This document shows, in pieces, positions 1-64,000 of a DNA stretch of 64,000 nt. Under the pieces are notes generated by a model, which made no database searches, was not told where the DNA came from, and was given only the letters and a program-made list of their open reading frames with translations. Location: the NCBI GenBank assembly GCA_963681505.1, contig OY811988.1, positions 2,050,806 through 2,114,805 of the forward strand, read 5' to 3'. This DNA comes from Eunapius fragilis. Its lineage: Eukaryota; Porifera; Demospongiae; Spongillida; Spongillidae. The stretch's first letter is position 1, and each line of letters starts with the position of its first letter. Position numbers and translations under genes: made by a program.

Positions 1-2034
1 CACGAAGCCATCCTTGGTCTGGATTTCGTGGAAGAGCATAATAGTCTGATCGACTGCAATAGAAAGCTCCTGGCTTTTCCACGTGACGGTCCATCTGTGC
101 AGATCCAGTGCCGCCCTAGCTCTCACACTGCAGCTGCCCTCGGGGAGACTGTTGGGCTGTTGACTGCGGAGAAAATTGTGGTGCCGCCAGGCAGTGAAAT
201 GAAGTTGATGGTGAAGCTGACAAGTGGAGCCACCGGGGGTACATGGTTCGTTGAGAGTGATGTTTCCAGTCGGCTCGGAGTGATTGTTGCTAGAGGGTTG
301 GTATGTCCCAACAGAAATGGCCTGGTTCCCGTACGTGTACTTAACCCACGCGATGACGAGGTCGTTCTTATTAAAGGAGTGCATTTGGCAAAGATGGAGC
401 GTATCGACGACGACTGCACTGTCAATGTCTCAGCAATTAGTACGAAGTCTAAATTATCGCAGGAATACCAGACAACCTTGTGGAAGATGGTGTGTGAATC
501 TGGGAACTACACCAGTGACGCTGAAAAGGAGCAGCTGTATGCACTTTTGATGGAATATTCTGATGTGTTCTCTCTCAGCAGCGGTGAACTGGGTCGAACC
601 GCAGTGACGAAGCATCATATCAATACTGGCGATGCTCAGCCAGTCCACCTCCTCCCTCGCCGCATTCCACAGGCTCGCAGGGATGAAGTGAAACGACTCA
701 TTCAAGAAATGCTAGACCAAGGAGCCATTCAGCATTCGGACAGCCCGTGGTCCTCACCTGTGGTCCTCGCAAAGAAGGATGGGTCGACCAGATTTTGTAT
801 CGACTACAGGAAGGTGAATGAAGTCACACGGAAGGATGCGTACCCGTTACCGCGACTGGGCGATACACTGGACACTCTTCTCGGGTCGAAATACTTCTCG
901 ACGCTGGATCTTGCTAGTGGCTACTGGCAGGTGGAAGTTGCTGAGAACGACCAACCCAAGACGGCGTTCACCACACCAGAAGGATTATTCCAATTTCGTG
1001 TAATGCCTTTCGGGCTATGTAACGCACCCGCCACTTTCCAGCGGCTAATGGACCGAGTTCTGAGTGGTCTGAAATGGTCTACCTGCCTTGTGTACTTCGA
1101 CGATATTATGGTAGTAGGGACATCCTTTGCAGACCACCTGTCCAATATTGGTGGCGTTCTTGCATGCCTCCGGGGGGTGTTATCAACAACAGTGGGAAAG
1201 CATCCTTCTAATTGGGAGCAGAATATACGCAGGGTTTGCCTGGCGTATAATTCAAGCGTTCACGCATCGACAGGGTTTAGTCCATTCTTTCTGATGTTTG
1301 GTCGACAGGTGAAGCTTCCAGTTGATCTGATGTATGGTAGCAGCAAAATTGAGGAAGTTCCAGTCCTAGAGTATGTGCAGAGGTTGAAAGAAGACCTACA
1401 AAGTTCTTATCAACTAGTGAGAGACAGATGTGTGACCGTACACAAACGACAGAAGGCTATATATGATGAAAAGGTTCACGGGGCACCCATCAATCAAGGC
1501 GGTCTTGTCTGGTTGCATTCTCCTGCTGTGCCTCGAGGGTTGTCTCGGAAGTTACATTGTCCCTGGAAGGGGCCATTCAAGGTGATAGAGCGGATCGGCA
1601 ACAGCACTCATAAGATCAAGGGAATACGGGGCACAAAAACGCAAATAGTGCATTTTGATAGGCTTAAACCTTGCCCAGTGAAGATCAGGCTGGACCAAGA
1701 AGCCGATAGCACGGTACAGCATGACAGCAAAGATGATGGTGGGGAGGCAGCCCATCAAGTGGAGGAACAACATACAAGCAGAAGATTGCAGCTTCTGGAT
1801 GATGACGATGATTTGGCAGCCCCACCTCCAGAAATTGACCTACCCGAACCTGATCCGGGGATAAGGCACGCAAAAATTCCCGAGCCTGAACCTGATCCGG
1901 GGATAAGGCACGCAGAAATTCCCAAGCCTGTACCGGTGCCAGAGGACCACAGCAGAATGGTACCGGTTCCAAAGAGGTATCCAAACCGTGTACGGAAACA
2001 GACAGACTTCTATGGGCCTTTCATCGCTCATTAA
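1..2034 (+). pseudogene. Ty3/gypsy pol, internally deleted (protease end - RT - integrase C-terminus)
   Basis: The frame is open from base 1, so the 5' end lies outside the window. It starts in the end of the aspartic protease (ILGLDF). Reverse transcriptase follows, with fingers/palm motifs WSSPVVLAKKDGS, RFCIDYRKVN, STLDLASGYWQ, FGLCNAPATFQRLM and the catalytic YFDD at about bases 1098-1109. About 60 bases after YFDD (near base 1175) the protein jumps directly to the integrase C-terminal region (NSSVHASTGFSPFFLMFGR, then a GPF-type segment WKGPFKVIERIG). The RT thumb, RNase H, integrase HHCC finger and DDE core are missing, yet the frame is intact. The tail carries two repeats of PDPGIRHA. 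It cannot be an autonomous polymerase. The in-frame junction could be chance or selection on a Gag-Pol-like fusion. Confidence 0.93.
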
Positions 2035-2190
2035 TTGAAAAGGAGGGAGCAGTACGCGCTTGCGCATTGAATCCATGGAATCAGGTGACAGACTGCTTGT
2101 GCATATATAGTCTATATTTTCTTCAGTGTTAGTCAGTTCTATACTTGTAAACCTGCTGCTATTAAGTTGCTGCTATTAAGTTGCTGCCAC
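2035..2190 (+). repeat. Probable polypurine tract and 3' LTR remnant of the first gypsy element
   Basis: Immediately after the pol stop is a purine run (GAAAAGGAGGGAGCAG, 2037-2052), the usual polypurine tract position before a 3' LTR. The roughly 130 bases that follow contain a TATATA stretch at about 2105 and a short tandem GCTGCTATTAAGTT. The LTR boundary is not identifiable because no 5' copy is in the window. Confidence 0.4.
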
Positions 2191-2194
2191 GCTA

Positions 2195-2640
2195 TCTCGT
2201 CACACATCTATGCATACAATACATCAGTCCATGAGACTACCTCATTTACACCTTTTGAGGTGATGTTTGGCCGTAAAGCTGTACTGCCAATAGATGTTGA
2301 AATGGACATTGCCAGTCCATACATCAATGATGAAGCTGAACCATTGGGGTCAGTGATTGAATGATTTAGTGAACAGCGTCTTTAAACCCTCATCATGGTC
2401 AAAGAGTGCATTCATCGAGCAAAAAAGAAACAAAAATTTGCATATGATAGAAAGCACGCACTATCCAATTCTTATGTAATAGGTGACCTAGTATTATAAA
2501 AGGAAGAAAAGAGCTGGAGGAATATTGGGTGCACAGTATGTTGGACCTTACATCATAGCAGAGGTACATGGGAAAGGAACTTACCGCCTACTACTAAAAT
2601 AAAGGGTGTATTGTTGAAAGGGTAAGTGGAACACATCTTA
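2195..2640 (+). pseudogene. Ginger1-like/Ty3-type integrase C-terminal fragment with GPY/F motif
   Basis: The first part reads AYNTSVHETTSFTPFEVMFG then RKAVLPIDVE, the conserved end of a retroviral-type integrase core. It is closed by a stop at 2362. In shifted frames up to about 2600 the text continues with KKQKFAYDRKHAL-like and GAQYVGPYIIAEVHGKGTYR, a GPY/F module. Several stops and frameshifts make it a pseudogene. The OTU domain downstream on the same strand fits the architecture I recall for Ginger1 DNA transposons, whose integrase-like transposase carries a GPY/F domain and can be joined to an OTU peptidase. A gypsy integrase fragment is the alternative. Confidence 0.7.
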
Positions 2641-2654
2641 AGCCTTACATAGCT

Positions 2655-3145
2655 GTGCAGAGTGGTGGCGAAAAGGATGCTAAAAAAAGGAGAAATGATC
2701 GTGCAAAAGCCTCTGTTGAATTGGAATGTGAAGCGCTTGAATTTGGCAAACTCAATTGTTCTAGTATATGGGAGCAGTTGAATTCTTCAAATCTTCGATT
2801 TTGGAGAACTGGTGCAAAGGAACTTCACTATGAAGCTAAGGAGGATGATGAAACATTAGATGTAAGTGAAATGGTTGTGTGCATATTTAATGCATATATT
2901 CTTTATTCAAGGATTTATTACAAGATTTAAAGCTAAAGGAAGGGGAATTCGCACTTAGCAAGGACACCACAGTGTCATTATGGACAGAATACAGAACATG
3001 GTTTGGTGGAATACAGCTGCAAGAAGTATCTGGAGGTGACTTTGTAATCGTAAGCGATGATTTGTATGATGAATTTGAGACATTTAAGAAGAAGGTGTAT
3101 TCCTGTGTGGACAGAGCATTCAGCATTGTCAAAGCAGTAGAGTAA
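2655..3145 (+). CDS. Two-exon linker ORF between integrase and OTU modules (Ginger1-like element)
   Basis: An open frame at 2655-2861 is followed by a GTAAGT...TTCAAG intron of 50 bases (2862-2911) and a second exon, 2912-3145, ending TAA. Joined, the frame reads DDETLD then DLLQDLKLKEGEF. It contains SLWTEYRTWFGGI and VIVSDDLYDEFETFKKKVYS, giving an acidic, mostly helical protein of unknown function. It lies between the integrase tail and the OTU domain on the same strand, so it is probably the linker of one transposon polyprotein. The frame upstream runs into the decayed integrase, so the whole is likely inactive. I do not recognise a named domain. Confidence 0.45.
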
Positions 3146-3258
3146 ATTGATGTGGTGGGGTAAATCTGAAGCCAATGCATTTATTGGGAAGCGTATGCTA
3201 TCTAATGTCTTCAGCACAGCTTGATTCATTGTGCCAGTGGGTGTATGGTAAATGAAGC

Positions 3259-3872
3259 TTGTTCTCTTGCAAAGATGAATTTAGCTTGAACAGAATTGTG
3301 GAAAGTGAAGATCAAACTTCAAAACACCCAGACGCTATGGTAGAGGAAATTGCCAAAGATGGTCCAAATACTATCTCATACTTGCTAGCATGTGATGAGT
3401 GGCAAAAAAATCAATTGCTTGGCACGATATTTGTAAGGAGGAGTATTACTCACATTCTTCAACCTATAGAATTTAGCATTTCTTACCAGCCTGCCCTAAC
3501 GTTAAGAATTCGAGGAGATGGTAGCTGCTTTTTTAGAGCTTTGGCATTTGTAATAACTGGCTCCCAAGATCAAGAACTCAAAGCTATCATAACAACATAC
3601 ATGCTGGAATTTTATCATGCTACCTTAATGCTCATGAAACTATGGATGAATATCTAGCAAGGACAGACATGCACAGTTCATCTGTCTGGGCTACAGAAGT
3701 AGAAATGTTTGCAGTGTCCAATATGTTACAGACACCTATATTGGTGTTTTGTAAATCTGGACATACATACAAGTGGCTGCAGTTTTTGCCACATCCCTGT
3801 GAAGACAGCAGTGTTGTATGTGCAGTGCATTCCAACGAAGCTATTTATAATTTGGTCACCATGCCTGTATGA
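3259..3872 (+). pseudogene. OTU-family cysteine protease domain, frameshifted
   Basis: The frame 3259-3657 contains RIRGDGSCFFRALAFVITGS, the OTU active-site block (Asp-Gly-x-Cys). Around 3630-3650 the frame changes. The second frame (3642-3872) carries EYLARTDMHSSSVWATEVEM, NMLQTPILVF and WLQFLP, matching the second half of an OTU fold, and ends YNLVTMPV. In OTU enzymes the catalytic His sits just before the Tyr-Asn of this last strand (HYN). Here the position reads IYN, so the His appears lost. OTU enzymes are deubiquitinase-like cysteine proteases. Here it is probably a transposon-borne copy. The frameshift plus the missing His argue for a dead copy. Confidence 0.8.
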
Positions 3873-3874
3873 TA

Positions 3875-6117
3875 ACAATTATTTTGCACAACAAATCAAC
3901 ACACTGAAGCGTTCGATACTATTTATAACGAATGTAGAAACGTTCATTTCTACCAGTAATTAATTACAATGTTACTTAATGACCGTGTAAGAAAATTGTT
4001 TATGCCTGGACGAATGAAATGAGTTGCACCTAGATGCAGAAGCATGCATTCTTATCTCAGTTAAAAAGCCGATTTTTTTTTTTCAAAATGATAGCCACAA
4101 ACCTACATATGCAATTGAGACATAAAAATAGCTGTACTCACCGGGTCTATAACCGCGACAACTTACATCTAGCATAGATGGTTAACTTTAGGCAGCCGTA
4201 GAGCGGTACTGCTACCTAATTATAAATAGCGTGTTTGTATGCCGTATCACAGTGCAGCTCCATATGGTACATATACTTGCAAAAAATCGATTAACTACAT
4301 CACGCCACTGTATTCGACATCCTATATAGCTAACGGTCCTTTCTCACTATCCGGTACACTTTTGGCAAGGCCGGTACACTTTTCGCATCCAAAATTGTAC
4401 TGGGCGGTAGAATTTTCTCCTGGTACAATTTTTGCGTGACAGGACCTGTTGTGGAAATTGTAAAAACAATGAGTGTTCTCCCCTCTACTATCTGTCTTCG
4501 TATGTCTAGCTCTTTCTGTCTTTCGATCTCTCACACCCACTCACCCCCTCCCACCCTCTCAAAAGTGTACAGGATCCTGCAGAGTATCTTGTTGCCATGG
4601 TAAATAATAATAACGTGTCTAGCACAGTCTAATCTAAACTGAACTATTTCTGATTCGGAAGAACTATCATTGAAAAGCTTGAATCTATGTTTTTTGGTGT
4701 ATTTCTTTGATTTGTAGGATGCTTGCTAAGGAATGACATTTTTTTGTCAAAAATATTAAATTGTACACAGATATGCATTATTTACCAATGAAAGGAACAA
4801 ATCAGAATAGTCAGTTTAGTTCAGACATTGTTGTCTGAAGTACATTCTACTACACCTCATTAATGTATGGTGCAAAGGGAGATATTTCTTGTCTTCCAAT
4901 GGGATTTTGCTTTGGCAAAGACAACATTGCAAGAAATAGGAACATGGATAAATGTTGCTAGTAACAGTCAACTACCTTCATCATGCAACATGTGCTGCTC
5001 TTTAGGAGTAGTGTGCACCTTATTGCTTGTGTGCATTCATATGTATATCCCATCTTGTCATAGTCATCACAGGCATACACTAACATATAAGACAGCTGAT
5101 ATTTTAAAGTATGCATGGTGTTAGGAAGAAGCATTGATGTACATGTAATGACACAGTTCTTGTCACAAGATAAATACCAGAGAAAGCTAGCGAGCAGCAG
5201 TACCCTCTACACATCTGCCTCTTTGCCACCAAAATGGCTTATGATACTGTGAACAGAAAATTGCTCCTGAAGTGTGTTAGTGACACTCATACAAAAACTA
5301 CATGAAAGCATATGAACAATGTTAGCTCCAATGGCTTTCCCACAATGTTGCAAGACTATCAACTAAGGCAGCACATATATAGAGCTGGAGGGGTAGCAAT
5401 GTAATGATCCAAGATTATAGTGTTTCGTACACATTACCATAAACCATACAACCAACATGAATTATTATCTCACTTTTCATCCTTCCATTGTGTTCTGTCC
5501 CACTGAACAAGGAAATAAATATGCATATTAAAAGCATGCATTTTCAGTAACGTAAAACTCCACAACTCAAGCCTTTCTCAACACACCAGGTTTGCTGTTC
5601 ACCAAGCTGTAGTTCTGTCAATACTAATGTATGTAGCACAGACATGAACAACAGATACATGCCACCTAAGTACCTGGAATGTTTCCATATGGAATCACTA
5701 TCAGGACATGGGTTTTGAACCGGTAAACATACTCCTCGTGTCAAAGAAAATTGTAATGTTATCTCATACAAACAATGCAGACATATGGCTTGGGAACTTG
5801 TGGTACATGCCTGGTGATAGACTGCTAAAGAAAGTATTGCTTAACCACTGAACTGAGTCATCAAAGAATAGGTAGAGAAAGGATAACATATCTTCAAAAG
5901 ACATGGCACTTATTTATCATGAAATGAAGTGTGGATTGTATTACCTTGGAATATTCATTATTATTATTAGCATGAATATACAGTAACAAGTTACACTGAT
6001 TAAATATTACTAAATGCAAATAATTTTGATTGTGATTTCATTTCGTTCACACAATTGAGTCTCATTAACTCCATAAATATACCTCTCTCTTTAGCTGTTA
6101 GCTCAAGAAATTTAAAC
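3875..6117. other. No supported gene; one degenerate repeat
   Basis: No convincing coding exon was found. A T-run sits at 4071-4083. The stretch 5540-5900 is similar to the reverse complement of about 57780-57960 (shared CTCGTGCCAAAG-like, TGCCTGGTGATA and CCACTGAACTGAGTCAT segments). It is therefore a decayed dispersed repeat, possibly related to the zinc-binding pseudogene there. A loose repeat of CCGGTACACTTTT occurs at 4351-4385. Confidence 0.5.
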
Positions 6118-6136
6118 ATGTGTAGGATCTAGAGCA

Positions 6137-6171
<35 letters not shown>

Positions 6172-6299
6172 CTATTCCTAAATGCTTCACAATTCATAAC
6201 CAGGGACACTGAAATCAAAATTTTACCAACTGCAAAACTATTGTATTGGTCATAACAAGGGTCTTCACCACCCCTGGCCTATATATTTGCAGCTACCAA
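6118..6299 (+). repeat. Intergenic repeat R1, copy a, left part (split by an insertion)
   Basis: Begins TGTAGGATCTAGAGCATTTAA, contains an (AT)n run at 6141-6168, then AGCTATTCCTAAATGCTTCAC and ATATTTGCAGCTACCAA. The same text occurs at 9058-9200 and 19331-19500. The repeat resumes at 7451 after a 1151-base insertion. Confidence 0.85.
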
Positions 6300-7450
6300 C
6301 CCGAAGGGTAAACATTGTGATGAATCGCACGGTAACGCGCTTAATCGCATAGACTAGTGATTTAGCGCTACAATTATTATTTCGTCACGTTAATACGCGC
6401 TATAATTTAGGGTGACGCAGCTTAATCACTATTGATTCATAAACGGTTAAATTCATGGCTGGATGTGTACTGTGGAACACTGCGCGTTCAAATGGCGTAT
6501 GCTTTGGATGGTTATCAGACTCTGAGACTGGCGCATTCTGTGAAGAATACTAGCTGTTTTCAGGGGCCCCTGGGACGCTGTTTGCAAATGAGTGTGGCTT
6601 CGTTAAGTAGGGGAGCATGCATAGCGGTTTAAATTTTGAAAACCATCCGACGGGGTTGTGAGTAAAAGTAAACAGTTTTAGACTGACAGACACAACCTGT
6701 GGCGGACAGTCGTCTTGAGGGGAGGGCGTGTTCAAATGGGCGTGGTTCCATCACGTGAGTAATGTGTAGTGGACTCGTGCAGCCCATCAGAACCTTGGTT
6801 GAACTTGGGATGGCGAGTAGACTCTAAGACTGATATACCCTGTGGTGGACAGTCGTCTTGAGGGGAGGGCGTGTTCAAATGGGCGTGGTTCCATCACGTA
6901 AATCGTGTAGTCGATTAAATTTGAAATTTTACTCGTGCAGCATCAGAACTTTGGTTGGGATGGTGAGTAGACTCTAAGACTGACAAAACCTGTGGTGGAC
7001 AGTCGTCTTCAGGGGAGCGCGTGTTCAAATGGGCGTTGATCCATCACGTGAGTCGTGTGTAGTCGATTAAATTTGAAATTTTACTCGTGCAGCATCAGAA
7101 CTTTGGATGGGATGGTGAGCAGACACTAAGACTGGCACAACCTGTGGAGGACAGTCGTCTTGAAGGGAGGGCGTGTTCAAATGGGTGTGGCAGTGTGTTG
7201 TATTGATTGTTGTACTATTTTGATATTAAAGAAATTATTACTAAACGTAATCGCGTTATGAACAGCGCGATAAATGTCAGCGTGATTAATCGTGGAACGC
7301 GCTGCCAGAGGTCATTCTGACGCGCAACCGCGCGATTAAGCTCTTTTAAGCGCGTTAGCGATGAATAGGACGTTAGTGTAAATCGCGCTTAAACGTTAGC
7401 GCTCGTTGTGCGATTAAGCGCAGTTTAACACGATTATTTTCCCTCTGGGG
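6300..7450. mobile_element. TIR DNA element inserted in R1 with AA target duplication
   Basis: The uninterrupted copies of R1 read CTACCAATGAAAGC. Here that sequence is split as CTACCAA - element - AATGAAAGC, which defines a 2-base AA duplication. Termini are imperfect inverted repeats, CCCGAAGGGTAAACATTGTG at the left and CCCCAGAGGGAAAATAATCG reading in from the right. Subterminal regions at both ends are packed with short motifs of the form CGCGATTAA / TTAATCGCG, typical of transposase-binding arrays. The middle is a roughly 147-base tandem repeat. No transposase is encoded, so it is non-autonomous. The superfamily was not identified. Confidence 0.82.
6683..7192 (+). repeat. Tandem repeat, about 143-151 base unit, four copies
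   Basis: The phrase ACAGTCGTCTTGAGGGGAGG recurs at about 6706, 6849, 6999 and 7151, followed each time by GCGTGTTCAAATGGGCGT and ending in GACTCTAAGACTG. The last copy is partial. It forms the core of the TIR element at 6300-7450. Confidence 0.9.
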
Positions 7451-7918
7451 AATGAAAGCAAGGTGGGGTATATGCACTATCCTAATGTTTAGTATATTGG
7501 GTCAACTGCACTGAACCTATGGTGCCATGGCCTGTATTAGACTAGCTCAGTCCTTAGTAGAAACAAAGCACTTACAGATATGCTCAGATATGATTGATGG
7601 CAGTATCAGCATACATGTAGAGACCACCATCTGATAGGAATAAGCAGTACAACGAACACAGACCTGCACTGGTAGCGCCTCTGCCAACCGCCGTAGCTCA
7701 GGGACCCCAGTGTGTACAAGTTCAGTACTACACACGTGGCATGTAAAATGGTATCATGCAACCGTGCCATGCTACACTGCACATTCCACAAAACTAGCTT
7801 GATGAGTACGTCCACATTTCTCCTGTACTGCTAGTTACATAGGGGTTTTTCTCCTCCCCGGACTCATGTACGTCGTAACTAGTGGTAATGTAATTCATCC
7901 GCAATTAATCTGGGCATG
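7451..7918 (+). repeat. Intergenic repeat R1, copy a, right part
   Basis: Continues R1 after the insertion: AATCCTAATGTTTAGTAT-like text, CAACTGCACTGAACC, GGTGCCATGG, GATGGCAGTATCAGCATACA, CTGATAGGAATAAGCAGTAC and a terminal TCTCCTCCCCGGACTCATG. The same order is found at 19500-19930, with partial copies at 9200-9370, 14435-14515 and 17195-17330. It abuts the 3' side of the lectin pseudogene and is part of the duplicated lectin unit. Confidence 0.85.
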
Positions 7919-8008
7919 AGATGCTTCAAACGTACGTGTACATCAATGAGAGCATGGCTCCGCGGCATTATCAAACCGCTACCAGCCCAAGTTCTGTGAG
8001 CGGGATAA

Positions 8009-8517
8009 CTAATGATATGTACCAGAATTCCAAACGGGTCTGTTGTTGCTATCGTAGACGACGATGTTGCGATCGTTTTGCATCACCAACCGGTAGTAAG
8101 GGGGTACCCTTTGTTGAACGTCCCGGTATACCAGTATGCCGCACCGGCAACATTGTACAGGACCAGATTCCCATCCCCCTGCATGACACACCTTCCCGGC
8201 GGAGCTATAGTGCCAGAGTTCCAGAAGGCTGCTCCGCCCACTGTTGGATATCCAACGAGATTTCCGTCGATCTGGTATACGAGCTTCCATAGGCCGTTCT
8301 GGCTGACGATTTCCTGTCCTGCGACTAGAGCCTGCTCGCGACCAAGGGAGTCTGTTTGTCCCTGCCTCGCCACTCTCCCGCTTTGCCTATTAGCCAACAC
8401 GATCGCGACATCCGACTCAGCCCGCTCGGCCACTTGAGCGTTTTGTAACACTGCCGCATGAGGAACAGCGAGGACTGCACTGAGAAAGCAGCCTGCCAAG
8501 AATAGGAGAGACTTCAT
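8009..8517 (-). pseudogene. Secreted bulb-type (D-mannose-binding) lectin, copy 1, 1-base frameshift
   Basis: The ATG at 8517 opens a signal peptide (KSLLFLAGCFLSAVLA), a propeptide and a B-lectin domain. Two sugar-binding QxDxNxVxY motifs are in frame (QIDGNLVGY, QGDGNLVLY). After YTGTFNKG the frame is lost: one G is missing from a G-run near 8103, where copy 2 reads KGVPPFYR. In the other frame the missing end (QNDRNIVVY, then NNRPVWNSGTYH and a stop at 8009) is intact. It is either a recent pseudogene or a homopolymer sequencing error. As read, the product stops at 8083, 144 residues long, and lacks the third motif. No intron is visible. Confidence 0.9.
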
Positions 8518-8612
8518 GCTAGACTAGCACAACTCGTCCAAAAAGTGCGACGAACGGATATACAAGAGTTTAGGAGGTTCAGTGATCTCAATGTCCTGTA
8601 TTCATAGTTGTT
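8518..8612 (-). promoter_or_regulatory. Conserved upstream region of lectin copy 1
   Basis: The block GATCTCAATGTCC...TATACAAGAGTTTA (plus-strand text about 8560-8603) is nearly identical upstream of lectin copy 2 (18540-18585). Read on the minus strand it gives CTCTTGTATA, a plausible TATA element about 50 bases before the ATG. Conservation across the two copies is seen; promoter function is inferred. Confidence 0.4.
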
Positions 8613-8712
8613 AGAACACTAATTATCACGAACAAGAGCTTAATAAAATCAACTATAGAGCGGTAACGCGTGACGTCACAAGGTGGAGGGTGTGGCACAA
8701 AGTGTGGCAGCG

Positions 8713-8935
8713 AATCCAAAGATAGTCCGTTCTTGCTCAGCTATCGGCTGTACTAATCGGGATACTAAGGATAACAGAGAGAAGAAACAACGACTCTATA
8801 GGACTCCTTTAAAACCTGAAAAAAAGAAGTTGTGGCTCACGTCGGCGGGACTTTGACCCACCTCCCGATTCGACCATCTGCAGTGTTCATTTCGTAGGGG
8901 GTTGAGTGGTTTATGAAAAAGATTTGTGTTCTAGA
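8713..8935 (+). pseudogene. THAP zinc-finger fragment, frameshifted
   Basis: The frame from 8713 reads RSCSAIGCTNRDTKDN, then RLYRTPLKPEKKKLWLTSAG, stopping at 8854. This is the start of a C2CH THAP domain: C-x4-C, a basic loop, P, then W. A one-base shift restores DSTICSVHFVGG, the CxxH half of the domain. No start codon lies directly upstream. THAP domains are DNA-binding modules found in host factors and in P-element-like and other transposases. This is a relic. Confidence 0.65.
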
Positions 8936-9057
8936 AACTCATTCTGCAATTTGTTATGGTTTTTTGTCAAACAATATAGCTAGGGGCAAAACTGAAGTGA
9001 TGATAAAGATTCACCATCGTACGTCCCTTAGCATCTTTAGGTTTACAACAGATGAGG

Positions 9058-9370
9058 CTAAATGCTTCACATTTCATGACCAGTGACACTGAAATCAAAA
9101 AATTTCTAACTGCAAAAACTATTATATTGGTCGTAACAAGGGTCTTCCTATAGGCACAATACTATAAACCTGCCCTGGTCTATATATTTGCAGCTACCAA
9201 TGAAAGCGGTACGTGTATATGCATACGCACAATCCTAATGGTTAGTTTTATTGGGTTACCTGCACTGAACCGATGGTGCCATGGCATGTATTAGACTATC
9301 TCAGTCGTCAGCAGAAACAAAGCATCCATAGATAAGCTCAGATAGGATATGTACAAGTAGGAGGTCCAAT
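9058..9370 (+). repeat. Intergenic repeat R1, copy b
   Basis: Matches 6175-6299 plus 7451-7570 without the inserted element. CTACCAATGAAAGCGG at about 9196 gives the empty site used to define that insertion. It lies 540 bases upstream of lectin copy 1. Confidence 0.85.
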
Positions 9371-10119
9371 GGCTCATCATCCGTTCATACAATTCAACAA
9401 AACAATGAACATAAAACAACAGGATTTTTGTGCAATAGTATCCTCTAACATCAACACAAGCATGCGATACATGCACACCTACATCCCGGTGCATACACAC
9501 GGTTCAATAACTACTCATGCATCATGTGCGCAACTCATATCCATACATACGCGGTCATCCTGTTTTTTTTTTTTTTCCACAATGAATTTCAAAAATGTAA
9601 TACATGACTAGTTAACACTCAGCTTGGTTTCCCAGGCCGGGTGTCCAGTCCTTTACTTGTGGCGCGCCTCCTTGTGATATGGGTGCCCAGTCCACCACAA
9701 AAACATAAAACAGGTTGCACAACTTAGTCCATGTAATTGGGGAGCCTCCATCATTAATGTCCATCACTAGCTTTCCTCCATTTTCTTCTAGAGCCACGAA
9801 GACAAAGATTACTGTAGTTGCTTATGTATGATCAAATACGCATGGTTGAATAGATTTATGACTAAGTGACACTGTCAATAAACCGGCCTAATGTTCGTGC
9901 ATAGGTGATCTGCGAGCGATCAACGCAAGTAATAAGTTATTAATAATCGAACATCGATTAATAATCGAACTGGATCAGCTTCAAAAACGTTCTAGATCTT
10001 GTAAATAAAAAAGCGGGGGATCCGCTGCCGCATAATCGTAGTCCCTCGTATATGTGTTCTGACAACGAGAGGATATGAACAGACAATTTGCACGTCTGCG
10101 ATATGAATCAACGATGACT
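9371..10119. other. No gene seen
   Basis: Noncoding. A T-run sits at 9562-9576. A short direct repeat of TTAATAATCGAAC occurs at about 9943-9970. A CCCAGGCC...GCCCAGTCC stretch at 9630-9700 reads like a transposon edge but no partner end was found. Confidence 0.5.
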
Positions 10120-10440
10120 TAGCTTTTTACCTCTAGTCGTATAAACTTCAATAGAGCTCTTTCATGGTCACATGGGCTTTAATTGCGTTAATTGCTTTAT
10201 AGTCCGCCATATTGGTGCTCGGAAATATAGTTTTGGTACTTTTGATACGTTAAGTCGCGCTCGAGGGTACAAGTATTTTTACAAATGTTAGTCATGTGTT
10301 AGACCACAATAATATATATTTAAACGACACTCTGAAGTAATCCCATACTTCTCCGAGCACCAATATGGCGGACTAATTAGAAGATGAATGCTATTAAGTC
10401 ACGCGATGAAAGAGCTCAATATACAACTTCTAGACTAAGA
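10120..10440. mobile_element. Palindromic MITE
   Basis: A perfect 23-base inverted pair, TAGTCCGCCATATTGGTGCT... at 10200-10222 and its complement at 10353-10375, sits inside a weaker pair built on GAGCTCTTTCAT (about 10155 and 10412). The outermost arms read CTAGTCGTATAAACTTC / CTAGAAGTTGTATATTG. No ORF inside. Structure and size fit a fold-back MITE. Confidence 0.75.
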
Positions 10441-11480
10441 CTAATCTAAACAGCGCTATCTAATTAGTCGTTCTATCTTAATTGTTTATTAATATTCAAC
10501 CTTTCCCTTACTGGTATATTATCTCTGACTGTACACGCTAGCTGGCGTGGTCACAAATTTCGACAGGTCACAAATTTTGACAGCCGTAGCTGTTCGCAAA
10601 GCAGACTTCTCGCATAAGTGACATGTTACCCAAGTGGACGCGTGGGGTTGGACAGATTTGAACGGTTATGAAGCGATGTTTGCGGCATAAAATTAGAATC
10701 TGAGCGCCACTTCGGCGAATTGCGTCTCAGTTCTTGTATTTCGAATCCCTCCCTCCCCCCCCCACCCCCGCCCCCGTTTTCATACTCAACCAGGGCTAAT
10801 TTTATCAAGTCATAAAATTCGAACCCCGGCCCCTTACCAAAATACTGGATCTGCCCCTGCCAAGCGGGGATGTGGCCAGTAAAATAGTTCGTTAACATTT
10901 GTGAGTTAATAAACCTAACTAGAATTATTTAGTAAGCTACATGTACATTTACATCATGTAGCCAGCCGTGTTTTTGTTATGACAACCATTTATTCATTAA
11001 TGCTCAAGATGGCGGCGCCAGTAACCGAACATTGTTCAAAGGCTCCCCGAACTAGAAAAGTCTATGTAATGGGAAAAAAAATGGCATGAAAACGTGTACC
11101 AATGTGCTGCAAATCTTAATAAAGATGGGGGGGGGGAGGAACTCAATTTTTCGTGGAAGCTATGTTTTGCTTTCCCGAACTGAAATCTTCAATGTAATGG
11201 TATATATACATATATATATATATATTTGCACAGTTTGCATCTTACAACCTTTCTACACATAAAAATGAGGTGGCAAATGTATTATAACTTGCGGTAAGTT
11301 AATACAATTCAAGAGTAGCCATTTTCATACATTTAAATAGGTGTAAGTCTAACTTTGTTTTAAATAAATCCGAACCTTTAGATCTTATAATTTCAGCACA
11401 AATTCAAATTACACTACCCCTATGTACCAGCAACGGAACACATGCTATCGGATGCCTTTTTGAACACCATCACTTTCCTG
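10441..11480. other. No gene seen; simple sequence
   Basis: Contains a C-rich run at 10750-10778, a G-run near 11126 and an (AT)n tract at about 11203-11225. No coding exon, RNA gene or clear element boundary recognised. Confidence 0.5.
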
Positions 11481-12324
11481 CACTGTGCAAAAAACGAAGT
11501 ATACGCTAGCGTATATTTTTGCGTATATTTCGCGTATACCTTCAATATACCAAGGGTAGTGTATATTTCGAGTATCCACCTGGTATATGTCAAGAATCCT
11601 CAGGTGACTATTATTCATTGTGCGTATTCTCGAAGTATCACGAATACGCACACCGCAATGAATTATGCAACACATCCAAATCGAGATAATTTATATGTAT
11701 AACTTTGTTATGAATTCAAATATTAATTTGAACCGCTGTATGTCTCCAATGAGAGTTCGAACGTAGAGCATTATGGACATAGGCGGCGTTTACCTGTTGA
11801 ACTATAAGCGTCGGTACGTATCTAAGATATTAATGATGCATGGCTTGCATGGGCTTAACAAGTGGTCAAGGGAAGTGAGGGGGACAGGAATGGCGGTGTG
11901 TAGGCCAGGGTTATGTGTTATCGCATGCGTCACGTGTGCAGTGTAGTGCGATGTTGACCAGTGGGTCATTTTTTCAGCCTTTTGGCAACACTAGCTATCG
12001 AAGGCGTAATTGTGTGCTAGTGGTACATGTATACCAGTGGGTCAATGTGTCTATCGGATGGCAGGACGCTTGGGAGGCCATGTTTGATCAGGGTCAATCT
12101 TTGTAACCAGGTAGCCCAGCAGGGTGGTGAATTGGCCGCCCATGCAACCAGACATTTGCAGGTCATCATTTATATCAGCCATTCTTTTAATGTGTGTGAG
12201 AGAGCAGGAGTGTGGTCACTGCTCTCCAGTGAGAAGGACCTGGAGTTGCAGAGGTCAGCTGAAGTGGTTCCTGACAAATAGGCCAACAGTATGATCACCA
12301 CTGAAATAGCAGTGACACCTCATT

Positions 12325-12612
12325 GGAGTCATGTAACTTTTGTGGATGAGGGGTGAATGGTACAATAAAATTTATTGCACACTTGCACGTAATCACCACC
12401 AGACCTTGAGGACAGTATATATCCCTAAAGCTTTTAATGCTGTGAGACCTTTCAACCTCGAAGGGGTCATTGGAGTCACGTGACTTTGGTGGGCGTGGTA
12501 CTTGATAGATGAGTAGTACCTTTTAATTTATTGCACACTTGCACGTAATCACCACTACAACTTGAGGACAGTATCTCCCTAAAGCTTTTCATGCTGTGAG
12601 ACTTTTCCATGC
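12325..12612 (+). repeat. Diverged tandem duplication, about 145-base unit
   Basis: CATTGGAGTCA(T/C)GT...GACTTT...ATTTATTGCACACTTGCACG...TCACCAC...CTTGAGGACAGTAT...CCCTAAAGCTTTT...ATGCTGTGAGAC occurs twice, starting near 12325 and 12469. It sits inside the CACTA-like element. A C-run at 12739-12761 follows. Confidence 0.85.
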
Positions 12613-13904
12613 CTCATATACAGAAACATTGAATTCATCGGTGTGTGTGTAATTGTAAGACGACATCAGTTGTGTGGCTTTGTTGATTGTCTTTGTTTAA
12701 TATGGACCCCAATGGTCACTTCCTGTGATGTTACTATATCCCCCCCCCCCCCCCCCCCCCTGTTTCTCTTTGTAACCCTCCCTTTCACTTTCATTGTTGC
12801 TCCTTTCTCTCACTGTTACTAGATATCACTGAAGGTCATCAGAAACTGGGAACCTTGACAACAGACTATTTGCCATAAGACTGCACTCTTGTTGCCATGG
12901 CTACTTTGGGAAGGAAGCATTTTGACATCACCACCACTATTGACACCAGACCATCATCATTGTACATGAGCACACGCATATATATATGTACATATTGATT
13001 GACACTGAACATGTATGCATGCGTAACGTTAGCATCTTCAGCACTAGAGTTGCGTTTGTCAATTCCCTAAACAATGCACACACCAGAGGGTTTTACGATC
13101 ACATGATTCAAAGACATTACGATGCTACCTTCAACACTTCGAACACCCTAATATAAAAATGTATGTGGTGTGAACACTTCAGTAATTGGAAGGTTCGCCA
13201 GTCACGCGTTTAAATCATTTAAAATTATACCCGGCACCCAGATATTAATGCAATTCAGTTATAGTAATTTCAATTAAAGCCAAGCACCACGTGGCACTCG
13301 TCGAGAGGTAAGATAGAACTGTTGGTGTTGGTTGGTTGCAAATTGCGTAGATCGTAATTGGCGGCTCTTCATCTGACAGAATGTACAATGCAACCTTGCT
13401 GAGCGTACGTGGTTGGCTTGAATCGGTATGACTATCTCAAATCTGGAGGACGTAGACTGCATAATTTGTGTCGCGATCAGGTATCTCATTCTCTCACCAT
13501 TATGATTTCCCGTAACACGTGGATAGTACCCCAACTGGTGGTAAGTAATAATCTCTTTCTCGAGTCAAATTTAGAGACGCCATGAAAATTAGCAAATGCT
13601 AACAACTTCTGTTTGATAGAGCGGGTAAGAGATTGTGTTATAATCCACTCTTGCTGCTTATCAGTGTCTGTTGTCAGCACTGAATTCAATACAATATGAA
13701 GAGCGGAGTTAGAGAAGTACCAGATTGCTCTGGAGTAAAAGGTAAAGGTTTCGTTTGTTTAACCCAATATTACATTCTATGCAGCTATAGACAATGAGAG
13801 CGCAGATTCAGCTGGATGTGTCAAGCGGATTCGCCAACAGTGTAGACCTCTAGCTGTGTGCATTTGTATCTTATGGATGCTTTTTTTTGCTGTAGCTATG
13901 GGAT

Positions 13905-14165
13905 ATGGATGGTGACAGTCCAGGGAAGGAGTTTGAAGCCTACGCTCAACTACTTCCGCGCGCGTTGTTAGACGAGGTTGCAATGGATTTCTGGGCAACT
14001 CGCGGCAACGGCGAGTTGGAGGGCCACTACTGGAGTATCTCCTTCCTGGATGGCCGAAGAGCTAGAACGTTGACTATTGATTGTATTGCTTTATTGTTGA
14101 TAAAAAATTTTATGCGTATTCAAGCTAGTATGCAACGGTCAAATCGGATGGCGTACCCAGTATAG
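13905..14165 (+). CDS. Unrecognised short ORF inside the CACTA-like element
   Basis: An ATG ORF preceded by a pyrimidine-rich TTTTTTTGCTGTAG acceptor-like site. It reads MDGDSPGKEFEAYAQLLPRA, then ALLDEVAMDFWATRGNGELE. The first 60 residues have balanced, protein-like composition. It could be a leftover exon of the element's own protein. I do not recognise the family, and the ORF end runs into the subterminal repeats. Confidence 0.2.
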   Translation: MDGDSPGKEFEAYAQLLPRALLDEVAMDFWATRGNGELEGHYWSISFLDGRRARTLTIDCIALLLIKNFMRIQASMQRSNRMAYPV

Positions 14166-14404
14166 TATACGGTCAACGTAGGTATTAGATACAGCGAAGT
14201 GGTATCCGGAGACGTAATTTCGAGAAACCTCCATAAGCGCACGTGATATATTTGAGGATACTCGAAATATACGCAGTGCGAAATTGGTTCTATACGCAAA
14301 ATATACCAGTGGGATACTTCGCGTATACGCACGCGTATATTCATGCGTATACTCGAAATATACGCAAAATATACAAAAGCGTATATCCTATTTTTTGCAC
14401 AGTG

Positions 14405-14520
14405 CTGATGACCGCCGATTTCTGCATATGCACTAGATGGCAGTATCAGCATACATGTTGAGACCACTATCTGATAGGAATAAGCAGTTCAGCGAACACA
14501 AACATTTCGCCATCCCTAAT
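14405..14520 (+). repeat. Intergenic repeat R1, fragment d
   Basis: GATGGCAGTATCAGCATACA, GAGACCACTATCTGATAGG and AATAAGCAGTTCAGCGAACA match 7600-7660 and 19640-19700. Confidence 0.8.
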
Positions 14521-14523
14521 TAT

Positions 14524-14820
14524 ACAAGTAAATAAAAACATTCTCTAACGAGAAAGTTGGTGGGCATATAGGATTGACAATGTTGGTGTAAAAAGCACGG
14601 AAACAAATGTGACAGAAATGTTACTGGAAAATTGAAATAGGCCTATATTTAGCCCATTTTCTCAGGCGTGCGCTGCCTAAATGTGACTGGGCTAAATATA
14701 GGCCTATTTCAATTTTCCAGTAACATTTCTGTCACACTTGTTTCCGTGCTTTTTACACCAACATTGTCAATCCTATATGCCCACCAACTTTCTCGTTAGA
14801 GAATGTTTTTATTTACTTGT
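14524..14820. mobile_element. Palindromic MITE family P, copy A
   Basis: Two arms of about 125 bases are complementary with one mismatch seen (ACAAATGTG versus ACAAGTGTG). They begin ACAAGTAAATAAAAACATTC and are separated by a loop of about 30 bases (14652-14683). The outer 40 bases (ACATTCTCTAACGAGAAAGT) are shared with copies at 29578, 38763, 39395 and 51451, while the inner arm sequence is specific to this copy. No ORF. Confidence 0.9.
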
Positions 14821-15560
14821 TTCATAAGTTTTTTTTCTTTTTTTTTCTCAGTGTCAAAGAACGTATAAACTTTTACAATAAGACTTTCATAATTAAAGTA
14901 ATAAATTATAGAACACATAGTTAATGAATAATGATAAGTATAATTGTTTTTAATATAATTAACTATAGTTCCACGTCCTCGGCCTCTTCTCCCTCCTCTT
15001 CCTCTTCTCCCCCCCCCCCCCCCCGTCTTGGATATGGCCATGCGGGTGGCGGGGGCAGGAAAAAAGAAAAAAGGCGAGGGCAGCATTGGGGGGAGCAGTG
15101 GCGGGGGCAGCGCTACTGCTGGTAGCGCTGGCGGGGGCAGCACTGCTGCTGGTAGCGCTGGCGGGGGCAGAGGTGCTGCTGGTAGCGCTGGCGGGGGCAG
15201 CGGTGCTGCTGGTAGCGCTGGCGGGGGCAGCTTGGTACAGGAGCATTTCCCAGTTTTTAGCAGTGACCCTGCCTGTGATCTTCGTACACTTATTGCTTTA
15301 GCAAGTAATGCATCTGCACTAATCTTACTTACTGCTGCAAGGGCAGATCTTGTAACAACCTTTTGAGCTAGCAATGGATGGCTATTGCAAAAAGCATTGT
15401 TTACTTCACTGAGAAGCTCACTATCCCTAAGAATTGCTTTTTCAAGACTCACTCCATACTCTGCTAGTGTGCGAGAGTTGGGCTCAAACAGGGAGTAACT
15501 ATATGGGAGAAGATAGGGTTGCAGTACTTTTATTTTACCACGCATTATGCCTTATACATG
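14821..15560 (-). CDS. Second exon region of a repeat-rich hypothetical gene
   Basis: The minus-strand frame from 15545 reads RGKIKVLQPYLLPYSYSLF, TLAEYGVSLEKAILRDSELL, SEVNNAFCNSHPLLAQKVVT and AALAAVSKISADALL-type helical text. This looks like a genuine protein segment. It then enters a (LPPPALPAA)n tract encoded by a GC-rich minisatellite, followed by low-complexity Gly/Arg and AT-rich sequence that is probably not translated. An AG acceptor lies just upstream at about 15551. With the AAG|GTATGT donor at 16066 it may be the second exon of the same minus-strand gene. I do not recognise the family. Confidence 0.35.
15087..15232 (+). repeat. GC-rich minisatellite, 30-base unit
   Basis: About five copies of GCTGGCGGGGGCAGCGCTGC-type units ending TGCTGCTGGTAGC. 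On the minus strand it encodes a ten-residue LPPPALPAAP repeat. Confidence 0.9.
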
Positions 15561-16065
15561 CATCAAAACATTTCACCAATTGCGCATTACATGAATTATT
15601 TCATTTTCATACAACTCAATTTTGGGTAACACGTCTGTACACACGTGTAGTGGACCTTTAAAACAACGTGACATGTACAAAGATTGACCTAACACTTTAC
15701 ATGTACATGGGGGAACTTTTACTTGTGGGAAGCCTTACTGTACATCTGATAACAATTAAACACAGCTGCAGCAAAGGGTGGATGCGCATGACAGACTTGT
15801 ACTATAAACACGTGTCTAGTCCTTTCTTCAACATCAGATAACTAATATACAATAATGTACAGACACAGATGCATGCACAAATACCTTTTGTACAAACATT
15901 GACCTTTACATGTACAAGGAAACTGGGAAGCCTTACTGTACATCTGATAATACGGTATGCAGGCATACAAGAAATGTGTTAATGTGTGCATGACAGGGAA
16001 GCCATGAGCCACGTGCAAAGCAGCCCTTAGATTTTAAATGCTACATACAGCATGCTTTAACATAC

Positions 16066-16610
16066 CTTTGGGTGGTAGTGGTAGTTCTACGACCCTTCCA
16101 ATACCGACTCCTAGCTGCCTTAATGGTAGCTGAATTGCCCCTGTATATCCGCCTTTTAGCAGCACTGTTCTCCTCGACGCCCTCTTGATATCGCTGCCTT
16201 TTAGCAGCACGGTTCTCCTCGACGCCCTCTTGATATCGCTGCCTTTTAGCAGCACGGTTCTCCTCGACGCCCTCTTGATATCGCTGCCTTTTAGCAGCAC
16301 GGTTCTCCACGACGCCCTCTTGATATCGCTGCCTTTTAGCAGCACGGTTCTCCTCGACGCCCTCTTGATATCGCTGCCTTTTAGCAGCACGGTTCTCCTC
16401 GACGCCCTCTTGATATCGCTGCCTTTTAGCAGTACGCTTAGATACAGCATTTGCGTTGTAGGTGTCGCGTACAGAGGTCTTCTTCTTTTCAGGGTCGGCC
16501 TTGTAGCGCGCTCGGGCTTTAGCCTTGTTCTCTTGTGATAAAATATCTTCTCGTTTTTGGAGGAATTCCGCTCGTTGCTTAGATCTCTTCTTTTGATTAC
16601 GCGAAGGCAT
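16066..16610 (-). CDS. First exon of a basic, tandem-repeat hypothetical protein
   Basis: The ATG at 16610 opens MPSRNQKKRSKQRAEFLQKR, a strongly basic helical start. Then come ARARYKADPEKKK and six to seven copies of a 15-residue unit AAKRQRYQEGVEENR. The exon ends at an AAG|GTATGT donor (16066/16065). Similar K/R-rich R-Y repeats occur at the start of some invertebrate transposon-encoded proteins, which is the most I can say about function. Frame is intact across the repeats and the 45-base units are nearly identical, so the array is young or homogenised. Probably joined to the 15545 region downstream. Confidence 0.5.
16152..16436 (-). repeat. Coding minisatellite, 45-base unit
   Basis: Plus-strand unit CTGCCTTTTAGCAGCACGGT...CTCTTGATATCG is repeated about six times with one or two substitutions. 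45 is divisible by 3, so copy-number change keeps the frame. Confidence 0.95.
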
Positions 16611-16639
16611 TTTTAGAAAAACAACTTCACTAGCCAAAG

Positions 16640-16921
16640 TAAGGTAACGACTAAACTGCGATAGGAACACCAAATAAATTTAGTGCCTGTTGGAGTATTT
16701 ATACTCCCTAAAATTATACATTTTATTAAGAACTTGCTAGAACTTGCTAGATGGCCATAGAACTTGCAACAAAATAGGGTATTTCTCGCTGTAGTTTCTT
16801 TCTAGATGTGATATGTGTCCAAATGACATGCTAGGATAACGTGCCGGTAAATTCTGAAGAGATTGGTACTATTGTCGTTCTTTAAAACCGTTCGTAGCTC
16901 GAGTTATACCTTCCTAAGGAA

Positions 16922-16953
<32 letters not shown>

Positions 16954-17182
16954 ACAATTTTTTTGGGAGTGGGCACGAGAAGCAGGTTCTTTGTTTGTCT
17001 GGAAGCGCATAGTTTAATGACATGAAACTAGCATGAAAACGTAGATCTTGGTGTTGTCGTTCGATTGCTGCAACGAGATAAGTGATCCGTTTCTCCGTTG
17101 TCCCTCCCGACGCGATTTAAAAATTTTAATGACATTCATCATTCCTCAATCAATCCTATATTGAACCTGCTGACGCAGGTTC
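16640..17182 (-). mobile_element. Hairpin/(CGT)n interspersed family H, copy 3
   Basis: Read on the minus strand it starts with hairpin GAACCTGC-GTCA-GCAGGTTC (17182-17163), then AATATAGGATTG, TCATTAAAA, CGCG and GAAACGGAT. A (CGT)n run (complement of 16918-16954) follows, then CTTCCTTAGGAAGGTATAACTCGAG. The same order of blocks is found in the copy at 23811. The 5' hairpin has a different stem in each copy. No ORF. Confidence 0.65.
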
Positions 17183-17194
17183 AGATAACCCAGT

Positions 17195-17575
17195 GTGTGC
17201 AGTACTACACTTGTGGTATCTTGCAACCATTTCTCCTCCACTGCTAGCTCACATTGTGCTTTGTCTCCTCCCCAGACCCATGTACGTCAGTGCTGGGTCG
17301 TAACACAATTCGTCTGGGCACTCAAATGTGTGTGTATAATCACAGCAAAAAAAGATCGCGAATTAATTTTTGATTGCATAAATCATTTTAAAATCACTTG
17401 TAAAATCATCGCATGATTGAATAGTACTTTACCGCAGGAGTGCTCAATCGTCTGTGAAATCAAAAATTTATTTGACGCGTTTTTTTTTTCCTATGACTGT
17501 TACATCCAATGAGAGCATAAGATTAAACGGCTCGCGTTATCAAACAAGCTACCAGCCCAAGGTCTATTGAACGGC
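17195..17575 (+). repeat. Duplicated lectin 3' flank (partial R1)
   Basis: CTCCTCCCCAGACCCATGTA and later CCAATGAGAGCAT, TATCAAAC-GCTACCAGCCCAA parallel 7830-8010, the 3' flank of lectin copy 1. A T-run lies at 17481-17489. Confidence 0.65.
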
Positions 17576-17670
17576 TAACTAATGATCTGCACCCGAAATC
17601 CAAATGGCGTTACGTTGCTGTTGCTATCGTAGACGACGATGTTGCGATCGTTTTCACTCCCCTAGCACAT
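17575..17670 (-). pseudogene. Lectin remnant (third copy, C-terminal piece)
   Basis: The minus strand reads NDRNIVVYDSNSNVTPFGF, the third sugar-binding motif region of the lectin, with a 6-base insertion (an extra Ser-Asn) relative to copies 1 and 2. Nothing upstream of it is homologous, so only the tail survives. Confidence 0.8.
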
Positions 17671-17888
17671 AGCTATTCCGTATAATATCTATATGGTTCT
17701 CGCGAGTCACAGCTGTTACGAATGGGTCTGGTTACGGATTAACGTCACCTTCCTCTGGCGCATCAGTTTTTTTTTTTTAATTATAGTAGTATATTCACAA
17801 CAACAGCGCTAGCATTCCTAGCAGCATAGGCTGGCTACAAATATGCGGCATCTCCATACAGCTATCGAGCCCAAGTTTTCAAAAATTA
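17671..17888. other. Intervening sequence between lectin remnant and copy 2
   Basis: Noncoding. T-run at 17767-17777. No element recognised. Confidence 0.4.
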
Positions 17889-18398
17889 CTACTCATGTGT
17901 ACCAGAATTCCAAATGGGTCTGTTGTTGCTATCGTACACAACAATGTTACGATCGTTTTGCATCACCAGCCTGTAGAAAGGGGGTACCCCCTTGTAGGAC
18001 GTCCCGGTAGACCAGTATGCCGCACCGGCCACATTGTACAGGACCAGGTTCCCATCCCCCTGCATGACACAACTACCGGGCGGAGCTATGGTGCCAGAGT
18101 TCCAGAAGGCTGCTCCACCCATTGTCGGATATCCAACGAGATTTCCGTCAACCTGGTATACGAGCTTCCATAGGCCGTTCTGGCTGACAATTTCCTGTCC
18201 TGCGACTAGAGCCTGATCGCGACCAAGGGAGTCTGCTTGTCCCTGCCTCGTCACTCTCCCGCTTTGCCTATTAGGTGATACGACATCCGACTCATCCCGC
18301 TCGGCCACTTGAGCGTTTTGTAACACTGCCGCATGAGGAACAGCGAGGACTGCACTGAGAAAGCAGCCTGCCAAGAATAGGAGAGACTTTTTGACCAT
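17889..18398 (-). CDS. Secreted bulb-type (D-mannose-binding) lectin, copy 2, intact
   Basis: The start chosen is the ATG at 18398 (MVKKSLLFLAGCFLSAVLA), which aligns with copy 1. The frame is open 18 codons further upstream, to another ATG. The 169-residue product has a signal peptide (about 1-19) and a propeptide ending in a furin-like RVTR (about residue 52). The B-lectin domain carries all three QxDxNxVxY mannose-binding motifs: QVDGNLVGY, QGDGNLVLY and QNDRNIVVY. It ends WNSGTHE. Single exon. Family members bind mannose glycans and serve in defence or adhesion. Secretion is read from the sequence; the biological role is inferred. Its neighbours are one frameshifted and one truncated paralogue. 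Confidence 0.93.
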   Translation of the reverse strand: MVKKSLLFLAGCFLSAVLAVPHAAVLQNAQVAERDESDVVSPNRQSGRVTRQGQADSLGRDQALVAGQEIVSQNGLWKLVYQVDGNLVGYPTMGGAAFWNSGTIAPPGSCVMQGDGNLVLYNVAGAAYWSTGTSYKGVPPFYRLVMQNDRNIVVYDSNNRPIWNSGTHE

Positions 18399-18600
18399 CG
18401 CATGCAAATCAAACAGTGGTCGAGCGATTTCCACCTTACTCGTAGAGTTCATTCATATATATATAATTATACTATTAATTATATATATCACCGTGACCTA
18501 GCACAACTGGTCGTGCGGATTAATTTGAGAGTGCGGTGATCAACTATACAAGAGTTTAAGAGGTTCAGTGATCTCAATGTCCAGTACATATAGCTGTTGA
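18399..18600 (-). promoter_or_regulatory. Upstream region of lectin copy 2
   Basis: Contains a TATA-rich block, TATATATATAATTATAC...ATTATATATATCA (18457-18490), and the conserved segment TATACAAGAGTTTAAGAGGT / TCAGTGATCTCAATGTCC shared with copy 1. The AT-rich block is absent upstream of copy 1, so the two copies may differ in expression. Confidence 0.4.
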
Positions 18601-19330
18601 AGACTAATGGCTCCACGAACTAAAGGTCCGAAAAGATAACGTGCAGACTACAATGACCCTACATATGGGAAATGTATGTGACGCTGGGAGGAGTTATTAT
18701 ATATTCTCGTCCCCAGATCCAATATACGAGTGGATTGTCTCTGTCCGGCTCCCCCGGAATGTTGACGGAACCAATCAGATTTGAGGTATGCGCTAATTGC
18801 ATATGATCCAGTTATTAGTAGAAGTTATTTGTGCTGCTAGCGATGGCTGCACATGTAAAACGAGCGATTCAGTTAGGCACTGCATGGGGAATCCGCGGTT
18901 TTATACCTTAAAACCCAAGATGCCAGAAGAAAAATTTTCTGTTCCCGATTTTTCAATTCATTTTTGACATCGTTCGGGACAAACCATCTGGTAGTCTAAG
19001 CTTTGTTCTGCTTCATCGCGGCCTCTCATGCATTCAATACAACTGCCGAATGCATCAGCAATAGATTTGACAAGTTTTAACGTTTAAAACACACCCCGTA
19101 TAGTATTTATTAAACAATTGCTCTAATTGTATAGCCTTTTTGTGCCCATTGTGACTTTGAAACGCTGGGTCCCTGCAGAGGCACGTAATTGTCCCTTTAA
19201 ATATAAAGGTTTCATGCAGCGCAGTACAGGGTGCCTTCTGCGATGCGCCATTCTTTGAATACCATTGCACCTGTACATCCATTGGTGCTATAAATTATAT
19301 CAGGATATAAAGAAATGTTATAATCTCATT
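18601..19330. other. No gene seen; possible transposon edge
   Basis: TTCTCGTCCCCAGATCC at 18696-18712 resembles the terminal repeat of the element at 36731 (GTCTCGTCCCCAGACCC), but no partner end or target duplication was found. Otherwise featureless. Confidence 0.4.
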
Positions 19331-19930
19331 GTGTGTAGGATCTAGAACATTTAACATCAGCTATTCCCAAATGCTTCACGATTCTCAGGGACACTGAAAT
19401 CAAAAATTTGCCAACTGAAAAGGTATAACAAGGGTCTTCCTATGAACTAGAATGGGCACAATACTATAGACCTTATGTATTTGCAGCTACCAATGAAAGC
19501 AAGATACGTGTATAGCACAATCCTAATGTTTAGTATTTTTGGGGTCAACTGCACTGAACTGAAGGTGCCATGGCATGATTAGACTCAGCAGAAAAAAACG
19601 CACCTACAGATGTGCTCAGATATGATATGTACAAAAGTAGATGGCAGTATCAGCATAAACATAGATCACTATCTGATAGGAATAAGCAGTACAGCGAACA
19701 CAGACCTGCACTACCCCAGTGTGTACAAGTGTGTCAGTAGTACTTCACACGTGGCATTTAAAATTTGTAAAGGTATCATGCAACCACCATACTAAACTGC
19801 ACATTCCACAAAACTAGCTTGAAGAGTACGTCCACATTTCTCCTGTACTGCTAGTTACATAGCGGGTTGTCTCCTCCCCAGACCCATGTACGTCGTAACT
19901 TGTGATTCATCCGCAGTTATTCTGGGCACT
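19331..19930 (+). repeat. Intergenic repeat R1, copy c (most complete)
   Basis: Runs from TGTAGGATCTAGAACATTTA through CTACCAATGAAAGCAAG (empty site of the 6300-7450 insertion) to CTCCTCCCCAGACCCATGTA and TCCGCAGTTATTCTGGGCA. It lies upstream of lectin copy 2, as copy b lies upstream of copy 1. Confidence 0.88.
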
Positions 19931-20262
19931 ACATGTTAATTGCCCCGAGGGATGCCTTCGTAGCGGATCCAGAAACGTGGCCAGCAGTAGATTTCTCCGA
20001 CATATGCGTTTATTTGATCCACTCACCAAGTCCATTGCATGTACAAAAGAAGCGTTGAAAGCTAATAAGCTTCTTTTGTATATGCATATGAGCAATTAAC
20101 ATATACGGATCGCCCGTTAAGCCCAACAGCTGGACCTTCTCTGTGTAACACTGCTTCCCCACAGCATCTAGCTGCTTGTAAGCCTCGGGTTCTTCAGCAC
20201 ACATTTAGAAACCGCACGATTGTATGTCACATGACAGTCACGACCTAATTTATTCATATATG
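19931..20262. other. Flank of the gypsy insertion; no gene seen
   Basis: A short inverted pair GTACAAAAGAAGCGTTGAA / CTTCTTTTGTATATGCA lies at 20040-20085. No coding signal. Confidence 0.4.
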
Positions 20263-20267
20263 CGTGT
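20263..20267 (+). repeat. Target site duplication CGTGT (left)
   Basis: CGTGT directly before the 5' LTR, matched by CGTGT at 23206-23210 after the 3' LTR. Confidence 0.85.
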
Positions 20268-20393
20268 TGTGATGTATTGGCATACGTATATTTAGAGTGT
20301 AGAGTTGTGCGCATGCTCATGAATTGAATCATCCTTTTTGTTAATGAGTGAATCGTGACTGAGAGCCAAGTTTTGGGGTCCAAAGACACTACA
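20268..20393 (+). repeat. 5' LTR of gypsy element
   Basis: 126 bases, TGTGATGTATTGG...GACACTACA. It differs from the 3' LTR (23082-23205) only by an extra AG in GTGTAGAGTTG. Very short for an LTR. The near-identity implies a recent insertion. Confidence 0.93.
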
Positions 20394-20396
20394 AAT

Positions 20397-20408
20397 TGGC
20401 GACGAGGG
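20397..20408 (+). other. Primer binding site, tRNA-Ser type
   Basis: TGGCGACGAGG three bases after the LTR is complementary to the 3' end of a metazoan tRNA-Ser(GCU) (ending CCTCGTCG plus CCA). Confidence 0.65.
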
Positions 20409-20435
20409 TAAACGTAAGCTGCACGTCGGCGCGAA

Positions 20436-21908
20436 ATGACGTATCACGGCAAGTTGAGCGAGTTTGATTCAACTGCCGAGGACTGGCCTTCGTACGTGGA
20501 GCGTATGGAGCAGTACTTCGCGGCGAACGACGTCGATGACGAAACGAAGAAGCGTGCGATTCTACTCAGTGTCTGTGGGTCCTCAACTTACCGCCTCATT
20601 CGAAGTTTGCTTGCCCCTGTGAAGCCAGGTGAGAAATCATACTCTGACATAGTTGCGCTAGTCACTACTCACCTTAACCCGAAACCATCTGTTATTGTTC
20701 AGAGGTTTAAGTTTAATTGTCGAGTAAGGGGGGAAGTCGAGCCTATTGCTGATTTTGTAGCGGCATTGCGAGCATTGTCGGAACATTGCGAGTTTGGCAT
20801 GTCGTTGGAGGATGTTTTAAGGGACCGCTTGGTGTGCGGGATTAACAACCCTTCAATACAGCGAAGGTTATTGGGTGAAGGGGGTCTGACGTTCAAGAAA
20901 GCATTAGAGTTGTCTTTATCAATGGAGTTGGCTAACAAAGGTTCAAGTGAATTGCAGGCTGCTACGAAGTCTGATGAACAGGTGCAGACTGTACAAAAGT
21001 CGAGGGGCCTACAATGTTATAGGTGTGGTGGGAACCATTTGGCTCATGAGTGTAGGTTAAAAAACTTGATCTGTAGTCAATGTGGCAAGAGGGGGCATGT
21101 TGCCAGGGTGTGTCGGAGCAAAGCTACACTGAATGCACCACAGAGGGGTAATCATGATGTGGCAGCACTTGACGAGGACATTCCCTTAGAAGAGCCATCT
21201 GTGCGTACTTTGTATACCCTTGCCACAAAGGAGGCCCCATTTCATGTGACCTTGAAATTACATGGGGTGCCTGTGTCAATGGAAATAGATACGGGGGCAG
21301 CCAGAACTGTTATGAGTCAACAAGCATTCAAGTCAACTTGGGGCAAATCCGTAGCCCCTGTGTTGCATGATACACATATCAAATTGTGTACATATACAGG
21401 AGAATCACTTAAAGTCTTAGGGGTGGCAGATGTTACTGTAATGTACAAAGGACAAGAGACAAAGCTCCCCTTGGTAGTTGTTGGGCAAGGAGGGCCCAAT
21501 CTTTTAGGACGTGACTGGTTGCGTGCTTTGAAGTTAGACTGGGGAGCCATTCGTTTAATTTCTGCAAATGCAAAAGCTCAACAGACCCCAGGTGAATTGG
21601 TGGGGTTGATCGATCTGCTAAACTCCTCAGCCACAACAGCCAATCAAATACGGAAGTGGACGGATAAGGATCCTACACTGTCCCGGGTGAGACAATTTCT
21701 TTTGACAGGATGGCCCAGTAGCAACTTAGCAGAGGAGTTCAAACCGTATGTGACTAGAAAGTTAGAACTTAGTGTTTTGGATGGGTGCGTGTTGTGGGGA
21801 GCAAGAGTTGTGATACCACCTCAAGGGAGAGCAAATATCCTGCAGGAGTTACACGAGGTCCATTTGGGTATGAACAAAATGAAGGGTTTAGCTCGTGGGT
21901 ATGTTTAG
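20436..21908 (+). CDS. Gypsy Gag-protease polyprotein fused to pre-integrase linker (RT/RNase H deleted)
   Basis: The ATG at 20436 lies 43 bases after the LTR. Residues about 1-175 are Gag capsid-like (DWPSYVERMEQYF, LRDRLVCGI). Two CCHC zinc knuckles follow (CYRCGGNHLAHEC, CSQCGKRGHVARVC), then an aspartic protease with the DTGAA active site and LLGRDWL. After GLIDLL the protein jumps to IRKWTDKDPTLSRVRQFLLT, text that normally lies between RNase H and integrase. The whole RT-RNase H block is therefore missing in frame. It ends in the integrase HHCC finger (HEVHLGMNKMKGLARGYV) at a TAG where gypsy integrases usually have Trp. Non-autonomous copy with good Gag and protease. Confidence 0.94.
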   Translation: MTYHGKLSEFDSTAEDWPSYVERMEQYFAANDVDDETKKRAILLSVCGSSTYRLIRSLLAPVKPGEKSYSDIVALVTTHLNPKPSVIVQRFKFNCRVRGEVEPIADFVAALRALSEHCEFGMSLEDVLRDRLVCGINNPSIQRRLLGEGGLTFKKALELSLSMELANKGSSELQAATKSDEQVQTVQKSRGLQCYRCGGNHLAHECRLKNLICSQCGKRGHVARVCRSKATLNAPQRGNHDVAALDEDIPLEEPSVRTLYTLATKEAPFHVTLKLHGVPVSMEIDTGAARTVMSQQAFKSTWGKSVAPVLHDTHIKLCTYTGESLKVLGVADVTVMYKGQETKLPLVVVGQGGPNLLGRDWLRALKLDWGAIRLISANAKAQQTPGELVGLIDLLNSSATTANQIRKWTDKDPTLSRVRQFLLTGWPSSNLAEEFKPYVTRKLELSVLDGCVLWGARVVIPPQGRANILQELHEVHLGMNKMKGLARGYV

Positions 21909-23012
21909 TGGCCTAAATTAGACAGTGACATAGAAGACCTGGTGCGGAAGTGCGATGTGTGTCAATCTTCAAGGTCTTTACCGGCAGTAGCTCCACTGCA
22001 CCCGTGGGAGTGGCCACAGCAACCCTGGTCTCGTTTGCACCTAGATTTTGCGGGACCTTTCTTGGGTCACATGTACTTAGTGCTTGTGGATGCTTATTCT
22101 AAATGGATGGAAGTCCAAGTGATGAAAACAATTACATCCTCAGCAACAATCGAAAAACTCAGGGCTATATTTGCTACTCACGGACTTCCTTGTAAAATTG
22201 TGACCGACAATGGACCCTCCTTTGTTAGTCAAGAGTTTAGAGAATTTATGGAACAGAATGGGATTGTGCATATTAAGTCTGCACCATATCACCCAGCAAC
22301 TAATGGTTTAGCGGAACGTGCTGTGCAAACTTTCAAGCAAGGTTTAAGGCATAACAGCATTGGCACAATAGAAACCAGGCTGTCAAGGTTCTTATTTCAT
22401 TATAGAATCACCCCACATAGTACAACCGGTTTGTCACCAGCGGAGTTGCTGTTCGGAAGGAGACCTCGATCTCGGTTGGACCTAATACATCCCGACTTGT
22501 CAAATAAAGTAGAGTCAAGTCAAGCAAGACAGAAACAAGGTCATGACACACCAAATATGGTATCCCGTACTTTCAGCTTGGGGGACAGAGTTTATGTATA
22601 TGACTTTCACAACCCACACAAATGGATTCCTGGTATTGTAGTGGAACTGACAGGAAGTCTTTCTTACAAGGTGAGATTGCAGGATGGTGTGGTAGTTCGT
22701 CGTCACGTGAATCATATTAGAAGTCGTGCTGCAGTTGTAGGTGGTGAGCTTAACACTGATCCTGTTGCACCAACGGACACCTCCCTTCAGCCAGACATCA
22801 TGGATGATGGTCCAACTTCAGATTTGTCCTATGACCCAGCACCACTAGCAGATAGCACAGCCACTGAAGAAGATAGAGATGCAGTTATCATCCCAGAGGA
22901 CTCTGACACCGGTCCACAGGAGGCAGTAAACCTTCCTCAGGAGGTAGCACCAGTTCCACCGATGACCTTGAGGAGATCAACCCGAGTTAGACAAGCACCT
23001 GACCGCTACTAG
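21909..23012 (+). pseudogene. Gypsy integrase, separated from Gag-Pro by one TAG
   Basis: The same frame continues after the TAG at 21906: WPKLDSDIEDLVRKCDVCQ completes the HHCC zinc finger. The core has D (HLDFAGPF), D (VTDNGPSF) and E (NGLAERAVQTFK) in the DD35E pattern. A C-terminal segment GDRVYVYDFHNPHKWIPGIV and a Pro/Asp-rich tail ending RRSTRVRQAPDRY follow, typical of this clade. Only the single stop prevents a continuous Gag-Pro-IN polyprotein of about 860 residues, and the LTRs are nearly identical, so the stop is recent or is read through. Confidence 0.93.
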
Positions 23013-23067
23013 ACAGAGAACACACATATTGACTATTATAGAAGTGCATAAATGTATAGTTGCGTGT

Positions 23068-23081
23068 TAAGGGGGGAGGAA
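23068..23081 (+). other. Polypurine tract
   Basis: AAGGGGGGAGGAA sits directly before the 3' LTR. Confidence 0.8.
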
Positions 23082-23205
23082 TGTGATGTATTGGCATACG
23101 TATATTTAGAGTGTAGTTGTGCGCATGCTCATGAATTGAATCATCCTTTTTGTTAATGAGTGAATCGTGACTGAGAGCCAAGTTTTGGGGTCCAAAGACA
23201 CTACA
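23082..23205 (+). repeat. 3' LTR of gypsy element
   Basis: 124 bases, same ends as the 5' LTR. Followed by the CGTGT duplication at 23206-23210. Confidence 0.93.
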
Positions 23206-23210
23206 CGTGT

Positions 23211-23810
23211 GCATAAGGTCAATAAAGACTTTTTATGTTGTCTTCGTAAAATGATTTGCCTGGTTTGGGTTTAAAAGAACGCTCACACATGTTCACCACT
23301 TGCTACGATCCTGAACAAGTGAATTCCACCATAAAATTACCATGCAGTGTGTTGTTCTTTTATTTTTGACTCGCGAATAACTACGGAACATTTGGCTGAG
23401 AAGAAACGCATGGCAAAACTGAGCATCATTACACAACCATAATGACCATTTACCTTCGTTAATCTCTCTGCCTACCTAGAGACATAGTTATTTTCATACA
23501 GCTTCGCCCCCTCGGCTATTTTCACTGTACCACCTCATGCACCCAGCAATAAAGTTAATGCCATCCTCCTTTTATATCCAACCCAACTCCTCTTTCTCTC
23601 CCACTACTACCCACACTTAAAGCTTCAAACCTGTTAGTTTCGAAACAAAAACCGGTTGTAAGAGGTTATTAAAATTAAAAAATCGGTCGGTTAAGGTGAT
23701 TGCTTAAAAAATAACCGGTCGCGGTTGAGGTTGTTCGTTTTAGAACAACCGGTTATTTCCGGTTTAACAATTCGAACTGTCTACAGAACCGCGGTACCGG
23801 CATTTTATCA
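23211..23810. other. No gene seen; imperfect inverted sequence
   Basis: AAAATAACCGGTCGCGG (about 23708) and AGAACAACCGGTTATTTCC (about 23742) form an imperfect inverted pair, and ACCGGTTGTAAGAGG occurs at 23651. Possibly a MITE end. No coding signal. Confidence 0.4.
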
Positions 23811-24530
23811 GGAACTACGATAGTAGTTCCTATATAGGAATTGACCCGGGTCGTGAAATCATTAAAAAAAAAAAACGCGACCAGCGTATAACTCGCGTAC
23901 AAAGAAATGGATAGTTTAGTTCTTTGTTCCTATCGAACCAGAAGGCAAAGATGGTCATTTAAAAGTTTTGTTCCAGTCTTCAAACTGTTTGCTTCAAGAG
24001 AACAAAAAAGCTCGTGTTTTTCCTCGTTCCCAGGCCAATTCTTCTCCGTCGTCGTCGTCGTCGTCGTCGTCGTCTTCTTCTTCTCGGGTGAGTATAACTC
24101 CGGATAGGAAAGGTTTAAAAGAGCGCATATTATACCAATCGCTTACATACTTAACACCGGTTCCGTGAAAATCGAATGTTTTTTGGGCTATTTTGTCGAA
24201 CTCAAGTTTTAAAAAATTAGTCGTACTAAGTTTTTCAGCCACAAACGCATAAGAACTTAATAGTACAACTCTCTGCATGAGGGTTTGCGCTAGTGTTGCA
24301 TGTACTTCTCGTGGTAACCTGCATTCGTTTTTAGCCAAGCGGTTGGAAGCTTCACAGATAAACATACACTTTTTTCTGAAGCGTTTTCTAACTCCAAAAA
24401 AATATGCTCACCGTTGTAAGATGCATAGGTTCGTAGACATTTTAAATGTCTAATCCTATGTGAGCGTTGAAACCAGCACTGCCACTAATGTCGATCTTTG
24501 TGGCCGCGTACCCAGACCAATGTATTAATC
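23811..24530 (+). mobile_element. Hairpin/(CGT)n interspersed family H, copy 1 (most complete)
   Basis: Starts with hairpin GGAACTAC-GATA-GTAGTTCC (23811-23830), then TATATAGGAATTGACCCGGG, TCATTAAAA and CGCGACC. Then come CTATCGAACCAGAAGGCAAA, GTTCCCAGGCCAATTCTTCT, a (CGT)n tract (24048-24078) and GAGTATAACTCCGGATAGGA. From 24150 it carries TAACACCGGTTCCGTGAAAA and TTTTGTCGAACTC, which match the inverted repeats of the large element at 52275-57390. No ORF. Edge at the 3' side approximate. Confidence 0.75.
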
Positions 24531-24555
24531 CGCTGTTGCATACATGTACGTTCCG

Positions 24556-24672
24556 GTGTCGGAGGATTCGGTGACCCCCAGGATGCAGTGACCCCCGGTC
24601 ACTATAGCCTAGGGTTTGGTGACCCCTGGATATACAGTGACTCCTCCAGGATTTAGTGACTCCCTTGGAACC
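24556..24672 (+). repeat. Short degenerate tandem (GTGACCCCC...) unit
   Basis: GGTGACCCCCAGGAT, AGTGACCCCCGGTCAC, GGTGACCCCTGGATA, AGTGACTCCTCCAGG and AGTGACTCCCTTGG recur every 20-30 bases. Confidence 0.7.
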
Positions 24673-24818
24673 AATTTGAGGGAACTAGAGGCAAACAAAG
24701 AAGCAATAAAACAGTGAAGGAACTCACTTGAGCATGCGCAGTAGAAGGTGTGAACACGTGTTTCATACGGCTATATCGATCGAGTGAAGTTGGTGTTAGG
24801 AGTCGACCAAGCCTACTA

Positions 24819-26770
24819 TGTCCGACGAATTTGATATTGTGTACGACTTCCTCACTGAAAATCGCTATCCTGAGGGATTTTCAAAAGACGAAAAGAGAAA
24901 CTTCCACCGTAAAGTAAATCTTTGCAGCTATCTTTGGGTTGTAAGTGTAAGTATGTAAAAATACGAAATTTCTATCAGGTGAAAAATAACTTTAAGTGCG
25001 AAGATGGTGTGTTGTACTTTAGATCTTGCTCGTGTAAAGTTGTTGAGACCAGCGGAGTACGTGGAGAGTATGTATCCGCACAGAGGAAGAGAAGAAAAGG
25101 ATTTTGGAAGCTTGCCATTGCTCAACAGAAGGTATGTCTTATCGTGAAAAATAAATTTTAGCTCATTCCTAAAACGTTTCCTTTTGCAGGTGGTCACTTG
25201 GGCAGAGACAAAACGCTAGAGAAGATAATCTCCAGATTTTACTGGAAGCCAGACATGTCAGGGGACATTAAAGATTATGTCCAGAAGTGTGACAGGTGTG
25301 AGCGTAACAATGATAAGTTCAGGAAACCTTCAGCAATATTGCATCCTATACCAATTGAGCCTGAAGTCTGGCAACAGGTTGGCTTCATCTACAAGTTTTA
25401 TTTCATGTGCATGTTGCACACAGTTATCAGCATGTAAAGTGCAATGGTTCTATACAGGGTGATCGGAAAGTCGCGCAAAATAATTAAATTGGTAGAACTT
25501 GTGTAACTTCAAAACTGAGCATTGAAAAATTATGCTATTGAACCAAAATCATGCCAGTGATAAATGTAAAGTTGTTTATACATTGTTATTAAAGTTACTG
25601 CTCGGTTTTTAAAATGTTCTGTTCTGGAGTTATACCATTTGCGTGACTTATAATCACCCTGTACAGTTTGGCTTATGGCTGTGCATTCACCCCCTTTAGA
25701 TTGCAATTGATATAGTAGGACCACTGCCTGTGACATTGTGTGGGAACAAATATATTGTGACACTTATAGACTATTTTAGGAAATGACCTGAGGCAAAAGC
25801 ACTTCAGGACAAGACTGCATACAGTGTGGCACAGTTCATTTTTTCTACCACATGTAGGTGAGTGGCAGGTTAACAATTGTAACTTGCAAACCATTAAACT
25901 GCTGTTGTACACAGGTTTGGATGTGTAAAGAGGATCATTTCAGATCAGGGCAGGGAATTCGTAAATTCCATCAACAGCCATCTTCATGAAATTCTTGGGA
26001 CTGAGCATCGGATAACTTCCGCATATCACCCACAAACTAATGGTCTTATTGAGAAGCTGAACTCCACCATTCAGGGATGCCTTATCAAACTGTGCAATGA
26101 TCATCAAAATAATTGGGATCAACACTTCAACAGTGTACTGTTTGCCATAAGAACTTCAAAACACCATTTGAGCTTATGTACAGCAGGTACGCAATGAAGT
26201 GGCTCAATTGTGTAATTATTGACATATTCTTGCTATTTTCTAGGAAAGCAGTATTGCCAGTAGAGCTGCACTTCAATCGGAAAGTAGACGTTGAATCAGA
26301 AGACCAAGGTACATACAGTATTGAACAGAAAATAGAGAAGCTGGTCAGTGTAAGAGAAAAGGTGTGGATATGAGCTATGGGTCTACGCTGAGGGTGTCGG
26401 GATGTATATGTATGTTGTGCGTTGAGATGTGTACATAGTTGATGTTATGTGCTGTTCTTTTGATTTCAGAAGCAGGCAGTAACAGAAGTTTCTTAGAACA
26501 GCTGCTGGTTTTGCATTCCATCAGAGAAGGTAAATTTGGTGGCAGAAGTGAATGTCAGCTGCTCTGTGCTCAAAGCATCCAGATGAACAACAAACACACC
26601 TGTAAGCCACAAATACAAAATATCTTACGACTGTTCATTATTTATTTAGGCAATGAATGCAATGGACAATGATGATGATGCACTGATCGCTAACAGGTGG
26701 TTCTCATATCAAGGCCCCATAAGGTTTTTGACGACTTAGATGACCTTGTAATGCCACAGCCAGCCTAGAA
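24819..26770 (+). pseudogene. Ginger1-like transposase gene with spliceosomal introns, decayed
   Basis: The ATG at 24820 gives MSDEFDIVYDFLTENRYPEG. A 38-base GTAAGT...CAG intron at about 24943-24978 leads to CEDGVLYFR text. Then comes an HHCC finger: HLGRDKTLEKIISRFYWKPD plus CDRCERNN. After an intron (25380 to about 25699) the core reads IDIVGPLPVTLCGNKYIVTL. AG|GTGAGT (25856) to CAG (25916) joins to RFGCVKRIISDQGREFVN and HPQTNGLIEKLN, giving the D, D and E catalytic residues. A later exon (26245) gives RKAVLPVELHFNRKV. A TGA replaces the Trp after YFRK (25783) and a frameshift follows RTSK (about 26160). Introns place it nearer to Ginger1 DNA transposons than to gypsy. GPY/OTU parts are not seen here. 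Confidence 0.78.
25455..25661. mobile_element. Mariner/Tc1-like MITE in a Ginger1 intron
   Basis: CAGGGTGATCGGAAAGTCGC at the left pairs with GTGACTTATAATCACCCTG at the right, flanked by TA on each side (25453-25454, 25662-25663). 207 bases, no ORF. Nested in the second large intron of the transposase gene. Confidence 0.75.
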
Positions 26771-28342
26771 GCCTTCATTGCCGGATGAAATGATAGAGAA
26801 GGGAGTGATAGCAGTCAAGACATGTACAGGTTTAACTGTTGCAGGACATTGTTCATTGACCTACATGTATACTCATGTTTTAATTATATTCATTCAGTGA
26901 AAGGAATATGTTGGGCACGAGGGGGCACAAAGGCATAGCTATAGCGAAGCTATAGCGGCACCATAAAATGACTCAATGGGCGTGGCGCTCTGGACGTTGT
27001 AATGGTTGATTGCAACAGTTGTAGTAGCGTAGAAATTTGTAGTGTTTTAAGCTAACGGTAAAAATTACACACATTTTAAATGTACAATTTTGTGGTAATT
27101 TTAAATATGTGATTGCAACAAATTTCTACAGTATTTACATTGGTTTATCTCAAAGATACATTTATTACCTAACGTAATTATTTCTTTTCCTGTGTCAAAT
27201 GGCACATGCACATTGCAATGTGACCTAATAAGTTAGGTGTGTGTGTATAGACAAGTAGTATTTATACATCTTAAAATAGTTATCAAATTGCTTTGTTAGC
27301 AATGATTGCCAATGAGAACCGTATATTAACTTGCAATTCAGATCCTTTCGTGCTCTTAGAATTGTTTATTGTGATACAAGTTGCCTGATCTCTTCCCTGA
27401 TTGCACTCTACACGTTCTAATAAACAATACAAGGAACTTTACGTTACAGTTAATGAACTTGAAACCGTCTCGAAGGGAATCTTCTATTGTTGGCATTAGT
27501 GCAGGTGTGCATGCCCGCCATGCTGCTGAGTGAATGAAGAATGAGAAAGAGATGCCATACTCAGTACATGTAATCATATAAATGAAACGTTTAGCCATCT
27601 ATGTTCATTGATCTCCATTCAAGTACTATCGCTGTTTGCAGACTTGTTGCCAAATGATATTTTGGGATCATTACCTTGGTTCTTACTACCTGAGTGGAAT
27701 GAGTATGCTCCTCCTATTAATCTAATTCGCCCATTGCGATGAGAGTGTTAGTCCGTGCATGCATCATAGCAACAAGTGTTAGTCCGTGCATGCCCGCGTC
27801 CGTTATATTCATATGGATTTGCCATAGCAAGTTACCAAGAGGGGAGTACTAGGGTCCTATCATTGAAATGATAGAAGGCCCCTTCATCGTGGAATGGATG
27901 AATTGGATTATGCACATGTATAGGGGAGTGTCCCATACCCAAAGGTAAGAGGATCCAGTTCTATCCAATTTTTACAATGAAGAAAATTTGACAAATTGAA
28001 ATGAAGCAGCATGTATTAAAAATAAAGTAATTATTTTTCACAGTAGGAAACTGAAAGCACGACGAAAAAATCAATGATGCAAAAAGCCAAAATTGAGAAA
28101 ATTGCATAAATTTGGTCAAATATAAAAATTAAATTATGAATGACTTTTATGGCTGTCTTATAACTTACAACTGGTTAGGGCAAATTCCACTTCTATCCTA
28201 ACCAGGTTAATGTCACCATCTTATTGATTTGCCGTGTGTCTGTGAGTAGATGCTATTGTGCATCTGAGTCCTTGCTTCTTTTTAATGGTGATGTCAGGCA
28301 TTGCTTTTCTTCTTGTGCAGTTATTGACATCCCTGATGAGGC
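26771..28342. other. No gene seen; short hairpins
   Basis: GCTATAG-CGAAG-CTATAGC at about 26938-26956 and CTATCATT-GA-AATGATAG at 27857-27874 are small perfect hairpins. GTGTTAGTCCGTGCATGC is repeated at 27745 and 27776. No exon recognised, though 28258-28342 may extend the R2-like fragment. Confidence 0.4.
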
Positions 28343-28953
28343 ATGGAAGCAGGCTCAGCTACTGCTCTGAACACCCTGGGACATCATGCAGTCACTTGCA
28401 GAAGGGGTGGAGATGTGGTTACATGCCACAACTGTTTGCGTGACACTTTTGTAGACCTTTGCTACAACTCACATCTTAGTGTCCAAGTAGAGGTTGGGAA
28501 TAACCTCACATTGGACAACTCCCACCCGGCTGATGTCTTGGTGGACAATTGGGATAGGGGGAAACCTGCCGCATTTGACTTTACAGTTTCTTCTCCCCTA
28601 TCATCTGCCATCTTATCTGAGGCTAGTGCTAACACAGGTGAGCCACCTGATCAGCTGAGAAATGCAAGCACAGAGCTAATGATGTGAAGTGTGCTGAGCT
28701 GGGCTGGTCCTGTGTTCCACTTGCCTTGGAGACCTATGTAGCCTGGGGTGATGAGGCACAATGCACCTTTTCTCACCTGGCTTCTCTTCTCTCTGTGGGA
28801 TCTACTTGGCCCAAGGGTAAGGTACTATCTGACATTTATGGCCATCTTAACTTCAAACTTATGCGTGCCACTGCGAGAGCTTTGTTAGCCAGGTCTCCAC
28901 CAATCCTGACTCAGCTGGACAGTGGTCAAATGCGTGTTGTGTTAGTTCCATAG
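28343..28953 (+). pseudogene. C-terminal tail of an R2-type (restriction-like endonuclease) non-LTR retroelement
   Basis: The first frame reads LGHHAVTCRRGGDVVTCHNC, a Cys/His knuckle with the CHN (normally RHN) that precedes the nuclease. Then HPADVLVDNWDRGKPAAFDF followed by TV resembles the PD...D-x-V active site of R2-type restriction-like endonucleases. A frameshift at about 28684 separates it from a second frame, ANDVKCAELGWSCVPLALET, then YVAWGDEAQCTFSHLASLL, the usual following region. The reverse transcriptase is absent, so this is a 5'-truncated copy as expected of target-primed insertion. Clade assignment is inference. Confidence 0.6.
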
Positions 28954-29577
28954 TTATGTATCATAATTATTGTGTGTATGTATGCATTATTTAATAATTC
29001 ACATATATAATTTCTATGATTAGAAAAATAAGGGAATTGAATAAAATTGCGTGAAAGTTCGAAAAATTGACCGAAAATGTAAATTTTAATACATTCGAAG
29101 AATTGTAAAATAGAATGACCCTTTTACCCACAGACCTGCAAACACGGACCCGTATTAGTACTAATTTAACATGCCTAGTATTAAATAGAAGCGTTCCCAT
29201 GGTGACATTGACGTATATTTAGAATTGTGCAAACAAAAGAGGAGAGCTAAAAAACGAGACGATGAGTTAGAATTCTCCCGCGTTCCTTACAGTGATTCCA
29301 AAAAAAGCGGACGTCTGCTCGTGACGGTAATTGAAGCGGGGGGGGACCCCTCCCCCGCCCCCCAACCCCCTGCTGGCAGTACTTCGTGGTACTCCTCCCT
29401 GTCCACTCCATTCCCTTATTATCCTCTTTCCTCTCTCCTCTCCTTCACGTTTACCTGAACTTGTTCAAAGGTGTGCGTAATACTTTTGTTGCGGTGGTTG
29501 GCCAATGTTGCAATGTTGGGGGAGGGCACTTGCCAGTATTAATAATCGATAAAAATGATAATTAGAAAATGGAGGGA
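28954..29577. other. No gene seen
   Basis: AT-rich, then a G-run/C-run pair (29338-29367, GGGGGGGACCCC...CCCCCGCCCCCC). No gene. Confidence 0.4.
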
Positions 29578-29855
29578 ACAAGTAAAGAAAACATTCTCTA
29601 ACGAGAAAGATATAGGAATTGGAAGCAAAGGTGGTGTAAAAAGGAAGGAAACAAGGTTTTGGGAAAAGAAAAATGAGACAAAAATCCTATATTTAGCACT
29701 TCTTTGGTTCTGTTACATTTACACGTGCTAAATATAGGATTTTGTCTCATTTTTCTTTTCCCAAAACCTTGTTCTCTTCCTTTTTACACCACCTTTGCCT
29801 CCCAATTCCTATATCCCACCAACTTTCTCGTTAGAGGATTCTTTTCCCTACTTGT
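29578..29855. mobile_element. Palindromic MITE family P, copy D
   Basis: Arms of about 120 bases begin ACAAGTA..ACATTCTCTAACGAG at the left and complement ..CTCGTTAGAGGATTC...TACTTGT at the right. The inner arm GGTTTTGGGAAAAGAAAAAT pairs exactly with its partner but differs from the inner arms of copies A and C. Loop at about 29700-29725. Confidence 0.88.
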
Positions 29856-30302
29856 ATAATAAAAAAGAAACACGAAAAGCTGTGCTGAAACTCATTCTAG
29901 CTCCATCTTCAATCTTCATCCTTCTCCTCCATTTCACTCTACTGCCATGAATGCAAGATTCGTAGCACATAGGACAGCAAAAAGCATTCTGGCACACACA
30001 TATTTTTTTGATTGATGACAAAACAATATATATTTTTATTTTGATATATACTTTTAAAAACTAAAGCACAGGGCGGGGTGCCTGTATTTACTTCCTCCCT
30101 TCCACCCCCCCACTCCCCTGCAGCGCACCACAATGCCACTGGGTAGTAGTACGTTGCACCACTTGTGCAAATATTCTTACTCGATAGTAGACACAACACG
30201 TTTACAACACCTATGAATACAGATATGTCAGAGTACATTAGAGTTACATGAAATTGTCTCAGTCTGTCATCGGAGAATACAATCCTATCTTAATGCTTCA
30301 TT
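29856..30302. other. 3' flank of the receptor gene; no separate gene
   Basis: Likely contains the 3' UTR of the minus-strand receptor. CACCCCCCCACTCCCC at about 30104 is simple sequence. Confidence 0.35.
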
Positions 30303-34320
<4,018 letters not shown>

Positions 34321-34457
34321 CTATAGGGCAGAAAAGATATATGGGACAGTGTCCAGCAAAATCACCCTTCTAGATAGTTTTCCAAGTTTTCAAATTGTTT
34401 GATTTTCAGTGAACTCCCAAGAGCTTCCATCAAATGGTCCTTGCACATCCTAAATTA

Positions 34458-34686
34458 CCATGAGGGATTGTTAGTACACTACATTTGTCATGATTTTTAG
34501 TGAGGTCGCCGTATTTTTCCTATTTAAGGTGGCGCTTGTCATAAAAATATTTTTTTAATGTCCTCAATGTATGGTTATACCATACAATGTTTTGACAATC
34601 CTAGGGAAGTGACATCTTAAATAGGAAAAAAAAAGCGACCACACTAACAATCATGTCAAATGTAGTGTACTAACAATCCCTCATGG
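34458..34686. mobile_element. Palindromic MITE (CCATGAGGGATTGTTAG family)
   Basis: Left arm CCATGAGGGATTGTTAGTAC...ATTTTTCCTATTTAAG and right arm its complement ending CCCTCATGG. Arms are about 75 bases with a few mismatches. Lies just upstream (5') of receptor exon 1 as placed. Confidence 0.88.
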
Positions 34687-34907
34687 CAAATGATGAGAAA
34701 AATCTGGCGTGCTTGGTATTGAAGTACCCCATACATGTCTATGGAAATATATACGGGAAAAATTGGTTGATTCATAAACCGCGAATTAATTACATAACGG
34801 ATATGGTTTTGTCTTGATTTTAGTTAAATAATTGATTAATTGGTTAATGGAATAATTTTTTATCAGATTGTTCTCAGCAATCTCGCCAGATTTTTCTCAG
34901 CATTTGC

Positions 34908-34975
34908 CATGAGGGATTATCAATACACTACATTTGCCATGATTTTAAGTGGGGTCGCCATATTTTTCCTACTAT
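34908..34975. repeat. Solo arm of the same MITE family
   Basis: CCATGAGGGATTATCAATAC...GGGGTCGCCATATTTTTCCTA matches one arm of the 34458-34686 element. No partner arm follows. Confidence 0.8.
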
Positions 34976-35215
34976 AATTAAGTCATTGATTTGAAGAATG
35001 GAAGCTGTCAAACATTTGCTAATGGTTGAAACGTTTGTATAGATGTTTGAACCACTGGCATGGCTTTTAAGTGCATTCCCCATCAATTTGTTTGATGCAT
35101 ATAGAGAACACTTGTGCATAGAGGTTCTCAGTCTTTTTCGTTTGCACTCTGTCATAAGAATTGAACTTGCTGCCAAAATAAAGTTCCATAAAAGAAGCAC
35201 GCAAACAGTGGTAAA
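34967..35215 (-). CDS. Candidate upstream exon with hydrophobic leader
   Basis: The minus-strand frame reads LLLWNFILAASSILMTEC, a signal-peptide-like stretch, then KRKRLRTSMHKCSLYASNKL and a Cys/Ser-rich end. It closes at ATA|GTAGGA, a possible donor, about 650 bases upstream of receptor exon 1. It could be the leader exon of the receptor, but no in-frame ATG precedes the leader (a TAG is directly upstream), so the start is unproven. Confidence 0.25.
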
Positions 35216-35967
35216 GAGATCAATCCATAACGAAAAAAGCTAAGTCTCGTCCCCAGACCGGTATGACGGAATGTTAACGCTATGTATAAGATCACGACCG
35301 CAGCAGGTGGATACGCATGAAAGACCTAAATAAATAAATTCAAAACTACCACATGCGGCTTCAAGCGCGCCGAATATGCATAAGGAAGTACACAAGCTAA
35401 GTTATAATCAAGGCAGTGGATTTTCAAAAATTTCAAAGCAGATTTCTAGTATATCACCAAATATCAAGGACTTTTAATTAAGGCCTCGATAACGGTATGT
35501 AGAAATTCCAGGGTTTGGAAGGGTTTTCAAGGTTTGTACGAACTACATGCACAGCGAAACCGCTATCCGGAGACGGGTTGCAACTGTACTCCGTCTCTTT
35601 CGAACATGACGGACTTCTACGTAAATGTCATGGAAACGTTTAGTGACGGTGCCCGTGTATGTACAATGGTAATCGACGAACGCGCGCTACAGCACGGTAC
35701 CGTCCACATAGTTATTGACGTCATGGTCACGTGACATAAGTCCGAATTCGAAAATGAGCTGCAAGCAACGTTACTGTCACCACTGTGGGGAATAGGTGCG
35801 TAGTTCTACATGTCCTGAGTGCTTCAAAATCAGCAGATGTAACACTCATACTGGTCTCCTGGGAGGTGTGGATTTTCATGGGCGTGGTCTCATCAGGAAA
35901 ATGTGTCGGTAGGCGCCATTTTTGTTGTGTTGAACCCCCTTCTTTCAGTCAACAGGAATAGGTTGTA
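35216..35967. other. No gene seen; isolated transposon-like end
   Basis: AGTCTCGTCCCCAGACC at 35244-35260 matches the terminal repeat of the element at 36731. No matching inverted end nearby. Confidence 0.45.
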
Positions 35968-36430
35968 ACGCGAAGTACGTGCTTTTCGTTATGTAAGTTG
36001 ATGTCTGATACTTGTTTTTCCTCTAAGTTGATGTCTGATATCTGTTTTTCCACTTTCCACGATCGTACTCTGGAGCGCCATGAGGTATTTCAATGTGTCA
36101 CAACGATCCCTTTTTTTTTGTAACAGATGAACGTTTGCTGGCAAAAGTGTTATGCCTTTCGCATTACGGTATACTCTTTCCAATCTGTAAGTTGTTGTAT
36201 TATAGTTGGGCTTATAATTTTTGTTTCCTCGCTTACAGTATAGCCTTTCCGCGAAGTTACTTTGTTTGTCTTTGGAGCGCAAAGAGGTATGTGCAAAAGA
36301 ATCACTTTTTCTCACCTGCGACTTTTTGTAACAGATGAAGGTTTGATGACGAGAGTGTTGTGCGACTGTCGTGCAGGTTTCACTCCCGTGTCATCAATAA
36401 CCGCAATTGTGTTTAAGCACGTACTTCGTG
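35968..36430. mobile_element. Small inverted-repeat element with internal duplication
   Basis: CGCGAAGTACGTGCTT at 35969 and AAGCACGTACTTCGTG at 36415 are inverted copies. Inside, TTTGTAACAGATGAACGTTTG (36118) and TTTGTAACAGATGAAGGTTT (36327) repeat with similar flanks, and AAGTTGATGTCTGATA is tandem at 35996/36025. Weakly supported MITE. Confidence 0.4.
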
Positions 36431-36730
36431 TGCATGGTTCTCATCCTATAATCATATCTTTCAACAGGACAGAATCCTACTGTACTAGTACAGTTGTTTT
36501 GGACATCAATACGTACAGAGACCAAGCAAAAAACTTGCGTTTCCCTTTCGTACATGCCTTTGTATTTGTATAATGACTTTTTCAAAACTGCTTCAGAATC
36601 TGAGAAAGGTGCATGTGATGGTGTGGTGCTGCATGCGGCGCGGTTGCCTAAAACCCAACCTTACGTACCGACGGTACGACACGGTACAAAGCGAACGTCT
36701 TTAATGATAGATCGTCACCTACGCGTAGGC

Positions 36731-37807
36731 TAGTCTCGTCCCCAGACCCAACGGACGCAGCTGCGGATGGATTACATCACCGCTACGCGTCAGTAGGGTC
36801 TGGGGAAACTGGCAACAAAATCGTGGCCCGAGGAATGCCAAAATTAACAATTAGTCACACGCATGTCACGAGCATAAGGAGATGAATACATTTGTGACTT
36901 GGTGAATAATCGTAATGGATTAGTCATGCGTGACGAATACAGCTGCATTGATAGCGACCTTCTTGTATTTCGTCGTGTACTAGCTCTTCGTATAAAGCGT
37001 CCCCCACACATACTGCTCTTGACCCTCTGCCTTTAAGCGCTTCTACCTGTTCCCTCATCAGAGCTTTCCAGTGGCGTATCCAGGATTTCAGCGAGGGGGG
37101 TGCTTAAGCTCAGGCCCGATACGAAAAGCGGGGGGGGGGGGGGGGGTTGCTGTCGGTTTCTGGCCCGATACGAAAAGCGGGGGGGGGGGGGGGGGGTGCT
37201 GTCGGTTTCTAGCCCGATACGAAAAGCGGACGGGGGGGGGGGGGGGGGTGCTATCGGTCTCTGGCCCTATACAGGCGCGTATCCAGAATGTGCTGAGAAG
37301 CTAGCGCGCACGAAATTTTTGGCAACCACGCCCATTCTTGAGACGGAGGGGGGGGCCCGAGCCCCCTAAGCCCCCCCCCCTAAATACGCCTCTGCTTTCA
37401 GAGGACTAACAACAACCACAATGCTATAGGCCTATAGCTGTCAAGCCTCTCAGCCTTTCAAATACTCCGGGGAGTATCCAGTAGTACAAAGGCTTCCCAC
37501 TACCAGTTGGGAGGCAAACAAACACATCGTGACTGTCCAAGAAGGCTTGTACAACTGAGCCCTGTTCGGAAGACACGTCTTCGTATCCAAGGTCTCTAGC
37601 AGCTAGGGTGATTACGTCTTGTTCATCGCGAGCGCGTGACAGTCACGCGAAGAATGCCAATTAGTGCATTGCTGCAATCTGATTGGTAGGATGAAATTCC
37701 TACCTGGTTGGCTCCGAGTTTGTTGCCAGTTTCCCCAGACCCTACTGACGCGTAGCGGTGATGTAATCCATCCGCAGCTGCGTCCGTTGGGTCTGGGGAC
37801 GAGACTA
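36731..37807. mobile_element. Non-autonomous TIR element with 9-base target duplication (MULE-like)
   Basis: Terminal inverted repeats of about 90 bases start TAGTCTCGTCCCCAGACCCA and look identical over most of their length (left 36731-36822, right about 37718-37807). They are flanked by perfect direct copies of CGCGTAGGC (36722-36730 and 37808-37816). A 9-base duplication with long TIRs is typical of Mutator-like elements; 8-9 bases also occurs in Merlin. No transposase inside; the middle is G-rich tandem repeat. Confidence 0.85.
37087..37270 (+). repeat. G-tract tandem repeat, about 60-base unit, three copies
   Basis: GGCCCGATACGAAAAGCGG followed by 15-20 G and TGCTGTCGGTTTCT, three times. 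Within the 9-bp-TSD element. G-runs could form quadruplexes. Confidence 0.9.
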
Positions 37808-37816
37808 CGCGTAGGC

Positions 37817-38762
37817 GCGTTGACCTACATGTAGGCGTTGCAAATCGCTTTATTTCAAACAATTTTACAAACTGCCAACGCTTGAAATAATAAGGACCAA
37901 TATAATAAAGAGGGCTACTTGCAAGCTGGCGGCAGAAAACAACGCCAGCGTGCTGCTAGTGCTACGAACGCTCTGTTGGGGCACGCCCCTCATTTAGCTG
38001 GAGTTGTTCCGATTTGCAAAAAACGTACTAGAAGCATTCTTCGTGTTATAGGTAGATACAATTTTAACTCTTTTTACCAAATACACACGATTTCCAACTT
38101 TTATGCTCACTTTCATCAAGATCGTAGGCAATTTTTGTACGCTCCTCCATCTCGATCGTGTATCTAAAGAGCCGACGGTTGAATGAGCTCCAAAGCGAAT
38201 TAAAAACGAAGCCCTATGCTTAAGTGTTACTTTATTCGAGTTCAAAGTTTTATACGGCATTGAATGCGAGGGCCATACGTTGCAATAGAACGCCTACACG
38301 TAGGCTAAAACAGCACTTTTCGCCTACATGTAGGCGTTTGTTCGATCTATCATTAACGTCGATTTACCGAAGTGACGGATTATGGCTATAAATGACGTGA
38401 CAGAGTGACGGGGAAAGAGACGTTACCATCCACTCTCAGTCCACAGACGGCCCGTTGAAATTGATTTCAACGGTATCCGCCTACATCAAAGAGACGGGTA
38501 GGGTCACGTGATGAGACGTTACCGTGTCAATGCAACGGTTTCGCTGTGATGAATGTGGGATGTATGTACGCTGCAAATTCATCTGGCTGCCCTAAAATAG
38601 GTGCTGTCAGGGCTGCTAAATAAAGAAAAATATATTCCATAAAACAAGGGAAAGGATATTGAAGTATAGCCATTTCAAATGGCATTGCGATTGTAGTTTC
38701 CCGTCCTCCGCACGCGTCATTATAAACCACCAGCGTGATGACCATTGAAAATCAATGAAACG
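37817..38762. other. No gene seen; palindromic motifs
   Basis: CGCCTACACGTAGGC and CGCCTACATGTAGGCG occur at about 38290 and 38321, CTACATGTAGGCG at 37824. A perfect hairpin CCGTTGAAAT-TG-ATTTCAACGG sits at about 38451-38472. GAGACGTTACC is repeated at about 38419 and 38512. These look like MITE debris. Confidence 0.5.
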
Positions 38763-38907
38763 ATTAACTAAAAACATTCTCTATGAAAGATGATGGCATA
38801 TAGGACAATAGTTGTTTAAAAAGCAAGGAAACAAGGTCTTATCATAAGGAAATGAATTATTTTTAGCACATTTCTAGGGCATATGTTGTTTGTGTACTAA
38901 AAATAGG
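38763..38907 (+). mobile_element. Palindromic MITE family P, truncated copy
   Basis: TAAAAACATTCTCTATGAAAG, GGCATATAGGA, AAAAAGCAAGGAAACAAGG and TTTTTAGCACATTT match the left arm of family P; the right arm is cut at about 38907 where family H begins. Confidence 0.75.
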
Positions 38908-39250
38908 ACTATCGGAAGTTTCACTAGAACATGCATATAGGATTTGACCCCTACCATGAAATCATTAAAACACGCGACCCGTTTATAAGGAAACCCCTGA
39001 CGATCAGATAGTTTAGCTAATTGTTTGTATCGAGCAAGAAGACGAAAGTGAGGAATTTCGTCGTTTGCTGTATGTCGCAAAACTGCGCGGTCGTAGACAA
39101 CAAAGGGTACTGCCCGTCCTCGTACCCAGTCCCGGTATTATTCTCCTCATCCTTCTTCTTGACCACGCATAACTTGGGATAGGAACACATTAAATTTCAC
39201 CAATAACTTCTGAATTGGCTGGAGGAGTGCCTACTGTGATCAAATACTCG
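38908..39250 (+). mobile_element. Hairpin/(CGT)n interspersed family H, copy 5
   Basis: Decayed hairpin GGAAGTTTC-ACTA-GAACATGC, then ATATAGGATTTGACCCC, TCATTAAAACACGCGACCC, CCCGTCCTCGTACCCAGTCC and GCATAACTTGGGATAGGAAC. The (CGT)n tract is reduced to CTTCTTCTT. The second half also matches 46316-46470. Confidence 0.65.
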
Positions 39251-39394
39251 ATTGTATATTTGTATTGTTATATTTGGGCCGTACTAAAGGCTACTCGTAT
39301 CACGCCAATGAGTTTAGAATCGTCGATAACCAAACCAGAAAAGTACAGGAGCAGTAGCAAATGATTTGAAGAAAATTAAGGATTTGAAGGATTT

Positions 39395-39715
39395 GAAAGC
39401 AATTGTGGTGTAAAAAGCAAGGAATCAAGGGTCCTGTAATTGTAAGGGAAAATGTAATAGTCCTATATTTTGCACACGAACATAGTATATGCTATAAATG
39501 GACTAAATATACGACTATGACCTTTTCCCTTACTATTACAGGCTGCTGTTTTCTTGCTTATTACACCACCATTGCCTTCAAATCCTGTATACCACCAGAA
39601 ATGTGCAAAATATAGGGCTATTGCATTTTCCCTTCTGATAAGACCTTGTTTCTACCACTACTGCCTTCAAATCCTATATATACCACCAACTTTCTAAAAT
39701 AGAGAATGCGTTTAG
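39395..39715 (+). mobile_element. Palindromic MITE family P, degenerate compound copy
   Basis: GTGGTGTAAAAAGCAAGGAA...AATAGTCCTATATTTTGCAC pairs imperfectly with ..GACCTTTTCCC..CTTGC..TTACACCACC. A second right arm ending TATACCACCAACTTTCTAAA / ATAGAGAATGCG follows directly. Confidence 0.7.
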
Positions 39716-39720
39716 GGTCT

Positions 39721-40019
39721 GTGTGCCTTTCCGCCATTTCGATTTCTCCATTACTGGCACTCTTGTTTGTCCATTTTGTTGCAACTTTTGATCTTCGTTT
39801 AATGACATAATCGATACTTGCCCGATATTTGCCACAATTTCGATGACAGTCTGGTAGAGAATTTAAACGATTGCGTTAAATTGGTTTAATTAATCAAATT
39901 TAAATATTTTTAAAAATCGAAAGTTTGAAAATGTAGTATGGAATCGAAGTGAGCGCGGAATGGAATCGGGCTTTCTAATAACTGCGAAGCCTCACCCATA
40001 TCCGGGTTGTTATCTAATA
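39721..40019 (+). repeat. Dispersed repeat, inverted relative to 46620-46937
   Basis: CCGCCATTTCGATTTCTCCA, TTACTGGCACTCTTGT and TATGGAATCGAAG...GGAATGG...GGCTTTCTAATAACT match the complement of 46620-46937. The other copy is more open (a 75-residue minus frame), so it may derive from a coding sequence. Confidence 0.8.
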
Positions 40020-42974
40020 GCTGTACAGACCCTGAATTAATTCACGTAGTATACAGATACATGTCGGCCCCCGTATGTGCGAGCTTGGCCAATGAATGTT
40101 ACCTTTCCCCGGCCTGATATAAAAAATTTCAAGTACATGCACACGCACACACATGCGAACACGCACACACATATGTACACACGCAAGCACACACAAGCAC
40201 GCACGCAAACACACATACACACATGTAAGCACATACATACACAACGCACACCCACGCACATGCACACATACACTCCAATTGCGTCGACCATGCAATTGGA
40301 TCTTGAATAAACCCTCATGAATACGATTAGCAAAACCCGGCTTCTATTTCAAGCGTGTTTGGATAGAACACCAGTACATGTACTGCATACACTTAGGAAG
40401 ATAAGATAATCAGCCTAATGTTAGCTGTTACTAGAGCAGGAACCTTTAGCCGGGTTTGCCTGGTATTATGACTTTCCAAACTGGCGTTATGTTGATCACA
40501 TTTCTGTATTTGATTTTACTAGCGGTAGCGCACTACACACACAGTAAACAGGCACCCCCCATTCCTATATATTTATTGATAGCGATATTATGATTTGAGA
40601 TGTCGTGAATACAATTAGCAAAAAAGGACAGTACTTGGCTCTACAAATTTTACCAATGGTAGATATTCCAGCGGCGATTACATTCAACATAAGTGAAGCT
40701 GCATATGTTTAGAAAGTTAAGAGAGCACAGATAATGAATACTCGTTCCCTCATTCGATCGGACAAAATTATTGTACGCTTATGTCCTTCTAAACTAAAAT
40801 GCATACTATACATTAATTACTCATTAACGGTATTTTATGCAAAAGGTACTGTCGTATCAGGTATCATGCATCCCTTGTCTATAGTGAGGGACACACCCCT
40901 TGTCTATAGTGACGTATAAAGGGGTCATGCACCCTTTGTATTGTATAGATTTTTTTTTGTCCCATCATGATTCGTTTTTTTTTTTTCACGCTAGAGAGCA
41001 CTGAGAGGCAAGAACCGTGTTATAAGAAGATTGCGCAGTCGGCTGTATAAACGAGTCGCAACGTATTGAATGTGCGGAGCGCGACATTTTTTGTACTGAG
41101 AAGTGCATGAAAGGAAGGAGAGCGACATGAACCGCTGCGAAGTCTTAAAAAAAGGCCCGATGCCTTAAATCTTTCGTAGGTCAGTAGTAACTAGGGGTTT
41201 GTCCTAGGACATAGCTAATCTATATTATAGCGGTCAGTCACACTATACAGATACATAACATGACGTCATTTACTAATAAGTATTATTATATTGCTCTCCC
41301 GCTCAGCTTCATACATTGTAAAAATGTGTACAAAGACATAAAATTCTTACGGGAAATTTGAGGGGGGGGGGTGGGTGTATGATTTCTAAGTATCAAACAA
41401 GGGATTAATTACGGCCATTACGAATTCATAATTACTACATACCTACATTCAGCACACATGCAAAATACGCATATTACAAATCAAAAAAAAGATATACATA
41501 GGATACACTATATAAATTACATACTACTTGTGGTGCTCAATACAAATGAGATTTAATGGTGTCACTTATCATATTAGGTCTTATCTTATCTCAAACAGTA
41601 TTATAATATCACTTCTAAAACCAAAAATGAGATAGTTTATTGTATATGCATGCTGTGTGCAAATAAATCTTAATAACTGATTCGTGGTGTTTGCTTCAAT
41701 GTTAGAGTATATAAGTTTAATTCGAGTCTTTCAGCTTTCTTCGTGTATAAAGCCTTCAAAAGTAGTCATTGTCACAATTTGCGGGCATGAAAAACTTCCA
41801 TTTCCCACAACCAACGCATATTAATAAATATAATTTTCTAACGGGTGTCAGTGGAGAGCTGGGTACATAGCGAACAGTAATGAACAATGGGTTAAATCCT
41901 TGGCCAATGCTCAGGGGTGTGGTTTATACAATGGGTTTAATAAATCCCTGGCTGCCAGTTATGTGTGATATCTGGGTGTGGTTCATACTCTGAGCAACAA
42001 TGGATTAAATCCCTGTCAATGAAATTAACTAACTTACTGGCTATGGGATGTGCATCTGTCTTATTTCAACATCAATACATTTTGCGTCTTGGATGTATCA
42101 TTTAAAATTGGCAAAGGTACAACTTGTATGATTGGTGTCCAGGGAAGATATGTATAAGGGATGGATAGAGAAAGGGGTTATAGCAGTGATTGAATGCTGT
42201 AGTCATTGAACAATTTCTGACAGGTTGCAGAGATGAACCCAAATCCTAAAACTAATCATTTCGTATTCTAAACTACAAGATGAAATGGATTCTGTCACCC
42301 CCTTCTCCCCCACTCTCCCTGTCAACACCAGCCTATACTTATAACTGAACTGATGCCAGTACAATAGGGATGCCTATTGTTCTGTGTAAGTGCAAGCAAA
42401 GCACCAAGTGAGTATGACTAAGCATGTTTTGTGTGTGTATGTGCATGTGTGTGTGCATGTTTGCACGTGTGTGTATGTTGCGTTGCATGTCAGTCTTTGT
42501 GTCTTTTAATGTGTGTCTGTGACATTGCCCTTTCTACTGCAAACCAACTGATTGGCAACATACATGTAAGGTGTATTGTATTCATATGTGCCATGTTATT
42601 ATATTCTCTCTCATCCCTTCAATTGGCCTTAGCAATACCCTAGAATCATCCAATGTGACCTGTTCGTTCTCCTTTTGAAAATGAAGGTTGTGCACAGCTC
42701 TGGGATATGCTTTTCAATGTGATGAACATGTGAATTGTGAAGCTAACCTGATATGTGTCTTATTGGCTTAATTATTGGGATGAATCGATCATCAAGACTT
42801 ATTACAAATGCATGTTTTAATAGAGGTGGTTGGCCAATATGTTGGCAAAGCAAGCATTTTTTGTAATAGCTATCTAAAATGTAGACAGTATCAAATTCCT
42901 CTAACCCAGCTGATCATAAACAAGTCTGCTGGACGAGATCGGTCATTTCCAGGGGTGAAGCCACTCCCAACTTT
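40020..42974. other. No gene seen; simple repeats
   Basis: (CA)-rich degenerate tract at 40136-40272. CCCTTGTCTATAGTGA is duplicated at 40871/40897. T-runs at 40951 and 40977, G-run at 41362-41372. Loosely repeated GGTTAAATCC...TGGTGTGGTT-type units at 41885-42025. GT-rich tract at 42430-42480. No exon convincingly recognised. Confidence 0.5.
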
Positions 42975-43066
42975 AATATCGGAAGTTTCGCTAGAAACTT
43001 CCATATAGGATTTGACTCCGACTATGAATCTCATTAAAATACGCGACCCGTCTCTGGTCCGGGGTG
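42975..43066 (+). mobile_element. Hairpin family H, truncated copy 4
   Basis: Perfect hairpin GGAAGTTT-CGCTAG-AAACTTCC (42981-43002), then ATATAGGATTTGACTCC, CTCATTAAAATACGCGACCC. Similarity ends soon after. Confidence 0.7.
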
Positions 43067-44039
43067 GAGGCCCAGCCACTTTGCAACTTTTTAAGTCACA
43101 AAACATAGCATGATTGCATAGAAATATGGTAAAAAGTAAATAAAGGGCCATAGCAACGAAAGACAAAGCTAGTGGTCCAGCTAATGCATATTAAGATGTA
43201 GTTCCCTGCAAAATAGGTTGGTTGCTATGTCAACCCAAAATTTGGTCCGAGGTGTCGACTACATGCATAGTACAAACCAAATTTGGTTAAACTGTTTCAT
43301 GGTTTTATGTGCACACTACATTGGTTTATGGTTTAGTTTACTGGTTAAGCTAGCGATATAGTATGAGGATTAGAGCAACCCTGCCATGCAGAGCATCAAT
43401 GCACCATTTTAAAATAGATCTTAACCCCATGAAAGGTATTTTGTGTGATGTCTATTGATGCAGCTCATTCCTTGGAAACAGGCAAAGGCTTAAGGGTTAA
43501 AAACCAACCTAAAGGCATTCAATCTTATCAACTCTATATAGACTCGCGTCAAATAGGTGTTTACATTTATTTGGGACATGCATGACCAAAGCATTTTATT
43601 TGGGACCTACCATGTATACAATCAGTACGTATTGTACTTGTGGCTGTGCATACATGTAGCTTTGCAATTTGCTCTTCTATGTGGATATGCATTTAAACTC
43701 GCCAACCATCCAATAGTCTTGTCAATATAGGTGTTTTATAGGTGTTTATAGTAACCAAAATATTCTGTTTGGAACATGACCACGTACCTTTGTAACGTTA
43801 TACCGATTTGTGGTTATGTAGCTTTAAAAGATTATAGTAAGAAGTTCTTGCCACGAAATATTCCTTCGTCCTTGCCACATGGCTGCTCTGACCACAGAGG
43901 TTGTGCATATGGTATTTTGAGGTGTCATATCCCAAACTGCTGGTTGTAAACAGGATTCATACGATTTGGCGTACACACGTCACATGCACGATGAATTTAT
44001 CAAATTGATAACTTTAAAATAACTCTGGCCAAAAACCTG
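43067..44039. other. No gene seen
   Basis: ATAGGTGTTTA is repeated at about 43553 and 43728. Otherwise unremarkable noncoding sequence. Confidence 0.4.
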
Positions 44040-45815
44040 TACGGCTTAGGCTGTATAGACGGTTTTCATGCGTAGGCGTGAAGCGCGTGAGCATCACGTA
44101 CGGCGCCATTTTGTAGGGCAAATATACATTACATTGAATGAAATCGCAAGAATGCCTTTAAGTTGCTGTGCGTTTGGGTGCCAATCTAGGTATAAAAAAT
44201 CTACGGGAATGAAGCTCTTTCGTTTTCCAACGGAAGTAAAGCAGAGAAATTTATGGATCGCTGCCGTTCGTAGAAAAGCGTGGGTACCAAATGCTTCTTC
44301 TAGACTTTGCTGTTTGCATTTCGTATCAGGTAAGACAACTTATGATACAACTAATTTCATTTTTGATACTTGAATGTCAAATTTCGCAGGCGCGCCGTCC
44401 AGACAGTTACATCATCCTGATTATGTACCAAGGAAGTTTTCACATGCAATAAAATCATCTCACAACGTGGACAAACAATTCAAACGCTTTGAAAGGCATC
44501 TCAAAAGAAATGCCACTCAGCTTCCTGTACTCAGAGTACAATTACATACACTTTGCAACATTACATCTTGAACAGTACCACTCACTTTTGGGAGGGAAGA
44601 GCAGCCCCACACATGAAAAATGGTACCATTGTATGGTACATGTCGGGTTATCACATAACACCATTTCACCATGTTCGATGTTTTGGCAAAAACAGAATTT
44701 ATCATCACTATGGTGAAGAACACTCTCTTCTAAACATCTTGGCAAATCTAGAGAAGAGGTAGGAATGTCATCTGCTTTGGAAGAAGAGAATGATATGCAA
44801 GCATCAGGGATGACTTCATGGAGAGACTGTAAAAGTGATACCGATGAAAGCACCGGTGGCATGTGATGCTAAACAACTGGACTGGAATGCAACATTTTGT
44901 ACTGGATGTTGCTTGATGTTTGATCTCGATCAGCATCTTTACTATAGGATGGTTTCACAAAATCTACGTCAATTACCATGGCTGGATGTGTGTAGAGTAA
45001 TGCAAAGGAATGACACCATAAAAAATGCTGCTTGCATGATGATCAACTAGTCTGCTACTCTACCTTATCAACATAACTCTTGTTCCAAAGGCATGGCTGA
45101 GATGTGCAAGATGGATTGTTGAAGCCTAACCTACAAGCAGCTTCAATCTTGAAAAGCAATGCAGCAACATGGCTGCAAACTTCACCTAACCTGTAAGGAC
45201 AAAACGTATCCATCATCCATCCATGTTTTTAAGCTTGCACGACATTGTTTGGCATGCAAAATGACTTACCCAGCATGCAAGAGCAATGTGCAGTTTCCAC
45301 AAAGCTGTTTTCCTGATTGATGATGACCCATGCTTCGTTTGGATTGTCTATAGCTCTTTGGCTGGGGTTCACTTTAGCTTTTAGAATACAAAACCGGGAG
45401 CTACAGCCACTGGTTCCAGTACAACTGCCATCGTAATAAAAAATTGTGCGGACATACCCATTAAAGAAGTAGTTATACGCCTCTAAGGACTTGTATGCCC
45501 ATAGTGATTCCTGCGTGAACATCCCTTTGGAATCCACTAAATAAGAGTACAGGTCACCAAACTCCAATGTGGGCCAGCTCGTTACATCTTCGGTCCAAAG
45601 CCCTTGATCGATACTATAAGGGTCTGGAAGAGTAACTCCGCTGATTTTCAGCTTTTCTGTGTAGCGTTTTCGAGCCTCCCACGGAAGTGAAGAAAGATAC
45701 GCACTGGTCAGCATCGCCATGTTATCGTATGTTGCCCTACCACCCACGCAAAAAGGGTGTGGCATGTCACATGATGAAAACCGTCTATAGGCCGTAGCGG
45801 TTGCTACGGCCCTGA
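44040..45815. mobile_element. Candidate two-gene TIR element (THAP + SWIM/PHD)
   Basis: The left edge reads GGCTGTATAGACGGTTTTCA and the complement of the right edge reads GGCCTATAGACGGTTTTCAT. Each is preceded by a hairpin: left ACGGC-TTAG-GCTGT, right GGCCGTAGC-GGTT-GCTACGGCC (45790-45811). The two genes inside point toward each other. No target duplication was identified. The shared ends could alternatively be a repeat next to each gene's first exon. Confidence 0.45.
44152..44571 (+). CDS. THAP-domain protein, two exons
   Basis: Exon 1 is 44152-44329, intron 44330-44389 (GTAAGA...CAG, 60 bases), exon 2 is 44390-44571. The THAP C2CH finger is complete: MPLSCCAFGCQ at the start, LFRFPTEVKQRNLWIAAVRR, WVPNASSRLCCLHFVSG. 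Across the splice it runs APSRQLHHPDYVPRKF, the AVPTIF-like end of the domain. The remaining 35 residues are basic. THAP fingers bind DNA sequence-specifically. About 118 residues in all, so only the DNA-binding part is present. Exon 2 overlaps the 3' end of the opposing PHD gene by about 30 bases. Confidence 0.82.
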
Positions 45816-45834
45816 AATACGACAAGACATACAT
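44542..45834 (-). pseudogene. SWIM zinc finger - PHD finger protein, probably missing a central nuclease domain
   Basis: Exon 1 (to 45270; first ATG used may be 45721) reads TSAYLSSLPWEARKRYTEKL, DLYSYLVDSKGMFTQESLWA and EAWVIINQENSFVETAHCSC. The donor is GG|GTAAGT. Exon 2 (45185-45064, acceptor TTAG; the CAG five bases earlier gives a stop) continues GEVCSHVAALLFKIEAACRL, completing a CxCxnCxH SWIM finger. Exon 3 (44981-44542) holds AMVIDVDFVKPSYSKD, an in-frame TAG (about 44874) and an ING-like PHD: FCFCQNIEHGEMVLCDNPTC, WYHFSCVGL, WYCSRC. In related invertebrate genes I recall a YqaJ-type exonuclease between the SWIM and PHD parts; none is seen. PHD fingers of this type read histone H3 tails. 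Confidence 0.72.
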
Positions 45835-46315
45835 GTATTTACCGCCTCGATGACAATATATGGCTTGGTTGATGTTACTGAATCGAACTTGGATGCAAAC
45901 AAATTGAACTGGTCGCGTTTGATACTACTTGACAAGAAGCTTTCATTGTAAGCTTTTAACACACGTGGCAAAATGCCAAATCAAGTTGTAATGCAACCAT
46001 GCATGGGTATCTAGTGTGAAGACACCAATCTGCCCTAAAGAACCTTTCTTCTTTCGTTGCATGCGCTACCAAATACATGCTATGGAAAGGCAAATTCCAT
46101 GGGAGGAGGAAACTTTTGTGAACGCGTACGTTTGCAACCAATGATTACAATACATAGACTCAATTATTAGTATTGCAGCTGTCATAAATAGAACGGTATT
46201 GCAGCTACATTACTAAACTACTAGACTACATATATACAATTCATATTGTAATCAAATAATTAATTAGTAAATGGGTACAAATATTGGTCCGGCGGCCGCC
46301 GGACGTGCCGAACCG
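45835..46315. other. No gene seen
   Basis: Noncoding between the SWIM/PHD gene and a repeat. GTATTGCAGCT is duplicated at about 46170 and 46197. Confidence 0.35.
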
Positions 46316-46475
46316 GTTCCGCCAGTCCTGCGGTTGTAGAGAACAAAAAGGTACTGCCCGTCCTCGTACCCAGTCCTGAAATTTGTCTCCTTCTTGGCAA
46401 TGCATAACTCGGGATAGGAACACTTTTAAACAATGAAAATTTCATCAATAGCTTCAGAATAGGCTGGAAGAGCCG
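46316..46475 (+). repeat. Family H distal fragment, copy 7
   Basis: TACTGCCCGTCCTCGTACCC, CATAACTCGGGATAGGAACA and TCATCAATAGCTTCAGAAT match 39105-39230. Confidence 0.8.
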
Positions 46476-46619
46476 CTTTCGTATAATATAGCCGATGTTA
46501 TATTTGCGTAAAAAATCGACTATACGGTATATGTAAGACGCATAATTAGATAACATTTTAGATATATATTAAAGTATAAATGGCAGTATCAAGGAGAAAT
46601 GGTCCGCTAAAAGGCAAGT

Positions 46620-46937
46620 AATATGCATGCTATTAGACGACAACCCAGATACGGGTGCGGCTTCATAGTTATTAGAAAGCCCCATTCCATTCCGGACTTG
46701 CTTCGATTCCATACAAAATTTTCAAATTTTGGATTAAAAATTTTAATGTAATCAAACCAATAATTGAATCAATTTTACGCAAATCGTTCAAATTCTCGAC
46801 TTCCCAAGCTGCCATCGAAATTAAGGCGGATATCGGGTAAAAAGCGATTATGTCAATAAACGAAATATCAAAAAAAGTTGCAACAAAATGTATATACAAG
46901 AGTGCCAGTAATGGAGAAATCGAAATGGCGGAAAGGC
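46620..46937 (-). repeat. Dispersed repeat, inverted partner of 39721-40019
   Basis: See 39721. This copy keeps an open minus frame with hydrophobic text (HFVATFFDISFIDIIAFYPI), hinting at an ancestral coding origin. Confidence 0.8.
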
Positions 46938-47275
46938 AACAGTTATGTCATGAATGTCCAAGCCGCTCAATACCCTTTACTGCTCATTTCTGGATACAGA
47001 CCATAATGTTTTAATTGTCATGAATAATGAATACCAAATGTGTCGAAAGGACCAGCCAACCTGTCAAATATTAACCAATAGGTACGTTTCGGATCATGCG
47101 GAAATTAATGACATCCAAAGGTTTATACCGTTTCAGACCACACCCTGCCGAATATATAAGGCTTGTCCAAACTTCTGCGTATCTAACTAATAATACACCG
47201 CTGAGCTATTGACCGTTCGCTCCAGACTTGGCCTTTATCACGTACGGTAAAACATGTATCAACTAGAAAACGTAC

Positions 47276-47467
47276 CTGCGGTGGCGCAGTCTCAATGCTT
47301 TGCGGAAGGAAGTATACCACAGTTGGTATCGAAAGCAATCCCCAAATGACAGCGATTGCGACGGATGTCACTAAGATCACGATCCAAATTTTCCACCGAC
47401 TTCTTGTTGGTCCATTTACTTCGAGTGTCAACTGATTGGCCCTGGCGTTCTCGGTATGAAGCTGCAT
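47276..47467 (-). CDS. Orphan first exon of a membrane protein
   Basis: ATG at 47467, 64 codons, ending in frame at CAG|GTACGT. A 26-residue polar N-terminus (MQLHTENARANQLTLEVNGP) is followed by a hydrophobic segment WIVILVTSVAIAVIWGLLSI and VVYFL. This suggests a type II or multi-pass membrane protein. No downstream exon could be matched between 47270 and 45840; the region beyond is filled with repeats. Family unknown. Confidence 0.4.
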
Positions 47468-47514
47468 TATTAAAATTTAGAACGGAAAAGGATCACGTGC
47501 AGTAATGAGAACTA

Positions 47515-47717
47515 TGGTAGAGGATTTGACCCGGGTCGTGAATATTATTTTTTTAACGCGACACGCGTATAACACGCGTACCAAGAAACGGATAGTGTAG
47601 CTCTTTGTTGCTATCGAACCAGAAGGCAAAGACGGTCATCATAATGTTTTGTTCCAGTGCTATAACTGCTTGTTTTAAGAGAACAAGAAACGTTTTTCCT
47701 CGTCCCCAGGCCAATTC

Positions 47718-47762
<45 letters not shown>

Positions 47763-47885
47763 TCGTCGTCGTCGTCCTCGTCGTCGTCGTCGTCCTCCTC
47801 CTCCTCCTCCTCCTCCTCCTCCTCCTCCTCCTCCTCCTCCTCCTCCTCCTTCTTCCTCCTCCTCCTCCTCCTCCTCCTCTTTTAC
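47515..47885 (+). mobile_element. Hairpin/(CGT)n family H, copy 2, with expanded microsatellite
   Basis: GGATTTGACCCGGGTCGTGA, AACGCGACACGCGTATAACA, CTATCGAACCAGAAGGCAAA and CCCCAGGCCAATTCTTCT match copy 1 in order. The hairpin at the front is not preserved. The (CGT)n tract is expanded and followed by (TCC)n, 47719-47879. Confidence 0.85.
47719..47880. repeat. (CGT)n/(TCC)n compound microsatellite
   Basis: CGT repeats with CAT and CCT interruptions, then TCC repeats. Confidence 0.97.
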
Positions 47886-48354
47886 TAACTATACCATTAC
47901 AAGATACCTTCATAGCACACATTTTTGTATGCCAGTCCTCAATAACAGGTATACAACCCTTCTAAAGGACCGTTAATGTGCTCTACGAGTAGGCAACCAT
48001 GAAACCTACATGCCTGTACAGGCCATCACATACAGTAACAATTAAAGTAACGCTATTGTGGTGGTTCACTCTCAAGCCTCATAGTACAGGCCGAAAACAT
48101 GTAGTTAACATGTAGTTAGTAATAATTCCATGAAGTGTATTTGTATTGCGCGGGCACGTTATAGAGGTTGCGTAGCAACCGTATGCTAGAACAGGTGGTA
48201 AATTTAAAATAATCAGCCATGATTTTTCACGAGTGGAAGCTAGTAGTATTTAATTATTGATAAAACGTCTTCTGAATAAGAGCACTATGGAATATCGAAG
48301 TTGTGACTTATAGCCCCGGTCTCCCCTACTTATATCCGCACTTTTACATTAATT
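47886..48354. other. No gene seen
   Basis: A small hairpin GGTTGC-GTA-GCAACC at 48166-48180 follows GCACGTTATAGA. No coding signal. Confidence 0.4.
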
Positions 48355-48657
48355 ATGCAAGGTTTCCAATTTCCATTCATTTTATCTGATTTGATATTTT
48401 CCTTAGGTGTTCACGCATTATATGAGAGTAGTCAGTGTAATTATTTATCATCAATTCTTCAGAGCTTAGGGCCTTCAAATCGCACTTCCGTTGAATGGTT
48501 AGTCAGTGAGATACACCCCATGCACATGCAAGATGCCAACACGATCGTCACGGGCCTCTTATCGTCAGTGCCCAGACCTGGCTGTTTTTTGATGTTGGGT
48601 CTCCTGCCATGGCAGCTCCACGGGGATGGACTGTCTCTGCAGTACGGAGTTTATTAA
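48355..48657 (+). CDS. Unrecognised ORF or exon
   Basis: The ORF contains a TTTTCCTTAG acceptor-like site at 48396-48405, after which the frame reads GVHALYESSQCNYLSSILQS, SNRTSVEWLVSEIHPMHMQD and ANTIVTGLLSSVPRPGCF. Composition is protein-like but I recognise no domain, and the downstream frame stops at TAA 48655. Could be a terminal exon or chance. Confidence 0.2.
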   Translation: MQGFQFPFILSDLIFSLGVHALYESSQCNYLSSILQSLGPSNRTSVEWLVSEIHPMHMQDANTIVTGLLSSVPRPGCFLMLGLLPWQLHGDGLSLQYGVY

Positions 48658-49049
48658 TTACCACCTTTCAGAGGTATATCTCCATTGGCGCTAAATGTAT
48701 CTGTCATTGGTCCTACACATATAATGGGTGTACGCAGGGGAGGAGGGGGGTCATTGTTTTCGAACAACCCCCTCTCTCCCGAAAGCGAGATCACCTTCAT
48801 CATTGAGTTTAATCAATTTTATGATCAACAACGTATATTGTATGATGCATGTATGTTCCGCTATTAACCATATTCATCTCTCCTTTTCCTGAAGGCTGTG
48901 TATCCTACATATTGGTCCTCACTCATAGTGTTTTAAACTCTCCTTCAATCCTTGACCCTGTCAAGTCATCTTAGTTACAGGAAGTAGAATTTATACCAGA
49001 AACACCCTGTGCATGTGTGCGTGTACGTGTTGTGCATGGTCATGTTGTG

Positions 49050-49095
<46 letters not shown>

Positions 49096-49098
49096 GTG

Positions 49099-49139
<41 letters not shown>

Positions 49140-49598
49140 AGCAATTTTCAAGCATATTGAATTGGCATACAACAGCTAAGTAGTACATGTACAGTATGAT
49201 GCTATGATGGGGGCAAACGAAACAAGATATATCACAATATGGCTGCTACCTACAGTTGCAAATTCCCTCTCTTTGATACATGTATCATAGTGCAGAACTC
49301 CAATTCACTATTAAGAAATTTATCAGAAAGGCATAGTGTGTGTATGTGTGTGTGCACGTGTGCATATGTGTGTGTGTGTTTATGCACGTGTGTGAACATC
49401 AGTGGTATTCTGCAGCATACGAGCTGACTACTGGTACACTAGCTACACCAGGCACTCTGCTCATTATTGACAATACATATGTGGGCGTAAGCCATAGGTT
49501 TGGAGGAGGGAGAAAAATGGTCGGGTTTGCTCCTCCTGTCTACTCCTTCATAGAACACTTATATGCATATCATACACTGACAGCAAACCTGATTTGAA
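48658..49598. other. No gene seen; simple repeats
   Basis: GGGGAGGAGGGGGG at 48736. A (GT)n microsatellite, interrupted, at 49044-49137. A second GT-rich stretch at 49338-49395. Confidence 0.6.
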
Positions 49599-49780
49599 AT
49601 GACTGATCCTGTGAGTGTGGATATAATGGGTCCACTACCCGAAACAGATGAGGGAAGCAAGTATGTACCGGTAGCAGTCGACTGTTTTACCAGGTGGGTT
49701 GAAGTATACGGCACCCCGAACCAAGAAGCGACAACGGTGGCTAGGAAGTTGGTAGACGAAATTTTCGGTAGTAGTAGGCT
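49599..49780 (+). pseudogene. Ty3-type integrase core fragment
   Basis: VSVDIMGPLPETDEGSKYVP, VAVDCFTRWVEVYGTPNQEA and TTVARKLVDEIF are the first catalytic Asp region of a gypsy-type integrase. Similarity stops near 49780; the second Asp and the Glu are absent. A stray fragment. Confidence 0.85.
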
Positions 49781-49949
49781 ACACAGAGAAGGTTTGAACA
49801 AAAATATAATGTTGTGTGGATGACATTGTACAACACCTGTCGTATTGAAATGCACATACATAATGTACGCTAATAAACACTGAACAGTACCAAATCCTGG
49901 TTCGAACACAGTTAGTGCTTATACACACATAAACTCGCAATTACCATCA

Positions 49950-50095
49950 CATTGCATTTGTGGCTCCATCTATACTGTGGAACATGTCATGAATTGCCCA
50001 TCCGAAGGCTTTCCTTCAATTCGACACGAGATGCGAGATCTGACCTCAGTGAGGTATCTCATGCCGAACCTACATGTACTTTGTGCAGCCATTGC
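49950..50095 (+). pseudogene. RLE-type non-LTR retroelement fragment (Cys/His knuckle and RHE motif)
   Basis: CICGSIYTVEHVMNCPSEGF then PSIRHEMRDLTSV matches the C-x-C...H...C knuckle and RHN-like motif that precede the nuclease of R2-type elements. It is a different lineage from the 28343 fragment. The nuclease itself is not recognisable after 50095. Confidence 0.6.
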
Positions 50096-50398
50096 AGGGT
50101 GAGCACCTTAAATATAAGTCTGTCAATGTAGAGGTAGGAGCGAGAAAAATAAACTATCTGACCTCTTTCCATTGAAAAGTTTACATACAACCCACAACCA
50201 ATAACAATTCTTCCACATGTCACCACTCCTAATTAAAGAGGCAGTACTTATGAAACCACAAAGACCTGTGAGTTTCAGACAGCAGCTAATACAACTATCA
50301 GCCCTCCTTCAACTGTCCACATTTGATACACAAACATATAAACTTGTGTCAGCACCATACACAACGTCACTGAACAACTTTACAGTCTCTATACAGTA
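50096..50398. other. No gene seen
   Basis: Possibly more retroelement debris; no motif recognised. Confidence 0.3.
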
Positions 50399-50579
50399 CA
50401 GACGGACCTCGTTAAGAGCGCCACGTTTGTTCCCTGCGCTCTTACCATACTTAGGGCATAGATTGCACATTGTAGACATAGATAACGTGTAGTACCCGCA
50501 TTAACCGTGAATATAATTTTCAATACATCTGACGAGGGAATGCGCTTATAACGAGTGCGCTCTTAAAAAGGTCAGACTG
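50399..50579. mobile_element. Pogo/Tigger-like MITE
   Basis: CAGACGGACCTCGTTAAGAG at the left end and, read inward from the right, CAGTCTGACCTTTTTAAGAG. TA flanks at 50397-50398 and 50580-50581. 181 bases, no ORF. The ACCT...TTAAGAGCGC terminus is typical of pogo-related elements. Confidence 0.8.
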
Positions 50580-51307
50580 TAGTGAGCATTTTATGAAGCT
50601 TTCCATTTGAGTTGTAATTCACCTGGTGCACGTTGGAAGGTTACCAGGTGGTGATGTGTCATCTGCTATATGATTGTGGTAATAGTGTACAAAGTTGGTA
50701 ACTGTCGCTTAGATGGTGGTTTGGGTCTCACCCTCTCTCCCCCCTCTTCCACCATAACATCCACTAAGCCATGAGTAGTACATGCCTTGGTACACCATCA
50801 ACTGTTGTATTCTCTGGTCTCTCTTATTTAGGATGAAATCAAATGCATTTCAAGACCATGGCAATCCTTTCCCGACTTTTTTTTTTGACTAGATGAAATT
50901 GAAATCATTAATGACTTGCAATTGATGCAATATGTTGATCCATGATTATTACTTCACATTACATGATTAGGCGCATTACCATTGTCTCTCTTACCCTTAC
51001 TTCCTCCCCAGCAATTTTTCCCTTCTCTTCCTACCCTGTTCAGTTCTCTCCCTCTCCCCCACTTTCCTCCTGGTCCTCACAATTATCTCTGCCTCACATC
51101 TACCCTTGTCTCTCCACCCCCACACTTGTCAACTGATGGATCAATGGGCCGTTCCAGTTAATAAGTGTACAACTCAACTCTACTGAGGACATCATATGAA
51201 GTCAACCTCCTCCCCCTCCCCTTATCACATCATACACCCCAGGAGAGCAGTATCGAGCTGCTCTCAACCATTACCCCCAGACTAGATTTATAGCTCCCCT
51301 CAGGACA

Positions 51308-51339
<32 letters not shown>

Positions 51340-51450
51340 TTTGTCATCTGTAGGAGACCATTTCAATAACCCAATAGGCTCAGTGGATCAAGGGTTTTCG
51401 AATTCGCACATCTCATAGGTGATGGGCAGAGCCCAAGCTTTGCTACAATA
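50580..51450. other. No gene seen; C-run
   Basis: Pyrimidine-rich stretch 50990-51120. A C-run at 51310-51338. Confidence 0.6.
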
Positions 51451-51728
51451 TAATAAAAACATTCTCTACACGAGAAGGTTGGTGGTATATAGGAATCAAA
51501 GGTGATGGTGGTGTAAAAGCAAGGGAACAAGACTTCTGATTGAAAAGGAAAAATGAAATAGACCTATATTAGCAGCATGTTGTCATATTTTAATGTGCGT
51601 GCTAATATAGGTCTATTTCATTTTTCCTTTTCAATCAGAAGCCTTGTTCCTTTGCTTTTTACACTACCATCACCTTTGATTCCTATATACCACCAACCTT
51701 CTCGTGTAGAGAATGTTTTTATTACTTG
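51451..51728. mobile_element. Palindromic MITE family P, copy C
   Basis: Left arm TAATAAAAACATTCTCTACA...CTATATTAGCA; right arm complementary, ending GAGAATGTTTTTATTACTTG. The element-specific inner arm TTCTGATTGAAAAGGAAAAA pairs with TTTTTCCTTTTCAATCAGAA. A handful of mismatches over about 120 bases. Loop about 51575-51602. Confidence 0.9.
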
Positions 51729-52120
51729 TTTCCTAAATTTTTCTGGTGGATTTGGTATTGTATTTAGTTCTTGAAACGCATAGAATCAGGTAGCATAAAC
51801 GTCAGCTTGCGCGATCATGACAGGTTTATTTTAGAATCTGCAATTCTGTTGAGGTGTGTACCAAATATTACACTAGTCCCCAGACTATCTCCATTGAGGA
51901 GCAAAGGATTGATAAAGGTTAAAAGCGAAGCGATATAATACATAGGATAAATGTACTCTAAGTAAACTGATCTCACGCTATAATCAGATAAACCATGCAC
52001 CACAATACATGACCAAACTGACGTAAGCAACTTTGGCGTTAGTACATTTGCGTCAGACGTTTTTTTAATGACTTCATGATACTGCAGGATTCCTATATGA
52101 AACCTACTCGCGTAGGTTTC
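51729..52120 (-). mobile_element. Hairpin family H, copy 8 (hairpin at 52099-52120)
   Basis: Read on the minus strand: hairpin GAAACCTAC-GCGA-GTAGGTTTC, then ATATAGGAATCC and GTCATTAAAAAAACG, in the family order. Similarity fades after about 52000, so the body end is uncertain. Confidence 0.55.
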
Positions 52121-52274
52121 GATTCCCTTAATTGGCAAGCAGGCATAGTACTAAAGAGGACATCATATCCGCCATGCAATGGGTAAATGAACGATAGGCT
52201 AACATAACACACACACCCAACCCCACCCTCCAACCCTCTCCACTTTAATTGAAATCCGTAACATTCTTTTAAGT

Positions 52275-55200
52275 TAAACCTCGACCCTAGCATTCCTAAA
52301 GGCATACAGAGCCAGGGCATATGCTATAATAATGAACCGCGACTTGACCTATCGACCCTACCATCCCTAAAGGCTGGACCTAACTAGGCCGAGCTTGAAC
52401 CAGGCATACAGCCAATAACCAGTCATACTGGTGCTTTTATATACGTTTTGAAACTACTCTTAGTCTTAGTATGCCTGGTTTGAATATATTTAACACCGCG
52501 TCCGTGAAATTCGAGCACCTTTTAAGCCCATTTTGTCGAACTAGTAAAAACAAAAAATAGTCTCATTAGGTCCCTTACTAAAAAATAATATTAGGTGTTT
52601 TGAAACAACTCTCTGCATAGCGTATGGCACAATTTGCAGTATTATATCTATAGCTGATCGCAGCCTGCATTTATTTGAAGCCGCGAGGTTTAGCCCGTAC
52701 CGATAAAAGGTACACTTTTTTTGTACTGCTTTTAACACTCCAAAACAAATGCAGTTTGTTGAATTAGAACTATGAAAGCCTATAGGTTATAAAAACGTAT
52801 GTTTCCTATGCACGCGCCAATGTTTGCACTCGTGTCTTTTACCAAACGATTGCTCAACAGCTTTTTTTCTCGTACCCAGTCCTATTTACGTCAATTCATT
52901 GCGCACATGCTCATATTATAACAAACGAATTGGCATGTGTTGTACTATCAGTGTCTGATTTTATCCATGTGTTCCTTGGTACGAATTATGAGCTCAGGTT
53001 TGTTACCAGTTTTTTTCAGACTGTGATGGCAAAGATAGGCTTGAAGCTCAAGCTTTGTCCACATAGTGAGGTCCTTTTGCAAATCACAATCCTGGTAAGA
53101 TACCTTAGCCTTCTTGGTTCCATAGTCTGCTACATCATCCGCACGAGGCCTTCCACGCTTCTTACATGTACCAGCACATTCTGCCTGTGGTTTGCTACCA
53201 ATTCTTTGGTACACTGCCCGTATCTTCCCAGGAAGTGGAAGCTCACTTAGTCGAATTGCCTTCTGTAGCTGCATTTCATCCAACCTGGCATAAACACCAT
53301 CAGCTGATATCTTAACATTACCATGTTCTTTATTGTCTCCTGCTTTCCAGCATTCTTGGATGACATTGGTAACCTTGAAGGAGAGCTCTGGGTGCATGTT
53401 TTTTTTTGTATGAGCCCAACCTGCATAAAAGTTTGGCTCAAATGTTGCGTATGTTGCTTCACCATCACCCAAGAACATACTTGCACTTTGATCAATTGCA
53501 CCAGCAATGGAGAAGTCCATCCTAGCTAGAAGTTGATCAGCATGTTTCATTGCAATGTTAATAGCATCTTGAGATTCTGCATTCTCATTGCACACATGCT
53601 GTTCAAGGAGATGTGGTGATCTGAAATGGTACAAACACTTGGCACATTGTGGATAAATGGCTCGAATTTCATCTAAGGCTTTCTCATTGTTACTTTGCAT
53701 TTCTTTGCGTAGCTTCTCTCGTTTACTGACATCAGAGATACTCCTTTTGTACCTCTTTTTGTACTTCTGTGCCTGTGCGCGGTTACTGTTGTCATCACTG
53801 TTGAGAAGCACAGTGACACCTGTAAAGTTGATGTTCACAGAGCCCATCCCCTCTGTCATGGAAACTGCTTGGCATGATGGGATCGATACAGACTTGGATG
53901 GTACCATCTGCCCCAGACTGTTGTAAAATCGAATTATTTTCTGATCATCCATGGTTGTCACATACTGTGCTGCATAGAAATCCGAAATACCCATAATGGT
54001 GGGAATAACAGCAAACCGATACGGGGCCTTGAAATCTAACTTAACCAACAACACTGTTGAATTGCGTACAGGATTCTCCATCAATGCCACAGCAAGCTGC
54101 TTAGGTGTTGACACCTTTCTTCCTCCCTCTCCCTGGACAAGGTAGTTATCCATATGAGTTTGCTGGTGCGAGAAGTGCGTGTCGCACACATCTTTTCCAC
54201 TTTGGGCTTCGTTGTGAAAATAGGCCACAAGCTTTAGCCCTGAAGCACTACACACATGTGGCAGGAACAGCTTGGTCTGCCGGCCAGCTAAGTTCTTCGC
54301 ATTGTCACTTTGAACAATGATCTTCTCAACATGGGGGAACCGTAGCTTCAAGGCACGAAAAGCTGCCTCCAAACAAGATAGTACAACATTGGCATCCGCT
54401 TTCTGCTCTCCTTCTACGATACAGTCTATGAAATGCAGATTCACTTTATCTTGAGTGCTATCAGTTTTCTCTTCATCTGTTTCATCGACTTGCTCAGAAG
54501 TGATACATCCCTGCTCTTTATCACTGGCATCATCTTCAATCTCATCTTGCAGCATATTTTCACCTCCATTCTGTGTGTTTTCTTCTATCTCATTTTCACC
54601 TTGAACATTACGCATGACAAACCCCACCTTACATATAGCCCTCACATCTTGCTCACTGTCACAATTTTCACCCTGATTGTCAAGCTGATCTTGCTCACTA
54701 TTACCCTCAACACACTCTTCACCACTCTTGACATCATCTTCATCACTTTCATCTTGCTCATCATCCACATTGACCTCATTCACCAGCTGCATAGTATGCT
54801 GCTGTGATTGAGATTCATTGGCTGTAAAGTCTATCACCACATGCAGTTTCTCATCTCGGGACCCATCACCCTCATCATGCACTCCATCTGTATCTGACTT
54901 TACATGAACACCAGCACCCCACCACAACATACCCTTCTTTCCATAATAACTGTCACCACCTTCACGAAAACCCTTGGCAAGAAACTTTTGCTTGAAGTCA
55001 AAGACTAAATATGCAGTTTTGGAGTCCATTTCTGCCATGGCTTGCTTCATCCTGTGCTCCTGATGGGCAGCCTGCATAACATGAGCCATGTAGCGATAAG
55101 ACCGGCGCTCGCACTGATGAATGGTCACAAGTGCATCCGAAATTTCAGCCAACCTACTGGTGTCTTCATCTAGCTTGGACAGGGCCACATGCCTCAGCTT

Positions 55201-57390
55201 ATCATAAAATAGATAAGGGCCTCGGCAGGCACAGCATTCCAGGCGACCACCGGGTTTAGGCTCCTTGCTTGGCTTTTTGTCAGGCACAAGATCAAGCGAA
55301 AATCCTGGCGAGTGTGTGGTAGCACTTATGCTTTCATTGCGTTCCAACACTACACCAACAGCTTTAGCACAGGAACTGAGCTGGCTTCGAACCTGGTTCA
55401 CAACTTGTTGCTGTATTGAAGATACTACAAACCTGTCTGGATATTGAACTAACTCATTCAATTTCTGGTAAGCTCTAAACTGTTGAACATCATGTTCCTG
55501 AGAATGATGCATTGGAAGGCACACCAATTCCGCATCAAATGCATTGACACCCTCTCTCACATGGACCCCATAGCAGTAGTTGAGAAATGTATATGCATCA
55601 GACCGGAGACTGTACAAAGTGTCACGTAATGAATGGTCTACATCTGCGAGAGGTGCAAGCACATCGATTACTTTGTCAACAATGACAAAGTTATCTTTAT
55701 GAAAGTTGACCTTAATATAGTCAACCCCAGCCCGAGCTTCATGATGCTTGCCACCACCAGTGATGTGGTTAACAATATCATAGAACAGGGTTCTTCCCAC
55801 TGGTTTTTTGCCAGGCATCTCCTCAGTGTGCTTGTCCAAGTACACTTTGTACATTGTAGAGATGTCATGCCTGAGTACCAAGGACTTCATTGCATGTATA
55901 TTCTTCAGATCCTTCCACCTTAAATCCTTGTTTGGAGCACGCTTTTTGGCTTGCCACGCAAGGCGGCATATGTTGTCATTGCTGTACACATAGTTTACAA
56001 CATAGTGAATGCTATCCTCACTTACACGAGAGTGTGTCTCAGCATAATTCTGAAGATTCAAACCATGTGAAAGATACAGTTTGTCTACCTTAGCTTGAAA
56101 CATAATGTGTTTTACATAGCCAAGATTCAGTGTGAGAAGGGATGCCACGTATTTCCTTGGTGCATCTGCTAGAGGCACAAGTAGTCGTCTTGCATTCAAA
56201 GAGGTGAAACGTTTTTCACATTTCAATGCATCTCTGATATTAGAGGTTATGCTGGTGAGCATTGTAGTAGCAGATGGCGGGAGATCATCAGAAAGAAAAT
56301 CTGTTTCAGTGACCTGCAACTGGTCTAATGGAGCCAGAATGGATTTAAGACTGAAAACCTTCTTCACCTCACAATGGTTCTTCAGATTCCAGTTAGGAAC
56401 CAACATTCGTGCCCAGGCCAGGATGCCACTAACAAACACTTTCTCTATTCTATTCATGGTTGAAATATCAACATCATCATCAGATCGCATATGCTGCCTT
56501 ATCTCAACACTTGGAAGCCGCCGCACAAAGGTTTCATGTCCCCTAGATCCCATGGCTTCCAGTACCTTCAATATCTGTGCCTGAGTTGTGGAATCGATAA
56601 CTGAAATAACTGGGTCATCATCTTCATCGTCCGCGACGGCAGTTTCATCAAGATCGACTCTAGCTGCTGCGTGCTCCGGGCTGATTGGCACAGCAACCTT
56701 CTTCGGCCTACCACGTTTGCGATCGATGCATCTGCAGCACTTGGTACAATGTGTTCCTGCATCACATTTGTCACAAACTGACTTTCTATGTTTTTCGTAA
56801 CACGCAAGCCGCGGCATGCCATACAAGTAATTATATATCGGACGAACAAGTTAATTAACCGATGTGGACTGGTATGAATAAATTATATTTCAGTACGAGC
56901 TAAACGTTCAGTTTGTACACCTAAAGAAGCTGAATTTAGACGTGATACTGCCTAGACTCTCTAGTTAGGCAAAAATAAATGGGCAGGGTGTGCCCAATTC
57001 GAACACAACGGTCTACAAAAAAAGTGTACTATGCAACCACTTACCGTTAAGAAAATGCGAACCGTGTTACTTTAAATACATACATCGCACGATTGGTTGT
57101 AACTATTATAGTGGGGATTTCTTCAAACATATAAGCGAGAGTTGGGCTTTCTTTTGATGTATTTTACACCTCACATACTAATAGTGAGACTAATTTTCTA
57201 TTTCACGAGTTCGACAAAACAGGTGCTCGAATTTCACGGACGCGGTGTTAATAATATATGCCGGTTGGAGCCAGGCCTGGGTAGGTTCAGCCTCTGGGAT
57301 GATATCTCTAGTCGTGGCTCAATTCTATAGCACTAGTAGCCTGTATGCCTTAGTTGGAACTGGTCTAGGGGTTCATTATGATTATCGCCA
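52275..57390. mobile_element. Large TIR DNA transposon with a single-exon 1289-residue protein (superfamily not recognised)
   Basis: Sequence left of the ORF and the complement of the sequence right of it align over more than 200 bases: CTAAAGGCATACAGAG / CTAAGGCATACAGG; GGCTGGACCTAACTAGGCC / GGCTGAACCTACCCAGGCC; then TAACACCGCGTCCGTGAAAT plus TCGAGCACCT identical on both sides (52484 and 57252), and TTTTGTCGAACT. TACACTTTTTTTGTA also occurs in both arms (52710, 57020). The left arm carries an extra short palindrome (AACCAGGCATAC...GTATGCCTGGTT). The exact outer ends and any target duplication are unresolved. The distal half of family H copy 1 (24150-24220) shares the TAACACCG...GTCGAACT block. 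Confidence 0.75.
52948..56817 (-). CDS. Putative RNase-H-fold (DDE-type) transposase with AT-hooks and SAP-like C-terminus, 1289 aa
   Basis: Intronless, uninterrupted frame from ATG 56817 to the stop at 52948. Residues 6-30 form a Cys/His cluster (C6, C15, C18, H23, C24, C27, C28, C30), followed by AT-hook RKRGRPKK (33-40). A CCACRG knuckle lies near 545. Candidate catalytic residues: D607 (LVFDFKQKF), D838 (VQSDNAKN) and E870 (YFHNEAQSGKDVC), with an acidic insert of about 150 residues between the first two. A second zinc knuckle, CAKCLYHF...HVC, lies near 1055-1075. A second AT-hook, KKRGRPRADD, is near 1220. A SAP-like helix pair closes the protein (WTKLELQAYLCHHSLKKTGN, then PELI). The catalytic assignment is inferred from motif shape and context. 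I know of no named superfamily it clearly fits; an intact frame implies recent activity or constraint. Confidence 0.85.
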   Translation of the reverse strand: MPRLACYEKHRKSVCDKCDAGTHCTKCCRCIDRKRGRPKKVAVPISPEHAAARVDLDETAVADDEDDDPVISVIDSTTQAQILKVLEAMGSRGHETFVRRLPSVEIRQHMRSDDDVDISTMNRIEKVFVSGILAWARMLVPNWNLKNHCEVKKVFSLKSILAPLDQLQVTETDFLSDDLPPSATTMLTSITSNIRDALKCEKRFTSLNARRLLVPLADAPRKYVASLLTLNLGYVKHIMFQAKVDKLYLSHGLNLQNYAETHSRVSEDSIHYVVNYVYSNDNICRLAWQAKKRAPNKDLRWKDLKNIHAMKSLVLRHDISTMYKVYLDKHTEEMPGKKPVGRTLFYDIVNHITGGGKHHEARAGVDYIKVNFHKDNFVIVDKVIDVLAPLADVDHSLRDTLYSLRSDAYTFLNYCYGVHVREGVNAFDAELVCLPMHHSQEHDVQQFRAYQKLNELVQYPDRFVVSSIQQQVVNQVRSQLSSCAKAVGVVLERNESISATTHSPGFSLDLVPDKKPSKEPKPGGRLECCACRGPYLFYDKLRHVALSKLDEDTSRLAEISDALVTIHQCERRSYRYMAHVMQAAHQEHRMKQAMAEMDSKTAYLVFDFKQKFLAKGFREGGDSYYGKKGMLWWGAGVHVKSDTDGVHDEGDGSRDEKLHVVIDFTANESQSQQHTMQLVNEVNVDDEQDESDEDDVKSGEECVEGNSEQDQLDNQGENCDSEQDVRAICKVGFVMRNVQGENEIEENTQNGGENMLQDEIEDDASDKEQGCITSEQVDETDEEKTDSTQDKVNLHFIDCIVEGEQKADANVVLSCLEAAFRALKLRFPHVEKIIVQSDNAKNLAGRQTKLFLPHVCSASGLKLVAYFHNEAQSGKDVCDTHFSHQQTHMDNYLVQGEGGRKVSTPKQLAVALMENPVRNSTVLLVKLDFKAPYRFAVIPTIMGISDFYAAQYVTTMDDQKIIRFYNSLGQMVPSKSVSIPSCQAVSMTEGMGSVNINFTGVTVLLNSDDNSNRAQAQKYKKRYKRSISDVSKREKLRKEMQSNNEKALDEIRAIYPQCAKCLYHFRSPHLLEQHVCNENAESQDAINIAMKHADQLLARMDFSIAGAIDQSASMFLGDGEATYATFEPNFYAGWAHTKKNMHPELSFKVTNVIQECWKAGDNKEHGNVKISADGVYARLDEMQLQKAIRLSELPLPGKIRAVYQRIGSKPQAECAGTCKKRGRPRADDVADYGTKKAKVSYQDCDLQKDLTMWTKLELQAYLCHHSLKKTGNKPELIIRTKEHMDKIRH

Positions 57391-57885
57391 TTTGATTCAG
57401 CTGCATGTGTACGTACCCTATGCACGTAATTCTATTGCATGATCATGTGAAAATAGTTTAGTAACTTCAAAAAAAAAAATGATGACTTGATGCGGTTATG
57501 TTCAGAATTATATAATTACATGCAGTAATTTTTGCCTTGATTTTCGCATAGCATTGCTTCCTCTAATTGCAGTGAAAATAACAGTGTACATTGAGGTCAA
57601 TTTTAACGTCATTTATAATTCAATTTGAAATAAAAAGCAAGATGAACGACAATGTATGGCGATTTCTGGATATGCTATAATAGTACATGATATATCTGGG
57701 CTTCCAATGGGATTATTTGCATTTTTGGCACTAGCAAGTGCCAGAATCATTTGATATTGTGAACAAAATATGTTATTGGTGCATGGTCACTTTCCATGAC
57801 TCAGTTCAGTGGCTAAACAATACAGTATCACCAGGCAATAGCCACAAGTGCTCAAGCCATCATAGCCAGCATAGTTTTACTTTCT
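57391..57885. other. No gene seen
   Basis: A-run at 57469-57478. No coding signal before the decayed zinc gene. Confidence 0.4.
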
Positions 57886-58630
57886 TTGGCACGAGGAATA
57901 ACAGTTGGGATGTTTGCCAGTTTTAAATCTCCCATGGTCTTGATCTTTTCATTAAATTCCTATATGCAAACACAGAAAACTCCGTGTGGTCTCCAGTGTA
58001 GTGCAGAATGAAAAAACTTGAGAAGCCCCTGTACTCCATCCATGAAACTGCATATTACCTCCTCCTTGAGGTAACAGGTCACTATCTCTTGCATTTTATT
58101 TCGCACATAAATGTAATGCCCTACAAGTGTCCCTCTTGGAAGGAGCCTGATGCAGTATCTTAATTAATTCTTCAGAAGTGCTAGCCGTGCACACAACACA
58201 CATAACACCGTCTCTTCCAATGAAGTCACAAAGTACACAAGCAAGCAGCAGACAGCCACAGAGCTGTACATTAACAAGTACATATGTGCATGGATGTGTA
58301 CATGATCTGTGCTACAAATAATAACACCAGCCAGGCACAAGGAATGATACACATGTATGTACACTCACTCATTCATACCATATGTGTGCATTTCTGCCTC
58401 AAAGCGTTTAACACCCTCTCCATACTTAGCTTACATGGTTTGCAGAACGATGATGGGTGGATCTCGACATGATCAATGATCACATCAATACCAAATGCTA
58501 ATTTTAGCTCTTTTTTGTAAGATTGGGAGTTTTAAATGCTTCTTTTTGATGTCTTTGCTACCAACAATCTCCCACCGCACACCCTGCAATGTTTTGTAAG
58601 CTGATTGCAATGGAACTCCATCGAAAGCAT
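57886..58630 (-). pseudogene. Zinc-binding protein gene remnant (CRVCGG...HPxxFCxxC)
   Basis: ATG at 58630 gives MLSMEFHCNQLTKHCRVCGG, an in-frame TAA after SKRSI, then KELKLAFGIDVIIDHVEIHP and SSFCKPCKLSMERVLNALRQ. C-x2-C...HPxxFC-x2-C is a compact zinc site I associate with a large invertebrate family that also occurs near RAG1-like and other transposon proteins; that link is weak. Further exon-like text on the same strand follows: ILHQAPSKRDTCRALHLCAK (about 58150) and GDLKLANIPTVIPRAKESKT (about 57930). The latter has a diverged counterpart at 5700-5800. The stop and fragmentation indicate a pseudogene. Confidence 0.45.
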
Positions 58631-59239
58631 CTATACAAACCAAGCGATTTTGTATGCCTTAGACGTCGCGTCTCGAGACGTGACCCAGCTTGGATTGTTT
58701 TACAATGCCCCTAGATTCTGTATATTTTATCGTCATAACTCACCTGGACGTTCAAGAGCCTCACAAGTAGTCCGCCAAAAGATGCACTCGTAACGAATTA
58801 AGGAGCACGTGATTACTAGAAGCGTTGCGCCTTATGTTGAAATGCGATGAACATATGAGCAGTTGATTTGGGTTTGTGCTAAGACTGTTACTATGCATGG
58901 AAGTATCAATAGAGAGGCGTAGTGATACTGGGTCGTAGCAAAAACCGGCCTTGAATATGTTAGTGCGTTAATGAGTAGCGAAATCTAAATGTGCAATTAG
59001 ACACCTAAATATCCGTAAATGCCACTCCGAAAGGTCCACGGTTGTTTGCGGTTGGAAACTAGGTATATTACGGTACCTGTGGAAATAATAGAAATGCCTC
59101 ATTACAGGCACCTTATGTTTCATACCTCATAACTCATCAGAACAACGATAAAAGTGTATACTTATACAACACAACTCAACCTCTTTTATTTATAATGAAC
59201 ACGCTATCTTAAATTGCGCAGCAAGTTTATGCGCAAGCA
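58631..59239. other. No gene seen
   Basis: Likely 5' flank of the zinc-binding remnant. A short palindrome GTCGCGTCTCGAGACGTGAC lies at 58664-58683. No other feature. Confidence 0.4.
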
Positions 59240-59629
59240 GTGTTGAGGGCACTTTTTTTGGAAGGGCGGGTACAAGATCCCATATTGCAGCCCTCCTGCA
59301 AAAAGACTGGAGGTAAGACTAGTCTTTTCGTACGTCCAAGGCATGCCAAATTGATGAACCACTTTGTCGCCGAATTTTCTGTCTTCATGAAAAACCCTAG
59401 TGTATCTTTAGTTATGAATAATCGATGCATGCTGTGGTCATTGCGTGAACATAGAGAACATAGGTTACAAGAATGGAATACCAACAAAGTTGAAGCAACT
59501 GCTGCTGAGCGTGATAAAAAGGAAAAAAGAGAACATTTGCAGCTGATCTGCAAATTGCTTTTTCCATCAACACCGTTACTGATAATGCTCAAGTGCACCC
59601 TTTGCATTGCTGCTATCATTCAATGCTGA
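59240..59629 (+). CDS. Unrecognised 129-residue ORF, possibly an exon
   Basis: Open plus frame without an ATG at its start, preceded by an AG (GCAAGCAG). It reads GRVQDPILQPSCKKTGGKTS, HAKLMNHFVAEFSVFMKNPS and EATAAERDKKEKREHLQLIC. The last part looks like a coiled, charged helix. The opposite strand is also open for 131 codons, which weakens the case. Family not recognised. Confidence 0.25.
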   Translation: MLRALFLEGRVQDPILQPSCKKTGGKTSLFVRPRHAKLMNHFVAEFSVFMKNPSVSLVMNNRCMLWSLREHREHRLQEWNTNKVEATAAERDKKEKREHLQLICKLLFPSTPLLIMLKCTLCIAAIIQC

Positions 59630-59879
59630 GTAATCAGTGCCAGGGCAGGAGTCCATTTGTATGGGAATTACAAGGGTTTAGGGTACATAGTATAGTCATA
59701 CTTTACTTTAGCCCACCATATCCCCCACGTAATATTCACCCTAATCAATTGACACAAGGTACTGATTAATATACAACTCTATATTCACAAGACAAGAGTA
59801 TATTCCCTCCCTATATTCCTCTCTCTTTCTCATCCCTCCTTCTCAAAAAATGAAACATGTTATCAATTAAAAGAATAAG

Positions 59880-60330
59880 TAATTACCTATTTATGTAAAT
59901 GCGTTAACACTGCAATATAGAGGCATACAAAGGTTATATAGGATGAAATGAAGCAGAGGTGGTGAGGGAGGGGGGGGGGGGGTAAAGTACAGCCAGAATG
60001 GACCGGCCAGAATTTGATGCCGTATACACTGGCAAGTACGTAAATGTAGCTTTCTTGAGTTACTCACCTTTGCTTTAACCAGGAGACACAACACATCAGT
60101 CAACTCCAACTGCGCAATTTAGCAGCTCGAACATATTTTGTTCTATTCACCCAATGTCTGAAAGAAGCCATGGCACCAGGACTATGTTCTCCCTTAACAG
60201 CTTGACGAATCCCCTTGGTTTTCTCTTCGCTACTAACGGCTCTGCTTATTTTTCTACTTTTATCTACATACCTTTCACGGCAAAACTTATCGAATATCAT
60301 TCGGTACTCCTCTTTTAGACATATTGGAAG
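59880..60330 (-). pseudogene. Decayed exon of unknown family, one frameshift
   Basis: The minus frame reads EEYRMIFDKFCRERYVDKSR, AVSSEEKTKGIRQAVKGEHS and GAMASFRHWVNRTKYVRAAK. It shifts by one base near 60108 to LELTDVLCLLVKAK, followed by an AAG|GTGAGT donor (about 60069). The length of consistent protein-like text plus a good donor suggest a real exon. Function unknown. Confidence 0.35.
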
Positions 60331-61027
60331 TGTTAACGTTGTTCAACCACATGGATATGTACGCATGCTCTTTGTTGCCAGGATGCTGCACTACGTGGAT
60401 TCACATAATGTGCAGCGCTATTTATGAATTGCGCAAATCAGTTGATAGATTGCGCCTAACATCGCCACTTAATTCATGGCCAGTAATTGAAGAGTAAGTT
60501 ACGTTAGGATAATGATATCAAATTTCTGATTTCACCAATAAATTTTCCAGATTTTTAAAATGATTTATGTTTTCAAAACAACAAATTATTCTTTATTTTC
60601 AACAGCACCCTGATTTTAAAGTGCCTCATTGTAGGTAACTAATAAAACGACGAGTACTGTATTTTTCATCGCGATAAGATTCGCTCTAAACAATCTTACG
60701 CATGCGCAAAATAAATTGATAGGTTTATCGTTCCCAGACAATTTTTGTGTTATTCAAATCAAATGGCCACTTCGTATTATATTTATCCTTAACGTAAGTA
60801 GTCAGGCACGAATGTGTGATCGTTGGAATTGTATCAGGGCATGCTGAAAGTGCATTCGTGAATGATTGGATGGATCGTGATAAAAAAATGAATAGTCCCG
60901 TGATAAAGAATACATTTTCCCTCGCTTTTCTATTGTCCTCTTCGTTTCACTTGCGGATGGTGGATTGCCTGTAACAAGGCTGCTCATGTTGTGAGCAGTA
61001 TAGTATTGGTGTGGCCTACTTAGCGCA
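60331..61027. other. No gene seen
   Basis: Noncoding; no element recognised. Confidence 0.4.
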
Positions 61028-61990
61028 CGTAAAGAGCCCTGTAGATGTGGTCTAATTTGAAAGAAAGTGTGGGGGTTATAAGGTTAAGAGCCCTGTGGGT
61101 GTGGCTTACTTTTAAGAGTGCTGGGGGTTAATCAAGATCCAACAAAAAAAGAGCCTTGTGGGTGTGGTGAGGAGTGTGAGGGATAACTAACTAAGAAGAG
61201 CCTTGTGGGTGTGGTGAACTTTCTGGGAGTGTGAGGGGTTAAGGAACGTACTAAAAAGAGCCCTGTTGTACTTTCCAGTAGTGTGAGGGGTTAAGGAATG
61301 TAGCCAACAACAAAAAGAGCCTTGTGAGTGTGGTGAGGAGTGTGAGGGGTAACCAACTAAGAAGAGCCCTGTGGGTGTGGTGAACTTTTTAGGAGTGTGA
61401 GGGGTTAAGGAATTTACTAAAAAGAGCCCTGTTGTACTTTCCAGGAGTCTGAGGGGTTAAGGAATGTAGCCAAAAAAAAAAGCCCTGTGTGTGTGATGAA
61501 CTTTCCAAGAGTGAGGGGTTAAAATAACATAGCAGACAAAAGAGCCCTGTGGGTGTGGTGAACTTTCCAGGAGTGTAAGGGTTAAGTAACTTAGCCAACA
61601 AAAAATACCCCTGTGGGTCTGGTGAACTTTCCAGGAGTGTGAGGGGTTAAGGAACGTAGCTGACAAAAAATACCCCTGTGGGTCTGGTGAACTTTCCAGG
61701 ATTGTGAGGGGTTAAGTAACATAGCCGACAATAAAGTGCCCTGTGGGTGTGGTGTACTTTCCTGGAGTGTGAGGGGTTAACAAACATAGCTGACAATCCA
61801 CACACTCCTCACCACACCCACAGAGTTCTTTTTTTTTGTTGGCTGCGTTAAGCCCTCACACTCCTGGAAAGTACACCACACCCACAGGGTTCTTTTTTGT
61901 TTGCTACGTTCCTTATCCCCTCGCACAGTCACAGAGCTTTTTGTCGGCTATGTTCCTTTAACCCCTCACACTCTTGGAAAGTACACCACA
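61028..61990. repeat. Minisatellite (about 75-85 base unit) with an internal orientation switch
   Basis: About ten direct units of AAGAGCCCTGTGGGTGTGGT...GAACTTTCCAGGAGTGTG...AGGGGTTAAGGAACGTAGCC run to about 61790. From 61798 the units are in reverse orientation (CACACTCCTGGAAAGTACAC, CACACCCACAGGGTTCTTTT). The array can therefore fold back on itself. Confidence 0.95.
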
Positions 61991-62290
61991 CCACAGGGCT
62001 CTTTTTTGGGATATATTCATATCCCAAGCCTATGTACGTATATGGTTGTGTATTTGTCTGTTCCAGCTGCCTACATGTACATTGTGGATACTTGTATTTG
62101 TTTTGAGGTCTCCCAGTTTGCTAGATGATGATGAAGAGAAGCTTATTGTGGCCACAAATACATCTGATTTATAACAGTATTCCCTGTACACTTGTAAGCC
62201 CAAAGGGAGTAAGGTGGCAATGCAGACATGCTGATGCCCATAATCACTCCAGCTTGACATTGACACATTGGTTTGTACTGGACCTACATG
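61991..62290. other. No gene seen
   Basis: Noncoding between the minisatellite and a microsatellite. Confidence 0.4.
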
Positions 62291-62293
62291 GGG

Positions 62294-62438
<145 letters not shown>

Positions 62439-62662
62439 TTGACATGTTGCCCATGCCATTGGGAACCATTTCATTCACCCTCTTTTCTCACTCAATAGAT
62501 TACCGTCCACTATGACAATGAAGAAATGAGAAATCCTGTGCAGCTGTCATTAGAAGCTATGAGTGTTTGCATTGTGAAACTGTAGTTCCATTCTTTTTGC
62601 CTTCTTGTGAACACACTTATTTTATACAGTTGTATGGTTATTGACTAAGTTGTTATTGATAG

Positions 62663-62775
62663 TGTAGCGCATGCGCTATAGCTGCTCTTATTATGGACAT
62701 GCGCAGTGTTTACACCTGAGGGTATTTAATGGCGTGCTGTACGATCTTATTTGATTAAACACTTGGATTGCTACA
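62663..62775 (+). repeat. 5' LTR of a second gypsy element
   Basis: TGTAGCGCATGCGC at the start and GGATTGCTACA at the end give matching TGTAGC/GCTACA termini. 113 bases, with TATTTAATGG at about 62721 as a TATA-like site. The 3' LTR lies beyond the window, so the boundary rests on the termini and the primer site. Confidence 0.7.
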
Positions 62776-62776
62776 C

Positions 62777-62794
62777 TGGTGTCAGAAGTGGGAT
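62777..62794 (+). other. Primer binding site, tRNA-Leu type
   Basis: TGGTGTCAGAAGTGGGA, one base after the LTR, is complementary to a metazoan tRNA-Leu 3' end (CCCACTTCTGACACCA). Confidence 0.8.
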
Positions 62795-62809
62795 CGGACC
62801 GAATGCTAC

Positions 62810-64000
62810 ATGGCCGAGCAGGAAGAGCGGAAGGCTGTTCGGTTTAGCGCTAGACCGCCCGCTCGGTTTGCTAAGGGCGCTGACTTCAATCTCTGGGTCA
62901 AAAGGTTAGAACTGTACTTCAGGGAAGCGAAGGTCCCGGATAACAAGCGAGGAGAAGAGTTGGTAGCGCTGTTGGAAGACGACGCATTTCGGGTAGTGAG
63001 TCAGTCGGGTTTTGTTAGCGGTGACGGGGTGGAGTATGAAGAGGTGAAGAAATGTCTGCAGGAGCAGTATGCGCCAAAAGGAGTCGAACTGGAATGGCAG
63101 CGCAAACTGCACTCAGCCCACCAGGAGAGACCCGAGACCCTGTTAGAATTTTCAGGGCGGTTGCGGATGCTGGCGGACAAGGCTTACCCTTCGTGGTCGG
63201 CGGAAAGACGACTTGAAATGGCGCGTGAGCAATTTATTCACGGTGTTATCTCTCCTTCTGTGCAGATGAGGCTTTTGAGGAAGCAACCAGAGTCGTTGGA
63301 GGCTGCACTTGCTTTGGCTAGCCAGTGGGAATCAGTGGAGCTGGCTCAACAAAGCCTACGCGGAGAGAAACAGGGGTCAGGTGCGAGTCTTGCCGTGTCA
63401 GGTGAACGAGACCTGGTACAAGGTGCATTGCGAGCTAATACGGTGGAAGAGTTGGCGTTACAAGTCCAACAGCTGTCACAGGAGATTAGTAAGTTGTCAA
63501 GTCGGGAAGTCGGTGAGAAAAGGAGCGCTCCGAAAAGGGTCCCTGTCTGTTGGAACTGCAAGCAAAAAGGGCATATACGGCGCAATTGTCCTCAGCGGAA
63601 GGAACGGAATGTATCTCCGAAGGAGATTGGGAAGGACAGGTCAGTGAAGTACACATCGGCTGTGGCATGCACGTTGATACTGCAGGGTATGGTTGGGGGT
63701 CGTCCCACACGTATGCTAGTGGATACAGGATCATCCGTTACCCTTGTGCATGAAAAGGTGTGGAATGACATTTCTCAAGACAGGAAACTCTTGACACCCC
63801 AATGTCCTGTGATGGCAGTTAATGGAGACTCGTTAAGTCTATGTGGACAGATTGACCTTGATCTTATGGTGGGAAAGCATGTGAGAACTCATACTGTCCT
63901 TGTTGTGCGTGAGATGACGCAGGAGTGTTTATTGGGAACAGACTTTCTAGAACAATACGGGTGTGTTGTTGACCTGGGGAGAAGAACAATGATCATGTTA
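62810..64000 (+). CDS. Gypsy Gag-protease, open to the window edge
   Basis: The ATG at 62810 lies 16 bases after the primer site and the frame is open for all 397 codons to the end. Gag capsid-like text (ADFNLWVKRLELYFREAKV; FSGRLRMLADKAYPSW; EQFIHGVISPSVQMRLL) is followed by a single CCHC knuckle, CWNCKQKGHIRRNC (about residue 247). An aspartic protease follows with MLVDTGSSVTLV (about residue 303) and LLGTDFLEQYG. RT and integrase would follow outside the window. It differs from the 20268 element in having one knuckle, a tRNA-Leu primer and unrelated LTRs. No stop or frameshift is seen, so the copy may be intact. Confidence 0.94.
   Translation, partial: MAEQEERKAVRFSARPPARFAKGADFNLWVKRLELYFREAKVPDNKRGEELVALLEDDAFRVVSQSGFVSGDGVEYEEVKKCLQEQYAPKGVELEWQRKLHSAHQERPETLLEFSGRLRMLADKAYPSWSAERRLEMAREQFIHGVISPSVQMRLLRKQPESLEAALALASQWESVELAQQSLRGEKQGSGASLAVSGERDLVQGALRANTVEELALQVQQLSQEISKLSSREVGEKRSAPKRVPVCWNCKQKGHIRRNCPQRKERNVSPKEIGKDRSVKYTSAVACTLILQGMVGGRPTRMLVDTGSSVTLVHEKVWNDISQDRKLLTPQCPVMAVNGDSLSLCGQIDLDLMVGKHVRTHTVLVVREMTQECLLGTDFLEQYGCVVDLGRRTMIML

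Follow-up and report, generated by a model that had tools for sequence, protein, structure and literature searches.

An intact TTAA transposon of apparently recent activity in the sponge Eunapius fragilis, with a subterminal motif at a near-fixed distance from its ends

Sola3 elements use TTAA as their target site, and piggyBac chemistry is of the DDD type. Duplication of TTAA is attributed to both Kolobok and piggyBac in a passage of PMC9587614, which also gives the Kolobok termini as RR...YY, and Kolobok transposases usually exhibit a THAP domain and an H2CH finger according to an extract of PMC6004289. With regard to Sola, published extracts describe DDD transposases and 4-bp target site duplications (TSDs; PMC10741241), a profile of its own for each of Sola1, Sola2 and Sola3 (PMC10294476), Sola3 as a recognised group (PMC4455052, PMC10294476) and, in Phytophthora sojae, Sola3 as the commonest repeat around RxLR genes (PMC11139960). 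P elements, as described in part of PMC7776569, exhibit an inner inverted repeat with unequal spacing at the two ends.

The window, that is, the whole 64-kb stretch of Eunapius fragilis DNA analysed here, comprises an element (Table 1) that is very probably an autonomous cut-and-paste DNA transposon moving by the mechanism proposed below. This reading is based on its tips, the pair of TTAA copies, single-TTAA sites elsewhere in the genome, near-identical copies, a deletion derivative, purifying selection and a near-fixed inner motif. The inverted repeats, the target duplication and, for five of nine insertions, the pre-insertion site of a DDE/D cut-and-paste element were all found, and the models and the alignments add a predicted RNase H fold whose three candidate acids are conserved.

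The first-pass annotation had placed an intact transposon with terminal inverted repeats at 52275..57390. The identical 27-nt tips, the TTAA on both sides, the open frame and the existence of other full-size copies confirm the transposon, which lies inside that range. The range also takes in outside DNA, about 0.2 kb to the left of the element and 0.14 kb to its right. Inward of the tips the inverted similarity carries on imperfectly, and inverted arms were detected at 52484-52523/57218-57257 and 52531-52568/57182-57219 of the window, which locates the long imperfect repeats previously noticed around the ORF. As the same tips, with at most one substitution, delimit all six full-size copies in the genome, these arms did not arise by chance. 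The termini read CACC...GGTG in nine copies and in the ends of a third family described below.

Table 1. Coordinates of the element and of its features in the window
Feature	Position	Strand	Basis or remark
Complete transposon, 4,754 bp	52494..57247	- (transposase gene strand)	Tips common to 6/6 full-size copies
Target site duplication TTAA, left	52490..52493	.	Letters checked
Target site duplication TTAA, right	57248..57251	.	Letters checked
Terminal inverted repeat, element 3' end, 27 nt	52494..52520	+	Identical to opposite tip
Terminal inverted repeat, element 5' end, 27 nt	57221..57247	-	Identical to opposite tip
Subterminal motif GTACACTTTTTT	52710..52721	+	Base 217 from element 3' end
Subterminal motif GTACACTTTTTT	57018..57029	-	Base 219 from element 5' end
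Transposase ORF, 1,289 aa from ATG	52948..56817	-	Stop at 52948-52950
N-terminal Cys cluster, residues 15-30	56728..56775	-	Alignment conservation
AT-hook-like motif, residues 33-43	56689..56721	-	Pfam, under cut-off
Predicted RNase-H-like catalytic core, residues 601-895	54133..55017	-	AlphaFold model
D607, strand 1	54997..54999	-	80/81 letters (84-row alignment)
Acidic low-confidence insert, residues 641-791	54445..54897	-	Between core strands 2 and 3
D838, end of strand 4	54304..54306	-	69/72 letters (84-row alignment)
D879, helix start after strand 5; preferred candidate third acid	54181..54183	-	68/68 letters
C2H2-like knuckle C1058-C1061-H1074-C1076	53590..53646	-	Direct reading
SAP-like C-terminal region, residues 1249-1277	52987..53073	-	Pfam, under cut-off in window copy

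The genome searched comprises 219 Mb in 24 contigs, and the copy counts are lower bounds, as the DNA searches pass over very frequent words and retain only the best candidates for scoring. The search of the assembly for further copies, which had been proposed earlier, found them and fixed both the ends and the TTAA duplication. At least 107 DNA matches were obtained, the window copy included. Five others cover the element from end to end (99-100% identity), and the remaining 101 listed matches represent copies that are partial or diverged, or the inverted tips of elements counted above. The six full-size copies differ from each other by 4-24 substitutions and 0-5 indels. All six exhibit TTAA at both ends; the complete frame is open in three of them, and the other three have shorter open frames. 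In addition, L018 is a deletion derivative of 2.18 kb, as calculated from its positions, that keeps both tips and the TTAA. On contig C23 (L007-L014), many broken and partly inverted copies of the same family are observed.

For the empty-site test, the flanks of nine insertions were joined with one TTAA and searched against the genome, 40 of 685 candidates being scored. A single-TTAA site spanning the joint was found for five insertions. The empty site of L002 occurs in 23 places, four of them at 100% over 304 nt, and that of L003 in four places (94-99%). Two of the insertions belong to a second family: its C6 copy has four spanning places (95-98%), and in one of the two best the net length is unchanged, while its C9 copy has nine (92-97%). 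L006 has one spanning place (94%), which is net 5 nt shorter and lies in a tandem-repeat region. For the other four insertions, the window's own among them, no joint-spanning match was present among the 40 of 685 candidates scored. The single TTAA in the empty sites indicates that TTAA was present once before insertion and twice afterwards. L002 is inserted in a multi-copy hAT element (Pfam Dimer_Tnp_hAT, E 1.4e-14).

With regard to related families, a protein search of the genome gave at least 58 matches to the transposase. In 17 places there is an open frame of at least 1,300 codons, with a stop-free match that begins near the protein start. The second family exhibits an ORF of 1,355-1,376 aa and the tips CACCGGATCC, and the third family the tips CACCGGTTCC; TTAA precedes the tips in both. 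Nine short elements (1.1-2.5 kb, e.g. C2:2276586-2278434), with both ends present, are probably non-autonomous relatives. Comparison of the window gene with the second family reveals saturation at synonymous positions (pS 0.76-0.77, pN 0.27), and within the second family dN/dS is 0.19-0.28 (three pairs). Between the window gene and two near-identical copies dN/dS is 0.40-0.54, on 3-6 coding changes only, and between those two copies it is 0.13, likewise on 3-6 changes only. These substitution patterns show purifying selection on the frame between families, as expected of a working transposase.

Recent mobility of the window transposon, one of two earlier suggestions, is supported by the near-identical copies and the single-TTAA sites. 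The other suggestion, domestication as a host gene, is extremely improbable for this copy: a long frame under purifying selection between families would agree with it, but the six almost identical copies with intact tips and the existence of single-TTAA sites argue against it, as do the open frames of several other families.

The single uninterrupted frame of 1,289 residues was found as previously described, and comprises 1,292 aa if an upstream TTG is taken as the start. The N-terminal Cys cluster is present in the sequence, and its columns are conserved in the 84-row alignment (C15 in 38/40, C18 in 37/37, C24 in 38/39 and C30 in 43/43 letters). The AT-hooks that had been reported are seen as GRP motifs, but the Pfam score in the window copy is 13.4 bits against a cut-off of 17.4; in the 84-row alignment, G36 of this motif is conserved in 26/26 and R37 in 27/45 letters. 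Likewise, the SAP-like end is present in the sequence and exceeds the cut-off in two of nine relatives scanned, but in the window copy it scores 16.7 against 23.9. The acidic insert of about 150 residues and the second zinc knuckle, which is C2H2-like, were both retrieved.

The RNase-H-like core suspected from the sequence is given by two AlphaFold models. Model confidence is lower at residues 611-630 (62, 51) and 871-880 (69), where E619 and the third acid are located. Foldseek retrieved nothing at E <= 0.001 from the PDB with either model, and nothing at E <= 0.001 among viral proteins. VIA-align was restricted to Foldseek-ranked chains, and families outside its rows are not thereby excluded. 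The cores of retroviral integrase and Mos1 are 7-15% identical to that of the transposase, which is a similarity of fold only.

D607, D838 and E870 had been proposed as the catalytic triad. The first two are positioned in the model where the RNase H fold needs them, but E870 is doubtful. In such folds, the third acid is carried by the helix after strand 5; E870 lies just past this strand in the model, and D879 begins the next helix. E870 is conserved in 66/67 letters of the 84-row alignment (E619 in 78/78), and in a second alignment the two columns read E in 64/65 and D in 63/64, respectively. As E870 and D879 are near-equally conserved, conservation alone does not choose between them. P0196 reads SVSGNGKTNLD at this site, with the D present and the E absent, and it presumably accounts for the single V of the E870 column. 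Because of the better fit of D879 to the predicted fold, the triad D607-D838-D879 is more likely than D607-D838-E870, with E870 still a possible third catalytic residue.

That the first-pass annotation recognised no superfamily agrees with the library searches, as Pfam (10 family proteins scanned), NCBIfam (three proteins, nothing relevant) and the PDB sequences gave no transposase family, but the protein may still belong to the recognised Sola3 group, as considered below. For the window protein, Pfam returned only subthreshold SAP and AT-hook matches. Among the matches listed, Ephydatia muelleri, a freshwater sponge, supplies the nearest named proteins. Apart from short pieces, which go as high as 82% across 6% of the query, identity to named proteins does not exceed 72-77%, and this over a portion of the protein only. 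Iterated protein searches, each scoring the 7,995 best candidates only, first retrieved P0109 and P0110 and then at least 85 proteins. These relatives include the diatoms Dactyliosolen fragilissimus (by record taxid) and Ditylum brightwellii, the copepod Lepeophtheirus salmonis and Phytophthora fragariae, and most of the remaining ones are unnamed, metagenomes included. The sponge profile matches the profile of the distant relatives at E 8e-20. Pattern-based scans with the window's family gave no relatives in viral_contigs or genome_contigs, and the titles, abstract openings and passages of the literature covered, Repbase being outside the search, contained nothing on this element. The element is an intact sponge transposon inserting at TTAA, apparently recently active, with a transposase unmatched by curated models in the libraries searched. 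As the named relatives are annotated only as hypothetical or uncharacterized proteins, it would fill an annotation gap.

With regard to the superfamily, the leading candidate home is Sola3, a named group of the Sola superfamily with members catalogued in other species, to which we give about an even chance on the strength of its described features. The extracts cited above on Sola agree with the 4-bp TSD of the window element and, if D879 is right, with its preferred DDD triad (PMC10741241). Moreover, Sola1, Sola2 and Sola3 have separate profiles (PMC10294476), and Sola3 is abundant in P. sojae (PMC11139960) while relatives of the transposase occur in P. fragariae. The genome also contains a second DDD-like family with an HGKGPCDG motif (L053, L059, L061-L064), with at least 120 protein matches and the motifs D-F-x-(E/Q)-N-Y-S, DG and HGK. 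One protein of this family was scanned with Pfam and had no match, and scans with the family gave none in viral_contigs or genome_contigs. It may be Sola2-like, and its weak profile matches to the window's family (E 0.016, 0.023, 0.34 and 0.49) count against Sola3. The catalytic motifs are in register in three of four full comparisons and in the core test, but the core score of 18.2 falls within that of 200 column shuffles (mean 13.7, maximum 25.0), which also speaks against Sola3. A link between the two families is not claimed, in view of these weak matches and of the core score inside the shuffle range.

A Kolobok or piggyBac element is highly improbable. The TTAA duplication is common to both and to the window element. 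However, the ends CACC...GGTG differ from the RR...YY described for Kolobok, Pfam scanning of 10 family proteins gave no THAP or piggyBac match, and piggyBac was not among the PDB sequence matches. An undescribed TTAA superfamily of animals, diatoms and oomycetes, with a transposase that measures its ends at 219/217, is a tentative possibility that we consider somewhat doubtful, the TTAA and the motif having been observed in this genome only. If true, the built-in 219/217 asymmetry may serve to bring a single 5' end together with a single 3' end.

The inner motif GTACACTTTTTT occurs twice in the 64-kb window, compared with 0.02 expected from shuffling. Among the family representatives, the best or equal-best motif lies at 219 in nine of nine 5' ends, three of which are near-duplicates and two of which have two-mismatch motifs only, and at 217 in four of four 3' ends; F8, F9 and F11, with spacers 98-99% identical, count as one family. 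A genome-wide pattern allowing 31 spacings gave 127 matches, and its reversed control 0. Among the 100 listed of these 127 matches, 31 are at 217, 13 at 218 and 24 at 219 (68 in all), and 32 are elsewhere, from 203 to 230. When neighbouring + and - matches among the 100 were paired, 16 of 26 end pairs were exactly 217/219. Among the listed pairs of at least 4.5 kb, this applies to 16 of 17, the exception being a 4.6-kb element with 208/218. The nine short elements are looser (207-227), the decayed C23 copies L007, L011 and L014 exhibit the motif at 191, 185 and 196, and L018 has a two-mismatch motif at 219 and 215.

We read the near-constant 217/219 spacing as a probable length constraint of the end complex. 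Common descent alone, without such a constraint, is a rather unlikely explanation. In its favour, all families share ancestry, 14 of 15 5'-end pairs give ungapped alignments of 230 bp with 51-65% identity (the fifteenth has one gap on each side), and many of the 16 exact pairs derive from the same small set of families. However, synonymous sites are saturated between families and the start codon shifts, lying at 405-471 in six families; the candidate start of the 1363-frame family, at 355, is less sure and outside this range, and no start codon was found in the F4_651 family. Moreover, in two families the register is shifted by one near base 50 but restored by base 95, a pattern suggestive of compensating changes. 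Distinct families share 30-60% identity in the spacer, compared with about 26% by chance. This identity is lowest for the 1363-frame family, which has two-mismatch motifs only and whose spacer shows chance or near-chance values in several of the comparisons.

The P element resembles the window element in its terminal repeats, inner inverted repeat and unequal end spacings (PMC7776569), but has an 8-bp TSD and a THAP domain. In the P element, the difference between tip and binding site is 9/21 bp and the spacers of the inner repeats are about 100 bp (400 bp in zebrafish), whereas the two ends of the window element differ by 2 bp at a distance of about 218 bp.

In the proposed mechanism, the Cys cluster, AT-hook and SAP-like regions would contact the DNA at the CACCG tip and at the inner motif, and a 5' end, with its motif at 219, would pair with a 3' end, with its motif at 217. 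D607, D838 and D879 would coordinate the metal ions, and joining of the excised element to TTAA would involve a 4-base stagger. The near-fixed, slightly asymmetric motif raises the testable question of whether transposases measure the length of end DNA.

Outside the element, positions 51451-51724 of the window exhibit a nested, near-perfect palindrome with arms of 68 nt (99%) and 60 nt (97%), possibly a small transposon.
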